A stretch of DNA of 64,000 nt from Rubrivivax gelatinosus (GTDB taxonomy: Bacteria > Pseudomonadota > Gammaproteobacteria > Burkholderiales > Burkholderiaceae_C), in assembly GCF_004340905.1 (NCBI RefSeq), contig NZ_SLXD01000007.1:186001-250000 (forward strand), read 5' to 3'. Positions 1 through 64,000 of the stretch are shown here, piece after piece. The position numbers and the translations under genes were made by a program. The notes beneath the pieces were generated by a model that saw only the letters and a list, made by a program, of their open reading frames with translations, was not told the origin of the DNA and ran no database searches. How positions within the stretch are numbered: the first letter of the stretch is position 1; each line of letters begins with the position of its first letter.

Positions 1-453
1 GGCACGCCGCACCATGGCGCGCTGCTCGAGCGTGCCGGGCATCTGGTCGACGGGGTGCTCGGCGTCAGCCCCTACCTGGCGCCGTTCGCGCGCGTGCTGG
101 GCGTGCGCAGCGCCGGCATCAACGACCTGCGCTGGGGCCATGTGCGCGACGAGGACTGGTGTGGCCACGGCCCCGACGGCCCGGCCCGCGACCACCGCGT
201 GCCCACGCCGCTGCCCGCCGGCGTGCCGGTCTACCTGGTCGCGGCGACGACGGTCGCCGAGCCGCGTGGCCTGCGCCACGCGCTCGTCGGCGACGGGCTG
301 GTGACGGTGGCCAGCGCCTGGGGCGAGCACCGCGACCCGGCGCGTGCGCTGGCCGTGCCGGCGAGCCGCAAGCGCCTGGTCACCCAGGCCGGCCACTGGG
401 ACCTGCTGAACCGCGCCGAGGTCACCGAGGCGCTGTGCGGCTGGCTGGCCTGA
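1..453 (+). CDS. alpha/beta hydrolase (PGAP1/lipase-like), C-terminal part
   Basis: The reading frame is open from base 1 and ends at TGA 451-453, so the start lies upstream of the window. The visible 150 residues begin with a GTPHHGALL stretch, which in PGAP1-like esterases and lipases follows the nucleophile elbow, and end with a GHWDLL segment that probably carries the catalytic His. The nucleophile Ser is outside the window. These proteins hydrolyse ester or lipid bonds; the substrate cannot be told. The gene is convergent with the MFS exporter gene, only 6 bases away, with no obvious terminator between them. Confidence 0.75.
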   Translation, partial: GTPHHGALLERAGHLVDGVLGVSPYLAPFARVLGVRSAGINDLRWGHVRDEDWCGHGPDGPARDHRVPTPLPAGVPVYLVAATTVAEPRGLRHALVGDGLVTVASAWGEHRDPARALAVPASRKRLVTQAGHWDLLNRAEVTEALCGWLA

Positions 454-459
454 GCGGCC

Positions 460-1728
460 TCAGCGCGCGGCGCGTGCCGGCGCGGCGACGAGTTCGTCGC
501 GTTCGGCCAGCGCCGGGAACAGCCTGAACCAGGCCGCGGCGACGAGCAGCGTGCCGACGCCGCCCAGCACCACCGAGCCCACCGGCCCGAGCAGCGCCGC
601 CGTCGCGCCCGACTCGAACTCGCCGAGCTGGTTGGACGCGCCGATGAAGATCGAGTTGACGGCGCTGACGCGCCCGCGCATCTCGTCGGGCGTCTCCAGC
701 TGCACCAGGGTCTGGCGGATGACGACGCTGATCATGTCGGCGGCGCCGCTGATGCCGAGCGCGCCCAGCGACAGCCAGAACGAGGTCGACAGCCCGAACA
801 CGAGCTGCGCGACGCCGTAGACCGCGACCGCGCCGAGCAGCACGCGCCCGGTGCGCCGGCGCACCGGCCAGCGTGTCAGCAGGATGGACATCAACAGCGC
901 GCCGACTGCCGGCGCGCTGCGCAGCAGCCCCAGGCCCCAGGGGCCGACGTGCAGGATGTCCTTGGCGAACATGGGCAGCAGCGCCGTCGCGCCGCCCAGC
1001 AGCACCGCGAACAGGTCCAGCGAGATCGCGCCCAGCACCGGTTTCTTCTGCCAGACGAAACGCACGCCGGCGAGCAGCGTCTCGCGCGTCACCGGCGTGG
1101 CCGGCGGCGGTGCGTGTTCGTAGCGCACCGCCAGCGCCAGCGCCGTGCCCAGGCCGAACAGCGCCGCGCAGGCGGCGTAGACCGCCGCCGCGCCGGCGAC
1201 GTAGACCACGCCGCCGATGGCCGGGCCGGCGATGATCGCCGCCTGCATGCCGGCCGACGAGAAGGCCAGCGCGCGCGGCAGCAGCACCGGCGGCACCAGC
1301 GAGGGCACCAGCGCCTGCTGCGCCGGCATCTGGAAGGCCCGCACCACGCCTAGCGCGATCGACACGCCCAGCAGCAGTTCGCGGCTGGCCCAGTCGCCGG
1401 CGCTGGCCAGCCACAGCAGCGCCGAGACCGCCGCCGTCGCGCCCAGGCTGGCCGCGAGGATGCGGCCGCGGTGCACGCGGTCGATCAGCTGCCCGGCCGG
1501 CAGCGCCAGCAGCATCGCCGGCGCGAACTGCAGCAGGCCCACGAGCCCCAGGTCCCAGGCCGATCCGGTGAGGTCGTACATCTGCCAGCCCACCGCGACC
1601 ATGGCCATCTGGCCGGCGGCGGTGCCGGCGAGGCGGGCGAACCAGAACAGGACGAAGCCGCGATGGGCGAACAGGGAGTCGGGGGCGGGCGGCAACGGAC
1701 TGCGGGAATTCGGTGAAAACGTGACCAT
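460..1728 (-). CDS. MFS transporter, EntS-like exporter family
   Basis: A 422-residue inner-membrane protein with about twelve hydrophobic segments, typical MFS length. The N-terminal half has an FWFARLAGTAAGQM segment and the loop AGQLIDRVHRGR, the MFS motif A region. The overall pattern resembles the MFS_3 (enterobactin exporter EntS-like) group, which exports small molecules by proton antiport. The substrate is unknown and no siderophore genes are adjacent. The start ATG at 1728 is the first in frame before the hydrophobic region. It is transcribed away from aroQ in the same direction as the exonuclease gene, 27 bases downstream of that gene's stop. Confidence 0.85.
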   Translation of the reverse strand: MVTFSPNSRSPLPPAPDSLFAHRGFVLFWFARLAGTAAGQMAMVAVGWQMYDLTGSAWDLGLVGLLQFAPAMLLALPAGQLIDRVHRGRILAASLGATAAVSALLWLASAGDWASRELLLGVSIALGVVRAFQMPAQQALVPSLVPPVLLPRALAFSSAGMQAAIIAGPAIGGVVYVAGAAAVYAACAALFGLGTALALAVRYEHAPPPATPVTRETLLAGVRFVWQKKPVLGAISLDLFAVLLGGATALLPMFAKDILHVGPWGLGLLRSAPAVGALLMSILLTRWPVRRRTGRVLLGAVAVYGVAQLVFGLSTSFWLSLGALGISGAADMISVVIRQTLVQLETPDEMRGRVSAVNSIFIGASNQLGEFESGATAALLGPVGSVVLGGVGTLLVAAAWFRLFPALAERDELVAAPARAAR

Positions 1729-1755
1729 AGCACCCGGGTCGCGGCCCGGGCCCGA

Positions 1756-2283
1756 TCAGCTGGAGCCCTGGCGCGATGCACGCAGCCGGCCCAGCGCGAT
1801 CTGCAGCGCCCGGGCGTCGCTGCTGGCGCGGTGCCGCGCCAGGCCCAGCTCGCCGATGACGCCGCGACGCGCGTCGCCCAGCCGCGCCAGCGTGTCCTCG
1901 TCGAGCAGCCGTGCCACGGTCTCCAGACGGAACGACGGATGCACGCCCGCTTCCTCGAACAGCGCGCCGAGCCAGGCGTAGTCGTGCGCCCAGCCGTCGC
2001 AGTAGACGGTGCGCCCGGCGAGGTCGACGTTGAGCATCGCCGCGACCTCGGCCGCCGGGCGGCCGCAGCGTTCCAGCGTCTCGCGCGCGATGCCGTGCAC
2101 GCCGGCGGCGCGTTCGTCCCAGTGCGTCCAGCCGGCGGCCGGACGGATCAGCGTGCAGCGCGCGCGGCCGTCGGGCAGCACGTAGCCGACTTCGATCGGG
2201 TAGCTCGCACGCCCGAAGCCCGAGGCCTCGACGTCGAGCACGCAGGGCAGCGGCTCGCCGGGCGTGGCAGGGGCGGGTGTCAT
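1756..2283 (-). CDS. 3'-5' exonuclease, DEDDh family (RNase T/DnaQ-like fold)
   Basis: A 175-residue protein with the three exonuclease motifs in order: Exo I DVEASGFG (Asp-x-Glu), Exo II around YCDGWAHDYAWL, and Exo III HRASSDARAL with the His-x4-Asp spacing of DEDDh nucleases. These enzymes remove 3'-terminal nucleotides from DNA or RNA with two metal ions. It is short and lacks other domains, so it is not a full DnaQ epsilon subunit. The ATG at 2283 begins just before the Pro-rich leader. It lies back to back with aroQ, 48 bases apart, so both promoters sit in that gap. Confidence 0.82.
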   Translation of the reverse strand: MTPAPATPGEPLPCVLDVEASGFGRASYPIEVGYVLPDGRARCTLIRPAAGWTHWDERAAGVHGIARETLERCGRPAAEVAAMLNVDLAGRTVYCDGWAHDYAWLGALFEEAGVHPSFRLETVARLLDEDTLARLGDARRGVIGELGLARHRASSDARALQIALGRLRASRQGSS

Positions 2284-2319
2284 GCGCGGGCACAGGCAAG
2301 GATCGGGCCGGCCTGCGGT

Positions 2320-2325
2320 TAGGAT
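2320..2325 (+). promoter_or_regulatory. -10-like hexamer for aroQ (leaderless type)
   Basis: TAGGAT ends 6 bases before the aroQ ATG and no Shine-Dalgarno sequence lies between. A start of transcription about 7 bases downstream of the hexamer would coincide with the start codon. No good -35 element is visible. This is a sequence-based guess. Confidence 0.45.
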
Positions 2326-2331
2326 CGCGCC

Positions 2332-2784
2332 ATGTCCAAGATCCTCGTCCTCAACGGCCCGAACCTGAACCTTCTCGGCCAGCGCGAGCCCGAGGTCTAC
2401 GGCCGCACGACGCTGGCCGACGTCGAGGCGCTGTGCCGCGACGCGGGTGCCCGGCTGGGGGTCGAGGTCGAGTGCCGCCAGAGCAACCACGAAGGCGTGC
2501 TGATCGATGCGCTGCACGAGGCCGGCCGCGCCGTGAAGGCCGGTGCGCTGCTGGGCGTGGTGTTCAATCCGGGTGCCTACACCCACACCTCGGTGGCGCT
2601 GTTCGACGCCATCAAGGGCGCCGAGCTGCCGGTCGTCGAGGTGCACATCTCCAACGTGCACGCGCGCGAGGCCTTCCGCCACCACAGCTACGTCTCGCCG
2701 GCGGCCGCCGGCATCGTCGTCGGTTTCGGCGTCGATGGCTACCGGCTCGCCATCGAAGGCCTGGTGCATCAGCGCCGCGGCTGA
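2332..2784 (+). CDS. aroQ: type II 3-dehydroquinate dehydratase
   Basis: A 150-residue protein, the normal size of the type II enzyme. It dehydrates 3-dehydroquinate to 3-dehydroshikimate in the cytosolic shikimate pathway, usually as a dodecamer. The NGPNLNLLG start, catalytic Tyr23 in EVYGR, the NPGAYTHTS loop, His105 in EVHISN and the AREAFRHHS lid-region arginines are all present. It stands alone on the plus strand, back to back with the exonuclease gene. A TAGGAT hexamer ends 6 bases before the ATG and there is no ribosome binding site, so the messenger may be leaderless. Confidence 0.97.
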
Positions 2785-2876
2785 GGCGCCGCGCCCGCCC
2801 CGTGGCGGGTGTCCCCGGCCAGCAGGGATGATGTGCTTGGCCGACAATCCGTTTCCGCCAGACGACTGGACCCCCG

Positions 2877-4388
2877 ATGTCCCGACCGATTTCCCTGACG
2901 CCCGAGCGCCTGCGTGGCATGCGCCGTGGCATCGAGAAGGAAAGCCTGCGCGCCGACCGCCACGGCGCGCTGGCGATGACGCCGCACCCCGAAGCGCTGG
3001 GGTCGGCACTGACGCACCCGCACATCACCACCGACTTCAGCGAATCGCAGCTGGAGCTGATCACCGGCGTGCACGCCGGCGTCGAGGACTGCCTGGACGA
3101 GCTGCGCCGCGTGCACCAGTTCGTCTACCGCGCGCTCGGCGACGACGTGCTCTGGGTCGCCAGCATGCCGTGCCGGCTGCCGGCCGACGAGAACATCCCG
3201 ATCGGCCGCTACGGTTCGTCCAACGTCGGCCGCGCCAAGAGCGTCTACCGCATGGGCCTGGGCCTGCGGTACGGCCGGCGCATGCAGACGATCTCGGGCA
3301 TCCACTACAACTGGTCGCTGCCCGGGCTGGGTGACGACGACTACTTCGCGCTGATCCGCAACTTCCGCCGCCACTCCTTCCTGCTGCTGCTGCTGTTCGG
3401 CGCCTCGCCGGCGCTGGGCGCGTGTTTCGTCGAGGGCCGCGATCACGGCCTGGAGCCGCTGGGCCCGGGCTCGCTGCACCTGCCGCACGCGACCTCGCTG
3501 CGCATGGGCCGGCTGGGCTACCAGAGCGACGCCCAGGCCTCGATCTCGGCCAGCTACAACAGCCTGGAGAGCTATGCCGCGTCGCTGCACGAGGCCTTGA
3601 CGCGGCCCTACCCGGCCTATGAGGCCGTCGGCGTGCGCAACCCCGGCGGCGAGTACAACCAGCTCGCGACGACGCTGCTGCAGATCGAGAACGAGTTCTA
3701 CGGGACGATCCGCCCGAAGCGCACGATCCTCGCGGGCGAGCGCCCGCTGCACGCGCTGCGCGCGCGCGGCGTCGAGTACGTCGAGGTGCGCTGCATGGAT
3801 CTCGACCCCTTCGAACCGCTGGGCATCGGCGAGGCGACGATGCGTTTCATCGACGTCTTCCTGCTGCACTGCCTGACGAGCGCCAGCCCCGAGGACACCC
3901 CCGAGGAGATCGCCGAGCTCAAGCGCAACCAGAACCTCGTCGCCACCGCCGGCCGCCAGCCGGGGCTGCGGCTGGAGCGCGGCGGCCGTTCGGTGGCGCT
4001 GGCCGACTGGGCCGCCGAGATCGTCGCCGGCTGCCTGCCGCTGGCGCACCAGGCGGACGCGGTGCTCGGCGGCGATGCCTACGCACGGGCCGTCGCCCAG
4101 GCCGACGAGCGCCTGCGCTGGCTGCAGACGACGCCGTCGGCGCGTGTGCTGGCGGCCGCCCGCTCGGACTTCGGCGGTTCGTTCTGCGACTTCGTGCTCG
4201 CCCAGTCGGAGCAGACCAAGGGTGCGCTGCGTGCGCTGCCGTTCGCCGCCGAGACCGAAGCCGCGTTCCGCGCCGAGGCCCTGGCTTCGCTGCAGGAGCA
4301 GCGCCGCATCGAGGCCGCCGACACGCTGTCCTTCGAGGACTACCGCGTCGAGTACCTGTCGCCCGGGCGGCTGAGTGTCGCCGGCTGA
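2877..4388 (+). CDS. gshA: glutamate--cysteine ligase
   Basis: A 503-residue enzyme of the E. coli GshA type, which joins L-glutamate and L-cysteine using ATP as the first step of glutathione synthesis. The N-terminus has RRGIEKESLR, and further on SESQLELITG and the SLESYAASLHEALTRPYP block are characteristic of this group. Length matches the family. The ATG at 2877 gives an N-terminus aligned with family members; an in-phase alternative is not needed. A GACAAT hexamer at 2843 could be the -10 of its promoter, giving a leader of about 25 bases. It converges with crcB 12 bases further on. Confidence 0.95.
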   Translation: MSRPISLTPERLRGMRRGIEKESLRADRHGALAMTPHPEALGSALTHPHITTDFSESQLELITGVHAGVEDCLDELRRVHQFVYRALGDDVLWVASMPCRLPADENIPIGRYGSSNVGRAKSVYRMGLGLRYGRRMQTISGIHYNWSLPGLGDDDYFALIRNFRRHSFLLLLLFGASPALGACFVEGRDHGLEPLGPGSLHLPHATSLRMGRLGYQSDAQASISASYNSLESYAASLHEALTRPYPAYEAVGVRNPGGEYNQLATTLLQIENEFYGTIRPKRTILAGERPLHALRARGVEYVEVRCMDLDPFEPLGIGEATMRFIDVFLLHCLTSASPEDTPEEIAELKRNQNLVATAGRQPGLRLERGGRSVALADWAAEIVAGCLPLAHQADAVLGGDAYARAVAQADERLRWLQTTPSARVLAAARSDFGGSFCDFVLAQSEQTKGALRALPFAAETEAAFRAEALASLQEQRRIEAADTLSFEDYRVEYLSPGRLSVAG

Positions 4389-4400
4389 GCGGGCGCTTCT

Positions 4401-4784
4401 TCAGGCGCGGCGCAGCGCCTCGTAGGTGGCGAAGCCGCCCAGCGTCATCAGCACCGAGCCGAGCACGTGCACCGCCACCGTCGCGCCGGCCCAGGCCAGC
4501 CGGCCCTGCTGCAGCAGCACGACGACCTCGGCCGAGAAGGTCGAGAAGGTGGTCAGGCCGCCGAGGAAGCCGGTGACCGCGAACAGCCGCCACTCCGGCG
4601 CCAGCGTCACGTGGTGGGCGAACAGCGCCAGCGCGACGCCGATCAGGTAGCCGCCGATCAGGTTGGCCGCCAGCGTGCCCGGCGGCAGCGTCGGGAACAG
4701 GCCGTTGAGCGCCAGTCCCAGCCACCAGCGCAGCAACGCGCCGAGCGCGGCGCCGAGCGCGATCGCGAACATCGAACCGATCAT
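4401..4784 (-). CDS. crcB: fluoride ion channel CrcB
   Basis: About 127 residues with four membrane segments, the normal size of CrcB/Fluc dimeric fluoride exporters of the inner membrane. The [12 protein letters not shown] motif and the N-terminal GALLRWWLG are diagnostic. A start at ATG 4772 (123 residues) is equally possible; the longer reading frame continues upstream but its extra residues are not family-like. A GATAAT hexamer on the minus strand at 4818-4823 is a plausible -10. The space upstream is far too short to hold a fluoride riboswitch of the usual kind and none was recognised. Confidence 0.92.
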
Positions 4785-4909
4785 CGGCGGAGCAGGGCAG
4801 GCGCGGGCATGGCGCCGCATTATCGGTGTGTGCCCCACGCGCAGCGTCGCGGCGCTTCGGTACCATCGCCGCCGAATCAACTCTGACCTCTCCCCGAGAG
4901 GAATCCACC

Positions 4910-5725
4910 ATGGCAATGGACGTCGTCGACTTCGAGATCAAGGGCTCGGAGATGCAGTTCGTCGAGATCGAGCTCGATCCGGGCGAGGCTGCGGTCGGCG
5001 AAGCCGGCAGCATGATGTTCATGGATGCCGGCATCACGATGGACACGGTGTTCGGCGACGGCCGCCAGAACGCCGGTGGCGGCCTGTTCGGCAAGCTGCT
5101 GTCGGCCGGCAAGCGCCTGGTCACCGGCGAGTCGCTGTTCACCACCGTCTACACCAACCAGGGCGCCGGCAAGCAGCGCGTGGCCTTCGCCGCACCCTAC
5201 CCGGGCAAGATCCTGCCGATGGACCTGTCGAAGATGGGCGGCACGCTGATCTGCCAGAAGGACGCCTTCCTCTGCGCCGCGCGTGGCGTGTCGCTGGGCA
5301 TCGCGCTGCAGCAGAGGCTGTCGACCGGCTTCTTCGGCGGCGAAGGTTTCATCATGCAGCGCCTGGACGGCGACGGTCTGGCCTTCGTGCACGCCGGCGG
5401 CACCGTCGTGCGCCGCGAGCTGCAGGCCGGGCAGACGCTGCTCGTCGACACCGGCTGCGTCGTCGCCTACACGCCGGGCGTGGACTTCGAGATCCAGTAC
5501 GTCGGCAAGATCAAGACCGCGCTGTTCGGCGGCGAGGGCCTGTTCCTGGCCAAGATGACCGGCCCGGGCACCGTCTGGCTGCAGAGCCTGCCGTTCTCGC
5601 GCCTGGCCTCGCGCATCTTCGCCGCGGCGCCGCAGCGCGGCGGCTCGCGCGAGGAAGGCTCGGTGCTGCCCTTTGCCGCCGCCGGGGGCGTGCTCGGCGG
5701 CATCTTCGGCGGCGACGAGGAGTAA
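4910..5725 (+). CDS. TIGR00266/AIM24 family protein
   Basis: A 271-residue cytosolic protein of the AIM24-like family (TIGR00266 group), a beta-rich double-sided fold. Its biochemical role is not established. Visible family traits are the repeated Gly-rich strands, the early EAGSMMFMD segment, a Gly-rich [11 protein letters not shown] region and a Gly-rich C-terminus ending GGIFGGDEE. The start is fixed by a GAGAGGA ribosome binding site 7 bases before ATG 4910; the frame is open further upstream but without such a site. It lies 43 bases ahead of the EI24-type membrane gene and may be co-transcribed with it. Confidence 0.88.
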
Positions 5726-5768
5726 CGGCGGTGCAGCCGCGTCCGTCCACCGACTCCCGGGCCGCCCG

Positions 5769-6632
5769 ATGACGCGGCTGCTCGACGCCTTCTGGCGCGC
5801 CGCGGCCTACTGCCTGCATCCGCGCGTCATCCTCTGGTCGCTGCTGCCGCTGCTGGTCGCCGGCGGCGCGGCCGGCTTCGCCGGCTGGGCGTTCTGGGAG
5901 CCTTCGGTCGACGCGGTGCGCGCCACGCTGGAGCAGTGGGCGCTGGTGTCGGCGGCGCTGAGCTGGCTGGACTCGGTGGGCGGCCAGGGGCTGCACGCGC
6001 TGGTGGCGCCGCTGGTCGTCGTCGCGCTGGCGGTGCCCGCGCTGATCGTCGCGACGCTGCTGCTGGTGGCGCTGCTGGTGACGCCGGCGATCGTCGACCT
6101 GGTCGCGGCGCGGCGTTTCCCGGCGCTGGAGCGCCGCCGCGGCGGGCGCTGGTGGCAGGGGCTGGCGTGGTCGCTGTGGGCCACGCTGGTCGCCGTCATC
6201 GCGCTGCTGCTGAGCCTGCCGCTGTGGCTGGTGCCGCTGGTGGCACTGGTGCTGCCGCCGCTGATCTGGGGCTGGCTGACCTACCGCGTCTACACCTTCG
6301 ACGTGCTGGCCACGCACGCCGACGCCGACGAGCGCCGCCGCATCATGGCCGAGCAGCGCTGGCCGCTGCTGGCCATCGGCGTCATCTGCGGCTACCTGGG
6401 CGCGGCGCCGACGCTGCTGTGGGCGGTGAGCGCGGCGACGCTGATCCTGGCGCCGGTGCTGATCGTCGCCTCGGTCTGGCTGTACACCCTGGTCTTCGCG
6501 TTCGCGTCGGCCTGGTTCGCGCACTTCGCGCTCGATGCACTCGATCGCCTGCGCCGCGAAGCCCTGGCCGACGACCTGCCGGTGGTCGAGCCGCCGGTGC
6601 CCGTGACCCTCGAACCGCTGCCACCGCCATGA
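5769..6632 (+). CDS. EI24 domain-containing membrane protein
   Basis: A 287-residue integral membrane protein. The sequence has an amphipathic start (LLDAFWRAAAYCLHPRVI), five to six long hydrophobic segments, and a WGWLTYRVYTFDVLA segment followed by a charged HADADERRR loop, which together match the EI24/CysZ-like family common in Burkholderiales. CysZ proteins import sulfate, but the function of this branch is not known. The stop overlaps the next ATG by four bases (ATGA at 6629), so its translation is coupled to the molybdopterin-binding protein. Confidence 0.85.
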   Translation: MTRLLDAFWRAAAYCLHPRVILWSLLPLLVAGGAAGFAGWAFWEPSVDAVRATLEQWALVSAALSWLDSVGGQGLHALVAPLVVVALAVPALIVATLLLVALLVTPAIVDLVAARRFPALERRRGGRWWQGLAWSLWATLVAVIALLLSLPLWLVPLVALVLPPLIWGWLTYRVYTFDVLATHADADERRRIMAEQRWPLLAIGVICGYLGAAPTLLWAVSAATLILAPVLIVASVWLYTLVFAFASAWFAHFALDALDRLRREALADDLPVVEPPVPVTLEPLPPP

Positions 6633-7423
6633 ACATCGGCACCGTCATCATCGGCGACGAGATCCTCTCCGGAAAACGTCGCGACCAGCACCTGGCCAAG
6701 CTGATCGAGATGCTGGCCGCGCGCGGGCTGACGCTCTCGTGGGCGCGCTACGTCGGCGACGAGCGCGCGCGCATCAGCGAGACGCTGGCCCAGGCCTTCG
6801 CCAGCGGCGATCTGGTGTTCTCCTTCGGCGGCATCGGCGCCACGCCCGACGACCACACGCGCCAGGCCGCGGCCGACGCGCTGGGCGTGCCGTTGTCGCT
6901 GCACCCCGAGGCGCGCGACCTGATCCTCTCGCGCATCCGCGAGATGGCCGCCGAGCAGGGCGAGCCCTACGAGCCCGACCGGCCGGACAACGCGCGCCGG
7001 CTGCACATGGGCGTGTTTCCGGCCGGTGCGTCCATCATTCCCAATCCGTACAACAAGATCCCCGGCTTCTCGGTCGGCCACGTGCACTTCGTGCCCGGGT
7101 TCCCGGTGATGGCCTGGCCGATGGTCGAGGCGGTGTTGGACGGCCGCTACGCCCACCTGCACCAGGATGCGGCGCCGCGCGAACGTTCGGTGCTCGTCTT
7201 CGGGTCGATGGAGTCGACGCTGACGCCGTTGATGGAAGAGATCGAGACCCGTTTCGCGCCGGTCAAGGTTTTCAGCCTGCCCAGCGTCGATCACCCTCGG
7301 CACGGCCGCCATATCGAGCTGGGCGTCAAGGGCCGCGGCGAACTCGTCGACGCCGCCTATCTGGCCTTGCGGGACGGCGCCGCCGCGCTCGGCGCCCGCC
7401 TGGGCGACGAATTGGTGCGTTGA
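6629..7423 (+). CDS. molybdopterin-binding (MoCF/CinA-like) domain protein
   Basis: A 264-residue protein with the MoeA/MogA-type fold. It starts with the GTVIIGDEILSGKR motif and contains the FGGIGATPDDHTRQ segment, which corresponds to the GGTG-type loop of competence/damage-inducible protein A (CinA) N-terminal domains. The CinA C-terminal amidase domain is absent. Related stand-alone proteins are annotated as molybdopterin-binding or pyrophosphatase-like; the substrate here is unproven. The start overlaps the stop of the EI24-type gene. The glnA control region begins directly after its stop. Confidence 0.85.
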   Translation: MNIGTVIIGDEILSGKRRDQHLAKLIEMLAARGLTLSWARYVGDERARISETLAQAFASGDLVFSFGGIGATPDDHTRQAAADALGVPLSLHPEARDLILSRIREMAAEQGEPYEPDRPDNARRLHMGVFPAGASIIPNPYNKIPGFSVGHVHFVPGFPVMAWPMVEAVLDGRYAHLHQDAAPRERSVLVFGSMESTLTPLMEEIETRFAPVKVFSLPSVDHPRHGRHIELGVKGRGELVDAAYLALRDGAAALGARLGDELVR

Positions 7424-7435
7424 TGCACCGGAGCG

Positions 7436-7452
7436 TGCACCTCATTGGTGCT
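7436..7452 (+). promoter_or_regulatory. NtrC enhancer box upstream of glnA
   Basis: TGCACC, five bases, GGTGCT: a near-perfect match to the NtrC consensus TGCACC-N5-GGTGCA, about 90 bases upstream of the sigma-54 promoter, a normal distance for enhancer binding. A weaker half-matching site (CGCACC-N5-GGCATT) follows at 7459-7475. ntrB and ntrC lie downstream in the same block. Confidence 0.8.
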
Positions 7453-7542
7453 GCCATGCGCACCAAGCTGGCATTCGTTTCGCGCCGCCCGTGACAGGCG
7501 CGCGTGGCGCCTGCCTCGGGGTCCGGGCCGACTCTCTGCGGC

Positions 7543-7558
7543 TGGCACACCTTCTGCT
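7543..7558 (+). promoter_or_regulatory. sigma-54 (-24/-12) promoter of glnA
   Basis: TGGCACACCTTCTGCT has GG at 7544-7545 and GC at 7556-7557 with exactly ten bases between, the invariant spacing of RpoN promoters. The predicted transcription start is near 7569, leaving a leader of about 78 bases before glnA. Together with the NtrC box this supports nitrogen-limitation control. Confidence 0.8.
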
Positions 7559-7646
7559 ACATTGGGGCGCACCTTTCGGGGTAAGTACCGAGGGGTTGCC
7601 CCGATCAGACCAAACCCTTTCCACGAGCCCCCGCTAGGAGATCTGA

Positions 7647-9062
7647 ATGGCAAAGACCGTTGCCGACGTGATGAAGCTGGTGAAGGAGAACGAAGTCAAG
7701 TTCGTCGACTTCCGCTTCACCGACACCCGCGGCAAGGAACAGCACGTCTCGGTGCCCGTTTCCGCATTCGACGAAGACAAGTTCACCGCCGGTCATGCCT
7801 TCGATGGCTCCTCGATCGCCGGCTGGAAGGGCATCGAAGCGTCCGACATGCTGCTGATGCCGGACCCGAACAGCGCCAACATCGACCCGTTCTACGAAGA
7901 GCCGACGCTGATCCTGACCTGCGACGTGCTCGAGCCGGGTGACGGCAAGCCCTACGACCGCGACCCGCGTTCGCTGGCCAAGCGTGCCGAGGCCTACCTG
8001 AAGAGCAGCGGCCTGGGCGACACCGCCTTCTTCGGCCCCGAACCCGAGTTCTTCATCTTCGACCAGGTCCACTGGCATGTCGGCATGGACGGCAGCCACG
8101 TGAAGATCACGTCCGAAGAAGCCCCGTGGTCGACGAGCAAGGAGCTCGACGGCGGCAACATGGGCCACCGTCCGGCGGTCAAGGGCGGCTACTTCCCGGT
8201 GCCCCCGGTCGACAGCTTCCAGGACATGCGCTCGGAGATGTGCCTGATCCTCGAATCGCTGGGCATCCCGGTCGAAGTCCACCACCACGAAGTGGCGGCC
8301 CCGGGCCAGAACGAGATCGGCACCAAGTTCAGCACGCTCGTCGAGCGCGCGGACTGGCTGCAGCTGCAGAAGTACGTGATCCACAACGTCGCGCATGCCT
8401 ACGGCAAGACCGCGACCTTCATGCCCAAGCCCGTCGTCGGCGACAACGGCTCCGGCATGCACGTGCACCAGTCGGTCTGGAAGGACGGCAAGAACCTGTT
8501 CGCCGGCGACGGCTACGGCGGCCTGTCCGAGTTCGCGCTGTACTACATCGGCGGCATCATCAAGCACGCCCGTGCGCTGAACGCGATCACGAACCCGGGC
8601 ACCAACAGCTACAAGCGCCTGGTGCCGGGCTTCGAAGCGCCGGTCAAGCTGGCCTACTCGGCCCGCAACCGCTCGGCCTCGATCCGCATCCCGTTCGTCA
8701 GCAACCCGAAGGGCCGCCGCATCGAAGCGCGTTTCCCGGATCCGCTGATGAACCCGTACCTGGGTTTTGCCGCGCTGCTGATGGCCGGCCTGGACGGCGT
8801 CGAGAACAAGATCCACCCGGGCGAAGCCGCCACCAAGGATCTGTACCACCTGCCGCCGGAAGAAGACGCGAAGATCCCGACCGTCTGCCACAGCCTCGAC
8901 CAGGCTCTCGAGTACCTCGACAAGGACCGCGCCTTCCTGACCAAGGGCGGCGTGTTCACCGACGCGTACCTCGACGCCTACATCGACCTGAAGATGCAGG
9001 AAGTCACGCGCTTCCGCATGACGACCCATCCGGTCGAGTTCGACATGTACTACAGCATCTAA
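7647..9062 (+). CDS. glnA: type I glutamine synthetase
   Basis: A 471-residue dodecameric enzyme that makes glutamine from glutamate, ammonia and ATP. Visible signatures are FDGSSIAGW near residue 55, the ATP/metal segment with [12 protein letters not shown], the [16 protein letters not shown] block, [10 protein letters not shown] and the adenylylation site DLYHLPPEE with Tyr near residue 400, so activity is probably tuned by GlnE. A GGAG-type site lies before the ATG. Transcription is predicted from a sigma-54 promoter with an NtrC box. A strong hairpin follows the stop, so ntrB and ntrC receive reduced read-through. Confidence 0.99.
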
Positions 9063-9093
9063 AGTCCGCCGGCGCTCGCGCGTCACGGTCTGC

Positions 9094-9122
9094 AGAAGGG
9101 ACGGCTCGCCGTCCCTTCTTCG
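9094..9122 (+). terminator. terminator after glnA
   Basis: An 11-bp perfect stem (AGAAGGGACGG pairing with CCGTCCCTTCT) around a CTCG loop, starting 32 bases after the glnA stop and followed by a short T-containing run. It separates glnA from the downstream DUF4124-ntrBC genes. Confidence 0.8.
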
Positions 9123-9161
9123 TTTCGGCGCGCCACAATCCACCGCACGGAGGTATCCCCC

Positions 9162-9665
9162 ATGTCCCGTCGGCGAAGCGCCGGCCTCGCCCTGCTGCTG
9201 CTGGCCTCGGTGGCCGCCAACGCGCAAGGCGACAGCGGTCCCGTCTACCGTTGCCCCGGCAACCCCGAGAGCTATACCAACATGCTGACGCCGCAGCAGG
9301 CCAAGGACCGCGGCTGCCGCACGATCGAAGGCTCGCCGATCACGATCGTGCAGACGCGCCGCCCGACACCGGCGCCGCCTGCCCCCGCGTCTGGCGCGCG
9401 CCCGGCCGACAGCCGCATCGACCCCGCCGAACAACGCGCACGCGACAGCGACGCGCGCCGCATCCTGCAGGACGAGCTGCAGCGCGAGGAGCAGCGCCTG
9501 GCCGAACTGCGCAAGGAGTACAACGACGGCCAGCCCGAGCGGCGCGGCGACGAGCGCAACTACCAGAAGTACCTGGACCGCACGGCCTCGCTGAAGGCGC
9601 AGGTCGAGCGCAAGGAGCAGGACGTCGCGGCGATCCGGCGCGAGCTCGCGAAGGTGGCCCCGTGA
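9162..9665 (+). CDS. DUF4124-type secreted protein with C-terminal coiled coil
   Basis: A 167-residue exported protein. A signal peptide (LALLLLASVAANAQG) is followed by a short DUF4124-like region with a pair of cysteines (VYRCPGNPESY and DRGCRTI), a Pro/Ala linker near residues 68-80 and a highly charged helical tail from about residue 90 that should form a coiled coil. Function is unknown; the family is widespread in betaproteobacteria, usually periplasmic. A GGAGG site precedes the ATG. Its stop overlaps the GTG start of ntrB (GTGA), so it is translated together with the nitrogen sensor kinase. Confidence 0.85.
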   Translation: MSRRRSAGLALLLLASVAANAQGDSGPVYRCPGNPESYTNMLTPQQAKDRGCRTIEGSPITIVQTRRPTPAPPAPASGARPADSRIDPAEQRARDSDARRILQDELQREEQRLAELRKEYNDGQPERRGDERNYQKYLDRTASLKAQVERKEQDVAAIRRELAKVAP

Positions 9666-10744
9666 CCGCCGATGCCGACGCACTCGACGGCTTCGACGCC
9701 TTCGACTACCTGGCGACCATGGTCGGCATCGGCGCGGCCGACGGCCGCTGCCTGTTCGTCAACTCGACGCTGGAGAACCTGATCGGCCAGTCGCGGCGCA
9801 CGCTGCGCCGCGGCAGTGTCTTCGACTGGCTCGTCGACTCGACCCGGCTGCGCGAGACGCTGGACTCGGTGGTGCGCGGCGAGGTCTCGTGCGGACGCTT
9901 CGACGGCGTGCTCAAGCGTCCGGCCTCGCTGGGCCCGGCGGCCGAGCTGCCGGTGCACGTCATCGTCAGCCAGATGGACGACGCCACGCGCGTGCTGATC
10001 GAGCTGATCGAGGTCGAGCAGCAGACCCGGCTGGACCGCGAGGAGCGTGCCCACGGCCTGGCGCAGGCCAACAAGGAGCTGGTGCGCAACCTGGCGCACG
10101 AGATCAAGAACCCGCTGGGCGGCATCCGCGGCGCGGCGCAGCTGCTGGCGATGGACGTGCAATCGAAGGAGCTGACCGAGTACACCCAGGTCATCATCCA
10201 CGAGGCCGACCGGCTGCAGGCGCTCGTGGACCGGCTGCTCGCGCCGCATCGCCGCCCGCACGTCGTCGGCGACGTCAACATCCACGAGATCTGCGAGCGC
10301 GTGCGCTCGCTGGTGATGGCCGAGTACCCGCGCGGGCTGAGCGTCGAGCGCGACTACGACGCCTCGATCCCCGAGTTCCGCGGCGACCGCGAGCAACTGA
10401 TCCAGGCGGTGCTCAACATCGCCCACAACGCCACGCAGGCGCTGGCCGAACGCATCGCCGCGGGCGACGCGCAGATCGTGCTGCGCACGCGGGTCGCGCG
10501 CCAGATCACCTTCGGGCGCAAGCGTTTCCGGCTGGCACTCGAATTGCATATCCAGGACAACGGCCCGGGCGTGCCCGAGGCCATCCGCGATCGCATCTTC
10601 CACCCGCTGGTGTCGGGGCGCGAGAACGGTTCCGGCCTCGGGCTCACGCTGGCGCAGACGTTCGTGCAGCAGCATCAGGGCACGATCGAATGCGACAGCG
10701 TTCCGGGCCGGACCGTCTTCAAGCTGCTGATTCCTCTGCCCTGA
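9662..10744 (+). CDS. ntrB: nitrogen regulation sensor kinase NtrB
   Basis: A 360-residue cytosolic kinase. An N-terminal PAS-like domain (residues about 15-130) is followed by an H-box NLAHEIKNPLGG with the phospho-His near residue 146 and an ATPase domain with DNGPGVPE and SGLGLTLAQTF. This is the GlnL/NtrB architecture: it phosphorylates NtrC under nitrogen limitation and dephosphorylates it when PII binds. The GTG start overlaps the upstream stop (GTGA), which fixes it. ntrC follows after a 132-base gap that contains a hairpin repeat. Confidence 0.95.
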   Translation: MTADADALDGFDAFDYLATMVGIGAADGRCLFVNSTLENLIGQSRRTLRRGSVFDWLVDSTRLRETLDSVVRGEVSCGRFDGVLKRPASLGPAAELPVHVIVSQMDDATRVLIELIEVEQQTRLDREERAHGLAQANKELVRNLAHEIKNPLGGIRGAAQLLAMDVQSKELTEYTQVIIHEADRLQALVDRLLAPHRRPHVVGDVNIHEICERVRSLVMAEYPRGLSVERDYDASIPEFRGDREQLIQAVLNIAHNATQALAERIAAGDAQIVLRTRVARQITFGRKRFRLALELHIQDNGPGVPEAIRDRIFHPLVSGRENGSGLGLTLAQTFVQQHQGTIECDSVPGRTVFKLLIPLP

Positions 10745-10800
10745 ATCCGACCGAATGATCCTCGCCCGTCTGACGCATGTAACGTGGCCAAGCTGCCGCC

Positions 10801-10874
10801 GCGGATCCGGCTCTGCCGGTCCGCTGGCGGCGCCCCCCCTTGGGGGGGGAGCGCCGAAGGCGCTTCGGGGGGGC
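10801..10874 (+). repeat. GC-rich palindromic element between ntrB and ntrC
   Basis: Three successive inverted repeats: an imperfect stem at 10801-10824, a C7-TT-G8 palindrome at 10833-10849, and GCGCC-GAA-GGCGC at 10851-10863, ending in a second G run 3 bases before the ntrC ATG. From memory, similar C-run/G-run elements are scattered between genes in Burkholderiales genomes; this could not be checked here. It covers the position where the ntrC ribosome binding site should be. Confidence 0.65.
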
Positions 10875-10876
10875 CA

Positions 10877-12347
<1,471 letters not shown>

Positions 12348-12349
<2 letters not shown>

Positions 12350-12390
12350 ATGAGGACGTAGCAGGCCGGAAGGCCTGCTTCGCCTCATTC
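12348..12390 (+). terminator. compound hairpin after ntrC (copy 1 of repeat)
   Basis: An outer 8-bp stem (GAATGAGG with CCTCATTC) encloses an inner 7-bp stem GCAGGCC-GGAA-GGCCTGC. The outer stem begins inside the ntrC stop codon, so it is likely to end ntrBC transcription. The inner arm and what follows belong to the dispersed repeat described separately. Confidence 0.65.
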
Positions 12391-12488
12391 AGGCCCGAGC
12401 GCGATTTCACGCGCGTGGGCTGAATGCAGATCGCCGGAAGGCCTGCTACGCCTCATTCAGGCTCGGGCAGTCTCACGCGCGAGACCTG
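12365..12488 (+). repeat. tandem intergenic repeat, two copies, 68-bp period
   Basis: A 36-base unit starting GCCGGAAGGCCTGCT and running through CGCCTCATTCAGGC occurs at 12365-12400 and again at 12433-12468 with three mismatches. Both copies are followed by a CACGCGCG-containing segment. A related element lies inverted at 54039-54104. It fills most of the 201-base gap between ntrC and the next gene. Confidence 0.8.
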
Positions 12489-12550
12489 TTCCCGGATACC
12501 CGGCGTCGGCCGCGCAAAATCACCGCGTCTCCGGCTTCCGCTCCCGCACG

Positions 12551-13762
12551 ATGTCCCACCCCCTCGACCCCTCCGCCGGCCTGCAGACCCTCGCCATCCA
12601 CGCTGGCGAGACCCCCGACCCCGCCACCGGCGCCTCGGCGCCGAACATCGTCATGTCGACGACCTTCGTCACCGGCGCCGACGCCGGTTTCTCGGTCGAG
12701 GACATGGACGACGAGACACGCTGGATCTACACGCGCTGGGGCAACCCGACGGTGCACCAGCTCGAGACCAAGCTGGCCGCGCTCGAAGGCGCCGAGGCCG
12801 CGGTCGCCTTCGGCAGCGGCATGGCGGCGGTCAGCAGCCTGTTCATGCACCTGCTGAAGGCCGGCGACCATGCCGTCGTCAGCGACGTCACCTACGCCGC
12901 GGCTTCCGAGATGGCGCGCGAGATCCTGCCGTCTCTGGGCATCGAGATCACGCGAGTCGACACCTCCGACCTCGCCCAGGTCGCCGCGGCGATGCGGCCG
13001 AACACGCGCCTGGTCTACGCCGAGACGCCCTGCAACCCGCTGCTGCGGCTGACCGACATTGCCGCGGTCGCCGAGATCGCGCACGCCGGCGGCGCGCTGC
13101 TGGCGGTCGACTCGACCTTCGCGACGCCGCTGGCGACGCGGCCGCTGGCGCTGGGCGCCGACTTCGTCGTGCATTCGCTGACCAAGTACCTCGGCGGCCA
13201 CGGCGATGCGCTCGGCGGCGCGGTGCTCGGTGGCGCCCAGGCGCTGGCCTCGCTGCGCCAGCGCACGGCGATCCGCTTCGGCGGCGTGCTGAGCCCGTTC
13301 AACGCATGGCTGATCCTGCGCGGGCTGGCGACCTTCCCGCTGCGCATGCGCGCCCACGCCGAGAACGCCCTGGCGCTGGCGAAGTACCTCGAAGCGCATC
13401 CGCGCGTCGAGCGCGTCTTCTACCCCGGCCTGCCGTCGCATCCGCAGTACGAGTTGGCGCAGCGCCAGATGCGCAACGCGTCCGGCATGGTCACCTTCCG
13501 CGTCGCCGACGGCGCCGCGCTGGCGCGGCGCTGCGCCGAGCAACTGCGCGTCATCCACTACGCGGTGTCGCTGGGCCACCACCGCTCGCTGCTGTTCTAT
13601 CTCGCCAGCGAGGATCTGCTGCGCACCTCGTTTCGCCTCGACACGCCGGCGCAGCGCGCGTCCTGGGACGCCTACGCCGGCGACGGCATCTTCCGCTTCT
13701 CGGTCGGCCTCGAGGACCCCGAGGACCTGATCGCCGACCTGGCGCGGGTGCTCGACACCTGA
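12551..13762 (+). CDS. Cys/Met metabolism PLP-dependent enzyme (cystathionine gamma-synthase / methionine gamma-lyase family)
   Basis: A 403-residue fold-type I PLP enzyme. Family signatures are IYTRWGNPTVHQLE, the FGSGMAA phosphate-binding loop, AETPCNPLLRL, and Lys212 in HSLTKYLGGHGD, the Schiff-base lysine. Members perform gamma-replacement or gamma-elimination on cystathionine, O-acyl-homoserine or methionine; the sequence alone does not decide between synthase and lyase. The gene is monocistronic, preceded by the repeat region and convergent with the small stefin-like gene 16 bases after its stop. Confidence 0.9.
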   Translation: MSHPLDPSAGLQTLAIHAGETPDPATGASAPNIVMSTTFVTGADAGFSVEDMDDETRWIYTRWGNPTVHQLETKLAALEGAEAAVAFGSGMAAVSSLFMHLLKAGDHAVVSDVTYAAASEMAREILPSLGIEITRVDTSDLAQVAAAMRPNTRLVYAETPCNPLLRLTDIAAVAEIAHAGGALLAVDSTFATPLATRPLALGADFVVHSLTKYLGGHGDALGGAVLGGAQALASLRQRTAIRFGGVLSPFNAWLILRGLATFPLRMRAHAENALALAKYLEAHPRVERVFYPGLPSHPQYELAQRQMRNASGMVTFRVADGAALARRCAEQLRVIHYAVSLGHHRSLLFYLASEDLLRTSFRLDTPAQRASWDAYAGDGIFRFSVGLEDPEDLIADLARVLDT

Positions 13763-13778
13763 CGCGCGGAACGCCCGT

Positions 13779-14060
13779 TCAGGCGTCTAGCGGCAGGATC
13801 GAGACGATGTGCGGCGCACGATGGCCGAGTGGCTGATAGATGTACACCTTGGCCGCGAAGTCGGTGGCGTCCGGATAGACCGCCCGTGCCTTGCAGAGGA
13901 AGCAGTAGTTCATGCCGGCGACGACCTGGTGCGCCGCGGCGAGCGGCGTGTAGCTGACACTGAGCAGGCCTTCCATCGCGGTCTTGAGCACCTGGCGGTC
14001 TTCCTCGGTCAGTTCGAAGCAGAACGGCGACCAGCCACCGGGCATCGTCGTATGGGTCAT
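13779..14060 (-). CDS. small stefin (cystatin)-like protein, putative cysteine protease inhibitor
   Basis: A 93-residue protein without a signal peptide. It shows the three inhibitory elements of animal stefins in the right order: an N-terminal PGG (residues about 7-9), a single helix (EEDRQVLKTAMEGLL), then a strand pair joined by QVVAG (HQVVAGMNYCFLCKARA) and a later strand KVYIYQPLG matching the stefin KVFKSLP region. In cystatins these wedge into the active site of papain-like proteases. A CxxC pair (CFLC) is unusual. ATG 14060 has a GGTGGAG site 6 bases upstream; GTG or ATG starts at 14072 and 14066 are worse placed. The assignment rests on motif comparison from memory; inhibitory activity is inference. 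Confidence 0.65.
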   Translation of the reverse strand: MTHTTMPGGWSPFCFELTEEDRQVLKTAMEGLLSVSYTPLAAAHQVVAGMNYCFLCKARAVYPDATDFAAKVYIYQPLGHRAPHIVSILPLDA

Positions 14061-14245
14061 GACCATCTCCACCGGCCGCGACGTTGTCGCCCACGTTCGG
14101 CAGGCGGCGGCCGGCGTCGCTGCCGTGGCTGGCGGTCACCCGACCGGGCCCGCCTTCGCTCCCCAACGTAGCCCGTCCGGCCGGGCATTCAAGCGCCGCG
14201 AGGGGTGATGGTTTTGCATCCAGCCACGGCCCGGCGGCGACTCGC

Positions 14246-14251
14246 TACGAT
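14246..14251 (+). promoter_or_regulatory. -10-like hexamer for xth (leaderless type)
   Basis: TACGAT ends 7 bases before the xth ATG with no Shine-Dalgarno sequence between, as at aroQ, thyA and queG. Confidence 0.45.
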
Positions 14252-14258
14252 CGCCCGC

Positions 14259-15035
14259 ATGAAGATCGCCACGTTCAACGTCAACGGCATCACGGCGCGC
14301 CTGCCGCGGCTGCTCGAATGGCTGGCCGAGTCGGCGCCCGACGTCGCCTGCCTGCAGGAACTGAAGACCTCCGACGAGACCTTTCCGGTGCAGGCCATCC
14401 AAGCCGCCGGCTACGGCGCGATCTGGCACGGGCAGAAGGGCTTCAACGGTGTCGCCGTGCTCGCGCGCGGCGCGCAGCCGGTCGAACGCCGCCGCGGCCT
14501 GCCCGGCGACCCCGACGACAGCCACAGCCGCTACCTCGAAGCCCAGGTCGGCGAGGTGATCGTCGGCGCGCTCTACCTGCCCAACGGCAACCCGCAGCCG
14601 GGCCCGAAGTTCGACTACAAGCTGAAGTGGATGCAGCGCCTGCACGAGCACGCCGCGACGCTGGTGAACCTGGGCGCGCCGGTGGTGCTGGCCGGCGATT
14701 ACAACGTCGTGCCGACCGACGCGGTTCGCGACATCTATTCGCCCAAGGGCTGGCAGAACGACGCGCTGCTGCAGCCCGAGTCGCGCGAGGCCTTCGCGCG
14801 CCTGCAGGCGCTGGGTTTCACCGACGCCCTGGCCACGCTGCATGGCGACGCGGCGATGTACACCTACTGGGACTACTTCCGCCAGCGCTGGGAGCGCAAC
14901 GCCGGGCTGCGCATCGACCACCTGCTGCTCAACGCGCCGGCCGCGGCGCGGCTGAAGGCCGCCGAGGTCGACCGCTTCATCCGCGGGCGCGAAAAACCCA
15001 GCGACCACGCGCCGGTCTGGGTCGAACTCGGCTGA
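14259..15035 (+). CDS. xth: exodeoxyribonuclease III (AP endonuclease, xth family)
   Basis: A 258-residue Mg-dependent nuclease of the ExoIII/APE1 fold, acting in base excision repair on abasic sites and on 3' ends of duplex DNA. Conserved elements are MKIATFNVNGI, LQELKT (metal Glu), GDYNVVPTD (Asp/Asn), YWDYF, and RIDHLL with GREKPSDHAPV near the end (Asp-His pair). The ATG at 14259 opens directly with the conserved strand, so no longer start is needed. It converges with folA; the two stop codons are adjacent. Confidence 0.96.
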   Translation: MKIATFNVNGITARLPRLLEWLAESAPDVACLQELKTSDETFPVQAIQAAGYGAIWHGQKGFNGVAVLARGAQPVERRRGLPGDPDDSHSRYLEAQVGEVIVGALYLPNGNPQPGPKFDYKLKWMQRLHEHAATLVNLGAPVVLAGDYNVVPTDAVRDIYSPKGWQNDALLQPESREAFARLQALGFTDALATLHGDAAMYTYWDYFRQRWERNAGLRIDHLLLNAPAAARLKAAEVDRFIRGREKPSDHAPVWVELG

Positions 15036-15539
15036 TCAGGCGCTGCGGCGGCGGTAGGTGACGAAGGCGTAGCCGAAGTCGTTGGGCGCCACCGCGCGGT
15101 GCTCTTCGCGCGCGACTTCGGCGAAGCCGTCGCGCAGCGTCGCCGGCAAGCGGGTGTCGCCGTCGACATCAGCGTCGATCTCGGTCAGCACCAGTTCGTC
15201 GACACGCGGCAGCAGCGTCGCGTAGAGCTCGCCGCCGCCGATGACGCAGGCCCGCGGCGCGTCGGCCACCAGGGCCAGCGCCGCCTCGGGCGAAGCCGCG
15301 ACCTCGGCTCCGGGTGCGGCCCAGGCGGCCTGGCGCGTGACGACGATGTTGCGCCGCCCGGGCAGCGGGCGAAAGCGTTCCGGCAGCGACTCCCAGGTGC
15401 GCCGGCCCATCAGCACCGGCAGCCCCTGCGTCGTGCGCCGGAAGTGCGCCAGGTCTTCGGGCAGGTGCCAGGGCATCACGCCGTCGCGGCCGATGACGCC
15501 GTTGCGTGCGACGGCGGCGACCAGAACCAGCGTCGTCAT
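15036..15539 (-). CDS. folA: dihydrofolate reductase
   Basis: A 167-residue enzyme reducing dihydrofolate with NADPH. Visible motifs: VAAVARNGVIGRDGVMPWHLPEDL with the catalytic acidic residue in the PEDL segment, VLMGRRTWESLP, RNIVVTR and the GGGELY NADPH loop. It lies 2 bases downstream of thyA on the same strand, the common thyA-folA pair that recycles the dihydrofolate made by thymidylate synthase. The ATG at 15539 is the only sensible start. Confidence 0.97.
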   Translation of the reverse strand: MTTLVLVAAVARNGVIGRDGVMPWHLPEDLAHFRRTTQGLPVLMGRRTWESLPERFRPLPGRRNIVVTRQAAWAAPGAEVAASPEAALALVADAPRACVIGGGELYATLLPRVDELVLTEIDADVDGDTRLPATLRDGFAEVAREEHRAVAPNDFGYAFVTYRRRSA

Positions 15540-15541
15540 CG

Positions 15542-16363
15542 TCAGACGGCCACGGGGGCCTTGATCGCCGGATGGTGCTGGTAGTCGTGCAGCACGAAGT
15601 CCTCGTACTCGTAGTCGTTGATCGACGCCGGGCGGCGGCGGATCTCCATCGTCGGGTAGGGGAAGGGCGTGCGCGAGAGCTGCGTCTGCACCTGCTCGAC
15701 GTGGTTGCTGTAGAGGTGGCAGTCGCCGCCGGTCCAGATGAAGTCGCCGAGCGCCAGGTCGCACTGCTGGGCCATCATCATCGTCAGCAGCGCGTAGCTG
15801 GCGATGTTGAACGGCACGCCGAGGAAGATGTCGGCGCTCCTCTGGTAGAGCTGGCAGCTCAGCTTGCCGTCGGCGACGTAGAACTGGAAGAAGGCGTGGC
15901 AGGGCATCAGCGCCATCTTCGGCAGCTCGGCGACGTTCCAGGCGCTGACGACGATGCGGCGCGAGTCGGGGTCGGTCTTGAGCAGCCGCACCGCTTCGGC
16001 GATCTGGTCGATGGTGCCGCCGTCGGGCGTCGGCCAGCTGCGCCACTGCACGCCGTAGACCGGGCCCAGGTCGCCGTCTTCGCGCGCCCACTCGTTCCAG
16101 ATCGACACGCCGCGTTCCTGCAGCCAGCGGGCGTTGCCGTCGCCGCGCAGGAACCACAGCAGCTCGAGGATGATGCTCTTCAGGTGGACCTTCTTGGTCG
16201 TCACCAGCGGGAAACCTTCGGACAGGTCGAAGCGCATCTGGTGGCCGAAGACGCTCTTCGTGCCGGTGCCGGTGCGGTCGCTCTTGTGCACGCCCGTCGT
16301 GTGGACGTGGCGCATGAAATCCTCGTACTGCGAGCGCACCGGGCGCTGGATCGGGTCGGTCAT
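15542..16363 (-). CDS. thyA: thymidylate synthase
   Basis: A 273-residue enzyme that methylates dUMP to dTMP with methylene-tetrahydrofolate. The nucleophile is Cys155 in [16 protein letters not shown] near residue 30, the [10 protein letters not shown] phosphate-binding arginine pair, [18 protein letters not shown] and DCHLYSNH are all intact. A GATAAT hexamer on the minus strand ends 6 bases before the ATG and no ribosome binding site is visible, so a leaderless messenger is plausible. It heads the thyA-folA pair. Confidence 0.99.
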
Positions 16364-16369
16364 GGGCGG

Positions 16370-16375
16370 ATTATC
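16370..16375 (-). promoter_or_regulatory. -10-like hexamer for thyA (leaderless type)
   Basis: On the minus strand GATAAT is followed by CCGCCC and then the thyA ATG, so the predicted transcript would begin at or next to the start codon. Confidence 0.5.
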
Positions 16376-16390
16376 CGCGGCCGGGTCCGC

Positions 16391-19300
16391 TCAGGCGGCG
16401 TGCCGGGCCAGCAGTGAGGCGGCCTCGTCGAAGCGGAAGGACTCGACCAGCTCGGCGAGCCGGTCGAACTGCGTGCCCAGCGACTGGCGCAGCTCGGGTT
16501 CGTGCTCGGCGATGAACGAGGCGCTGGCGGTGTCGCCCGAGGTCAGCAGCAGGGCCAGCCCGGCCACGGCGACCGCCGGGTCGCCGAGCGGCCGCAGCGG
16601 TGCCGGCGCCGCGGCGGGCTCGGGCAGTGCACGGACGCCGGCCACGAGTTCGGTCAGCGCGCTGACCAGCACTTCGGTGGCGTCGTGGCGCGAGCTCACC
16701 GGCGCCTGCTCGTCGAGCAGGGCTTCCAGGCGCGTCGAGGCCAGGTGCACCTCGCGGGCGCCGACGTTGCCCGCCGCCCCTCGCAGCGCGTGCGCGAGCT
16801 GGCGCAGCTGCGTCCAGCGGTTCTCCGCGCACAGCGCCTGCAGCCTCGCGACGTCGTCGGTGTGGGTGCGCACGAACAGGCGCAGCAGCGACAGCGCGCG
16901 CTGTGCGCTGCCGCCCGAGCGCAGCAGCGCGTCGTCGGCGTCGACGCCGGGCAGCGGCGGCAGCGGCAGCTGCGCCTCGGGCGCCGGCGTGCGGGTGGTG
17001 TCGCCGCCGCGTTCGTCGGCCTCGGCCGCCGCGCCGCCCAGCCAGTGCAGCAAGGTCTCGTACAGGGCGCGCGGCTCGACCGGCTTGTGCACGCGGTGGT
17101 CCATGCCGGCGGCCAGGCATTCGGCCAGCGTGTCCTCGCCTTCGGAGGCGGTCAAGGCCAGGATCGGGATCCTGGCCCCCAGGCGGCGCATCTCGCGGGC
17201 CGCCGACAGGCCGTCGAGTTCGGGCATCTGCAGGTCCAGCAGCACCAGGGCCGGCCGGTCGGCGAGCAGGCGCTCGACGGCCTCGCGCCCGTCTTCCGCC
17301 AGCAGCACCTTGAGGCCGACGGCGCCCAGCAGCGCCAAGGCGCTCTCGCGGTTCACCGGGTCGTCGTCGGCCACCAGCACGCGCGTGCCGGCATGGCGCG
17401 CGCGCAGCGTCGCCTCCACCGTCAGCCCGGGCGGCCGGGTCGAGCTGTCGCGTCCCCGCGGCAGGTGAACACGCAGCCAGAAGCGGCTGCCCCGGCCGGG
17501 CCGGCTGTGCACGCCGACCTGGCCGTGCATCAGCTCCGTCAGTCGCCGCGTCAGCGCCAGGCCGAGGCCGGCACCGCCGTGGCGCCGCGTCATCGAGACG
17601 TCGCCGGGCTCGAAGGCGCCGAACAGCCGCGGCTGCTGCGCCGGGTCGATGCCCGGGCCGGTGTCGCGCACCTCCAGCAGCAGCGTCACGCCCTCGGCGT
17701 CCTCGGCGACGCGGCGGGCGACGAGCTGGATGCTGCCCTGCGCCGTGAACTTCACCGCGTTGCGGGCGTAGTTGCCCAGCGCGCGGCCGAGCATCGCGGC
17801 GTCTCCGCGCAGCCACAGCGGCAGGCTGCCGGCGTCGACGGTCAGCGTCAGCCCCTTGCGCAGCGCCTCGGCCTCGACCTGTTCGCGCGTCTGGTGCAGC
17901 AGCGCGCCGAGCTCGAAGTCGGCGACACGCGGCACGACGCCGCCGGCCTCCAGCTCCGACAGCGTCAGCACGTCTTCCAGGATCTCGGCCAGGCGGTCGG
18001 CCGCTTCGACGAACGCGTCCTCCTGCGCGCCCTCGGCGCCGTGCAGGTGGGGCGCGAGGTTCAGGATCTGGTGCAGCGGCGTGCGCAGCTCGTGGCTGAC
18101 GATGCGGATGAAGGCGTCGCGTGCCCGCATGCCGGCCTCGGCACGCGCGCGGGCGATCTCCAGGTCGGCGGTGCGTTCGAGCACCTGGCGTTCGAGTTCG
18201 GCGCGGTGGCGGTCGAGTTCGAGGCGCAGCGTCTTGGACTCGGTGACGTCCTGCACGAAGCCCCGCGCGTGCAGCACGTGACGGCCCTCGAACTCGAGGC
18301 GGCCGACGATGCGCACCCAGCGTTCGCGCCCGCGAGCGGTCTGCACCGGCAGCTCCAGGTCCAGCGGCACGCCGCGCTCGCGGTTGGCCTGAAGCGCGGC
18401 GTCGAGCTGCTCGCGCGCCTCGGCGCCCAGGAATCCGAGCGCGTAGCCGATGCCCGGGTCGATCTCGCCGTCGACCTCGACGATGCGCCGGATCTCGTCG
18501 GTCCAGGTGACCTGCCGCGTGCGGTCGTCGTAGCTCCAGCCGCCGATGCGCGCGATGCGGCTGGTCTCGGCCAGCAGCGCGCGCTCCTTGCGCAGCTCGG
18601 TGACGTCGCGCGAGACGCCGAACACGCCGATCAGCTCGCCCGAGCGGTTGCGCAGCGGGCCCTTGGTGACCGTCATCTCGCGCGGGCCGTCGGGCGTGGG
18701 CAGCGTTTCCTCGAGTTCGATGTGGCCGTCGCGCGCCCGCAGGTCGTCGGCGTGCAGCCGGGCGACGACATCGGGCGGGTACAGCACCGAGTCGTCGCGG
18801 CCCAGCACCTGCTCGCGCCGGGTGCCGGTGATGCGCTCGGCACCGCGGTTGAAGAGCAGGAAGCGCCCCTGCAGATCCTTCGCGAAGATCATGTCGGGCG
18901 AGCTGTCGGCGATGGCCTCGACCACCGCCAGCGCCTCCATGCGTTCGGTCTGGCGATGGCGTTCGGCTTCGTGGCGGGCGATGGCCGCACGCTGGCGGCG
19001 CAGCGCCAGCAGGCCCGAAGCGCCGAAGCCGGCCAGCAGCGCGGCCAGGAGCACGCCCGAGACCGCCTGCCAGCGCTGGAGTTCGAGCGAGGCCTGGTCC
19101 ACACGCGTGAGCAGCGACCACGGGGTCCCGGCCACCGGCTCGAGCAGCCCGAGCGCGGCCTGTCCACGTTCGTCGCTGCCTGCGATCAGCGTGCCGGCCG
19201 GATGCGGGGCGGCAGCGATCGCCGACTCCTCGGCCGCCCGGCGCCAGAGCACGAAGCCCTTGCGCGCCGGCGGCCCGAAATAGACGAGATCGGGGCCGTC

Positions 19301-20092
19301 GCGGCGCACGAGCACCGTCGCGACGCCCTCCATGACCTTGCCGCCCAGATCCAGCGGCGGCAGATCGGCAGCGGCCAGCTGCAGCAGCACGAACCCGCCC
19401 TCGGGCGCCTGGCCGGGCGCCAGCGGCACCAGCAGCGCCAGATGGGGCAGGCCCTCGGCGTCGAGCAGGGGGCCGAGCAGCCGCGGCTGCCCGGGCCGCG
19501 GGCCGGGGGTGTCGGGCGGCGTGTCGGGTGCCGGGCCGGAACTCCAGACGGTCCGCCAGCGGGCGTCCAGCAGCGCGGCCGCGACGTAACCACGTTCGGC
19601 GCGCAGCAGCTCCAGGCGTTCCTGCAGTCGCGACGGCTGGATCTCGCGCACCCGGTCGCCGTCGGCCAGACGCGCCGCGGCCCAGGCCGAGGCCTGGCTT
19701 GCGCGCAGGTCGGCCACCGAACGCAGCGACTGTTCGGTCGCCTGGCGCTGCTGGCGCAGCGCCAGGGCCAGCCCGGCGACCGTGAGCAGCAGGATGGTCG
19801 CGCCGACCAGCGCGGCCAGCGTCCGGTCGCCCGGGCCTGCCGCCTGGCGCCGGTGCTCGCCGGCCGGCGCCAGCCGGCGCACCAGCACGTACAGCAGCAG
19901 CGAGGTGACGGCGACGAAGACCCAGCCCTTGGTGATGCTGGCCAGCGTGCGCGCCTCGGGGTCGTTCAGCAGGCGCTCGACCCAGCGGTCGGACAGCAGG
20001 ATCCACAGCGATGCCAGCCCGGCGTAGACGAGCGCGACGCGCAAGGCGGTCAGGCGGGGCCGGCGCAGCGCGCCGGAGATGTCAGACGCCAC
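16391..20092 (-). CDS. hybrid sensor histidine kinase with two PAS, receiver and Hpt domains
   Basis: A 1233-residue inner-membrane phosphorelay protein. Order: two membrane segments (about 17-33 and 55-72), a third at 92-112, an extracytoplasmic sensor region (about 115-340) and a fourth segment (about 343-365); PAS (about 388-500), PAS/PAC (about 510-620), a helical linker; HisKA with His667 in IVSHELRTPLHQ; ATPase (DTGPGIDP, GAGLGLALTRR); receiver with Asp953 in LLDLQMPELDG; and an Hpt domain with His1101 in LAHALRGAAGNVGA. The GTG start lies inside the last codons of the HD-GYP gene (11-base overlap), so the two are translationally coupled. The ligand is unknown. Confidence 0.93.
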   Translation of the reverse strand: MASDISGALRRPRLTALRVALVYAGLASLWILLSDRWVERLLNDPEARTLASITKGWVFVAVTSLLLYVLVRRLAPAGEHRRQAAGPGDRTLAALVGATILLLTVAGLALALRQQRQATEQSLRSVADLRASQASAWAAARLADGDRVREIQPSRLQERLELLRAERGYVAAALLDARWRTVWSSGPAPDTPPDTPGPRPGQPRLLGPLLDAEGLPHLALLVPLAPGQAPEGGFVLLQLAAADLPPLDLGGKVMEGVATVLVRRDGPDLVYFGPPARKGFVLWRRAAEESAIAAAPHPAGTLIAGSDERGQAALGLLEPVAGTPWSLLTRVDQASLELQRWQAVSGVLLAALLAGFGASGLLALRRQRAAIARHEAERHRQTERMEALAVVEAIADSSPDMIFAKDLQGRFLLFNRGAERITGTRREQVLGRDDSVLYPPDVVARLHADDLRARDGHIELEETLPTPDGPREMTVTKGPLRNRSGELIGVFGVSRDVTELRKERALLAETSRIARIGGWSYDDRTRQVTWTDEIRRIVEVDGEIDPGIGYALGFLGAEAREQLDAALQANRERGVPLDLELPVQTARGRERWVRIVGRLEFEGRHVLHARGFVQDVTESKTLRLELDRHRAELERQVLERTADLEIARARAEAGMRARDAFIRIVSHELRTPLHQILNLAPHLHGAEGAQEDAFVEAADRLAEILEDVLTLSELEAGGVVPRVADFELGALLHQTREQVEAEALRKGLTLTVDAGSLPLWLRGDAAMLGRALGNYARNAVKFTAQGSIQLVARRVAEDAEGVTLLLEVRDTGPGIDPAQQPRLFGAFEPGDVSMTRRHGGAGLGLALTRRLTELMHGQVGVHSRPGRGSRFWLRVHLPRGRDSSTRPPGLTVEATLRARHAGTRVLVADDDPVNRESALALLGAVGLKVLLAEDGREAVERLLADRPALVLLDLQMPELDGLSAAREMRRLGARIPILALTASEGEDTLAECLAAGMDHRVHKPVEPRALYETLLHWLGGAAAEADERGGDTTRTPAPEAQLPLPPLPGVDADDALLRSGGSAQRALSLLRLFVRTHTDDVARLQALCAENRWTQLRQLAHALRGAAGNVGAREVHLASTRLEALLDEQAPVSSRHDATEVLVSALTELVAGVRALPEPAAAPAPLRPLGDPAVAVAGLALLLTSGDTASASFIAEHEPELRQSLGTQFDRLAELVESFRFDEAASLLARHAA

Positions 20093-21260
20093 GGCGGGCG
20101 GCCGCCTCCAGGTCTTCCTTCGGGTCGGCGAAGGTCGTCGCGATGCGGCAGAACTCGTCGTAGCAGCGCTCGAAGGCGTCGACCACGGCCGGGTCGAAGT
20201 GCGTGCCGCGGCCGGCGACGATGGTCGCGTGCGCATCGCCGTAGTCCCAGGCCTCCTTGTAGCAGCGCTTGGAGATCAGCGCGTCGAAGACGTCGGCCAG
20301 CGCCATCAGCCGCGCCGAGCGCGGGATCGCCTCGCCGGCCAGGCCGTCGGGGTAGCCGCTGCCGTCCCAGCGCTCGTGGTGGCGGTGCGCGATCTCCTTG
20401 GCGATGCGCAGGCAGTCGAGCAGGTCGCGCGTCTTGTCGTCGATCTCGCCGTCGTGCCAGCGCTGGCGCATCTCCTGCTGCACGTCCTCCTCGGCACGCG
20501 TGATCGCGTCGGCGCCGATGCGGGCGTGTCTTTTCATCGTCACCCATTCGTCCGGGGTCAGCTTGCCCTTCTTCAGCAGCACCTCGTCGGGGATGCCGAC
20601 CTTGCCGATGTCGTGCAGCGGTGCCGAACGTTCGAGCAGCGAGATCGTCGAGTCCGACAGATCCCAGCCGTGGCTGCGCAGATCCTCGGCGAGAACGCGC
20701 ACGTACTTCTGCGTGCGCAGGATGTGGTTGCCGGTCTCCAGGTCGCGGGTCTCGGCGAGGTGGGCCAGCGCGCGGATGACCACCGTCTGCATCAGGTCGC
20801 CCTCCAGGTCGCGCAGCTGCTTCTCGCGCTGCAGCTCGTCGCGCAGCAGGCTGCGCAGGCGCGCGGCGTCGAGCTGGGTGCGCACGCGCGCCAGCAGGAT
20901 CAGCGGGCTGAACGGCTTCTTGATGTAGTCGGAGGCGCCGGCCTGCAGGCCGATCTCCTCGTCGCGCTCCTTGCCCAGCGCGGTGACCATGACGACCGGA
21001 ATGGCACGTGTGGCCGGGTTCTCGCGCAGCTTCTCGAGCACGACCATGCCGCTCATGTCCGGCATCATCACGTCGAGCAGGATCAGCGCCGGCAGCGGCG
21101 GGCGTTCGGCCAGGCGCAGCGCGGTCTCGCCGCTGGACGCGGCGATGACGCGATAGCCCGTGTCTCCCAGGATCGCGGCGAGGATCTTCAGGTTGGCCGG
21201 TTCGTCGTCGACGATGAGGATCGTCTCCGGGCCGGACGGCAGGGACAGTGCGGCAGGCAA
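20082..21260 (-). CDS. HD-GYP response regulator (cyclic-di-GMP phosphodiesterase)
   Basis: A 392-residue cytosolic regulator. The receiver domain (about 12-130) has LIVDDE and phospho-Asp63 in LLDVMMPDMSG. After a helical linker the HD-GYP domain shows His216-Asp217 in LHDIGKVGIPD, a further KRHARIGADAI metal-ligand region and RWDGSGYPDGL with the intact GYP, so it should hydrolyse cyclic-di-GMP. The first suitable start is TTG 21260, with AGGAAG 6 bases upstream. It overlaps the hybrid kinase gene and is probably its phosphorylation partner. Confidence 0.93.
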   Translation of the reverse strand: MPAALSLPSGPETILIVDDEPANLKILAAILGDTGYRVIAASSGETALRLAERPPLPALILLDVMMPDMSGMVVLEKLRENPATRAIPVVMVTALGKERDEEIGLQAGASDYIKKPFSPLILLARVRTQLDAARLRSLLRDELQREKQLRDLEGDLMQTVVIRALAHLAETRDLETGNHILRTQKYVRVLAEDLRSHGWDLSDSTISLLERSAPLHDIGKVGIPDEVLLKKGKLTPDEWVTMKRHARIGADAITRAEEDVQQEMRQRWHDGEIDDKTRDLLDCLRIAKEIAHRHHERWDGSGYPDGLAGEAIPRSARLMALADVFDALISKRCYKEAWDYGDAHATIVAGRGTHFDPAVVDAFERCYDEFCRIATTFADPKEDLEAAARRGV

Positions 21261-21423
21261 GTCGGGCTTCCTCTCGGACGGCGCGGGCGCGTCCGTACCT
21301 CGGGCGCGGCCTGCAGCTTAGCGGCGGACGGTCGACCCCAGTCGGGGCAATAGTCTTGCGATTCCAGTGCTTGTGCCATTCTTCCGCTGGCCGGTGGAGG
21401 CCGCAACCGGGCTCCCGCGGGCA

Positions 21424-23247
21424 TCAGGGGGTGGCGGGGCCGAGTTCGAACTGCATCGCCGCCAGCCGAGCGTACAACCCACCGCGTGCCACCAGCTCGG
21501 CGTGGGTGCCGACGTCGACGATGCGCCCGCCGTCCATGACGACGATGCGGTCGGCCCTCAGCACGGTGGCCAGGCGGTGGGCGATGACGATCGTCGTGCG
21601 CCCGGCCATTGCGGCCTCCAGCGCCGCCTGCACCATGCGCTCGCTCTCGGCGTCCAGCGCGCTGGTCGCCTCGTCGAGCAGCAGCAGCGGCGGGTTCTTC
21701 AGCATCGCGCGCGCGATCGCCACGCGCTGGCGCTGGCCGCCGGACAGGCGCACGCCGCGTTCGCCGAGGAAGCTGGCGTAGCCCTCGGGCAGGCGCTCGA
21801 TGAACTCGTGCGCGTGCGCGGCACGCGCTGCGGCCACGACCTCGGCGTCGCTGGCCTCGGGCCGGCCGTAGCGGATGTTCTCCAGCGCCGACGCCGAGAA
21901 GACCGTGCTGTCCTGCGGCACGATGCCGATGCGCCCGCGCAGCCCGGCCAGCGAGGCCTCGCGCACGTCGACGCCGTCGACCGACACGCGCCCGGCCTGG
22001 GCGTCGTAGAAACGCAGCAGCAGCTGCAGCACCGTGCTCTTGCCGGCGCCGCTGGGGCCGACCAGGGCCACCGTCTCTCCGGGGCGCACGTCCAGCGAGA
22101 AGTCCGCCAGCGAGGGCTGGCCGGGCCGCGACGGATAGCAGAACGTGACCCCGTCCAGGCGCACCGCCGAGCCGCCCGAGGTCGGCGGCAGCGCGCGCGG
22201 CCGCGGCGGGTCGGCCACCGGCGAACGCGCCGCCAGCAGCTCCATCAGCCGCTCGGTGGCGCCGGCGGCGCGCAGCAGCTCGCCCCAGACCTCGGACAGC
22301 ACCGCCACCGCGCCGACGAAGATGATGACGAAGACCACCGTCTGCCCGAGGTGGCCGGCGCTGATGCGGCCTTCGATCACCGCCTGCGTGCCCTGGTACA
22401 GGCCCCAGACCAGCGCGCCGAAGGTCGCGGTGATCATGAAGCCGACGAGCAGCGAGCGCACGACGGTGCGCCGCCGTGCGGTGTCGAACGCGCTTTCGGT
22501 GGCGGCGTCGAAACGCGCCGATTCACGCGGCTCCTGCACGTAACCCTGCACGACGGGGATCGCGTTGAGCACTTCGGCGGCGATGGCGCTGGAGTCGGCG
22601 ACGCGGTCCTGACTGGCGCGGCTCAACTTGCGCACACGCCGGCCGAAGTAGATCGACGGCAGCACGACCAGCACCAGGATGCCCAGCACCTGGGTCATCA
22701 CCCAGGGGTTGGTGACCACCAGCGCGGCCAGCGCGCCCAGCCCCATCACGGTGTTGCGCAGGCCCAGGCTGAGGCTGGAGCCGACGACGGTCTGCACCAG
22801 CGTCGTGTCGGTGGTCAGGCGGCTGAGCACCTCGCCGGTCTGGGTGGTCTCGAAGAACTCCGGGCTCTGGCGCACGACGTGGGCGTAGACCGCGTTGCGC
22901 AGGTCGGCGGTGATGCGCTCGCCCAGCCAGGTGACCATGTAGAAGCGCAGCGCCGAGAACAGCCCCAGCGCGCCGCCGACCGCGAACAGCGCCAGGAAGT
23001 GCCCGCGCAGCGCCATCACGCGCTGGCCGGGGTCGGCGGCGACCAGGCCCTGGTCGATCAGCGACTTCAGCGCCACCGGGAAGGCCAGCGTGCTGGCCGC
23101 GGCGAGCACGAGGAACAGCGCCGCGAGGGCGACCCGCGCGCGGTACGGCCGCACGAAGGGCAGCAGCCCGGACAGGGATCGCACGCGGCGCGCCGGCGCC
23201 GCGTCGTCGGCGGCACGCGCCGCCGTGGTGGAAGTGGTGGAAGCCAT
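21424..23247 (-). CDS. ABC transporter, fused permease and ATPase (MsbA/LmrA-like)
   Basis: A 607-residue half-transporter, active as a homodimer in the inner membrane. Six membrane helices in residues about 25-320 are followed by an ATPase domain with Walker A GPSGAGKST, signature [14 protein letters not shown], Walker B LLLLDEATSALD and the His-switch IVIAHRL. The closest style is the lipid/multidrug exporter group with MsbA and LmrA. Substrate unknown. A TACACT hexamer ends 8 bases before the ATG. It stands between the HD-GYP and acetyl-CoA hydrolase genes on the same strand, 51 bases from the latter. Confidence 0.9.
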   Translation of the reverse strand: MASTTSTTAARAADDAAPARRVRSLSGLLPFVRPYRARVALAALFLVLAAASTLAFPVALKSLIDQGLVAADPGQRVMALRGHFLALFAVGGALGLFSALRFYMVTWLGERITADLRNAVYAHVVRQSPEFFETTQTGEVLSRLTTDTTLVQTVVGSSLSLGLRNTVMGLGALAALVVTNPWVMTQVLGILVLVVLPSIYFGRRVRKLSRASQDRVADSSAIAAEVLNAIPVVQGYVQEPRESARFDAATESAFDTARRRTVVRSLLVGFMITATFGALVWGLYQGTQAVIEGRISAGHLGQTVVFVIIFVGAVAVLSEVWGELLRAAGATERLMELLAARSPVADPPRPRALPPTSGGSAVRLDGVTFCYPSRPGQPSLADFSLDVRPGETVALVGPSGAGKSTVLQLLLRFYDAQAGRVSVDGVDVREASLAGLRGRIGIVPQDSTVFSASALENIRYGRPEASDAEVVAAARAAHAHEFIERLPEGYASFLGERGVRLSGGQRQRVAIARAMLKNPPLLLLDEATSALDAESERMVQAALEAAMAGRTTIVIAHRLATVLRADRIVVMDGGRIVDVGTHAELVARGGLYARLAAMQFELGPATP

Positions 23248-23255
23248 CGCCGCGC

Positions 23256-23261
23256 AGTGTA
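23256..23261 (-). promoter_or_regulatory. -10-like hexamer for the ABC exporter
   Basis: TACACT on the minus strand ends 8 bases before the ATG, with no ribosome binding site between. Confidence 0.4.
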
Positions 23262-23298
23262 GGCAGCGCCGCCGAACGGCGCTCGCGGCGGGGCGGCG

Positions 23299-25419
23299 CT
23301 ACAGGGTGCTGGCCAGCAGCCGGCGCACCAGCAGGTCGCGCAGGCCGTGCGCGTCGGCCAGGCCCAGGCGCTCCAGGTAGGGGCGCGGCGCCTCACGGCC
23401 TTCCCAGAGGCTCTTGAGCGTCATCTGCAGCAGTTCGGCCGGGTGTTCGCTGGCGTGCTTGAGCTTCTTCAGCGCGCGCACGATGCGGATCTCGTCTTCG
23501 CTCAGGTCGGTGCCGAACGGGTACTCGGGCAGCAGCCCGGCCGTGGCCCAGGGCTGAAGCTGGTCCTCCAGACTCTGCGGCAGGTTGTGGCGGCAGCGTT
23601 CGGGCACCGTGTAGCCGGATTCGAGCTTGCCGTGGGCCTGCGCCTGGCGCACGAGTTCGTCCTGGAAACGCGAGTCGGCCACCGCGATCAGGCGCTTGAC
23701 GACCTCGCCGTCGGACTGCCCGCGCAGGTCGGCGACACCGTACTCGGTGACGACGATGTCGCGCAGGTGGCGCGGGATCGTCACGTTGCCGTAGCTCCAG
23801 ACGATGCTGCTTGTGAGCGCCTGCTTCGTCGCGTGCGTCGAGCGCAGCATCATCACCAGGCGCGCGTCGGGCAGGGCGTGCGACATCGCGACGAAGTTGT
23901 ACTGGCCGCCGACGCCGCTGACGACCTGGCCGTTCTCCAGCGCGTCGCTGGCCGCGGCGCCGAGCAGCGTGACGACCATCGTCGTGTTCATGAAACGCGC
24001 GCGGCGGCGCTGCTGGCGCTTCAGCTCGTCGTCGCCGTAGAGCTGGTTGATGAAGTCGATGCGCGTCATGTCGATCTTCGCCAGCTCCTGCGGCGGCATC
24101 GTGCGCAGGCGTTCGTAGAAGTCGCGCGGGCCGAGGAAGAAGCCGCCGTGCATGAAGACGCCGCCCAGCAGCCGCGAGCCGAGCATCGTGCCGCAGACGG
24201 TGTCGAAGGCGCCGGCATCGCGCAGGTCGGCGCTGCAGCGCGTGGCGCCGCAGACGAGCTCGCCGCCGTCCAGGCGCACGTCGGCGCGCAGCACGCCGAA
24301 CTGTTGCAGGAAGGCGAGGTCGCGCGCGTCCAGCGGCGCGCGCACGCGGCCGGCCTCCAGCAGCGCCGCCAGGGTCTGCGGGCGCACCGTCGCGTCGGCG
24401 ATGCGGCCTTCGTTGAGCAGGCGCTGCAGCACCGCGTCGGCGTAGACCTCGCGGCGCACGATGCCGGCCTCGATGAGCTTCAGGAAGCCGTTGACGAACA
24501 TCTCCGAGCAGCCGTAGAGCCCGGTGTCGAAGCGCCCGGTCTCGCGGCCGGACAGGTCGCCGTGGGTCAGCGACTCGAGGATGCGGCGGTATTCGCTGCC
24601 GTGGCGGTCGCGCACGATCAGTGACTGCGCGATGGCGTCGCCCAGCGAGCCGATGCCGATCTGCAGCGTGCCGCCGTCGACGACGAAGCTCGACGCGTGC
24701 AGGCCGATCGCGTAATCGGCGAACGAGACCTTGTTGTTCGGCGGCGCGAACACGGCGTGCGTGCCGTGCGGGTCGGTGACGACGAGGTCGAACAGCCCCG
24801 GGTCGACCTCGGCGCCGTTGGGCATGAACGGCATCTTGCGGTTGACGACGCCGACGGTCATCACCTTGCGGCCGCTGGCGTGCACGCGCTCGATGATCTC
24901 GGCGCTGACGTCGGGGTTGGACGACAGCGACAGCCGCATCGCCTCGCCGGTGCCGCGTGCGGCCACCGCCTGGGCGATGACGTTCATGCCCTGCACCGCC
25001 ATGTCGCGTGCGACGAAGGTGTAGTTGGTCGAGATGTAGTTCTGCTGCGCCGCGGCGTTGCCCAGGTAGTCGCCGGTCTTCATGAAGAACTCGCGCACCT
25101 CGACGTTGCTCGGCAGCCGGCCGGCACGCAGGTCGACGACGTAGTCCAGGTCGGGGTAGTCCTCGAAGACACGCGCCACCAGCGGTTCGAGGAAGTGGCG
25201 CTCGATGTCGGTCTTGCCCACCGGCTTCTGCAGCGACAGCGCGGTGACGATGCGCAACCGCCGCGACGGCTTGGCGCGCAGCCGCCGGTACAGCGCGTTG
25301 ACGAAGGGGTTGGGCTTGCCGACACCCAGCGGGATGCCGAGCACGATGTCTCCCTCCACCGTCTCCAGCACCAGGTCGACCGCGGCCTCGATCGAGTCGA
25401 CGAACTTCGGCGCGCCCAT
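23299..25419 (-). CDS. acetyl-CoA hydrolase/transferase family protein
   Basis: A 706-residue cytosolic protein, longer than the roughly 500-residue Cat1-type CoA transferases because of an extra C-terminal region of about 150 residues. Family elements seen are GVGKPNPFVNALY, GIGSLGDAIAQ, the MLGSRLLGGVFMHGG block, SGVGGQYNFV and VVTEYGVADLRGQSDGE near residue 560. Such enzymes hydrolyse acetyl-CoA or move CoA between acids. The start ATG 25419 is chosen because a GGAG site lies 8-9 bases upstream; a longer open frame upstream is not family-like. Confidence 0.85.
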   Translation of the reverse strand: MGAPKFVDSIEAAVDLVLETVEGDIVLGIPLGVGKPNPFVNALYRRLRAKPSRRLRIVTALSLQKPVGKTDIERHFLEPLVARVFEDYPDLDYVVDLRAGRLPSNVEVREFFMKTGDYLGNAAAQQNYISTNYTFVARDMAVQGMNVIAQAVAARGTGEAMRLSLSSNPDVSAEIIERVHASGRKVMTVGVVNRKMPFMPNGAEVDPGLFDLVVTDPHGTHAVFAPPNNKVSFADYAIGLHASSFVVDGGTLQIGIGSLGDAIAQSLIVRDRHGSEYRRILESLTHGDLSGRETGRFDTGLYGCSEMFVNGFLKLIEAGIVRREVYADAVLQRLLNEGRIADATVRPQTLAALLEAGRVRAPLDARDLAFLQQFGVLRADVRLDGGELVCGATRCSADLRDAGAFDTVCGTMLGSRLLGGVFMHGGFFLGPRDFYERLRTMPPQELAKIDMTRIDFINQLYGDDELKRQQRRRARFMNTTMVVTLLGAAASDALENGQVVSGVGGQYNFVAMSHALPDARLVMMLRSTHATKQALTSSIVWSYGNVTIPRHLRDIVVTEYGVADLRGQSDGEVVKRLIAVADSRFQDELVRQAQAHGKLESGYTVPERCRHNLPQSLEDQLQPWATAGLLPEYPFGTDLSEDEIRIVRALKKLKHASEHPAELLQMTLKSLWEGREAPRPYLERLGLADAHGLRDLLVRRLLASTL

Positions 25420-25586
25420 CTTCTTGTCTCCGTCCTTGCCTGTATCTTGTGCCGTCCAGCATCGGCTGCGCGCCGGGTGCGACGCTTGACACAAAGCAAG
25501 CGGCCGAAGCCCACTTTCTAGGGGGTGATGACCGGGGTGCTTCAGGCGCCGCGGGTTGTGGTCGAATACCGTACGGCGGTGCGCCC

Positions 25587-26384
25587 ATGCTGAACGTTCC
25601 GACGATTCCCACCCCCGACGAGACGCTGCCCCCGCGTCGCCGCCTGGCGACCGGGGTGGCGCTCGGCGCGCTGCTGGTCGTGTTGATGGCCGCGGCCGGC
25701 TGGGGGCTGGCGCGGCTGTTCGCCGGTCTCGGGCCGCTGGCCGCGCCGGCAGCTGCGGCGTTGGCCGCCGCCGGCGTCGGCGTGCCGCTGGTGCTGTGGC
25801 TGCTGCACCTGCTGCGTGCGCTGGACGGCACGCGCGCAGCGCTGGCGCGGCTGGACACCGTCGACCCGGCCACCGGCATCACCAACCGCCCCAACTTCCT
25901 GGCCTCGGCCGAACGCGAATGGTCGCGTGCACGTCGCTACGGCACCGGCGCGGCGCTGCTGGTCGTCGAGGTCGACCAGGCCGCGCGCCTCGCCGAGGGC
26001 CGTGGCGTCGTCGCCACCGAGACCGTGCTGCGCGCGCTGGCGCGCGACACCGAGCAGACGCTGCGCGGCGGCGACCTGATCGCACGTTTCGGCGACACCC
26101 AGTTCGCCGTCTGGCTGGTGCACGCCGACCCGACCGGCGCGCTCGACGTCGCCGAGCGCATCCGCGAACGCAGCGAGCAGATGGAGATCCCCTGCGGCGC
26201 GCATCCGCTGCGGGTGACGGTCAGCGTCGGCGTCGCCGCGCTGCGGCCGGCGCACCAGAACCTGTCGGCGCTGATCGACGACGTCGACGCCGCACTCGCG
26301 GCCGCGCAGCAGGCCGGCGGCAACTGCGTGCGCGCCGCGCCGGTGGACCTGCGCCGGCGCCGGGCCGACGCGCCGCCGCCCTGA
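25587..26384 (+). CDS. membrane-anchored GGDEF-like protein with degenerate signature
   Basis: A 265-residue protein with two membrane segments (residues about 20-42 and 48-72) and a C-terminal diguanylate-cyclase fold. The domain is recognisable from TGITNRPNFLASAEREWSRARRYG and VTVSVGVAALRP, but the catalytic GGDEF is replaced: the segment reads RFGDTQFAVWL, giving GDTQF. The acidic residue that binds the catalytic metal is therefore missing and the usual DxDxFK stretch reads VEVDQAARL. It is probably catalytically dead and may bind a nucleotide or a partner. It diverges from the acetyl-CoA hydrolase gene and abuts the lipocalin gene, stop to stop. Confidence 0.8.
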   Translation: MLNVPTIPTPDETLPPRRRLATGVALGALLVVLMAAAGWGLARLFAGLGPLAAPAAAALAAAGVGVPLVLWLLHLLRALDGTRAALARLDTVDPATGITNRPNFLASAEREWSRARRYGTGAALLVVEVDQAARLAEGRGVVATETVLRALARDTEQTLRGGDLIARFGDTQFAVWLVHADPTGALDVAERIRERSEQMEIPCGAHPLRVTVSVGVAALRPAHQNLSALIDDVDAALAAAQQAGGNCVRAAPVDLRRRRADAPPP

Positions 26385-27449
26385 TCAGCCCAGCTGCAGC
26401 CGTCGGCTGTAGCCCGTCATCTCCAGATAACCCAGGCCGACGCGGCGCCCCGCGCCGTCGAGCAGTTCGCTTAAGCCCTCCCAGTAGACCGCGCCGGTGC
26501 CGCCGCGGCTGTCGAGTTCCTGGCCGTCGAGCAGCGCGCGCACGCGCCAGCGGCCGGCGGGCGTGTCGACCTGCCACTCGACCGGGTACTCGGCGCGTGT
26601 CGCCGGGCTCGCCCAGCGCCGGCCGGGCGTGAAGACCACGTCGCCGGGCGCGAAGGCCACGGCCGTGCCGCCGGCCGCGCGCCAGCTGCCGCCGGCCCAC
26701 AGCGCGCTGCCGTCGGCGCGGCGCAGCCGGAAGGCGGTCAGCGCGCTGCCGTCGAACAGGTTGATGCCGATCCAGTCCCAGCCGACGGCCTCGGGGTGCA
26801 GGATCTCGTCGCTCCATTCGTGGTCCATCCAGGCCACGCCGCGGGCCTCGGCCGGGCGGCCGTCGGCGCTGAACCGGCAGTTCGCCGCGAGTTGGGGCTC
26901 GCTCACGTAGTGGCTGGCCTGGCGTTCGTCCGGGCCTTTGCGCGAGAAGCCGGCGTCGCCCTGCAGCAGCAGCGGCTGCGTCGGCACGAGCTCCAGATCG
27001 AGGCCGAAGTCGGCGGCCGGCAGCCGCGCGCGGTAGCCGCTGCCCGCACGTTCCAGCCACCAGTCGCCCAGGCGCACGCCGACGTCCTCGGTCCGCGCCC
27101 AGGCCGGGCCTTCGGTGCCGTCGCCCGACCAGCGCGCGATGCGCTGCGCATGGTGGTGGCGGCGGGCGTCCAGATCGGTGAGCGCCGCGTGCGCGAACAG
27201 GATCTGGCGCGGTGCGAAGCGGCTCTTCACCTCTGCGGCCAGCCCGGTGCGGCTGCGGAAGAAGGTCAGCTGGAAGCCCCAGCGCGGCGCCTGCGGCGTG
27301 CCGGCCCAGCCGGTGGCGTACCACCACTCGGTGCGGGTGTCCGGGTGCGCGCCGTGGTCACGCGGGAAGACCAGCGGGCGCCGCCGGATCTCGGCGTGGG
27401 CCGGCAGCGCGGCGGCGCCGGCGAGCAGCAGCAGATGGCGGCGTCGCAT
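26385..27449 (-). CDS. AttH/CrtC-type lipocalin-like exported protein
   Basis: A 354-residue protein with an N-terminal signal ([18 protein letters not shown]). The mature part has the two-lipocalin-domain pattern of the AttH/carotenoid 1,2-hydratase-like family: [21 protein letters not shown], the [10 protein letters not shown] motif and [11 protein letters not shown]. The Rubrivivax pigment enzyme CrtC belongs to this superfamily, but no carotenoid genes are near and the genes upstream encode an ABC transporter, so an Att-type role (lipid or cell-envelope cargo) fits better. The ATG lies 2 bases after the permease stop, in one operon. Confidence 0.85.
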
Positions 27450-27451
27450 TC

Positions 27452-29956
27452 CTACCAGTCCTCCTTCACCGACAGCACCGCCGAGCGCCCGGCGGCGCTG
27501 CGCGCGCTGAACGCGGCGGTGGCGATGCCGGCGGCGAACACCGCCGCGGCCAGCGCCGCCAGCCGCGCCACCGGCACGACGAGCTCCATCGTCCAGTGGA
27601 AGCTCTGCGGGTTGACGACGAAGACCAGGACCGCGCTGACCGCCAGCCCCAGCGCCAGCCCGACGACGACGCCGGCGGCCAGCCAGGCCGCGCCTTCGCC
27701 GGCGACGATGGCGATGACCTGGCCGCGTGTCAGCCCCAGGTGCGCCAGCAGGCCGAACTCCTTGCGCCGCGCCAGCACCTGGGCCGACAGGCTGGCGGCG
27801 ATGCCGACCAGGCCGATGCCGATGGCCACCGCCTGCAGGTAGTAGGTGACGGCGAAGCTGCGGTCGAAGATGCGCAGCGACATCGTGCGCAGCTCGCCGG
27901 TGGCGGCGAACTCCAGCATCGCCGGGTCGGGCAGCAGCGCGCGCAGCCGCGTCTGCACCGCAGCCATCTCGGCACCGGGTGCCAGCCACAGCGCCAGGTC
28001 GTTGATGCGTTCGTCGCCGGTCAAACGGCGGTAGTCGGCGCTGTCCATCACGAGGCTGCCGAACTGGCGCGCGTAGTCTCGCCAGACGCCGAGCACCCGC
28101 ACCGTCGTGCCGCCGGCCAGCGGCAGCTCCAGCGTGCCGCCGACCTTCGCGCCGTAGAGGTCGACCATGGCCTCGCTGACCCAGACGCCGGTCTCGCCTG
28201 GCCGCGGCGGCAGCGCCGTGCCGACCAGTGGCAGCTCGCTGGCCGCGTCGGCCACCGGCCGCGCCATCAGCGTCACCGCCGGGCGGCCTTCGGCCATCTG
28301 CAGCGCGCGGTGGCGGGTCGCCGAGACGCGCGCGACGCCGGGCACGCTGGCCGCGGCCTGCAGGAAGTCCGGCGGCAGCCAGGCCTGGTCGGTGGTGCCG
28401 CCGGTGGCGGCGCTGCGCGCGTACAGGTCGGCCGGCAGCATCGAGTCCAGCCAGTGCGAGACGCCGTCGCGAAAGCTCGCCACCATCACCGTCAGCGCCA
28501 CCGACAGCGCCAGGCTGGCGACGACGCCCGACACCGCCGCCGTCGCGGTGGCGCGCTGGAAACGCGCACGCTGCAAAGCCAGCAGCGCCAGCGCCGAACG
28601 TGGCGTCGAGATCCAGCCCAGCAGCGCGTGCACGACCGCCGGCACCAGCGCGACGCCGCCGAACAGCAGCGCCGCGACCGCGAGGTAGGCCGCCAGCGGC
28701 AGCCCGGCGATCGGCGGTGCGAAGGCCAGCGCCACGCCGGCGGCCAGCAGCAAGAGGCCGGGCAGGGCGGGTGGCGCCGGCTGGTGCGGCGCGCCCAGGC
28801 CCTTGAGCGCCATCGCCGGCGCCAGGCGCTCGGCCTGTTTCGCCGGCCACCAGCCGCCGATCAGCGCCGACACCGTGCCCAGCGCCAGGAAGGCCAGCGC
28901 GCCGCCGGCGCCGAAACGCACCGTCGGCGCGATGCCGGGGAAGTAGCCGCCGCCCAGGTCGCCCGACATCCAGCGCAGCGCCAGCACCGCCATGCCGGCG
29001 CCCATCACCAGCCCGGCCAGGCTGCCGGCCGCGCCCAGCACCGCACATTCGGCCAGCACCAGGCCGCGCCGTTCGCCGGCGGTGAGCCCCAGCACGCCCA
29101 AGAGCGCGAAGCTCGGCGTGCGCTGCGCCACCGACAGCGAGACCACCGAGAACACCAGGAAGGCGCCGACGAACAGCGCCACCAGCGCCAGCACCGTCAG
29201 GTTCACGCGGTAGGCGCGCGACAGGTTGGAGATGCGCTGCTCGGCTTCGCCCGGCGCGACGGCCTCGACACCGGCCGGCAGCGCCAGCCGTTCGACCAGC
29301 GCCGCGCGGTCGGTGCCCGGCGCCAGCCGCAGGTCGATGCGCGTCAGCCGGCCGTCGTAGCCGAAAACCGTCTGCGCCGCGGCGACGTCCATCACGGCCA
29401 TCGCCAGGCCGCCGGCGGCGACGCTGCCGGCGACCTCGAACCGCTGCCACGCGGTGCCCGACTGCAGCGCCAGCACCGTGCCGTCGGCGGCGCCGGTCTG
29501 GGTGCGCGCCGCGGTGTTGAGGAAGACCAGCCCCGGGTCCAGCCCGGCCATCGTGCGGCTGTCGTCGGCCGGGCGCGGCAGCAGCGTCGCCGCCACCGGC
29601 GCGATGCGCAGCACGTCCAGACCGACGACCCGCAGCGCGACACGCCGGCCGTCGGCCGCCGCGGCATAGGTCTCGAACTCGACCACCGGGCTGGCGAGCT
29701 CGACCGCGGCGTCGGTGGCGACGCGGTCGAACAGCGCATCGTCGAAACCTTCGCGCTGGCCGCGGATCGTCAGGTCGGGCTCGCCGTTGGCGGCACGCAC
29801 CGCGGCGGAGAACTCCGACAGCGCCGAGCTGTTGATCAGGTGCACCGAGTACGCCAGCGCGACGCCCAGCGCCACCGCCAAGAGCGCGACGCCGTGGCGC
29901 CAGGGGTGGTGGCGCCACTCGCGCCACAGCAGGCTGGCCAGCAGGTGGCGGTTCAT
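27452..29956 (-). CDS. ABC transporter permease with two FtsX domains
   Basis: An 834-residue inner-membrane permease with a first membrane helix near residues 20-38, a large periplasmic domain, and then two clusters of membrane helices typical of FtsX/MacB/LolCE permeases repeated in one chain. Its total of about eight to ten helices suggests it does the job of two subunits. The operon partner ATPase overlaps its start by 4 bases and the lipocalin-like protein follows 2 bases after its stop. Proteins of this type extract or move lipids or lipoproteins across the periplasm. Confidence 0.88.
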
Positions 29957-30600
29957 CGCGCCACGATGCCGTGCGCGGTCAGGCGCAGCACGCGGTCGGC
30001 ACGCGCGGCGGCGGCTTCGGAGTGCGTCACCAGCAGGCAGGCGGCGCCGGCTTCGCGCACCTGGGCGAGCAGCACGGCGAGCACACGTTCGGCGGTCTCG
30101 GGGTCGAGGTTGCCGGTCGGTTCGTCGGCGAGGATCAGCCCGGGCGCATGCACGACGGCGCGTGCGATCGCCACGCGCTGCAGCTGGCCGCCGGAGAGCT
30201 GCGCCGGATAACGCGCGCCCAGCGCACCCAGCCCGACGGCGTCGAGCAGCGTGGCGACGCGGCGCTCGTCGGGGCGGTTCAGCAGCAGCAGCGGCAGCGC
30301 GACGTTCTCGGCCACCGTCAGGTGCGGCAGCACGTGGAAGGCCTGGAAGACGAAGCCCAGGCGGGCGCGGCGCAGCCGGGCGCGGCCGGCTTCGTCCAGC
30401 GCCGCCAGGTCCTGGCCGGCGACCATGATGCGGCCGGCGTCCGCGGCGTCGAGCCCGGCGATGCAGTTCAGCAGCGTCGACTTGCCGACACCGGACTCGC
30501 CCAGCAGCGCGACGAACTCGCCGGCGCCCAGTTCGAGCGTGACATCGTGGAAGACACGGGTCTCCCCGTAAGACTTGGACAGACCCTCGAGCAGCAGCAT
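29953..30600 (-). CDS. ABC transporter ATP-binding protein (LolD/MacB type)
   Basis: A 215-residue ATPase, normal size. Walker [11 protein letters not shown]-loop [13 protein letters not shown], signature [14 protein letters not shown], Walker [13 protein letters not shown] and the H-loop LLVTHS are intact. The [10 protein letters not shown] and DEPTGNLD forms are typical of ATPases serving FtsX-domain permeases. It is the first gene of the ATPase - permease - lipocalin operon; its stop overlaps the permease ATG (ATGA). Confidence 0.93.
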
Positions 30601-30645
30601 GGGCGGCGATGATGCCCGAGAGGCTGCGACCGTCGCGGCGCGGGG

Positions 30646-31575
30646 TCAGCCGGCGGCCGTCTCCAGCGCGGCGAGCGCCTGCGCCAGCGCATCGGGCGCG
30701 TCGCAGGGCACGACGATGCGTTCGGGCATCGCGCGCAGCCAGGTGATCTGGCGCTTGGCGAGCTGGCGCGTCGCGGCGATGCCGCGTTCTCGCAGCGGTG
30801 CCAGGTCGCCGGCGTCCAGCGCCTCCCAGGCCTGGCGGTAGCCGACGCAGCGCATCGACGGCAGGCCCGGGTGCAGGTCGCCGCGCTCGCGCAAGGCGCG
30901 CACCTCGTCGATGAAACCGGCGGCCAGCATCGCGTCGAAACGCTGCGCGATGCGCTCGTGCAGCCAGGCGCGCGAGGCCGGCTCCAGCGACACCAGCGGC
31001 CAGGCCGCGGCGGCGGGTTTCTCGGCGCGTGCGCCCTGCTGCCAGGCCGAGATCGGCCGGCCGCTGCCGAGGAAGACCTCGAGCGCGCGCTGGATGCGCT
31101 GGGCGTCGTTCGGCGCCAGCCGGGCGGCCGTCACCGGGTCGACGCGCGCGAGTTCGGCGTGCAGCGCCGGCCAGCCCTCGGCGGCGGCGCGCGCGTCGAG
31201 CGCGGCGCGGATCGCCGGGTCGGTCTCGGGCATCGCGTCCAGGCCGTCGCGCAACGCCTTGAAGTACAGCATCGTGCCGCCGACGAGCAGCGGCAGCCGG
31301 CCGCGCGCGGTGATCTCGTCGACCAGCCGGCTGGCGTCGGCGACGAACCGTGCCGCCGAGTAGCTGTCGGCCGGGTCGACGATGTCGATCAGGTGGTGCG
31401 GCGCGGCGGCGCGTTCGGCGGCGCCGGGTTTGGCGCTGCCGATGTCCAGGCCGCGGTAGACCAGCGCCGAGTCGACGCTGACGATCTCCACCGGCCGGCG
31501 CGCGGCCAGCGCCAGCGCCGCGGCGGTCTTGCCGCTCGCCGTGGGGCCGGCGAGGCAGACAGCCTGAACCTTCAT
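30646..31575 (-). CDS. miaA: tRNA dimethylallyltransferase
   Basis: A 309-residue enzyme that prenylates A37 of tRNAs reading UNN codons. The N-terminal P-loop GPTASGKTA, the [16 protein letters not shown] motif, [21 protein letters not shown] and RYRQ-type CVGYRQAWE segment are diagnostic. The ATG overlaps the stop of the MFS gene by 4 bases, so it is the last gene of a pump-miaA transcript. In many proteobacteria miaA follows mutL; here mutL lies 17 kb away on the same strand. Confidence 0.97.
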
Positions 31576-32801
31576 TTATGCACCGCCTCGGGCAGCCGCC
31601 GCACCAGCGTCCAGGCGACGAGCGCCGTGGCCGCGGCGCAGAAGGCGACGGTCAGCGCGTAGGGCCGCACGTCGGCGCCGAGCACCAGACCCAGCCAGCG
31701 GCCGATGCAGAAGGCGGTGAAGGCGAGCACGAAGCCGGCCAGCGCCGAGGCCGCGCCGGCGCTGCGCGGGAAGGGCCCGACGGCGCCGGCCTGGCCGCAG
31801 GGCTGGTGGATGCCGTGGCCGAAGCAGAACAGCCACTGCGGCAGCAGATAGGCCCAGACGCTCTCGACACCGGCCAGCGCCGCGGCCGCGGTGCCCAGGC
31901 CGCCGGCCAGCGTGAACAGCGCTGCCCGGCGCACCGAGCGCGACAGGCCGTGGTGCAGGATCCAGCGCCGGCAGACCACCGTGCCCGCCAGGTAGGCCAC
32001 CGAGCCGGTGGCCATCGCCAGGCCGTAGGCCCCGGCGCTGAGGCCGAAGCGGTTCATGTAGACGAAAGACGAGCCGGCGAGGATGGTGAACAGCCCGCCG
32101 TAGGTGCAGGCGGTGAGCAGCGCCCAGGCGAGGAAGGTCGGGTGGCGCGCCACCTGGCCCCAGGCGGCCAGAAGCGGGCCCGGCGCGGTGGCCTTCGGGT
32201 TGCGCTGCACGAGGGTTTCGGGCAGTCGCAGCGCCAGGAAGGCGAGGATCGCGGCGCTGCTGGCGCCGATCACGGCCAGCGTCGCGCGCCAGCCGCCCCA
32301 GCCGGCGACCAGACCGCCGAACACCGGCGAGGCGATCGCGATCAGCCCCAGCCCCGAGAGCGCCAGCGCCATCACGCGCGCGCCTTCGTGCGGCTCGTAC
32401 AGGTCGCGCAGCATCGCGCGCGCGACGACCACCGCCGCGGCCAGCGCCACGCCCTGCAGCGTGCGCCAGGCGACCAGCGTGTCGATGTCGCCGGCCAGCG
32501 CCGCGCCGACGCTGGCCGCGGTGTACAGCGCGACACCGGCCAGCAGCACCGGCCGGCGGCCGATGCGGTCGGCCAGCGGCCCCCAGGCGAGCTGGGCGAC
32601 CCCGAAGGCGAGGATCAGCGCGGCCATCGTCAGCTGCACCGCCGGCATCGGCGCGGCGAGGTCGCGCGCCAGCAGCGGCAGCGCCGGCAGCATCACGTCG
32701 GTGGCCAGCGGCTGCAGGCCCAGCAGCAGCGCCAGCGCGGCGGCGGCCAGCGCGTGCGAGACCCGCCGCGGCGCCGCCGGCACGGACGCGGCGGCGTTCA
32801 T
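31572..32801 (-). CDS. MFS multidrug transporter, Bcr/CflA family
   Basis: A 409-residue inner-membrane protein with twelve predicted helices. The loop [16 protein letters not shown] is MFS motif A and the helix-1 region [18 protein letters not shown] is typical of the Bcr/CflA drug-proton antiporters; [24 protein letters not shown] is also conserved there. ATG 32801 was chosen; an ATG at 32840 would overlap the upstream pseudouridine synthase gene by 23 bases. Substrate unknown. It overlaps miaA by 4 bases. Confidence 0.88.
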
Positions 32802-32817
32802 CGTGCGGGAGCTGCCA

Positions 32818-33585
32818 TCAGATGAATCGCTCGTGGTCACCCAGGTAGCGCCATTGGCCCGGCGGCAGCTGGCCCAGCGAGACGCTGCCGATGCGCACGC
32901 GCTTCAGGCCCACGACCTTCAGCCCGACCAGCTCGCACATGCGGCGGATCTGGCGCTTGCGGCCTTCGCGCAGCACGAAACGCAGCTGGTCCTCGTTCTG
33001 CCAGCTCACGCGCGCCGGGCGCAGCGGCCGGCCGTCGAGCTCCAGGCCGTGGCGCAGGCGCTCCAGTTCGGTGTCGGGCAGGCGGCCGGGTTTCGTGTGC
33101 TGCACACGCACCAGGTATTCCTTCTCCACCTTGGTCTCGTCGCCGATCAGCGTCTTGGCGATGCGCCCGTCCTGGGTCAGCACCAGCAGGCCGGTGGAGT
33201 CGATGTCCAGCCGCCCGGCCGGCGCCAGGCCACGCAGCTGCCCGGGGTGGAAGGCCAGGCGTGTCGGGTCGTCCTTCCAGTGGTTGGCCGGGATGACCAG
33301 CGTCACCGCCGGCTTGTGGCCGTCCTCGGCCTGGCCGCTGACGAAACCCATCGGCTTGTGCAGCAGCACCGTGACGCGGCGCGCCTGCTCGTTGCGGGCG
33401 CGCGGGTCGATCTCGATGCGGCAGTCGGGTGCGGCGCGCTGGCCCAGCACGGCCATCTTGCCGTCGACCTTGACCCAGCCGGCTTCGATCCAGGCATCGG
33501 CCTCGCGGCGCGAGGCCAGGCCCCGTTCAGTGATCAGCTTGGAGACGCGCACGCCCTCGGCGGCGCCGGAAATCGGCTCGGACAT
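32818..33585 (-). CDS. RluF-like 23S rRNA pseudouridine synthase (RsuA family)
   Basis: A 255-residue enzyme with an N-terminal S4 RNA-binding domain (about 12-60; [17 protein letters not shown]) and a catalytic domain containing [19 protein letters not shown], where the first Asp is the nucleophile, and [11 protein letters not shown] with a [14 protein letters not shown] end. The end pattern is closer to RluF (U2604) than to RsuA or RluB, but this was judged by eye. A TCCAAT hexamer ends 6 bases before the ATG. It is followed on the same strand by the MFS pump and miaA. Confidence 0.87.
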
Positions 33586-33714
33586 GCCCGGATTGGACCA
33601 CGGCCGGCACGCCCCGTGCCTGCCGGGCCCCGGGCAAGCACCGAGGCCCGGCCCCTACGCGGCGGCCGGTGCATGGGCTAGGCTGGGGCATTCACGGCTG
33701 GCGGGAGCTCGACG

Positions 33715-34143
33715 ATGAAACCGGTTTCCGAAGTGCTGCGCCGCCGCCAGGGCACGCTCTGGCACGTGCATCCCGACGACAGCGTCTACGCCGCGCTCGA
33801 GTTGCTGGCCGCGCACGAGATCGGCGCCCTGCTGGTGATGGACGGCGGCTGCCTGGTCGGCGTCGTCTCCGAGCGCGACTACACGCGCAAGGTGGCGCTG
33901 CAGGGGCGCAACTCGCGCGAGACGCGGGTGGCCGAGATCATGACGCGCGAGGTCGTGCGCGTGCCGCCCGAGGCGCCGATGCACGAATGCATGGCGCTGA
34001 TGAGCGAACACCGCATCCGCCACCTGCCGGTGCTCTCCGGCGCGACGGTGCTGGGCATGATCTCGATGCGCGACCTGCTCGACGAACTGATCGCCGAGCA
34101 GGAGCGCACGATCGCCGAGCTGGAGCACTACATCCATTCGTGA
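33715..34143 (+). CDS. CBS-domain pair protein
   Basis: A 142-residue cytosolic protein made of two CBS motifs forming one Bateman module: residues about 10-62 (VHPDDSVYAALELLAAHEIGAL, VSERDYTRKVAL) and about 72-128 (MTREVVRVPPEAP, RHLPVL, ISMRDLLDELI). Such modules bind AMP, ATP or similar ligands. No catalytic domain is attached, so it is a sensor of unknown target. A GGGAG site lies close before the ATG. The S9 peptidase gene follows 111 bases later. Confidence 0.9.
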   Translation: MKPVSEVLRRRQGTLWHVHPDDSVYAALELLAAHEIGALLVMDGGCLVGVVSERDYTRKVALQGRNSRETRVAEIMTREVVRVPPEAPMHECMALMSEHRIRHLPVLSGATVLGMISMRDLLDELIAEQERTIAELEHYIHS

Positions 34144-34254
34144 CCCGGTGGCCGGCGGTTCGTCGCCCGCCGGGCTCGTTTCGTCGCACGGCGCATGCCC
34201 CCGCGCCGGCTGCGGTGCATGCTCGGTCGTCTTCCAAACCGAGGAAACGACTGC

Positions 34255-36213
34255 ATGACCAAGCCTCTTCTCGCGCCGCTGGCCGCGGCCGCGTTCGTGC
34301 TGCCCTTCGTCGCCGCGCCCGCCTGGGCGCAGCAGGTGCCGCCCGCCACCCCGGCCGCGCGTGCCGTGCCGCCCGAACTGCCGCTGCGCGACTTCTTCCG
34401 CAGCCCGGCGCGTTCGGGCTACAACCTGAGCGACGGCGGCCGCTGGGTGTCGTTCCTGCAGCCGGCCGCCGGCGAGGCCGGCGCCGCGCCGCGCCGCAAC
34501 GTCTTCGTGCAGAAGCTCGTGAACGGCCGCGCCGTCGGCGAACCGCGCCAGCTGACGCGCGAGACCGCACGCGACATCCGCATGTACGCATGGAAGGGCG
34601 ACGACACCGTGCTCTTCATGAAGGACTTCGGCGGTGACGAGAACTACCACGTCGTGGCCGCCGACGCCGCCAGCGGCAAGGTGCGCGACCTGACGCCCTG
34701 GGAGGGCGTGCGCGCCGAGCTCGTCGACAACCTGCCCGAAGACCCCGGCCACGTGCTCGTGATGCACAACCGCCGCGACCGCAAGGTCTTCGACGTCGTG
34801 CGCCTGGACGTGCGCAGCGGCGCCGAGACCGTCGTCGCGACCAACCCGGGCAACGTCGTCAACTGGGTCACCGACCACCGCGGCCGCATCCGCGTGGCCA
34901 TCGCCAGCGACGGTGTCAACAACACCGTGCTCTACCGCGACGGCGACAGCGGCGAGTTCAAGCCGCTCCTGACCACCGACTTCCGCACCGGCGTGCAGCC
35001 GCTGTTCTTCGACGGCGACAACCGCCTGTTCTACGCCGTCAGCAACCGCGGCCGCGACAAGAGCGCGCTGGTGCTGATCGACCCGGCCAGGCCCGACGCC
35101 GAGCAGGTGGTCTATGCCCACCCCGAGGTCGACGTCGAGGGCGCGCACTGGTCGCGCGTGCAGAAGAAGCTGCTGTGGGCCAGCTACGAGACCGACAAAC
35201 ACGGCAAGCACTTCTTCGACGCGACCATGCAGGCCGCCTACGAGAAGCTGCAGCAGCAGTTCCCCGGCGAGCAGGTCGACCTGACGGCCTGGACGCTGGA
35301 CGAGAAGCGCTACATCGTCGTCAACTGGAGCGACCGCACGCTGGGCGCGCGCAGCCTGTACGACGTGCGCAGCGGCAAGCTGACCAAGCTCGCCGACGCC
35401 GCGCCCTGGATCAAGCCCGAGCAGATGGCCGAGATGAAGCCGGTGCGCTACACGGCGCGCGACGGCCTCTCGATCCCCGCCTACCTGACGCTGCCGGCCG
35501 GCCGCGAGCCCAAGAACCTGGCCTGCGTCGTCAACCCGCACGGCGGCCCCTGGGCGCGCGACAGCTGGGGCTTCAACCCCGAGGTGCAGTTCCTCGCCAA
35601 CCGCGGCTACTGCGTGCTGCAGATGAACTTCCGCGGCTCCACCGGCTACGGCCGCCAGTTCTGGGAAGCGAGCTTCGGCCAGTGGGGGCTGAAGATGCAG
35701 GACGACATCAGCGACGGCGTGAAGTGGCTGGTGGAGCAGGGCATCGCCGACCCGAAGCGCGTCGGCCTGTACGGCGGCAGCTACGGCGGCTACGCGACGC
35801 TGGCCGGCGTGACCTTCACGCCCGACCTGTACGCCGCGGCGGTCGACTACGTCGGGGTGAGCAACCTCTTCACCTTCATGAAGACCATCCCGCCGTACTG
35901 GGAGCCGTGGCGCCAGCAGATGTACGCGATGGTCGGCAACCCGGACGACCCGAAGGACAAGGAGCGCCTGACCGCGACCTCGCCGGTGTTCCACGTCGAC
36001 CGCATCAAGACGCCGCTGCTCGTCGCCCAGGGCGCACGCGACCCGCGTGTCAACAAGGCCGAGAGCGACCAGATCGTCGAGGCGCTGAAGAAGCGCGGCG
36101 TCGAGGTCGAGTACCTCGTCAAGGACAACGAGGGTCACGGCTTCGCCAACGAGGAGAACAAGTTCGAGTTCTACGGCGCGATGGAGAAGTTCTTCGGCAA
36201 GCATCTGAAGTGA
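34255..36213 (+). CDS. exported S9 family prolyl oligopeptidase-type peptidase
   Basis: A 652-residue serine peptidase. A signal peptide ends at about residue 26 (APAWAQQ), followed by a beta-propeller region and a C-terminal alpha/beta hydrolase domain with the nucleophile near Ser509 in GGSYGGYA, Asp near 596 in ARDPRVN and His near 628 in GHGFANEENK. This is the acylaminoacyl-peptidase/DPP-type S9 group, probably periplasmic and cutting short peptides. ATG 34255 has GAGGAAA upstream and directly begins the signal peptide. A hairpin with G-U pairs lies at 36227-36252 after the stop. Confidence 0.93.
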   Translation: MTKPLLAPLAAAAFVLPFVAAPAWAQQVPPATPAARAVPPELPLRDFFRSPARSGYNLSDGGRWVSFLQPAAGEAGAAPRRNVFVQKLVNGRAVGEPRQLTRETARDIRMYAWKGDDTVLFMKDFGGDENYHVVAADAASGKVRDLTPWEGVRAELVDNLPEDPGHVLVMHNRRDRKVFDVVRLDVRSGAETVVATNPGNVVNWVTDHRGRIRVAIASDGVNNTVLYRDGDSGEFKPLLTTDFRTGVQPLFFDGDNRLFYAVSNRGRDKSALVLIDPARPDAEQVVYAHPEVDVEGAHWSRVQKKLLWASYETDKHGKHFFDATMQAAYEKLQQQFPGEQVDLTAWTLDEKRYIVVNWSDRTLGARSLYDVRSGKLTKLADAAPWIKPEQMAEMKPVRYTARDGLSIPAYLTLPAGREPKNLACVVNPHGGPWARDSWGFNPEVQFLANRGYCVLQMNFRGSTGYGRQFWEASFGQWGLKMQDDISDGVKWLVEQGIADPKRVGLYGGSYGGYATLAGVTFTPDLYAAAVDYVGVSNLFTFMKTIPPYWEPWRQQMYAMVGNPDDPKDKERLTATSPVFHVDRIKTPLLVAQGARDPRVNKAESDQIVEALKKRGVEVEYLVKDNEGHGFANEENKFEFYGAMEKFFGKHLK

Positions 36214-36334
36214 GCCGGCGGTGCCGGGCGCTCGTCTCGCGGGATGAGCGTCCGGCCGCCACCGCGGCGTCGGCGCCTCGCCAGCGCCGAAGATGCGCCG
36301 CCCGGGCTCGTGACGCCCGGAAGAGCGCTCGTCG

Positions 36335-37126
36335 ATGAATCGATTCCTGAACCTCGGCCGGCGGCTCGCCGCCGGTCTGCTGGCGGCCTCGTTGACGGCC
36401 GCGCCGGCCTGGGCCGCCGAGCCCGACCGCCTCGAAACGCCGCGAGGCGCTTACCTGGCCGTGCGCGCCGACTTCCCGCCCGGCCCCGGCCCGTTCCCGA
36501 CGCTGGTGCTGGCGCCGGGCGCCGGCTACCACATGGATCTGCCGGTGCTTGCCGAGACCGCCGCTCAACTGCTGGCGCGCGGCTTCGCGGTCTGGCGCTT
36601 CAACTGGGCGTACTTCACTGCCGACCCGGCCGGCGGGCGGCCGTCCGACGAGCTGACGCCCGAGCACGAGGACCTGCTGGCGGTGCTCGACCGTGCGCTC
36701 GCCGACCCGCGGGTCGCACGCGAGCGTGTCTTCGTCGGCGGCAAGTCGATGGGGTCGGTCGTTGCCTGGAGCGTGCTGCGCGAGCGGCCGGCCGTGCGTG
36801 GCGCGGTGCTGCTGACGCCGGTCTGCAGCCATGTGGTGGCCGGTGTGCCCGTCGCCGAGTTCGACCAGAACTATCCCGGCGTGGCCGACGAGCGGCGGCC
36901 GCTGCTGCTGGTCTCGGGTGACCAGGACCCGCTGTGCGCTCCCTCCGTGCTCTACCGGCTGGCGGCCTTGCCGTCCGGCCCGGTGCGTGTCGCGGTGCTC
37001 GATGGCAATCACGGGCTGGAGGCGCTGGCCGGGTCCGTCGACGAACGCGAGGCTGCCCGCCGCCACAACGCCGCGCTGGCGGCGACGCTGGTCGCCGACT
37101 TCGTCGCCGCGCACGTCGGCCGCTGA
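36335..37126 (+). CDS. exported alpha/beta hydrolase (KANL3/Tex30-like)
   Basis: A 263-residue protein with a signal peptide (LLAASLTAAPAWAAE) and a small alpha/beta hydrolase domain. The nucleophile elbow reads GGKSMGS (Ser near residue 149), the acid is likely in SGDQDPL and the His in DGNHGLE. The GKSMGG-type elbow is typical of the KANL3/Tex30 hydrolase group with unassigned substrates. It precedes the sia operon by 209 bases on the same strand and may or may not be part of it. Confidence 0.85.
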   Translation: MNRFLNLGRRLAAGLLAASLTAAPAWAAEPDRLETPRGAYLAVRADFPPGPGPFPTLVLAPGAGYHMDLPVLAETAAQLLARGFAVWRFNWAYFTADPAGGRPSDELTPEHEDLLAVLDRALADPRVARERVFVGGKSMGSVVAWSVLRERPAVRGAVLLTPVCSHVVAGVPVAEFDQNYPGVADERRPLLLVSGDQDPLCAPSVLYRLAALPSGPVRVAVLDGNHGLEALAGSVDEREAARRHNAALAATLVADFVAAHVGR

Positions 37127-37335
37127 GACGTCCGGGGCGCCCCCGGCGTGACGCCTGCACGCCCTGCAGGCTCTGTCGGCGCAACGTTTGCTTGCATGGC
37201 ACGGCCTGCGGCGACAATCCAGCAAAGCCGCGCAAAGCTCCGGAATCACCAGTTCCAGGGGCGCGGTCGCGCCGGGTCCGTCGGCGGCGAGAACGAGATG
37301 CAAGAACGACAACACTGCAGAAAGAGCACGCGCTG

Positions 37336-39327
37336 ATGGCCACCTGGGGTATGGGCCTGCGCGCCAAATCGATACTGGCCCTCGTCGTGGCCTGCCTGCT
37401 GGTGCTGCTGCCGGCCGGGCTGCTGGGCTGGCAGCTCGTGGAGGGCGTGCGCAACCATTTCGGCGAGGCCTTCGCGCGCAACTACACGCAGTTGAAGCGC
37501 GAGCAGATCCTGGGCCTGCTCAACCGCGAACTGGCGCTGGCGCGCCGCCTGGCCAGCTCGCAGCTCACGCGCCAGTGGCTGCTCGACGAGGACGACCCGG
37601 CCAAGAAGGCGCTGGCCCTGCGCGAAGCCGAGGCCTTCCGCCTGGACCTGCGCGACCACGCCTACTTCATCGCCAGCGGCCTCAGCGGCCACTTCTTCTT
37701 CAACGACGAAAGCAAGCCCTTCAGCGCCGAGCCGCGCTACACGCTGGATGCGTCCAAGGAGGAAGACTCCTGGTTCTACGCCACGCTGCGCCGGCCCGAG
37801 GACTACAACATCAACGTCAACGTCGACGTGCCGCTGCAGATCACGATGGTCTGGTTCAACGTCGCCATCCGCGACCGCGCGCGCACGCTGGGCGTTGCCG
37901 GGGCGGCGCTGGACCTGCGGCAGTTCCTGGCCGAGTTCATCAACACCGACGAGGCCGGCGTCACGCCGATCATCCTGTCGCGCAGCGGCGCGATCCAGGC
38001 GCACCGCGACACGCGGCTGATCTCGACCAACCAGGCCGGCAGCACCGCGCGCGCCGAGCAGACGCTCGCCGGCCAGCTGCCCGAGGCCGAACGCGCCGCG
38101 CTGGCCGCCGCGATGGATACCGCCGTCGCGCGCCCGGGACAGGTGTCCACGCTCTGGGCGACGCTGGACGGGCGCCGCCAGCTGCTGGCCCTGTCCTACG
38201 TGCCCGAGCTGAAGTGGCACGTCGTCACCGCGGTCGACCTGGACGCGGCGCGTGTCATCGACGGCGACTGGCTGAACACCGCCGCGGCGGTGGCTGCCGG
38301 CACGCTGGCGCTGCTGCTGGCGGTCTTCGTGCTGGCCGTCAACCGGCTCGTCATCCGGCCACTGCGCCGGCTGCACAGGTCGGCCACCGCGATCTCGCAC
38401 GGCGACTTCGCGGTCAGCGTGCCGGCCGAGGGCCACGACGAGATCGCCGACCTCGGCCGGGCCTTCGCGGCGATGGCCGAGAAGCTGCGCGCCCATACCG
38501 AGAACCTGGAAGCCGAGGTGCGCCAGCGCACCCAGGCGCTGGAGGCCGCCAACCGCGACATGCTCGCGGCGCACCAGAAGATCAGCGACTCGATCGACTA
38601 CGCCAGCCTGATCCAGCGCGCCATCCTGCCGGCGCGCCAGCTCACGCAGCAGCTCGGCGAACACCACTTCGTGCTCTGGCGCCCGCGCGACGTCGTCGGC
38701 GGCGACTTCTACGTCTTCCGCAGCGAGGGCCCGCGTTACCTGGTGGGCGTCGTCGACTGCGCCGGCCACGGCGTGCCCGGCGCGCTGATGACGATGCTGG
38801 CGCGTGCGGCGCTGGACCACGCGATGAACCAGGCCGGCATCGCATCGCCGGCCGAGGTGCTGCGCCACACCGACGCGGCGATGCGTGCGATGCTGCAGGA
38901 CTGCCCGCTGCCGCGTGCCATCGCCACCAACATGGACGCCGGCCTCGTCTTTGTCGACCTGGAGAATCGCCGCATGGTCTATGCCGGTGCCAAGATCCCG
39001 CTGTACTGGAGCGACGGCGAGACCGTCTCCAGCGTGCCGGGCGGGCGCCGCGCGATCGGTGACCGTCGCCAGGGCGAGTACGCCGACGAAGAGGTGCCGC
39101 TGCGGGCCGGCACCACCTACACGTTGGTCACCGACGGTTATCTCGACCAGGCCGGCGGCGAGCTCGGCTTCGGCTTCGGCAACGCGCGTTTCGCGCAGCT
39201 GCTGCGCGAGGTTGCCGGCCGGCCGCTGCGCGAGCAGGCCCAAGCCCTGCAGCAGGCGCTGGCCGCCTACCAGGGCGCGCACGCCCAGCGCGACGACATC
39301 ACCCTCCTGTCCTTCCGTTTCGACTGA
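37336..39327 (+). CDS. siaA: SiaA-like membrane PP2C phosphatase
   Basis: A 663-residue inner-membrane protein: membrane helix at about 10-32, a periplasmic Cache-like sensor region, second helix at about 312-335, HAMP (about 336-395), coiled coil, and a SpoIIE/PP2C phosphatase domain (about 430-663) with metal-binding VVGGDFYVF near 455 and DCAGHGVPGALMT near 475, LVTDGYLDQ and the final QRDDITLL. In Pseudomonas aeruginosa SiaA dephosphorylates SiaC and so enables SiaD activity. First of four co-directional genes matching siaABCD in order and size. ATG 37336 is the only start before the membrane helix. Confidence 0.92.
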   Translation: MATWGMGLRAKSILALVVACLLVLLPAGLLGWQLVEGVRNHFGEAFARNYTQLKREQILGLLNRELALARRLASSQLTRQWLLDEDDPAKKALALREAEAFRLDLRDHAYFIASGLSGHFFFNDESKPFSAEPRYTLDASKEEDSWFYATLRRPEDYNINVNVDVPLQITMVWFNVAIRDRARTLGVAGAALDLRQFLAEFINTDEAGVTPIILSRSGAIQAHRDTRLISTNQAGSTARAEQTLAGQLPEAERAALAAAMDTAVARPGQVSTLWATLDGRRQLLALSYVPELKWHVVTAVDLDAARVIDGDWLNTAAAVAAGTLALLLAVFVLAVNRLVIRPLRRLHRSATAISHGDFAVSVPAEGHDEIADLGRAFAAMAEKLRAHTENLEAEVRQRTQALEAANRDMLAAHQKISDSIDYASLIQRAILPARQLTQQLGEHHFVLWRPRDVVGGDFYVFRSEGPRYLVGVVDCAGHGVPGALMTMLARAALDHAMNQAGIASPAEVLRHTDAAMRAMLQDCPLPRAIATNMDAGLVFVDLENRRMVYAGAKIPLYWSDGETVSSVPGGRRAIGDRRQGEYADEEVPLRAGTTYTLVTDGYLDQAGGELGFGFGNARFAQLLREVAGRPLREQAQALQQALAAYQGAHAQRDDITLLSFRFD

Positions 39328-39337
39328 GTCGCATCCC

Positions 39338-39880
39338 ATGGAATCCATCGACCTGTTCGGCCTCAGAGAGCACTTCAACCGCGGCCGCATCCTGCTGTGC
39401 TTCAACGGCCCGATCTCGCGCAGCCTGATCGAGGAGATCGGCAACGCGCTGAAGAACTACCTGCAGGCCGACCATGCCCACCCGTCCTCGGCGATGGACG
39501 TGTTCGCGGTCTACATCGAGCTGACGCAGAACATCCGGCACTACGCGGCCAGCCGCCACTACGACGAACTGGCGGGCTCGGCCACCGTCGTCGTCGCGCG
39601 CGAGGAGAATGGCGGCTACGTCGTGCAGGCCGGCAACATCGTCGAACAGGCCGACGGCGAGCCGCTGCTCGAACGCGTGAAGGCTCTGGCGGCGATGGAC
39701 AAGGCGCAGCTGAAGGCCGCGTACAAGGAGCAACTGCGCAAGCCGCGTGCGGCCGATGCCGTCTCCGGTGCCGGCCTGGGACTGATCGACGTCGCGCGCA
39801 AGTCGGCGGCGCCGCTGGTGGCGGCGCTGTCGCCGGCGGGCGAGGGCAAGGCATTCTTCAGCCTGCGGGCGGTGATCTGA
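39338..39880 (+). CDS. siaB: SiaB-like protein kinase
   Basis: A 180-residue cytosolic protein of the SiaB/DUF6272 family. In P. aeruginosa SiaB phosphorylates SiaC on a threonine and opposes SiaA. Visible traits: CFNGPISRSLIEEIG, the conserved ELTQNIRHYA helix with the Asn typical of GHKL-type ATP sites, and AGNIVE and SGAGLGLIDVARK segments resembling the G1/G2 boxes of anti-sigma-type kinases. It starts 10 bases after siaA and ends 16 bases before siaC. Confidence 0.92.
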   Translation: MESIDLFGLREHFNRGRILLCFNGPISRSLIEEIGNALKNYLQADHAHPSSAMDVFAVYIELTQNIRHYAASRHYDELAGSATVVVAREENGGYVVQAGNIVEQADGEPLLERVKALAAMDKAQLKAAYKEQLRKPRAADAVSGAGLGLIDVARKSAAPLVAALSPAGEGKAFFSLRAVI

Positions 39881-39896
39881 AGCAGACGAGACGGTG

Positions 39897-40280
39897 ATGA
39901 AAGAGCTGCACATCCAGGGCGGGCAATCCACGCCCGAGATCCGGGGCGACTGGGAGCAGGGCGTCCTGGCGATGCGCGGGGACTCCTATCCGGAGAACTC
40001 CTTCGAGTTCTTCGGCAGCGTGATCCAGTGGCTGGAGGACTACCTCGGCCAGGACGGCCGGCCGCTGCGGCTGGAGCTGCGCCTGGTCTACATGAACACC
40101 AGCTCGGTCAAGGCGATGATGGACATCTTCGACCTGTGCGAGGACGCCTTCGGCAAGGGCCGCGACGTGCGCGTGGACTGGTACTACGACGCACGCAACG
40201 ACCGCGTCTTCGATCTTGCCGAGGAGTTCAAGGAGGACTGCAGCTTCCCCTTCGAGATCCTGGTCGATGGCAGCACCTAA
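39897..40280 (+). CDS. siaC: SiaC-like phospho-switch protein
   Basis: A 127-residue protein of the SiaC/DUF1987 family. In P. aeruginosa unphosphorylated SiaC binds and activates SiaD, and phosphorylation at Thr68 blocks this. Here the segment LVYMNTSSVKAM places a threonine at exactly residue 68. PGG is absent but the family features GDSYPENSFEFF and DWYYDARNDR are clear. ATG 39897 is preferred over the overlapping GTG at 39894. The stop lies 14 bases inside siaD, showing tight coupling. Confidence 0.93.
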   Translation: MKELHIQGGQSTPEIRGDWEQGVLAMRGDSYPENSFEFFGSVIQWLEDYLGQDGRPLRLELRLVYMNTSSVKAMMDIFDLCEDAFGKGRDVRVDWYYDARNDRVFDLAEEFKEDCSFPFEILVDGST

Positions 40281-41064
40281 AGCCCCGGGCGACGACCTCG
40301 AGCTCGTCTCGCGCGTCGAGGCGCTGCTCGCCGATCCCGCGCTGCAGCAGCACCCGCTGCACGCGCCGCTGGCGCAGCTGCTGAGCCATTTCCAGGCCCA
40401 GCGCGAGCGCCTGGAGCGCCTGGTCCGCATCTCCGACGGCTACCACCACGTCGCGCGCGAGCAGCGCCTGAGCCTGGTGGAGCAGTACGACAAGCAGGTG
40501 CGCCGGCTGGAGAAGCTGGTGCGCATCTCCGACCGCTACCAGAACAGCCTGCGCGACCTGAGCCTGGCGCTGCGCGACGCGGCGATGCGCGACCCGCTGA
40601 CCGGCCTGGGCAATCGGCGTTTCCTGATGGAGCGGCTGCGCGAGGAGAACGACCGCACGCTGCGGCTGGGGCGCGGTTTCGCCGTCGCGATCATGGACGT
40701 CGATCACTTCAAGGCGGTCAACGACGCCCACGGCCACGAGACCGGCGACCAGGTGCTGCAGGCCATCGCGCTGGCCGTCGAGTCGGGCGTGCGCACCTAC
40801 GACCAGTGCGGCCGCTGGGGTGGCGAGGAGTTCCTGATCCTGCTGCCCGAGACGCCGGTCGACCACGCCCAGGTCATCGTCGAGCGCATCCGCCTGGCGA
40901 TCGCCGCGATCGACCGTGTCGGCGAGGTGCAGGTGTCGCTGACCGCCAGCTTCGGCCTGGCCGAACACCGCGGCGGCGAAGGTTTCTCGGCCACGATCGG
41001 CCGCGCCGACCAGGCGCTCTACGCGGCCAAGGCCGCCGGGCGCAACCGCGTCGCCAGTGCCTGA
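40267..41064 (+). CDS. siaD: SiaD-like diguanylate cyclase
   Basis: A 265-residue cytosolic protein: an N-terminal helical part with two similar segments, LVRISDGYHH (residues about 51-60) and LVRISDRYQN (about 83-92), forms the stalk, and a GGDEF domain follows. The catalytic motif is RWGGEEFLIL and the inhibitory I-site RTYD lies five residues before it, so it should make cyclic-di-GMP and be feedback-inhibited. In P. aeruginosa SiaD is activated by SiaC and drives aggregation and biofilm formation. The start overlaps siaC by 14 bases. Confidence 0.93.
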   Translation: MAAPKAPGDDLELVSRVEALLADPALQQHPLHAPLAQLLSHFQAQRERLERLVRISDGYHHVAREQRLSLVEQYDKQVRRLEKLVRISDRYQNSLRDLSLALRDAAMRDPLTGLGNRRFLMERLREENDRTLRLGRGFAVAIMDVDHFKAVNDAHGHETGDQVLQAIALAVESGVRTYDQCGRWGGEEFLILLPETPVDHAQVIVERIRLAIAAIDRVGEVQVSLTASFGLAEHRGGEGFSATIGRADQALYAAKAAGRNRVASA

Positions 41065-41149
41065 GCCGGGCCGGGGCCCTGCGTTACAGTGAACCCCGGC
41101 CGAGCTGCCGCCGGCGGCGGCGGCCGCGGCCGTGCAAGCCTTCCTGTCC

Positions 41150-41923
41150 ATGTCGGTTTCCTTCTCCACGATCAGACCGGGCCTGAAGCTGGCCGACCAG
41201 GTCGCCAGCGCGCTCGAGGCCGAGATCCGTTCCGGCGGCCTGGCCGCGGGCCAGAAGCTGCCCACCGAGCAGGCGCTGGGGCAGCAGTTCGGTGTCAGCC
41301 GCACCGTCGTGCGCGAGGCCGTGCAGCGGCTGAAGTCCCGCGGCCTGGTCGATTCGCGCCAGGGCAGCGGCGTCTACGTGCTGGCCGCCGGCTGCGAGCC
41401 GCTGAGCTTCGACCCGACGGCCGCCGCCTCGCGCGAGGCGGTGCTGCAGATCATCGAACTGCGCCGGGCGCTCGAGGCCGAGGTCGCCGAACTCGCCGCG
41501 CAGCGGCGCACGCCGGCGCAGGCGCAGGCCATCCGGGCTGCGCTGCTGGCCATCGCCGACGCGGTCGCCAGCGGCGGCGACGGCGCCGTCGAGGACGTGC
41601 GTTTCCACCGCGCGATCGGCGAAGCCGCCGGCAACCCCTTCCTGATCCGCACGCTGGACTACCTTGCCCAGTTCCTGCAGGGCGTGACACGCGTGACGCG
41701 CGCCAACGAAGCCCGGCACCGCGAGTTCGCCGAGCAGGTCAAACGCGAGCACGAGGCGGTGGTGCAGGCCATCGAAGCCGGCGACGCGCCGGCGGCGCGC
41801 CACGCCGCGGCGCAGCACATGAACAACGCGATGCTGCGCCTGCAGCACGCCGACGCCAGCTTCTGGCAGCAGGACGGCGCGCGCCTGGCTGCGGTGCTGG
41901 TGCCGCCGACGATGCCCGCCTGA
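41150..41923 (+). CDS. FadR-subfamily GntR transcriptional regulator
   Basis: A 257-residue regulator. Winged helix-turn-helix at about 10-75 (KLPTEQALGQQFGVSRTVVREAVQRLKSRG in two parts) and a C-terminal helical FCD ligand domain with conserved metal/ligand residues in DVRFHRAIGEAAGN and EHEAVVQAI. Such proteins repress sugar-acid or organic-acid genes until the substrate binds. It lies directly upstream, on the same strand, of the tetronate operon. ATG 41150 chosen; a GTG at 41132 would add six residues. Confidence 0.9.
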   Translation: MSVSFSTIRPGLKLADQVASALEAEIRSGGLAAGQKLPTEQALGQQFGVSRTVVREAVQRLKSRGLVDSRQGSGVYVLAAGCEPLSFDPTAAASREAVLQIIELRRALEAEVAELAAQRRTPAQAQAIRAALLAIADAVASGGDGAVEDVRFHRAIGEAAGNPFLIRTLDYLAQFLQGVTRVTRANEARHREFAEQVKREHEAVVQAIEAGDAPAARHAAAQHMNNAMLRLQHADASFWQQDGARLAAVLVPPTMPA

Positions 41924-42236
41924 GCTGCGCTGCGGCGCGCGGCTCGTCTTGCCCGTTGCGGCCTCGAAGCCGTCCGGCGCTGTACCCGTGCGGTTCCCGA
42001 TCGCCTCGCCGCGGGGCGCCGAGTCACGGTGGCGCGCGCTGCGGGCCGCTTTTGCACCCAACGGGGGCGAAAACCGCCGTTCCGGCTTCAACGAGGCGCT
42101 TACGGGTTAACCCTAGGGTGTAACTTGTCTGAAATTTGTACGATGACCATATGAACTGATCGGTTCATGGCGCCGGCCATCACCCGCAAGCGGCCGCACC
42201 TTCCACACACTCCAAGCGCCCGAGGAGACAACCCGC
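41924..42236 (+). other. intergenic control region before the tetronate operon
   Basis: 313 bases with no credible gene. The last 130 bases are poorer in GC than the surroundings. It holds overlapping palindromes GGGTTAACCC (42104-42113) and ACCCTAGGGT (42110-42119), a possible -35 TTGTCT at 42125, and the operator-like palindrome at 42151-42168. The permease ATG at 42237 follows a GAGGAG site. Confidence 0.7.
42151..42168 (+). promoter_or_regulatory. candidate operator of the FadR-type regulator
   Basis: ATGAACTGATCGGTTCAT is an 18-base palindrome with ATGAAC and GTTCAT arms and only one mismatched central pair. It sits just downstream of the likely promoter, 69 bases before the permease start, a natural repressor position. 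Binding by the neighbouring regulator is inference. Confidence 0.6.
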
Positions 42237-43601
42237 ATGTCCACCCCCATCCTGCTCGGCATCGGCGCGGCCGGCATCGCCCTGCTGCTGCTGATGATCA
42301 TCCGCTGGCAGGTCCACGCATTCGTCGCGATGATGCTGGTCAGCCTGCTCGTCGCCCTGGCCGTCGGCATGCCGATCGGCGACATCATCAGCACCCTGAT
42401 CGCCGGCATGGGCGGCACGCTGGGCAGCGTCGCCATCCTCGTCGCGCTGGGCGCGATGCTCGGCCGCATGATCGAGGTCTCGGGCGGCGCGGCCCGGCTG
42501 GCCGGGCGCTTCACGCAGATCCTCGGCCCGACACGCGTGCCGGCAGCGCTGACCGCCGCGGCGCTGGTGCTCGCCATCCCCGTCTTCTTCGACGTCGGCT
42601 TCATCATCCTGGTGCCCATCGTCTACGGCTTCTGCAAGGCCGCGAAGGTGGACCCGGTGAAGTTCGGCCTGCCGGTGGCCGGCATCATGCTGGCGGTGCA
42701 CGTCGTCGTGCCGCCGCACCCGGGCATCGTCGGCGGCTCCGCGGTGCTCGGCGCCGACGTCGGCTGGGTGACGATCATCGGCCTGCTCGTCTGCCTGCCG
42801 TTGGGCGTGCTGGCGCAGTACACCGCGAAGTGGCTGAACCGCCGCCGCTACGAGATGCTGCCGGCCACCGCCGAGCAGTTCGCGAAGTTCGGCGGCGAAG
42901 GCGAGCCCGGCGCCGACAAGCTGCACGCCCCGGGGGTCGGCGTCGTGCTGACGCTGATCCTGGTGCCGCTGGCGCTGATCATGGTCGGCACCACCGGCGC
43001 GACGCTGCTGCCCAAGGGCGACGCGCTGCGCAACGTGCTGGCCTTCATCGGCTCGCCGATCTTCGCGCTGATGGTCGCCATCGGCCTGTCGTTCTGGCTC
43101 ATCGCACGCCGCCTCGGCTGGACGATGGCGCACACCAACCAGGTCATGGAGTCCTCGCTGCCGCCGGCAGCGACCGTGATCCTGGTCACCGGCGCCGGCG
43201 GCGTCTTCGCGAAGGTTCTGACCGCCAGCGGCATCGGCGCGGCGCTGTCCTCGAGCATCGCCGCGGCGCACCTGCCGCTGATCCTCGCCGGCTTCGTCAT
43301 CTCGCTGGTGCTGCGCGCCGCGCAGGGCTCGGCGACGGTGGCCATCCTCACCACCTGCGGCCTGCTGGCCGAAGCCATCACCGGCGGCGGCTACAGCCCG
43401 CTGCAGGTGGCGCTGCTGACGGTGGCCATCGGCTTCGGCGGCCTGGGCCTGTCGCACGTCAACGATTCGGGCTTCTGGATCGTCACCCGCTACCTCGGCC
43501 TCTCCGTCGCCGACGGCTTGCGCAGCTGGACGGTGCTGACCACCGTGCTCGGCGTCGCCGGCTTCCTGCTCACCTGCGGCCTGTGGGCGGTGCTGGCCTG
43601 A
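42237..43601 (+). CDS. GntP-family tetronate/gluconate permease
   Basis: A 454-residue inner-membrane proton symporter with about twelve to fourteen helices. GntP traits: VALGAMLGRMIEVSGGA, PVFFDVGFIILVPI, the VPPHPG motif, LRAAQGSATVAI and GFGGLGLSHVNDSGFW. The family imports gluconate and related sugar acids; here the next four genes point to threonate or erythronate as substrate. It is the first gene of the operon and begins 69 bases after the candidate operator. Confidence 0.94.
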   Translation: MSTPILLGIGAAGIALLLLMIIRWQVHAFVAMMLVSLLVALAVGMPIGDIISTLIAGMGGTLGSVAILVALGAMLGRMIEVSGGAARLAGRFTQILGPTRVPAALTAAALVLAIPVFFDVGFIILVPIVYGFCKAAKVDPVKFGLPVAGIMLAVHVVVPPHPGIVGGSAVLGADVGWVTIIGLLVCLPLGVLAQYTAKWLNRRRYEMLPATAEQFAKFGGEGEPGADKLHAPGVGVVLTLILVPLALIMVGTTGATLLPKGDALRNVLAFIGSPIFALMVAIGLSFWLIARRLGWTMAHTNQVMESSLPPAATVILVTGAGGVFAKVLTASGIGAALSSSIAAAHLPLILAGFVISLVLRAAQGSATVAILTTCGLLAEAITGGGYSPLQVALLTVAIGFGGLGLSHVNDSGFWIVTRYLGLSVADGLRSWTVLTTVLGVAGFLLTCGLWAVLA

Positions 43602-43662
43602 GCGCCTGCACCCCATCCGCCGCCCTTCGTCCCCACGGACTTTCTGAACGGAATCGACTTTC

Positions 43663-44565
43663 ATGACTACCCGCAATGTCGGCGTGATCGGCCTCGGCGC
43701 CATGGGCGTGGGCATCGCCCAGACGCTTCGCCGCAACGGTTTCAACGTGCACGTCTGCGACGTGCGTCCCGGCGTCGCCGAAGCCTTCGCCCGTGAAGGC
43801 GGCGTCGCCGGCGCCAACCCGGCGGCGCTGGCCGCGGCCTGCGACACGCTGGTGTCGGTGGTCGTCAACGCCGCGCAGACCGAGGCCGTGCTGTTCGGCG
43901 AAGGCGGTGCCGCCGCGGCGATGCGCCCGGGCTCGAGCTTCATCATGTGCTCGACGGTCGACCCCAACTGGTCGATCGCGCTCGAGGCCAAGCTCGAGGC
44001 CGCCGGCATCCACTACATCGACGCGCCGATCTCCGGCGGTGCCGCCAAGGCCGCTGCCGGCCAGATGACGATGATGACCTCGGCCCGGCCCGCGGCCTAC
44101 GCCGCCGCCGGCGCCGTGCTCGACGGCATGGCCGGCAAGGTCTACCGCCTGGGCGACAAGGCCGGCGCTGGCTCCAAGGTGAAGATCATCAACCAGCTGC
44201 TGGCCGGCGTGCACATCGCCGCCGCCGCCGAGGCGATGGCGCTGGGCCTGCGCGAAGGCGTCGACGCCGCCGCGATCTACGAGGTCATCACGCACAGCGC
44301 CGGCAACAGCTGGATGTTCGAGAACCGCATGGCGCACGTGCTGGCCGGCGACTTCACGCCGCTGTCTGCCGTCGACATCTTCGTCAAGGACCTGGGCCTG
44401 GTGCTCGACACGGCGCGTGCGAGCAAGTTCCCGCTGCCGCTGGCGGCCACCGCGCACCAGATGTTCATGCAGGCTTCCACCGCCGGCTTCGCCAAGGAAG
44501 ACGACAGCGCGGTGATCAAGATCTTCCCGGGCATCACGCTGCCGGCGAAGAAGGACGCGCCGTGA
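43663..44565 (+). CDS. ltnD: L-threonate dehydrogenase-like protein
   Basis: A 300-residue NAD-dependent beta-hydroxyacid dehydrogenase. Rossmann motif GVIGLGAMGVGIAQ at the N-terminus, substrate loop DAPISGGAAKAAAGQ, catalytic Lys in GAGSKVKIINQLL and the KDLGLVLDTA segment. LtnD oxidises L-threonate at C2 to 2-oxo-tetronate; a D-threonate or erythronate dehydrogenase role cannot be excluded by sequence. Its stop overlaps the GTG start of otnK (GTGA), and it sits 61 bases after the permease. Confidence 0.92.
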   Translation: MTTRNVGVIGLGAMGVGIAQTLRRNGFNVHVCDVRPGVAEAFAREGGVAGANPAALAAACDTLVSVVVNAAQTEAVLFGEGGAAAAMRPGSSFIMCSTVDPNWSIALEAKLEAAGIHYIDAPISGGAAKAAAGQMTMMTSARPAAYAAAGAVLDGMAGKVYRLGDKAGAGSKVKIINQLLAGVHIAAAAEAMALGLREGVDAAAIYEVITHSAGNSWMFENRMAHVLAGDFTPLSAVDIFVKDLGLVLDTARASKFPLPLAATAHQMFMQASTAGFAKEDDSAVIKIFPGITLPAKKDAP

Positions 44566-45836
44566 GCACGCGGCTCAAGCTCGGCTGCATCGCCGACGAC
44601 TCGACCGGCGCCACCGACCTGGCGAACAACCTGGTGCGCGCCGGCATGCGCGTCGTGCAGACGATCGGCGTGCCGCCGGGGCCGCTGGACGCCGACGTCG
44701 ACGCCGTCGTCGTGGCGCTGAAGTCGCGCACCATCGCGCCCGAGGACGCGGTGGCGCAGTCGGTCGCCGCGCTCTGCTGGCTGCAGGCGCAGGGCGCGAC
44801 GCAGTTCTATTTCAAGTACTGCTCGACCTTCGACAGCACGGCGCGCGGCAACATCGGCCCGGTCACCGAGGCGCTGATGGACGCCTTGGACACGCCGTTC
44901 ACGATCGCGACGCCGGCCTTCCCGGAGAACCAGCGCACGGTCTTCAAGGGCCACCTCTTCGTCGGCGACCTGCTGCTCAGCGACAGCGGCATGAAGGACC
45001 ACCCGCTGACGCCGATGACCGACGCCAACCTCGTGCGCGTGCTGCAGGCGCAGTGCAAGCGCAAGGTCGGTCTGATCGACTACCAGGTCGTGGGGCAGGG
45101 CGCCGACGCGGTGCGTGCACGCATCGCCGAGCTGAAGGCCCAGGGCGTGGCGATCGCCATCGTCGACGCCGTCTCCAACGCCGACCTGCTGCGCATGGCG
45201 CCGGCGCTGGCCGAGCTGCCGCTGCTGACGGCGGGTTCGGGCGTCGCGATCGGCCTGCCGGGCAACCACGGCCTGGCGCCGTCGTCGCAGGCCGCCGAGC
45301 TGCCGGCGGCCGAAGGGCTGCAGGCCGTGGTCTCGGGCAGCTGCTCGATGGCCACCAACCGCCAGGTGCTGGACTTCATCCGCTCGGGCCGCCCGGCGCT
45401 GGCGATCGACCCGCTGCGCATCGCCGCCGGCGAGGACGTCGCCGCCCAGGCCCTGGCCTGGGCCGGCGAGCATCTGGCCCGCGGCCCGGTGCTGGTCTAT
45501 TCGACCGCCGAGCCGGCCGCGGTGCGTGCCATCCAGGCCCGGCTGGGTGTCGAGCAGGCCGGCGGCCTGGTCGAGCAGACGATCGCGCGCATCGCGCAAG
45601 GCCTGGTCGAGCGCGGCGTGCGCCAGCTGGTCGTCGCCGGCGGCGAGACCTCGGGCGCCTGCGTGCAGGCGCTGGGCATCGCCCAGCTGCGCATCGGCGG
45701 CCAGATCGACCCCGGCGTGCCCTGGTGCCACGCGGTCAGCCCGGCCGCGCCCGGCGGGCTGCACCTGGCGCTGAAGTCGGGCAACTTCGGCACCGACGAC
45801 TTCTTCACCAAGGCCTTCACCCGCTTGCAGGGCTGA
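44562..45836 (+). CDS. otnK: 3-oxo-tetronate kinase
   Basis: A 424-residue member of the DUF1537 kinase family. N-terminal substrate domain begins LGCIADDSTGATDLANNLV and contains the FKYCSTFDSTARGNIGPV block; the C-terminal nucleotide domain has SGSCSMATNRQ, VAGGETSGACVQALG and KSGNFG. OtnK phosphorylates 3-oxo-tetronate at C4. The GTG start overlaps ltnD by four bases and otnC begins 5 bases after the stop. Confidence 0.95.
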   Translation: MSTRLKLGCIADDSTGATDLANNLVRAGMRVVQTIGVPPGPLDADVDAVVVALKSRTIAPEDAVAQSVAALCWLQAQGATQFYFKYCSTFDSTARGNIGPVTEALMDALDTPFTIATPAFPENQRTVFKGHLFVGDLLLSDSGMKDHPLTPMTDANLVRVLQAQCKRKVGLIDYQVVGQGADAVRARIAELKAQGVAIAIVDAVSNADLLRMAPALAELPLLTAGSGVAIGLPGNHGLAPSSQAAELPAAEGLQAVVSGSCSMATNRQVLDFIRSGRPALAIDPLRIAAGEDVAAQALAWAGEHLARGPVLVYSTAEPAAVRAIQARLGVEQAGGLVEQTIARIAQGLVERGVRQLVVAGGETSGACVQALGIAQLRIGGQIDPGVPWCHAVSPAAPGGLHLALKSGNFGTDDFFTKAFTRLQG

Positions 45837-45841
45837 GCACC

Positions 45842-46540
45842 ATGGCCACGCCCTTCCTCGACGAAGACTTCGCGCGCGCCGAGATCTGCCGCGTCGGCCG
45901 CAGCCTGTTCGAGCGTGGCTACGTGCACGCCACGGCCGGCAACATCAGCGTGCGCCTGGCCGACGGCTACCTGATCACGCCGACCGACGCCTGCCTGGGA
46001 ACGCTGGAGCCCGCGCGGCTGGCGCGGCTGGACGCCGAGGGCCGCCAGCTCGCCGGCGACCGCGGCAGCAAGACCATCGTGCTGCACCGGCGCATCTACG
46101 CCGCCAGCGAAACGACGGCGCAGCCGGCGCGCTGCATCATCCACACCCACAGCACGCACCTCGTCGCGTGTTCGCTGCGCGCTGCGGCCGGCAGCGTGCC
46201 GGCCGAGGGCGAGCTGCTGCCGCCGATCACGCCGTACTTCGTCATGAAGGTGGGCCGCGTGCCGCACATCGCCTACCAGCGCCCGGGTGCGCCCGAAGCC
46301 GCCGACGCGGTGGCCGAGGCCATCACGCGCTACGCCGCCGCCGGCAGGCCGATTCGCGCCGTGATGCTGGCGCGCCTGGGCCCCAACGTCTGGCACGACA
46401 GCCCGGCCGCGGCGATGGCGGTGCTGGAGGAACTCGAGGAGACCGCACGCCTGGCGCTGCTGGTGCCCGAGGCCGGCCACTGCCCGCTGGACGAGGCCCG
46501 CATCCAGACCCTGCGCGACACCTTTGGTGCCTCCTGGTGA
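45842..46540 (+). CDS. otnC: 3-oxo-tetronate 4-phosphate decarboxylase
   Basis: A 232-residue class II aldolase/adducin-fold metalloenzyme. TAGNISVRL, ITPTDACLG, the HTHSTHLVA metal-binding histidines, and a glutamate in PAEGELLPPITPYF are conserved. OtnC decarboxylates 3-oxo-tetronate 4-phosphate to dihydroxyacetone phosphate, the end of this route. Third enzyme gene of the operon; otnI follows after 57 bases. Confidence 0.94.
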   Translation: MATPFLDEDFARAEICRVGRSLFERGYVHATAGNISVRLADGYLITPTDACLGTLEPARLARLDAEGRQLAGDRGSKTIVLHRRIYAASETTAQPARCIIHTHSTHLVACSLRAAAGSVPAEGELLPPITPYFVMKVGRVPHIAYQRPGAPEAADAVAEAITRYAAAGRPIRAVMLARLGPNVWHDSPAAAMAVLEELEETARLALLVPEAGHCPLDEARIQTLRDTFGASW

Positions 46541-46597
46541 GGCGCTCCCATTCCTGAACACCGCGGGCCGAGCCCGCATCACGACCGCGAGTCCACC

Positions 46598-47398
46598 ATG
46601 CCCCGTTTCGCCGCCAACCTGTCGATGCTCTACAACGAGCACGACTTCCTCGACCGTTTTGCCGCCGCCGCACGCGACGGCTTCAAGGCCGTCGAGTACC
46701 TCTTTCCCTATGCGTACACGACCGAGCAGCTCGCCGCCTTGCTGAAGGCCCACGGCCTGCAGCAGGTGCTGTTCAACGCGCCTCCGGGCCACTGGGAGGC
46801 CGGTGAACGCGGCATCGCCTGCCTGCCCGGGCGCGAGGCCGAGTTCCGCGACGGCATCGCCCAGGCGCTGGCCTACGCCCGCGCGCTCGACTGCCCGCGC
46901 ATCCACGTGATGGCCGGCCTGGTGCCCGCCGGCCAGACGCGCGAGTCGGTGCGTGCGACCTACGTCGCCAACGTTGCCTACGCCGCCGCCGAAGCGGCCA
47001 AGCTGGGCATCAACGTGCTGATCGAGCCGATCAACGAACGCGACATGCCGGGCTTCTTCCTGAACCGCCAGGACCAGGCGCACGCCATCGTCGCCGAGGT
47101 TGGCGCGGCCAACCTGAAGGTGCAGATGGACCTGTACCACTGCCAGATCGTCGAAGGCGACCTGGCGGCCAAGATCCGCCAGTGGCTGCCGACGGGCCAG
47201 GTCGGCCACTTCCAGATCGCCGGCGTGCCCACGCGCCACGAGCCCGACGTCGGCGAGATCCACCACCCCTACCTGTTCGCGCTGATCGACGAACTCGGCT
47301 GGGACGGCTGGATCGGCTGCGAATACCGCCCGCGCCGCGGCGCGGTGCCGGGCGGCACCTCGGACGGCCTGGGCTGGATGAAGCCTTACCTGGCCTGA
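46598..47398 (+). CDS. otnI: 2-oxo-tetronate isomerase
   Basis: A 266-residue TIM-barrel isomerase of the hydroxypyruvate isomerase/AP endonuclease 2 superfamily. Conserved points: [50 protein letters not shown] with a metal Glu, [12 protein letters not shown], and EYRPRRG near the end. OtnI interconverts 2-oxo- and 3-oxo-tetronate, linking LtnD to OtnK. Last gene of the operon, followed by a strong hairpin. Confidence 0.94.
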
Positions 47399-47406
47399 AG
47401 ACGGCT

Positions 47407-47433
47407 GCGGGCGCCGGCCGCGCCGGCGCCCGC
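47407..47433. terminator. convergent hairpin between otnI and the phosphodiesterase gene
   Basis: A perfect 12-bp stem, GCGGGCGCCGGC with its complement, around a CGC loop. It lies between two converging genes and can act on both strands, though neither side has a T run. Confidence 0.55.
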
Positions 47434-47438
47434 GAGCC

Positions 47439-48695
<1,257 letters not shown>

Positions 48696-48789
48696 CGGAC
48701 TCTCTCCTGTGGTCGTGGTCGCCGGATCGGGCACCGGCGGGCGCGACGCTAGGGGCCGCGCGTGGCGGCGCCGTGACGGGCACAAGTCG

Positions 48790-50661
48790 TTACCGGCCGC
48801 GCAGGAAGAGGGTGTCCAGCTCTTTCATCGTCAGCTGGCGCCAGGTGGGTCGGCCGTGGTTGCAGGTGTCGGCGCGTTCGGTGGCTTCCATCTGGCGCAG
48901 CAGCGCGTCCATCTCGGGCAGCGTCAGGCGCCGGTTGGCGCGCACCGCGCCGTGGCAGGCCATCGTGGCCAGCAGTTCATCGCGCGAGCGTTCGACGCTG
49001 CGGCTGGCGCCGGTCTGCTCGAACTCGGCGAGCACCGAGCGTGCGAGCTCGGCGACGTCGGCATCGGGCAGCGCCGCCGGGCGGCTGCGCACCACGAGTG
49101 TCGACGCTGACAGCGGCGCCACGTCCAGGCCCAGCGCCAGCAGGGCCTCGCGTTCGGCCTCGGCGGTGGCGACCTCGGCGGCGGTGGCGGCGAAGCTCAC
49201 CGGCAGCAGCAGCGGCTGCGCCGGCAGCGCCGCCGACGCCGCGGCCTGCTTCAGCCGTTCGTAGACGATGCGCTCGTGCGCGGCGTGCATGTCGACGACG
49301 ACCAGGCCGTGCGCGTTGCGTGCCAGCACGTAGACGCCGCCAACCTGGCCGATGGCCTCGCCCAGCGGATGCGCGGCAGGTGCGGCTTCGGGCAGCGCGC
49401 CGGACGCAGGGCGTCCGACCGTCGGCGCCTCGGCCGCGGCCGGCGGCCGCAGCGCCGCCCAGGCCTGCAGCCCGCCGCTGCCGGCCGGCGTCGTGCGCGG
49501 GCCCGGGTCGCGCCAGGCAGTGGGTGCAGGCGACGGCGGCGCCACGTCGCGGGCCACCAGCGGCAGCGGCGGCTGCCAGCTCGGGCGCGGCGGTGGCGCC
49601 ACGGCCGGTGCCGGCTCCGCGGCCGGCACGGCGACCGGCGGCGCGACGGGCGCCGCCGCGTTCGCCCGCGTCGCGGCGAGCGTCTCGACGACCGCGCGCT
49701 GCACCGCCTGGTGCACCGCACGCCCGTCGCGGAAACGCACCTCGATCTTCGTCGGGTGCACGTTGACGTCGACGAGTTCGGGCTCGATCTGCAGGAACAG
49801 CGCGTAGGCCGGCTGCTTGCTGCCGTGCAGCTGGTCCTCGTAGGCGGCGCGCACGGCGTGCGAGACGAGGCGGTCGCGCACGTAGCGGCCGTTGACGAAC
49901 AGGTACTGCAGGTCGGTGCGGCTGCGCGCCGCCTCGGGCTGGCCGGCGCGGCCCCACAGCTGCAGCGGCCCGGCGGCGGTTTCCAGCGGCCGGCTGGTGG
50001 CGATGAAATCGCGCCCCAGCACGTCGCCCAGGCGCTGCTCGGCACCGGCGGCGCGCCACTGGGCGACGGCCCGGCCCTCGTGCCAGACGGCGAAACCGAC
50101 GTCGGGCCGAGCCAGCGCGTGGCGGCGCACGGCGTCCAGCGCGTGGGCGAGTTCGGTGGCCTCGCTCTTCAGGAACTTGCGCCGCGCCGGCGTCGAGAAG
50201 AACAGCTCGTGCACCTCGACCGTCGTGCCCTGGGCACGTGCCGCCGGCTGCAGCTCGCCGCTGCGTGCGTCGACACGCCAGCCGTGCGCGGCGTCGGCGC
50301 CGCGGCTGGTGATCGCCATCTCGGAGACCGAGGCGATCGCCGCCAGCGCCTCGCCGCGGAAACCCATCGTGCGCACCGATTCGAGTTCGCCCAGCGAACC
50401 GATCTTGCTCGTCGCGTGGCGCTTGAGCGCCAGCGGCAGCTCCTCCATCGGGATGCCGCAGCCGTCGTCCTCGACGACGATGCTGCGCACGCCGCCGGCG
50501 GCCAGGCGCACGACGACGGCACGCGCGCCGGCGTCCAGCGCGTTGTCGACCAGCTCGCGCACCACCGAGGCGGGGCGCTCGACGACCTCGCCGGCGGCGA
50601 TCTGGCTGACGAGTTCGTCGGGCAGTTCGCGGATCGGACGGCGTGCGGGCAGGGCGGTCAT
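48790..50661 (-). CDS. mutL: DNA mismatch repair protein MutL (endonuclease-type)
   Basis: A 623-residue protein. N-terminal GHKL ATPase: AAGEVVERPASVVRELVDNALDAG, DDGCGI, GFRGEAL and DVNVHPTKIEVRF. A Pro/Ala-rich linker (about 335-430) precedes the dimerisation domain, which has DMHAAHERIVYE (the DQHAx2Ex4E nicking motif with Met for Gln), ACHGAV and CNHGRPTW, all metal-site motifs of MutL proteins from organisms without MutH. So it probably nicks DNA itself. A TACAAT hexamer ends 8 bases before the ATG, inside the end of the upstream lipoprotein gene, which it also overlaps by 4 bases. Confidence 0.96.
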   Translation of the reverse strand: MTALPARRPIRELPDELVSQIAAGEVVERPASVVRELVDNALDAGARAVVVRLAAGGVRSIVVEDDGCGIPMEELPLALKRHATSKIGSLGELESVRTMGFRGEALAAIASVSEMAITSRGADAAHGWRVDARSGELQPAARAQGTTVEVHELFFSTPARRKFLKSEATELAHALDAVRRHALARPDVGFAVWHEGRAVAQWRAAGAEQRLGDVLGRDFIATSRPLETAAGPLQLWGRAGQPEAARSRTDLQYLFVNGRYVRDRLVSHAVRAAYEDQLHGSKQPAYALFLQIEPELVDVNVHPTKIEVRFRDGRAVHQAVQRAVVETLAATRANAAAPVAPPVAVPAAEPAPAVAPPPRPSWQPPLPLVARDVAPPSPAPTAWRDPGPRTTPAGSGGLQAWAALRPPAAAEAPTVGRPASGALPEAAPAAHPLGEAIGQVGGVYVLARNAHGLVVVDMHAAHERIVYERLKQAAASAALPAQPLLLPVSFAATAAEVATAEAEREALLALGLDVAPLSASTLVVRSRPAALPDADVAELARSVLAEFEQTGASRSVERSRDELLATMACHGAVRANRRLTLPEMDALLRQMEATERADTCNHGRPTWRQLTMKELDTLFLRGR

Positions 50662-51113
50662 CCACGCGGATTGTAGGCAGCGGCCGTGCCGTGGCCGGCC
50701 GGGCGGCAGTCGCGGCGCAGCAGCTTCAGTGCGAGATCGGCGCGCAGCGCGTCGACACGGCTGCGTGTCGCGAACACGCGCAAGGGCCGGCCGTCGGGCG
50801 TGGTGGCGACGAGTTCGAAACGCTGCGCACCATCGGAGGCGCGCAGCTGCGCCTCGGCGTCGACCAGCGGCAGCACGAACTGTTCGTCGGCACCGAGCAG
50901 GCGGCGGCGCTCGGCGTGCAGACTGCAGTCGGGGGACAGGCGAAAGCGCCAGTCGACGTCCGACGCGCTCGCCGCGGCGGCGTCGTTGAGGGCCTGCAGC
51001 CGGCCGCGCTGGTCGAGGCGGTGCAGATCGGGAGTCGGGGCGTCGGTATCGGGGTAACCGTCGGTGCAGGCGGCCAGTGCCAGCACGGCGGCGGCCAGGG
51101 CAGGACATCGCAT
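50658..51113 (-). CDS. small putative lipoprotein
   Basis: A 151-residue protein with a short lipoprotein signal ending LALAACTDG (lipobox LAAC, Cys16). The mature part is mixed alpha/beta with one further Cys pair (DCSLH and RRDCRP) and no recognised domain. It overlaps the mutL ATG by four bases, so translation is coupled, but a functional link to mismatch repair is not suggested by sequence. Function unknown. Confidence 0.75.
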   Translation of the reverse strand: MRCPALAAAVLALAACTDGYPDTDAPTPDLHRLDQRGRLQALNDAAAASASDVDWRFRLSPDCSLHAERRRLLGADEQFVLPLVDAEAQLRASDGAQRFELVATTPDGRPLRVFATRSRVDALRADLALKLLRRDCRPAGHGTAAAYNPRG

Positions 51114-51191
51114 CGGGGTCTGCCGCGCGAGCGGCAGCAGCAGGGCGTCGGGACGGCCCCGCGCGTGCGGGGCGGCGGCGAACGGGCTGGC

Positions 51192-51545
51192 TCAGCCGCG
51201 CGGCGGCTTGAAGCAGGCCCGCGCCGGCGCGTCGGGGCGGCGTGCGTCGGCGGGTGTCGCCGGGCAGCGGTCCGGGCGGCCATCCGCCGGGACCCCGGCG
51301 GCATGTGCCGGCAGCGTGTCGGCCAGCGGCAGGTCGCCGCCCCAGGCCGACTGGGCCGGTGCGTCGTCCAGATGGTGGTCCTGCACCGTGCCGCCGTCGG
51401 GGACGTCGGCCGGCGCAGCAAGCGGTGTGCCCTCGGCGGTCCAGGCCGCGGCGACGGCATCGCCCTGCGTGGCGGCGCCGGCCCAGGCCAGCGTCAGCAC
51501 CAGCAGCAGGCCCAGCAGCCGCCGCAACAGCGGCTCGTGTGTCAC
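51192..51545 (-). CDS. small hypothetical exported or membrane protein
   Basis: A 117-residue product with one hydrophobic segment near the N-terminus ([16 protein letters not shown]), either a signal peptide or an anchor, followed by a low-complexity Ala/Pro/Asp-rich tail with DHHLDD and two cysteines. The GTG start overlaps the stop of the hybrid kinase gene (GTGA), which is the main support for it being real. A GTG at 51551 is an alternative. Function unknown; composition makes chance opening of the frame possible. Confidence 0.55.
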
Positions 51546-53338
51546 AGCCACTGCGTCAGCAGCGCGCGCAGCTGCTCGCGCGTGTAGGGCTTGGACAGGT
51601 GGCCGTCCATGCCCGCGGCGAGCGACTGTGCGGCGTCCTCGTCGAAGGCGTTGGCCGTCAGTGCGACGATCGGCACGCGAGCCAGGCGCAGCCGCGCTTC
51701 GCGATCACGCATGAGCTGCGTCGCCGCGTAGCCGTCGAGCACCGGCATCTGGATGTCCATCAGCACCAGGTCGAAGTGCTGATGGTCGATGATGGCCAGC
51801 GCCTGCTGGCCGTCTTCGGCCTCGACGACGATCAGCCCGAAGGACTTCAGCATCTCCGCGGCGATGAGCCGGTTGACCGGGTTGTCTTCGACCAGCAGCA
51901 CGCGCCCGGCGAGTGCCGGCGCCGGCGCCAGCGGCATCAGCCCCGAGTCCGGGGGGGGCGCGCTCAGCAGGCCGGGGTCCGGCCCCGGCGGCAGCGCCAG
52001 CGTGAACGAGAAGCACGATCCGCGGCCCTCGGTGCTGGCCACCGAGATGCGGCCGCCCATCTCGCCGACGATGCGCTGGCTGATCGACAGCCCCAGCCCG
52101 GTGCCGCCGTGGCTGCGGCTGCGTGTCGCGTCGACCTGCGAGAAGGGCTGGAAGAGCTTGGGCACGGCCTGCACCGGGATGCCGATGCCGGTGTCGGCGA
52201 CCTCGAAATGCACGCCACAGAATCCGGGCGGCGCCGGCGCCCGTGACAGGCGCAGCGTCACGCCGCCGCGTTCGGTGAACTTGATGCCGTTGCCCACCAG
52301 GTTCAGCAGGACCTGCTTGAGCCGCGAGGCGTCGCCGATCACGGCGTCGGGCACCTCGGGATGGATCTGCAGGTCGACCTTCAGCCGGCGCTGTTCGGCG
52401 GTGGAGCGCAGCAGCGCCGCGGCCGAGGCGGCCACCGCATGCACCGACATCGGCGCCGGGTCGAGCTTGAGCTTGCCGGACTCGATCGTCGAGTGGTCGA
52501 GCACGTCGTCGATGATGCACAGCAGCGACTCGCCCGAGGCCACCGCGGTGCGCACCAGCGAGCGCTGGCGCTTGTCCAGCGGCGTGTCGCGCATCAGGTC
52601 CAGCGCGCCGAGAATGCCGTTCATCGGCGTGCGCATCTCGTGGCTCATCGTCGCCAGGAACTGCGACTTGGCGATGCTGGCGGCGTCGGCCGCCTGCTTG
52701 GCGCGCTGCAGCGACAGGTTCACGGCCTCGGCCTCGAGGCTGCGGCGAAGCGACTCGGTGATCGTCGTGCGCATCTCGCGCGCCGCGTTCAGCATCGCGA
52801 TGCCGTACAGCGGCGCGATGACCGCCAGCGCGACCGAGCGCACCTGCGCGAGCGTCAGGCTGGCGACGACGATGGCGCCGACCTGCAGCACCGTCAGCCA
52901 GGCGAACGAACGCCCCGCCATCGCCATGAACTGCGCCGAGTAGGCGATCGAGCCGCAGACCATGACGAGGTACAGCGTGCGCGCCGACTCGTCCAGGGCC
53001 GGATAGACGGCGAAGGTGCAGACGGCCCACATCAGGCCCACGGCGACGGCGGTGGCGTCGAGCCAGCGCTCGACACGCACCATGTCGGCCTCGCTCTCGG
53101 GAGGCGCCGCGGTGTGGCGGCGCGCCAGATGGCGGCGCATCAGCGCCGCGGTGCCACCGACCGCGGCTGCCGCGGCGCCGGCCAGGGGCCGCTCGGACAG
53201 CCAGCCGAGCACGGCGACGAACGCCATGGCCACCAGCAGCATCCAGACGCTGCGCGTGGCATTGCTCAAGGCCGTGTGCAGCAGCCTGCGGCGAACGGCG
53301 CTGTCGATGTCCGTCGACGGCTGATCTTCGGTTCCCAT
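51542..53338 (-). CDS. membrane hybrid histidine kinase with receiver domain
   Basis: A 598-residue protein. Six hydrophobic segments within residues about 25-205 form a membrane sensor module, then HisKA with the phospho-His in [14 protein letters not shown] (about residue 245), ATPase ([29 protein letters not shown]) and a receiver domain with [10 protein letters not shown] and phospho-Asp in [13 protein letters not shown]. There is no Hpt domain, so phosphate must pass to a separate partner. It diverges from dedA (39 bases) and is coupled to the small hypothetical gene downstream. Confidence 0.92.
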
Positions 53339-53363
53339 TCGCCCGTGAGGATAACCAGCGGTC

Positions 53364-53369
53364 GATAAT
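53364..53369 (+). promoter_or_regulatory. -10-like hexamer for dedA (leaderless type)
   Basis: GATAAT ends 8 bases before the ATG; no ribosome binding site lies between. Confidence 0.45.
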
Positions 53370-53377
53370 CCGGTGCC

Positions 53378-54028
53378 ATGGAAGTTGTGCATTGGTTGGT
53401 CGACTTCGTTCTTCATGTCGATCTGCATCTCGCGGCGTTCGTCCAGGACTACGGTACCTGGGTCTACGCGCTCCTGTTTGCGGTGATCTTCGTGGAGACC
53501 GGCGTCGTCGTGATGCCGTTCCTTCCCGGCGACTCGCTGCTGTTCGTCGTCGGCGCCCTCTGTGGCGTGGGGCTGATGAGCCTGCCGCTGGCGATGGTGC
53601 TGCTGATCGCTGCGGCCGTGCTGGGCAACCAGTGCAACTACACGATCGGACGCAGCGTCGGGCCACGGGTGTTCCGCTGGAACCAGTCGAGATTCTTCAA
53701 TCGGAATGCTTTCGACCGCACCCACGCGTTTTACGAACGTTACGGCGGGTTTACGTTGATCGCCGGGCGTTTCATGCCTTTCGTGCGCACTTTCGCGCCT
53801 TTTGTCGCCGGCGTCGCGCAGATGACACGCAGCCGGTTCACGCTGTTCGACGTCAGCGGCGCGGTGCTGTGGGTCGGGGGGCTGACGACGGCGGGTTACC
53901 TGTTCGGCAACCTGCCCTGGGTGAAGGAGAACCTCAGCACGATCATCTGGGCGATGATCCTCGTGCCTGGGCTGTTCGTGCTCTACGGCGCCTGGAAGGC
54001 GCGGCACGCAGCCCCTGAGGCCGCCTGA
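53378..54028 (+). CDS. DedA family membrane protein
   Basis: A 216-residue inner-membrane protein of normal DedA length. The [18 protein letters not shown] segment, the [13 protein letters not shown] loop, [28 protein letters not shown] with the conserved arginines, and a re-entrant hydrophobic pattern are the DedA/VTT family marks. DedA proteins help flip undecaprenyl phosphate or phospholipids and support membrane integrity. It is the only plus-strand gene in the mutL-tsaE stretch. Confidence 0.93.
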
Positions 54029-54038
54029 ACGGCCCGCG

Positions 54039-54104
54039 TCAGCCCTCGCGCGTGAAATCGCGCTCGGGCCTTCGGCAGGCGTGCAGGGCCTTCCGGCCCT
54101 GCAC
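54039..54104. repeat. inverted copy of the 12.4-kb repeat with a terminator-like hairpin
   Basis: Read on the minus strand it runs GTGCAGGGCC-GGAA-GGCCCTGCAC (a perfect 10-bp stem, 54081-54104), then GGCCCGAGCGCGATTTCACG and CGCGAGGGCTGA. The same order, with 20 identical bases in the second block, occurs after ntrC at 12361-12423. It lies between convergent dedA and amiC, where it may stop transcription from both sides. Confidence 0.75.
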
Positions 54105-54112
54105 GTCCGGCC

Positions 54113-55459
54113 TCAGAGCGAACGCTGGCGCGCCAGCGGCGGGTTCTTCGCGAAGTAGCGCCGGATGCCGGTGGCCAGCGCGTCGACCAGACGCGCGCGG
54201 TAGTCGGGGTCGCGCAACTGGCCTTCCTCCTCGGGGTTCGAGATGAACGCCGTCTCGACGAGGATCGACGGGATGTCGGGGGCCTTGAGCACCGCGAAGC
54301 CCGCCTGCTCGACGTCCTTCTTGTGCAGCCGGCCGACGCGGTCCAGCCGCGACAGCACCTCGCGGCCGAGCTTGACGCTGTCCTTGATCTGCGCCGTCGT
54401 GCTCATGTCCAGCAGCGCCTGGCGCACCTGGGCGTCGCGCACGGTGGCGACGTTGACGCCGCCGACGCGGTCGGCCGCGTTCTCGCGCTGCGCCATCCAG
54501 CGCGCCGCGGCGCTGGAAGCGCCCTTGGTCGACAGCGCGAAGACGCTGGCGCCGCGTGCCTCGGGGCGCATGAAGGCGTCGGCGTGGATCGAGACGAACA
54601 GGTCGGCCTGCACGCGCCGTGCCTTGCGCACGCGCTCGTGCAGCGGCACGAAGAAGTCGGCGTCGCGCGTCATCATCACGCGCATCCCGGGCGCGGCGTT
54701 GAGCTTTTCGCGCAAGGCCAGGCCGACGGCGAGCACGACGTCCTTCTCGCGCAGCCCGGTCGGGCCGATCGCACCCGGGTCCTCGCCGCCGTGGCCGGGG
54801 TCCAGCGCGACGATGATCAGGCGGTCGACGCGGCGGCGCTCGGCGTCGGTGGGCGGCGCCTCCTTCTCCGGCGCCGGCGTCTGCAGCGGCGGCACCGGGG
54901 CCGGCGGCCGGCTCGGCGTCGGCTGCGGCAGGCCGGGTCTGTCGACGCGTGCGATCAGCTCGCCGAGCGCGTCCTCCACCGCCTTGGCGGCCTCGCGCTC
55001 GGCGGACTCCTTCTCGCGGATCAGCGCCAGCAGCGGGTCGGTCTCGGCCCGGGGGTAGAGGTCGAAGACCAGCCGGTGCTGGTAGGCGGCCACCGGCGCG
55101 AGCGTGAACTGCTGCGGCGCCACCGTCTGCTTCAGGTCGAGCACCAGGCGCACGACACGTGCCTGGAACTGGCCCACGCGCACGCCCGCGATGTACGGGT
55201 CGTCGGGGCGGATCTTGCCGACGATGTCGCGCAGCAGCGGGCTGAGTTCCAGCCCTTCGAGGTCGATGACCAGGCGTTCCGGCGTCTCGGTGATGAAGTG
55301 GCGTGCCACCAGCGCGCCGTCGGACTCGATCGTCAGCCGCGTGTAGTCGGCCGCCGGCCAGACCCGCACCGCGACGATGCCGGCGCCCCAGGCGATCTGC
55401 GGTGCCGCCAGCAGCAGCACGAGCTGCCCGGCGCCGGCGACCAGCTGGCGGCGCCTCAT
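54113..55459 (-). CDS. amiC: N-acetylmuramoyl-L-alanine amidase (AmiC type)
   Basis: A 448-residue periplasmic zinc amidase that cleaves the stem peptide from murein during daughter-cell separation. A signal sequence (LVLLLAAPQIAWG) is followed by an AMIN domain (about 28-130), a charged/Pro-rich linker and an Amidase_3 domain with zinc ligands in DPGHGGEDPGAIG, the VSIHADAF His and the catalytic Glu in ILVETAFISN. An autoinhibitory helix region with the ARRWMAQREN segment is present, implying activation by an EnvC/NlpD partner. ATG overlaps the tsaE stop by 4 bases. Confidence 0.94.
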   Translation of the reverse strand: MRRRQLVAGAGQLVLLLAAPQIAWGAGIVAVRVWPAADYTRLTIESDGALVARHFITETPERLVIDLEGLELSPLLRDIVGKIRPDDPYIAGVRVGQFQARVVRLVLDLKQTVAPQQFTLAPVAAYQHRLVFDLYPRAETDPLLALIREKESAEREAAKAVEDALGELIARVDRPGLPQPTPSRPPAPVPPLQTPAPEKEAPPTDAERRRVDRLIIVALDPGHGGEDPGAIGPTGLREKDVVLAVGLALREKLNAAPGMRVMMTRDADFFVPLHERVRKARRVQADLFVSIHADAFMRPEARGASVFALSTKGASSAAARWMAQRENAADRVGGVNVATVRDAQVRQALLDMSTTAQIKDSVKLGREVLSRLDRVGRLHKKDVEQAGFAVLKAPDIPSILVETAFISNPEEEGQLRDPDYRARLVDALATGIRRYFAKNPPLARQRSL

Positions 55460-55941
55460 GCGAGCAGCGCGCGCCCGCGCGCGGTGCAGGCCTCGACCGT
55501 GACGAGGCGGCGTTCGTCGTCCTGCGGCGCGATCGCCAGCCGCAGGTCGGGCGGCGGCAGCACCGCACGCGCCTTGTCGGGCCATTCGGCGATCTTCAGC
55601 CCGGGGCGCGCGAAGACCTCGCGAAAGCCCGCATCCTCCCACTCGCGCGGGTCGTCGAAGCGGTAGAAGTCGAAGTGCGATACCGCCAGCCCGTCCGGCA
55701 GCGCATAGGGTTCGACCACGGCGTAGGTCGGGCTCTTGATGCGCCCGGCGACGCCGAGCGCACGCAGCAGGTGGCGCACGAACGTGGTCTTGCCCGCGCC
55801 GAGCGGGCCGTCGAGTTCGAGGTAGGCGTCGCGGAGTTCGGGCCGGGCGGCGAGTGCCGCGGCCCACGCGGCACAGCCGGCCTCGTCGGGCCAGGTGACG
55901 AGGCGGCTCTCTAGAATCGTCGGATGCGAACCGAACGACAC
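55456..55941 (-). CDS. tsaE: tRNA threonylcarbamoyladenosine biosynthesis ATPase TsaE
   Basis: A 161-residue P-loop protein needed for t6A37 formation with TsaB and TsaD. Walker A GPLGAGKTTFVRHLL, KSPTYAVVEPY, FDFYRFDDPREWEDAGF and IAEWPDKA are diagnostic. No ATG lies near the domain start; GTG 55941 with GGAGGG 8 bases upstream is the best choice, an ATG near 55986 the alternative. Either start lies inside the divergent queG gene, so the two 5' ends overlap by about 18 bases. It is coupled to amiC by ATGA. Confidence 0.9.
   Translation of the reverse strand: MSFGSHPTILESRLVTWPDEAGCAAWAAALAARPELRDAYLELDGPLGAGKTTFVRHLLRALGVAGRIKSPTYAVVEPYALPDGLAVSHFDFYRFDDPREWEDAGFREVFARPGLKIAEWPDKARAVLPPPDLRLAIAPQDDERRLVTVEACTARGRALLA
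55912..55917 (+). promoter_or_regulatory. -10-like hexamer for queG (leaderless type)
   Basis: TAGAAT ends 6 bases before the queG ATG, with no ribosome binding site. It lies within the beginning of tsaE on the opposite strand. Confidence 0.45.
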
Positions 55942-57084
55942 GTCGACGGGCCCTCCGTGCTCGCACGACTGCGGATCTGGGCGCATGAGGCGGGATTCTC
56001 CCAGATCGGCGTGGCCGACATCGACCTGACCTCGGCCGAGCCGGGCCTGCTGGCCTGGCTGGCCGCCGGTTTCCACGGTTCGATGGCCTACATGGCCGCG
56101 CACGGCCTGAAGCGTGCACGCCCGGCCGAACTGGTGCCGGGCACGGTGCGCGTGATCACCGCGCGCATGGACTACCTGCCGCGCGGCCTGGCCGACGACT
56201 GGCGCGACGCCGAACAGCGCCGCCTGGCGACGGCGGGCGAGGCGGTGATCTCGGTCTACGCCCGCGGCCGCGACTATCACAAGGTGCTGCGCACCCGGCT
56301 GCAGCGCCTGGCCGACCGGCTGTCGGCCGAGATCGGGCCCTTTGGCCACCGTGTCTTCGTCGACTCGGCTCCGGTGCTGGAAGTCGAGCTCGCGTCGCGC
56401 AGCGGCATCGGCTGGCGCGGCAAACACACGCTGACCCTGTCGCGCGAGGCCGGCTCCACCTTCTTCCTCGGCGAGATCTACGTCGACCTGGCGCTGCCGG
56501 TCACCGCGCCCGAGGCACCGCACTGCGGGAACTGCACGGCCTGCGTGGACGCCTGCCCGACGCGGGCCATCGTCGCGCCTTACCGCGTCGACGCGCGGCG
56601 CTGCATCAGCTACCTGACGATCGAGACCGACGAGCCGATTCCCGTCGAACTGCGGCCGGCGCTCGGCCAGCGTGTCTACGGCTGCGACGACTGCCAGACC
56701 GCCTGCCCCTGGAACAAGTACGCGCGCCGCGCGGAGCTTGCGGACTTCGACTGGCGCGCCGACCTCGCGGCACCGTCGCTGCTGGCGCTCTGGTCCTGGA
56801 GCGAAGCCGAGTTCCTGAAACGCACCGAAGGCAGCCCGATCCGCCGCATCGGCTGGCAACGCTGGCGGCGCAACCTGGCCGTCGCCGCCGGCAACAGCCT
56901 GCGCGCCGCCGACGACCCGGCACTCGCCGCGGCGCTGGCCGCCGGGCGAGACGCTGCCGGCGACGTGGCGGCCGAACACGTCGACTGGGCGCTGGCTCAG
57001 CGCAGCGCGGCCAGCGCCGCCAGCGCCAGCGGCAGCCCGGCCATCGCGACCAGCGTCGACAGCGTCACCAGGCCGGCGACGTAG
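55924..57084 (+). CDS. queG: epoxyqueuosine reductase
   Basis: A 386-residue cobalamin- and iron-sulfur-dependent enzyme that makes queuosine in tRNA from epoxyqueuosine. FVDSAPVLEVELASRSGIGWRGKHT in two halves, the first cluster CGNCTACVDACPT and the second CDDCQTACPWN are intact. The C-terminal HEAT-like part (WQRWRRNLAVAAGNSL) ends normally near residue 358; the frame then runs 29 more residues across the end of the opposite AEC gene, an 88-base convergent overlap. The tail is Ala/Ser-rich and probably not functional. Confidence 0.95.
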   Translation: MRTERHVDGPSVLARLRIWAHEAGFSQIGVADIDLTSAEPGLLAWLAAGFHGSMAYMAAHGLKRARPAELVPGTVRVITARMDYLPRGLADDWRDAEQRRLATAGEAVISVYARGRDYHKVLRTRLQRLADRLSAEIGPFGHRVFVDSAPVLEVELASRSGIGWRGKHTLTLSREAGSTFFLGEIYVDLALPVTAPEAPHCGNCTACVDACPTRAIVAPYRVDARRCISYLTIETDEPIPVELRPALGQRVYGCDDCQTACPWNKYARRAELADFDWRADLAAPSLLALWSWSEAEFLKRTEGSPIRRIGWQRWRRNLAVAAGNSLRAADDPALAAALAAGRDAAGDVAAEHVDWALAQRSAASAASASGSPAIATSVDSVTRPAT

Positions 57085-57899
57085 CCGCCGTGCCCGCCCA
57101 TGCGCGTCGCCAGCACGTAGGCGCTGGACGCGGTGGGCAGCGCGGCGAACGCGACCACCGTCGCCTGCTGGCCCGGTGGCAGGTCCAGCGTGATGACGAT
57201 CGCCAGCGCCAGCGCCGGCAGCGCCAGGTGGCGGATCGCCAACAGCGCGGCGGCGAGTTTCGGTCCTTCGCGCAAGGCCCCGAACTGCAGCCCGGCGCCG
57301 ACGGCCATCAGCCCGATTGGCACCGCGGCCGAGCCGACACGGCCCAGCGCGCCGGACAGCAGCTCGGGCAGCCTGAGCCCGAGCAGGTTGAACACCAGCC
57401 CCGAGGCGGTGGCCAGGATCAGCGGGTTGCGCACGAGCTCACGCGTGTAGCCGTGGCCGCCGTGGCGCGCCAGCGGCCAGACCGCGGCGATGTTGCACAG
57501 CGGCACGCACAGCGACACCAGCAGCGCCGTCCACGCCACGCCGTCGGCACCGGCAATGCGCGCCGCCACCGCCAGGCCGACGTAGGAATTGAAGCGGAAC
57601 GCCGTCTGCGCGCCCGAGGCGTGCAGCCGCGCGTCGACGCCCGGCGCGTGCGCCAGCGCGTAGGCCAGCATGATGCCGGCGGCCACGATGGCCAGGCCGC
57701 TGCCGGCCAGCGGCAGCATCGCCCCCAGCGACAGCGGCTCGCGCACGATGCTGCCGAACAGCAGCGCCGGGAACAGCACGTAGTAGACGAGGCGCTCGGC
57801 ACCGTCCCAGACACCGCGCCCGAGCGGCGTGTGGCGGCAGATCAGATAGCCGGCGACGATGAGCAGGAAGTCGGGGGCAAGCAGCAGCAGGTCGGGCAT
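56997..57899 (-). CDS. AEC (auxin efflux carrier) family transporter
   Basis: A 300-residue inner-membrane protein with about ten helices. AEC traits: YLICRHTPLGRGVWDGAERLVYYVLFPALLFG split over helix 1-2, FRFNSYVGLAVA, RNPLILATASGLVFN and a final PTASSAYVLATRMGGHG with the conserved Gly/Pro pattern. Members carry malate, malonate or other carboxylates in bacteria. Its 3' end overlaps queG on the other strand. ATG 57899 starts the first helix; the longer open frame upstream is not membrane-like. Confidence 0.9.
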   Translation of the reverse strand: MPDLLLLAPDFLLIVAGYLICRHTPLGRGVWDGAERLVYYVLFPALLFGSIVREPLSLGAMLPLAGSGLAIVAAGIMLAYALAHAPGVDARLHASGAQTAFRFNSYVGLAVAARIAGADGVAWTALLVSLCVPLCNIAAVWPLARHGGHGYTRELVRNPLILATASGLVFNLLGLRLPELLSGALGRVGSAAVPIGLMAVGAGLQFGALREGPKLAAALLAIRHLALPALALAIVITLDLPPGQQATVVAFAALPTASSAYVLATRMGGHGGYVAGLVTLSTLVAMAGLPLALAALAALR

Positions 57900-57963
57900 C
57901 GCGCGCAGTGTGCCAGCGCCCCGGTCGGCGGCGGGACTTGGCGGTGCGTTGTACAACGGGGCG

Positions 57964-58572
57964 ATGATCCTCGAGACGACGATGAACCCAAGACGCCGCC
58001 TTCTGCTGGCCGCCGCCGGCAGCCTGTTGATCGTGCGCCCGGCCGCGGCGCAGATGACGATCGCCGGCCAGACCTTCCCGGCGACGATGCGCGTCGGCGG
58101 GGCCGACCTCTTGCTCAACGGCGTCGGCACCCGTTCGGTGGCCTGGATCGACGGCTACGCCGCGGCGCTCTACCTGAGCCGGCGTGCGAGCACGGTGCCC
58201 CAGGTGCTGGCCACGCCGGGCGCCAAGCGCATCCAGCTGCGCATGCTGCAGACCGCGCCGGCCAAGGAGTTCGTCAAGGCCATCGACAAGGGCTTCCGGC
58301 GCAACACGCCGCAGGCCGAGCAGCCGGCGCTGGCGCAGCGCCAGGCCGCCTTCGACGCCCAGGTGATGGCGGCCGGCCAGGTGAAGAAGGGCGACGTCGT
58401 GAACCTGGACTACCTGCCCGGGCGCGGCCTCGTGTTCTCGATGAACGGCAAACCCGGCGGCGCCGACCTGCCCGGCGAGGACCTGTACGCGGCGGTGTTG
58501 CGCATCTTTCTCGGTGTTCGCCCCGTGGACGAGCGCCTGAAGGCCGGATTGCTCGGACAGCCGCCGCGTTGA
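57964..58572 (+). CDS. chalcone isomerase-like exported protein
   Basis: About 202 residues with a signal peptide (LLLAAAGSLLIVRPAAAQ) and a chalcone isomerase-fold domain (about 25-195): FPATMRVGGADLLLNGVGTRS, YAAALYLSRRAS, KRIQLRMLQ, and a late DLYAAVLRIFLGVRPVDERLK. Bacterial members are not true chalcone isomerases; they are thought to bind fatty acids. ATG 57964 was chosen because a TACAAC hexamer ends 6 bases before it, as with other genes here; ATG 57982 is the alternative and starts closer to the signal peptide. Confidence 0.87.
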   Translation: MILETTMNPRRRLLLAAAGSLLIVRPAAAQMTIAGQTFPATMRVGGADLLLNGVGTRSVAWIDGYAAALYLSRRASTVPQVLATPGAKRIQLRMLQTAPAKEFVKAIDKGFRRNTPQAEQPALAQRQAAFDAQVMAAGQVKKGDVVNLDYLPGRGLVFSMNGKPGGADLPGEDLYAAVLRIFLGVRPVDERLKAGLLGQPPR

Positions 58573-58632
58573 TCACCCACAATCGGCCGCAGACCCCGTT
58601 CCCCACCCACCCCACGAATGGAGACTGCCCGA

Positions 58633-59601
58633 ATGAAGAGAAGAACGCTGTCCGCGCTGTTCCTGGCCTGCCTGGCCGCACCGCTGGCCGCCTGGGCCCA
58701 GGGGTACCCCACCAAGACGGTGAAGCTGGTCGTGCCCTTCGCGCCCGGCGGCACGACGGACATCATCGCGCGCACCGTGGCCGACAAGATCACGCCGGCG
58801 CTGGGCCAGACCATGGTCGTGGAGAACAAGGCCGGCGGCGGCGGCATCATCGGTGCCAACGACACCGCCAAGACCGCACCCGACGGCTATTCGCTCGGTG
58901 TCGCGACGGTGTCGACCGTGGCCTCGAACCCGGCGATCAACCCGAAGGTGCCCTACAACCCGCTGACGGACTTCACGCCGATCATCAACATCGCGGCCAC
59001 GCCCAACGTCATCGTCGTGCACCCGAGCTTCCCGGCGCGCGACTACCCGGGCTTCATGGCCGAGATCAAGAAGAACCCGGGCAAGTACAGCTATGCCAGC
59101 TCGGGCACCGGCGGCATCGGCCACATGCAGACCGAGCTCTTCAAGAGCCTGGCCGGCGTCTTCATCACCCACATTCCGTACCGCGGCGCCGGCCCGGCGC
59201 TCAACGACACGGTGGCCGGGCAGGTGCAGATCATGTTCGACAACCTGCCGTCGGCGCTGCCCTTCATCAAGGACGGCCGGCTGATCGCCATCGTCGTCGC
59301 GGCGCCGCAGCGCCTGACCGTGCTGCCCAACGTGCCGACCTTCAAGGAGGTGGGCCTGGAGCCGGTGAACCGCATGGCCTTCTACGGCGTCTACGGGCCG
59401 AAGAACCTGCCCAAGGAAGTCGTCGACAAGATCCACGCTGCGGTCAAGACGACCGTGATGCTGCCCGAGGTGAAGAAGCGCATCGAGGACACCGGCTCGC
59501 TGATCGTCGCCAACAGCCCGAAGGAGTTCGGCGAGCAGATCAAGTCGGAGTACGAGGTCTACAAGAAGGTCGTGCAGTCGGCCAAGCTGTCGCTGGAGTG
59601 A
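58633..59601 (+). CDS. Bug-family tripartite tricarboxylate transporter receptor
   Basis: A 322-residue periplasmic solute-binding protein of the Bug/TctC family. A signal peptide ([16 protein letters not shown]) precedes [61 protein letters not shown] and EVYKKVV. These bind carboxylates or amides. No TctA/TctB membrane subunits are nearby, so it is one of the orphan receptors common in Burkholderiales. ATG 58633 with GGAG upstream is preferred to ATG 58618. Its stop overlaps the xerD GTG. Confidence 0.92.
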
Positions 59602-60530
59602 GCGCCGAGCCCGTCGACGCGCCGGCCGGTGCCGAGGCGGCCGCCAGCGCCGCCTCGATCGACCGTTTCGTCGACGCGCTGTGGATCGAGGACGGGCTGG
59701 CGCCGCTGACGCTGGCCGCCTACCGCCGCGACCTGATGCTGTACGCCGGCTGGCTGGCGCGCCGCCACGGCAAACGCCTGGACGACAGCCGCGAGGCCGA
59801 CCTGCTGGCCTACGCCGCCGAACACCACGCGGCGACACGTGCGACGACGGCCAACCGCCGGCTCACCGTCTTCAAGCGCTATTTCCGCTGGGCGCTGCGC
59901 GAGCACCTCGTGGCGGCCGACCCGACGCTGCGCCTGCAGTCGGCGCGCCAGCCGCTGCGTGTGCCCAAGAGCCTCAGCGAGCGCCAGGTCGAGGCGCTGC
60001 TGGCCGCGCCCGACACCGACACCGCGCTGGGCCTGCGCGACCGCGCGATGCTCGAGCTGATGTACGCCAGCGGGCTGCGCGTCAGCGAGCTCGTCGGCCT
60101 GAAGAGCGTGCACCTGGGGCTGGCCGAAGGCGTGCTGCGTGTCGTCGGCAAGGGCTCCAAGGAGCGCATCGTGCCGTTCGGCGAGGAGGCGCACGGCTGG
60201 CTCGTGCGTTACCTCGGCGAGGCGCGCGCGGCGATCCTCGGCGGCCAGGCCAGCGACGCGCTCTTCGTCACCGCGCGTGGCGGTGCGATGACGCGCCAGG
60301 CCTTCTGGCTGCTGGTCAAGAAGTACACACGCGACGCCGGGATCCTGGCGCCGCTGTCGCCGCACACGCTGCGCCACGCCTTCGCGACCCATCTGCTGAA
60401 CCACGGCGCCGACCTGCGTGCGGTGCAGATGCTGCTGGGCCACGCCGACATCGGGACGACGACGATCTACACCCACGTCGCGCGCGAGCGGCTGCGCCAG
60501 CTGCACGCCCGCCACCACCCGCGCGCCTGA
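59598..60530 (+). CDS. xerD: tyrosine recombinase XerD
   Basis: A 310-residue site-specific recombinase. A SAM-like core-binding domain (about 20-105) is followed by the catalytic domain with the full set Arg161 (ASGLRVSEL), Lys185 ([11 protein letters not shown]), His256 and Arg259 ([12 protein letters not shown]), His282 ([10 protein letters not shown]) and nucleophile Tyr291 (TIYTHV). With XerC it resolves chromosome dimers at dif. The GTG start overlaps the Bug receptor stop, fixing it. There is no dif-like site recognised in the window. Confidence 0.93.
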
Positions 60531-60533
60531 GCC

Positions 60534-61001
60534 TCAGCCGTCGGTCGGCAGCGGCGCCTGCGGCTTGATCTCCTCCAGGCAGATCATCGAACGCACGTCG
60601 TCGACGCCGGGGATCTGCATCAGCCGGTCGGTCAGGAACTGCGACAGCGCCTTCAGGTCGCGCGCGACGACCTTCAGCAGGTAGTCGCAGTCGCCGCTGA
60701 CGGTGTGGCATTCGAGGATCTGCGGGAAGTCGCGGATGCGGGCCTCGATGTCGCGCACGCGGTCGAAGGCGCCGCCGTGGATGTTCAGGCTGACGAAGGC
60801 GGTGACGCCGTAGCCCAGCGCGGCAGCGTCCACACGCGCACCGTAGCCGCGCAGCACGCCGCGTTCCTCCAGCGCGCGCGTGCGCCGCAGGCACTGCGGC
60901 GCCGACAGGTGCACACGCGTGGCGAGTTCGACGTTGGAGATGCGGCCGTCGCGCTGCAATTCGGCGACGATCTTGCGGTCGATGGCGTCAAGATCGTTCA
61001 C
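60534..61001 (-). CDS. Lrp/AsnC family transcriptional regulator
   Basis: A 155-residue regulator: helix-turn-helix at about 3-55 (DRKIVAELQRDGRIS, ELATRVHLSAPQCLRRTRAL) and a C-terminal RAM ligand domain (about 65-145) with VSGDCDYLLKVVA. It responds to amino acids. GTG 61001 with GGAG 6-7 bases upstream is the best start. It faces away from the ornithine aminotransferase gene across 106 bases, so it probably controls that gene and itself. Confidence 0.93.
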   Translation of the reverse strand: MNDLDAIDRKIVAELQRDGRISNVELATRVHLSAPQCLRRTRALEERGVLRGYGARVDAAALGYGVTAFVSLNIHGGAFDRVRDIEARIRDFPQILECHTVSGDCDYLLKVVARDLKALSQFLTDRLMQIPGVDDVRSMICLEEIKPQAPLPTDG

Positions 61002-61107
61002 GGCTGCTCCTCTTCGGCGTTTTGGAGAAAGAATATTGCACCAGAACGGCAGAAGCGCGCAGTATCTGGAAAGCACATTTCCTTCCCGCTTGGGCACAGT
61101 GGGGGGC

Positions 61108-62340
61108 ATGAACGACCGTCTGCACCCCACCGCGACCCGGCCTTCGCCGATCGACCTCGAGGCGCGTTACGGCGCGCACAACTACCACCCGCTGCCGGTC
61201 GTGCTGACGCGCGGCGAGGGCGTCTGGCTGCGCGACACCGAGGGCCGGCGCTACCTGGACATGATGAGCGCGTACTCGGCGGTCAGCTTCGGCCACGGCC
61301 ACCCGGTGCTGGTGGCCGCGCTCACCGAACAGGCGGCGCGGCTGGCCGTGACCTCGCGTGCCTTCCACAGCGACCGGCTGGGTGCCTTCCTGGAACGCCT
61401 GTGCACGCTGACCGGCATGGACCGCGCGCTGCCGATGAACAGCGGCGCCGAGGCCGTCGAGACGGCGCTGAAGGCGGCACGCAAGTGGGGCTACAAAGTC
61501 AAGGGCATCCCGGAGGGCCAGGCGCGCATCGTCGTCGCCGCCGGCAACTTCGCCGGCCGTACGACGACCATCGTCGGCTTCTCCAGCGAAGCCCAGTACC
61601 GCGATGGCTTCGGCCCGTTCGCGCCCGGTTTCGACAGCGTGCCCTTCGGCGACGTCGTGGCGCTGGAGGCGGCGGTCGGCGAACACACCTGCGCCGTGCT
61701 GCTCGAGCCGATCCAGGGCGAGGCCGGCATCGTCGTGCCGCCGCCGGGTTATCTGCGCGCCGCGCGCGAGCTCTGCACACGCCGCAAGGTGCTGCTGATC
61801 TGCGACGAGATCCAGACCGGGCTGGGCCGCACCGGCCGGCGCCTGGCGGTCGACCACGAGGACGTCGTGCCCGACGGCCTGACGCTGGGCAAGGCGCTCG
61901 GCGGCGGCCTGCTGCCGGTCAGCGCCTTCCTGGCGCGCGAGGACGTGATGGCGCAGTTCACGCCGGGTGACCACGGCAGCACCTTCGGCGGCAACCCGCT
62001 GGCCGCGGCGGTCGGCCTGGCGGCGCTGGACGTGCTGGAGCGAGAACGACTCGCCGAACGTGCTGCGGCGATGGGCCGGCGCCTGATCGGCGCACTCGAG
62101 GACCTGGACCATCCGGCCGTCCACGAGGTTCGTGGCCGCGGGCTGCTGGTGGGCGTCGAACTCGCGCCCGACTTCGCGCCGGCACGTGCCGTCTGCGAGG
62201 CGCTGATGGCCGAGGGCGTGCTGACCAAGGACACCCACGGCAGCGTCGTGCGGCTGGCGCCGCCGCTGGTCGTCGACGGGCCGCAGATCGACTTCGCCGT
62301 CGCCGCGTTCGCACGCGCGCTGAAGGCCTGCGGCGGCTGA
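61108..62340 (+). CDS. rocD: ornithine--oxo-acid transaminase
   Basis: A 410-residue class III PLP aminotransferase converting ornithine and 2-oxoglutarate to glutamate semialdehyde and glutamate. Marks: ARYGAHNYHPLPVVLTRGEG split over the N-terminus, MNSGAEAVETALK, EPIQGEAGIVVPP, Asp233-Glu234 in ICDEIQTGLGRTG, and the PLP lysine Lys262 in LTLGKALGGGLLP. The ATG follows a G-rich run. Divergent from an Lrp-type regulator, a usual setting for amino-acid catabolism. It ends before a bidirectional terminator shared with the porin. Confidence 0.93.
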   Translation: MNDRLHPTATRPSPIDLEARYGAHNYHPLPVVLTRGEGVWLRDTEGRRYLDMMSAYSAVSFGHGHPVLVAALTEQAARLAVTSRAFHSDRLGAFLERLCTLTGMDRALPMNSGAEAVETALKAARKWGYKVKGIPEGQARIVVAAGNFAGRTTTIVGFSSEAQYRDGFGPFAPGFDSVPFGDVVALEAAVGEHTCAVLLEPIQGEAGIVVPPPGYLRAARELCTRRKVLLICDEIQTGLGRTGRRLAVDHEDVVPDGLTLGKALGGGLLPVSAFLAREDVMAQFTPGDHGSTFGGNPLAAAVGLAALDVLERERLAERAAAMGRRLIGALEDLDHPAVHEVRGRGLLVGVELAPDFAPARAVCEALMAEGVLTKDTHGSVVRLAPPLVVDGPQIDFAVAAFARALKACGG

Positions 62341-62381
62341 GCCCACCGACCGCCCGCTGCGGCGCCACGCCGCGAGCGGGC

Positions 62382-62411
62382 AAAAAAAAGCCGGTCTTGC
62401 GACCGGCTTTT
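62382..62411. terminator. bidirectional terminator between rocD and porin
   Basis: An 11-bp stem AAAAGCCGGTC/GACCGGCTTTT around TTGC, with an A8 run on its left. For the porin on the minus strand this gives a stem followed by eight T, a strong intrinsic terminator; for rocD it ends in four T. A second GC-rich hairpin lies just before it at 62352-62380. Confidence 0.9.
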
Positions 62412-62431
62412 GACTGACGGTTGGAAACCGA

Positions 62432-63376
62432 TCAGAAGTTGTGGCGCACGCCGACGGCGAAGGAGCTCGGGTCCTTGCCGAAGTCGACGGCGTTGTAGGC
62501 GGCGTTGCCGTCGTTCTTGATGGCCGTGTAGAAGGCGTAGACCTTGGTGCGCTTCGACAGGTTGTAGTTGTAGGCCAGCGTGTATTGCACGGCGGCGCTG
62601 TCGCTCGCGTCGTCCCAGTCATCGGCCCAGCCGACGTTGACGTGGAACTCGCTGGCACCCATCGTGTACTGCAGCGAACCACGGACGGAGTTGCGCTTGC
62701 CGAGGTCGACGCTGTCGGCCAGTTGGTAGTAGCCGCCGAAGGTGAACGCGCCCATTTCGTACAGGGCACGCAGCGCGACCTGCTTGTCGCCCGGGTCGTT
62801 CTCGTCGTAGCCGGCGCCCAGGTGCAGCGCACCGGCGTCGTAGTTGACGGCGGCTTGCCAGGACTTGGCGCCGTCGTTGCCTTCGCCAGCGGACGTGGCG
62901 AACTCGGCGCTCAGGCCGTTGAACGTCGGGGTCAGGTAGGCGACCGTGTTCTTCGGCGAGCTGGCGGCGACGTAGAGCTTGTCTTCCGACGTGCCGGTGT
63001 CGTGGTTGTGCAGGCTGACGTAGTCGGCCGTGGCGTAGTACGCCGGGCTCGTGATGCGGCCGGCGCGGATCGTGCCGTAGTTGGTCTGCAGGCCGACGAA
63101 GGCGTCACCGGCCCAGAAGTCGCCGGTCGTCGTGCCGGTGTCGCTGTTGAAGCGGTGTTCCAGCATGAACAGGGCCTTCAGGCCGCCGCCCAGATCTTCC
63201 GTGCCCTTGAAGCCCAGACGCGAGGCGTTGTTCTGCAGAACGGCCTTGGCATCGGTCGAGTCGATGTTCTTCTGGTATTCGACCGAGGTATTCAGGCGGC
63301 CGTAGATCGTGACATTGCTTTGCGCGAACGCGGCCGTCGAGGCCAGGCACGCGAGAGCGATCAGGGTGCGCTTCAT
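62432..63376 (-). CDS. Gram-negative porin
   Basis: A 314-residue outer-membrane beta-barrel of the Burkholderiales porin group, forming trimeric pores. The signal peptide ALACLASTAAFAQS is followed by NVTIYGRLNTSVEY, SRLGFKGTEDLGGGLKALF and GDAFVGLQTNYGTIRAGR, and the chain ends in Phe after VGVRHN, the assembly signal. It is slightly short for the family (usually 340-390), with compact loops. Codon use is somewhat less GC-biased than the neighbours, typical of highly expressed genes. Confidence 0.95.
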   Translation of the reverse strand: MKRTLIALACLASTAAFAQSNVTIYGRLNTSVEYQKNIDSTDAKAVLQNNASRLGFKGTEDLGGGLKALFMLEHRFNSDTGTTTGDFWAGDAFVGLQTNYGTIRAGRITSPAYYATADYVSLHNHDTGTSEDKLYVAASSPKNTVAYLTPTFNGLSAEFATSAGEGNDGAKSWQAAVNYDAGALHLGAGYDENDPGDKQVALRALYEMGAFTFGGYYQLADSVDLGKRNSVRGSLQYTMGASEFHVNVGWADDWDDASDSAAVQYTLAYNYNLSKRTKVYAFYTAIKNDGNAAYNAVDFGKDPSSFAVGVRHNF

Positions 63377-63560
63377 AGTCGTTTCGTCCTTTACGTTAGA
63401 CCCGGGAGATCTTCGTGAAGTCTGCCTCCAGGGTTCGCCGCAAGTCTACGGCCGGGCCCCGGGCAAACCCGGTACAGCCCTGTCATATGGCGGCTTCGTG
63501 ACGGTCATCTGAGGCTTCCACGCAACAAGGCGCCGTCATGGGGCCGCCTGCGCCGGCGGC

Positions 63561-63566
63561 GACAAT
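63561..63566 (+). promoter_or_regulatory. -10-like hexamer for the MarC gene (leaderless type)
   Basis: GACAAT ends 6 bases before the ATG without a ribosome binding site between. Confidence 0.4.
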
Positions 63567-63572
63567 GACGCC

Positions 63573-64000
63573 ATGGATCATGACTTTCTCTCTGCTTTTG
63601 TCCTCTTGCTGCTGGTGCTCGACCCCTTCGGCAGCCTGCCGATCTTCATCTCCGTGCTGCGCGGCGTCGAGCCCGAACGCCGCCGCCGTGTCGCCATCCG
63701 CGAAGCGACGATCGCCTTTCTTGTCCTGGCCGCCTTCATGGTCGGCGGGCAGGCCTTCCTGTCGCTGATGCGCCTGTCCGAGCGTTCGCTCGAAGTCGCC
63801 GGTGGTGTCATCCTGCTGATCATCGCCGTGCGCATGATCTTCGCCACCGGCGGCGAGGTCTACGCTTCCGACGGCCGGGGCCGCGAACCGTTCATCTTTC
63901 CGCTTGCCGTGCCGCTGCTGGCCGGCCCCTCGGCGATGGCCACCGTTCTGCTGCTGGCCTCGCGCCAGCCGGACAACATGGCGCAGTGGTTCGGTGCGCT
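63573..64000 (+). CDS. MarC family membrane protein, N-terminal part
   Basis: The frame is open to the end of the window, giving 142 residues with four hydrophobic segments. LLLVLDPFGSLPIF, REATIAFLVLAAFMVGGQ and FPLAVPLLAGPSAMATVLLL are typical of the MarC/UPF0056 family of inner-membrane proteins of unknown function, usually about 200-220 residues, so roughly two thirds is visible. The two ORF-internal shadows in other frames were discarded. It diverges from the porin gene across 196 bases. Confidence 0.9.
   Translation, partial: MDHDFLSAFVLLLLVLDPFGSLPIFISVLRGVEPERRRRVAIREATIAFLVLAAFMVGGQAFLSLMRLSERSLEVAGGVILLIIAVRMIFATGGEVYASDGRGREPFIFPLAVPLLAGPSAMATVLLLASRQPDNMAQWFGA

What the first reader, a model, noticed from the sequence alone, without database searches (positions are those of the whole stretch)
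13779..14060. Bacterial stefin-like (type 1 cystatin) protein
The 93-residue product has the stefin layout: N-terminal PGG, one helix, then the exact cystatin inhibitory loop QVVAG inside HQVVAGMNYCF and a downstream strand (KVYIYQPLG) matching the stefin KVFKSLP region. No signal peptide, as in animal stefins. A CxxC pair (CFLC) is added next to the loop. Seen: motifs and order. Known: QVVAG plus the N-terminal Gly and second loop block papain-like proteases. Inferred: it inhibits a cysteine protease, its own or a predator's or host's.
Basis: partly seen in the sequence, partly recalled or inferred. Interest (0 to 1): 0.78.

Follow-up and report, generated by a model that had tools for sequence, protein, structure and literature searches.

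The report
Bacterial stefin-type cysteine protease inhibitor
A small gene in a Rubrivivax bacterium encodes a structural relative of the animal protein stefin, which plugs the active site of papain-like protein-cutting enzymes; such bacterial stefins have been known since 2009, but this copy is patchy and fast-changing, and no papain-family enzyme was found in its own genome for it to block.

Summary
Window 13779-14060, minus strand, encodes a 93-aa leaderless protein with PGG (7-9), QVVAG (45-49) and KVYIYQPLG (71-79). Alone it matches no Pfam or NCBIfam model. A profile of it and six relatives hits only cystatin-type chains in the PDB (24 of 24, best 9e-8). The AlphaFold model (pLDDT 93.6) is helix plus sheet; all 50 listed Foldseek rows are cystatin-fold entries, though none reaches E 0.001. 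Across 91 domains Gly8 is invariant and Pro77 kept in 84; QxVxG is invariant too, but most rows were selected on it. The CxxC is no addition: Cys56 is in 66 of 91 rows.

Kordis and Turk described bacterial stefins in 2009, so this is a new member of a known kind. New here: the gene sits at one locus in 3 of 81 Rubrivivax genomes, is missing beside xthA in a close relative, and is 43-61% identical between species whose flanking xthA and PLP genes are 93-98%. No papain-family peptidase was found in its genome, and one in 1 of 22 carriers tested. The target is probably external. Inhibition is untested.

The parts
13779..14060 (-). Stefin-like (type 1 cystatin) gene, 93 aa, no signal peptide
   Evidence: ORF; family alignments; PDB profile hits to cystatins; AF2 model pLDDT 93.6, pTM 0.83; Foldseek
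14034..14042 (-). N-terminal trunk P7-G8-G9 (codons); G8 invariant in 91 of 91 family rows, G9 in 81
13974..14006 (-). Predicted helix, residues 19-29
13914..13928 (-). First inhibitory hairpin QVVAG, residues 45-49, between strands 35-47 and 49-60
13893..13904 (-). CFLC, residues 53-56; Cys56 common in the family (66 of 91), Cys53 variable (15 of 91)
13812..13832 (-). Second hairpin loop PLGHRAP, residues 77-83, between strands 67-77 and 84-91; P77 in 84 of 91 rows
14061..14079 (-). Region upstream of the start with GGTGGAG 6 nt before the ATG (possible ribosome site)
   Evidence: sequence printed
12551..13762 (+). Flank: PLP-dependent (cystathionine/methionine-type) enzyme gene (name recalled from sequence), 95-97% identical in two other Rubrivivax genomes
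14205..15035 (+). Flank: exonuclease III-like gene (xthA; name recalled from sequence), 93-98% identical in the same two genomes

Best explanation
It is a bacterial stefin (type 1 cystatin-like, MEROPS I25 fold) of a Rubrivivax species. It most likely works as animal stefins do: a reversible, tight-binding plug in which the N-terminal trunk around Gly8, the QVVAG hairpin and the proline-containing second hairpin together form a wedge that fills the active-site cleft of a papain-family (C1A) cysteine peptidase without being cut. The target is most likely not one of the cell's own enzymes but one met from outside, such as a lysosomal or digestive cathepsin of a bacterivorous protist or animal host. 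The protein, being leaderless, would be exposed when cells are damaged or lysed, or by an unknown export route. Shown: gene, predicted fold, family, conserved contact elements, no PF00112 match in the genome. Inferred: inhibition, tightness, external target, way of exposure.
For: PDB profile search with A1 returns 24 sequences at E up to 10, all cystatin-type by name (that adhiron derives from a plant cystatin is recalled): 6i1m Fasciola type 1 cystatin 9.1e-8, potato multicystatin 2.9e-5, human stefin A about 1e-3. A1 is the query plus six domains found without the QxVxG motif as a criterion. AF2 model mean pLDDT 93.6, order helix, strand, strand, strand, strand. All 50 listed Foldseek rows (of 440) are cystatin-fold entries, TM-score to stefin B (1stf_I, papain complex) 0.70. 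G8 91 of 91, P77 84 of 91, QxVxG 91 of 91, the last biased by selection. The same domain is fused in one open frame to a chagasin (I42) domain, an unrelated papain-family inhibitor, in Saezia sanguinis (E 3.5e-10) and a Fusobacteriaceae MAG (3e-9), both above the Pfam cut-off. No PF00112 match in the own genome, and 1 of the 22 carrier genomes tested against 33 of 200 Burkholderiales in general. Mechanism of stefins from the review PMC7863939 (passages seen).
Against: P0001 itself gives no Pfam hit and no PDB cystatin hit. No Foldseek match passes E 0.001, and rmsds are mostly 3-6 A (range 2.6-19). No inhibition data exist here. A leaderless protein has no shown route to an outside enzyme. Other papain-fold or cysteine-peptidase families of the own genome (C1B, C13, C39, C58 and so on) were not searched. 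The chagasin fusions are in distant members, not this one, and in those two the stefin part matches no PF00031. Some plant cystatins were recruited against other proteases (SQAPI, aspartic), and 21 of 91 domains match the SQAPI model weakly, best 4.8e-4.
Confidence: 0.72

Rival explanations
1. It regulates or neutralises a cysteine peptidase acting inside the bacterial cell: either an endogenous one of a family other than C1A, or a papain-like effector toxin delivered by a competitor, in which case it is an orphan immunity protein.
For: No signal peptide here, and 69 of 88 related frames were called leaderless by a crude hydropathy rule. The gene comes and goes at one locus and evolves fast, as immunity genes do. 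A Clostridia member carries a weak, below cut-off IseA DL-endopeptidase-inhibitor match behind its stefin domain (0.00081).
Against: No PF00112 in the genome. No papain-type active-site motif in frames of 120 aa or more in any locus held at that point (a regex only). No PADLOC match for the four proteins tried. In the three Rubrivivax loci the shared neighbours I compared are housekeeping-type genes; I did not examine neighbours further out for toxins.
Confidence: 0.2
2. It has the cystatin fold but has lost or changed inhibition and serves as a binding scaffold for something else.
For: Elevated dN/dS, 0.59-0.79 between Rubrivivax species. The cystatin superfamily is known for such recruitment in vertebrates and plants (PMC2784779, passages seen).
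Against: The three contact elements are just what is kept: G8 91 of 91, QxVxG 91 of 91 (selection-biased in most rows, but 7 of 7 in A1), P77 84 of 91.
Confidence: 0.06
3. A spurious open frame or chance motif resemblance, not a gene.
For: An overlapping 120-aa frame exists on the plus strand, and the single sequence matches no curated model.
Against: Homologues in the same frame over nearly the full length in two Rubrivivax genomes at the same place and across several phyla; a high-confidence fold.
Confidence: 0.01

Closest known systems
Bacterial stefins of Kordis and Turk 2009 (PMC2784779)
   Same: Stefins scattered over Beta-, Gamma- and Deltaproteobacteria, Bacteroidetes, Chlorobi, Cyanobacteria, Clostridia, Spirochaetes, Fusobacteria and Actinobacteria; patchy within genera; a chagasin-stefin fusion reported for Bacteroides fragilis (passages seen).
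   Different: Rubrivivax does not occur in that paper's main text. Locus-level presence and absence and the excess divergence over neighbours were not in the passages seen. The two fusions found here are in other lineages.
Animal and protist stefins (type 1 cystatins: human stefin A/B, Fasciola 6i1m, Dictyostelium cystatin A2 8gqq)
   Same: N-terminal Gly, QxVxG hairpin, Pro-containing second loop, helix plus sheet, no signal peptide.
   Different: Fewer residues between helix and hairpin than in 6i1m and stefin A in the profile alignments; GGW and NY(x)F motifs typical of the bacterial set; 17-25% identity to the stefin structures listed by Foldseek; inhibition untested.
Chagasin / ICP (Inhibitor I42, PF09394)
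   Same: Another inhibitor family of papain-like peptidases found in bacteria; fused to this stefin domain in two distant members.
   Different: Unrelated fold (recalled); no PF09394 match in this genome.

Membership tests
Cystatin superfamily (fold) | One helix wrapped by an antiparallel sheet | tested here: met
   AF2 H19-29, E35-47, E49-60, E67-77, E84-91, pLDDT 93.6; all 50 listed Foldseek rows (of 440) cystatin-fold, probability 0.69-1.00, best E 2.4e-3. The short first strand is barely formed in the model (single residues 10 and 14).
Cystatin superfamily (sequence) | Significant profile similarity to known cystatins | tested here: met
   A1 profile vs PDB 9.1e-8 and 2.9e-5; A3 profile 3.3e-10, but its members were selected for QxVxG
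Pfam PF00031 Cystatin | Score over the gathering cut-off | tested here: not met
   P0001 no hit at E up to 10; 2 of 7 A1 domains, best 0.037; 33 of 91 A2 domains match weakly, best 0.0045; a three-domain relative, L089, passes (23.6 vs 22.2 bits). In my view this tells more about the model than about the kinship.
Stefins (type 1, I25A) | N-terminal Gly before the helix | tested here: met
   G8 in 91 of 91 rows
Stefins (type 1, I25A) | QxVxG hairpin | tested here: met
   7 of 7 rows of A1, six of them not selected on it
Stefins (type 1, I25A) | Second hairpin with Pro and without the Pro-Trp of type 2 cystatins | tested here: met
   PLGHRAP, P77 in 84 of 91; the type 1/type 2 distinction is recalled
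Stefins (type 1, I25A) | About 100 aa, no signal peptide | tested here: met
   93 aa, no hydrophobic leader before the domain, by eye; about a fifth of relatives look exported
Stefins (type 1, I25A) | No disulfide bonds | tested here: inconclusive
   Three Cys (14, 53, 56); pairing cannot be seen from these tools
Stefins (type 1, I25A) | Grouping with eukaryotic stefins rather than type 2 cystatins in a tree | not tested
   The tree made here holds bacterial (plus viral-contig and plasmid) rows only
Stefins (type 1, I25A) | Inhibits papain-family peptidases | not testable with these tools
   needs an assay

The most novel reading that the evidence does not exclude
In Rubrivivax this is an anti-predator or anti-host weapon under an arms race: a cytoplasmic stefin stockpiled in the cell that, when a grazing protist or host phagosome breaks cells open, blocks the grazer's digestive cathepsins and so protects clonemates. 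This would explain its sporadic presence, the lack of a detectable C1A peptidase at home and its much faster protein change than its neighbours.
Probability: 0.25. Interest if true: 0.65.

Novelty: new member of a known kind. Interest (0 to 1): 0.36.

Why it matters
Bacterial stefins were recognised in silico in 2009, and the searches made here (held library only, listings plus passages of three papers) turned up no report of an inhibition assay of one. This member is a clean test case: a cultivable photosynthetic genus not known as a pathogen (general knowledge), a single gene at a fixed locus, natural carriers and a natural non-carrier, and no papain-family peptidase detected at home. It would let one ask directly whether bacteria use animal-type protease inhibitors against outside enzymes.

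Tried and rejected
Single-sequence searches led nowhere: Pfam, NCBIfam, PDB phmmer (only triosephosphate isomerase and a methylglyoxal reductase at E 0.4-0.73), genome contigs and viral contigs with the single protein, 60 relatives of the genome at E 0.001, phage records, PADLOC, PHROGs with the A1 domains (one member, E 0.28). An added CxxC metal or redox site was rejected as a special feature.

Positive selection was considered: dN/dS for the stefin is 0.79 (window vs G459; bootstrap 5-95% 0.48-1.39), 0.59 (vs G460; 0.35-0.93) and 0.76 (G459 vs G460; 0.48-1.17), so it is faster than the neighbours tested but not shown to exceed 1. A histidine-kinase neighbour is also rather fast (0.34-0.59), an ntrC-type neighbour is slow (0.11-0.14), so relaxed constraint is possible. 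The stefin dS is raised as well (0.37-0.92, against 0.14-0.21 in PLP, xthA and thyA, 0.20-0.28 in ntrC and 0.32-0.45 in the kinase), which may mean allele replacement by recombination. Not settled.

The bacterial tree is too poorly resolved (91 columns, 39 of 89 inner branches open, bootstrap not settled) to claim transfer events. The window row lies in no supported group, and the three Rubrivivax rows do not group together: G459 pairs with a Prevotella row (90/79) and R. gelatinosus IM 151 stands alone. That is against plain vertical descent at the locus, or noise. Of the places at E up to 1, only those at 3.4e-18 and 3.4e-13 were taken as relatives besides the own gene; the rest were dropped as chance-level. 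One search found two further weak matches: G040 (1.2e-6), read, shows GGY and RTQVVAGTNY behind a lipoprotein-like leader (by eye); G262 (3.5e-4) was not followed up. From (88 loci) L044, L108 and L109 were dropped from A2 as near-copies, L003 as a copy of L079, and further repeats of the domain in multi-domain proteins of those loci were not used.

Full report
What is there. The frame at 13779-14060 is read on the minus strand and encodes 93 residues. The plus strand has a stop inside. The gene's GC is 0.642 with GC3 0.851, somewhat below the four neighbours measured (0.67-0.75; GC3 0.93-0.97).

Family. Alone the protein matches nothing in Pfam or NCBIfam, and phmmer against the PDB finds no cystatin. 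The whole protein finds relatives in 2 of 399 Burkholderiales genomes besides its own at significant E-values (G135 3.4e-18, G094 3.4e-13) and in 3 plasmid records (Persicobacter 1e-16, Aureibacter 5e-14, Bradyrhizobium 3e-8). The Aureibacter frame holds two such domains in tandem. In the alignment of these seven domains G8, G9, W10, T18, V35, Y37, Q45, V47, G49, N51 and P77 are invariant. Two of the seven match PF00031 on their own, best 0.037. The profile of the seven against all PDB chains gives 24 sequences at E up to 10, all cystatin-type by name: 6i1m 9.1e-8, multicystatin 2.9e-5, stefin A 0.0008-0.0015. The wider scan used a pattern over QxVxG and found 365 relatives among 448 candidate stretches in genome contigs, of which the best 80 were kept, and 8 among 38 in viral contigs. 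They lie in Betaproteobacteria, Gammaproteobacteria, Geobacteraceae, Bacteroidota, Chlorobiota, Cyanobacteriota, Clostridia, a Treponema MAG and a Fusobacteriaceae MAG. In the 91-row alignment G8 is 91 of 91, G9 81, Y37 91, P77 84; QxVxG is 91 of 91, which for most rows follows from the selection. Pfam PF00031 is matched weakly by 33 of 91 single domains, best 0.0045. One three-domain lipoprotein-like relative passes its cut-off (L089, 23.6 vs 22.2 bits).

Fold. AlphaFold2 with a 57-row alignment gives mean pLDDT 93.6 and pTM 0.83, helix 19-29 and strands 35-47, 49-60, 67-77, 84-91. QVVAG is the hairpin between the first two long strands, and PLGHRAP the hairpin between the last two. Foldseek against the PDB has 440 matches at E up to 10 and none at 0.001 or better. 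The best are the Fasciola type 1 cystatin (2.4e-3), sialostatin L2 and Dictyostelium cystatin A2. The TM-score to stefin B of the papain complex (1stf_I) is 0.70, the highest (query-normalised) of the 50 listed rows. All 50 are entries of cystatin-fold proteins or of complexes that hold one; for a few complexes the identity of the chain is taken from the title.

Place in the genome. The A2 profile finds the stefin in 3 of 81 genomes of the genus, the own one included. In these three it lies in the same place and orientation between the PLP-enzyme gene and xthA, followed by the DHFR-like and thyA-like genes. In G459 there is room and open frames for two more genes between the PLP gene and the stefin. 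In G447, whose xthA is 94% and thyA 96% identical to the window's, the 1.5 kb beyond the xthA start shows no stefin match and runs directly into the gene that precedes the stefin in G459 (the identity of that gene is read by eye from the sequences), and the A2 profile finds no stefin elsewhere in G447. So the gene has come or gone at this spot. The other genomes of the genus code are more distant: xthA 39-43% in the remaining 11 of the 14 searched.

Rate. By codon comparison the stefin is 61%, 43% and 46% identical between the three Rubrivivax genomes, dN 0.29-0.54, dS 0.37-0.92; PLP, xthA and thyA are 92-98% identical, dN 0.01-0.05, dS 0.14-0.21. A large histidine-kinase neighbour is intermediate (70-83%, dN/dS 0.34-0.59), an ntrC-type one slow (0.11-0.14). 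The stefin ratios are 0.59-0.79, and the bootstrap ranges include or approach 1 without exceeding it reliably. Fast change is shown; its cause is not. In the tree the three Rubrivivax rows do not group together, but the tree is weak.

Target. PF00112 (Peptidase_C1) has no match in the own genome, while the control genomes ring in 3 of 14. Of 23 genomes searched together, 22 carry the stefin and G447 does not; the 22 are five held under G handles and 17 of the 88 loci, chosen mainly as Betaproteobacteria. In 200 Burkholderiales genomes 33 have one, so the carriers tested are not enriched for a papain-family peptidase. A regex for the papain active site found nothing in frames of 120 aa or more in the loci held at that time; this is a weak test. 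In Saezia sanguinis and in a Fusobacteriaceae MAG the stefin domain is in one open frame with a chagasin I42 domain (3.5e-10 and 3e-9, over the cut-off). The same combination was reported for Bacteroides fragilis (PMC2784779, passage seen). Two unrelated inhibitors of the same peptidase class in one protein argue that the stefin domain of this family inhibits such peptidases. No I42 match was found in the own genome.

Mechanism. [quoted passage not shown] All three elements are here and are among the most conserved positions. The working picture is therefore a reversible competitive plug against a C1A peptidase. Because no such enzyme was found at home, an outside enzyme is the likelier target, as Kordis and Turk proposed for bacterial stefins in general (PMC2784779, passages seen). 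The weak point is exposure: the protein has no leader. By a crude hydropathy rule 69 of 88 related frames are leaderless and 19 carry a signal- or lipoprotein-like start; two of the 19 (L046, L063) look like artefacts of a too early start, and three of the 69 (L095, L102, L107) look exported by eye. So the family seems to work on both sides of the membrane, depending on the lineage.

Novelty. Bacterial stefins, their patchiness and a chagasin fusion were published in 2009. In the held library the searches ('bacterial cystatin' with 'stefin', 'bacterial stefin', 'stefin' with 'chagasin', 'cystatin-like' with 'Bacteroides', 'prokaryotic cystatin' and similar) turned up no report of an inhibition assay of a bacterial stefin; I saw the listings and passages of three papers (PMC2784779, PMC3594739, PMC7863939), and subscription papers are mostly not held, so this is no proof of absence. 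The gene is a new member of a known kind. What is added is a genus with carriers, a non-carrier and fast divergence at one locus.

Noticed in passing
L057:5710-6264 (Saezia sanguinis) and L069:5629-6246 (Fusobacteriaceae MAG): Chagasin (I42) domain fused to a C-terminal stefin domain in one open frame; two unrelated papain-family inhibitors in one protein. A like fusion is on record for Bacteroides fragilis (PMC2784779).
   Followed up: partly
L067:1010-1882 (Oscillospiraceae MAG): Lipoprotein-like stefin followed by a weak, below cut-off match to the IseA DL-endopeptidase inhibitor (0.00081).
   Followed up: no
L089:5692-6789, L102:785-1597, L022:4986-5549, L032, L038, L053, L055, L062, L086, L093: Multi-stefins: two or three stefin domains in tandem in one frame, some with a lipoprotein-like start (by eye).
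   Followed up: partly
L107:870-5222 (viral-contig collection): A 1451-residue stretch of one long frame with cadherin-like, copper amine oxidase N-terminal and weak Ig-like domains ends in a stefin domain; the middle part has a Cys...His...Asp/Asn order that may be a papain-fold peptidase (by eye only).
   Followed up: no
L148 (G447), beyond the xthA start: Close relative without the stefin at the same locus; a natural empty site.
   Followed up: partly
L163 (G040) 1387-1818 minus: A more divergent GGY...RTQVVAGTNY protein with a lipoprotein-like leader (by eye) in another Burkholderiales genome, perhaps a type of its own.
   Followed up: partly
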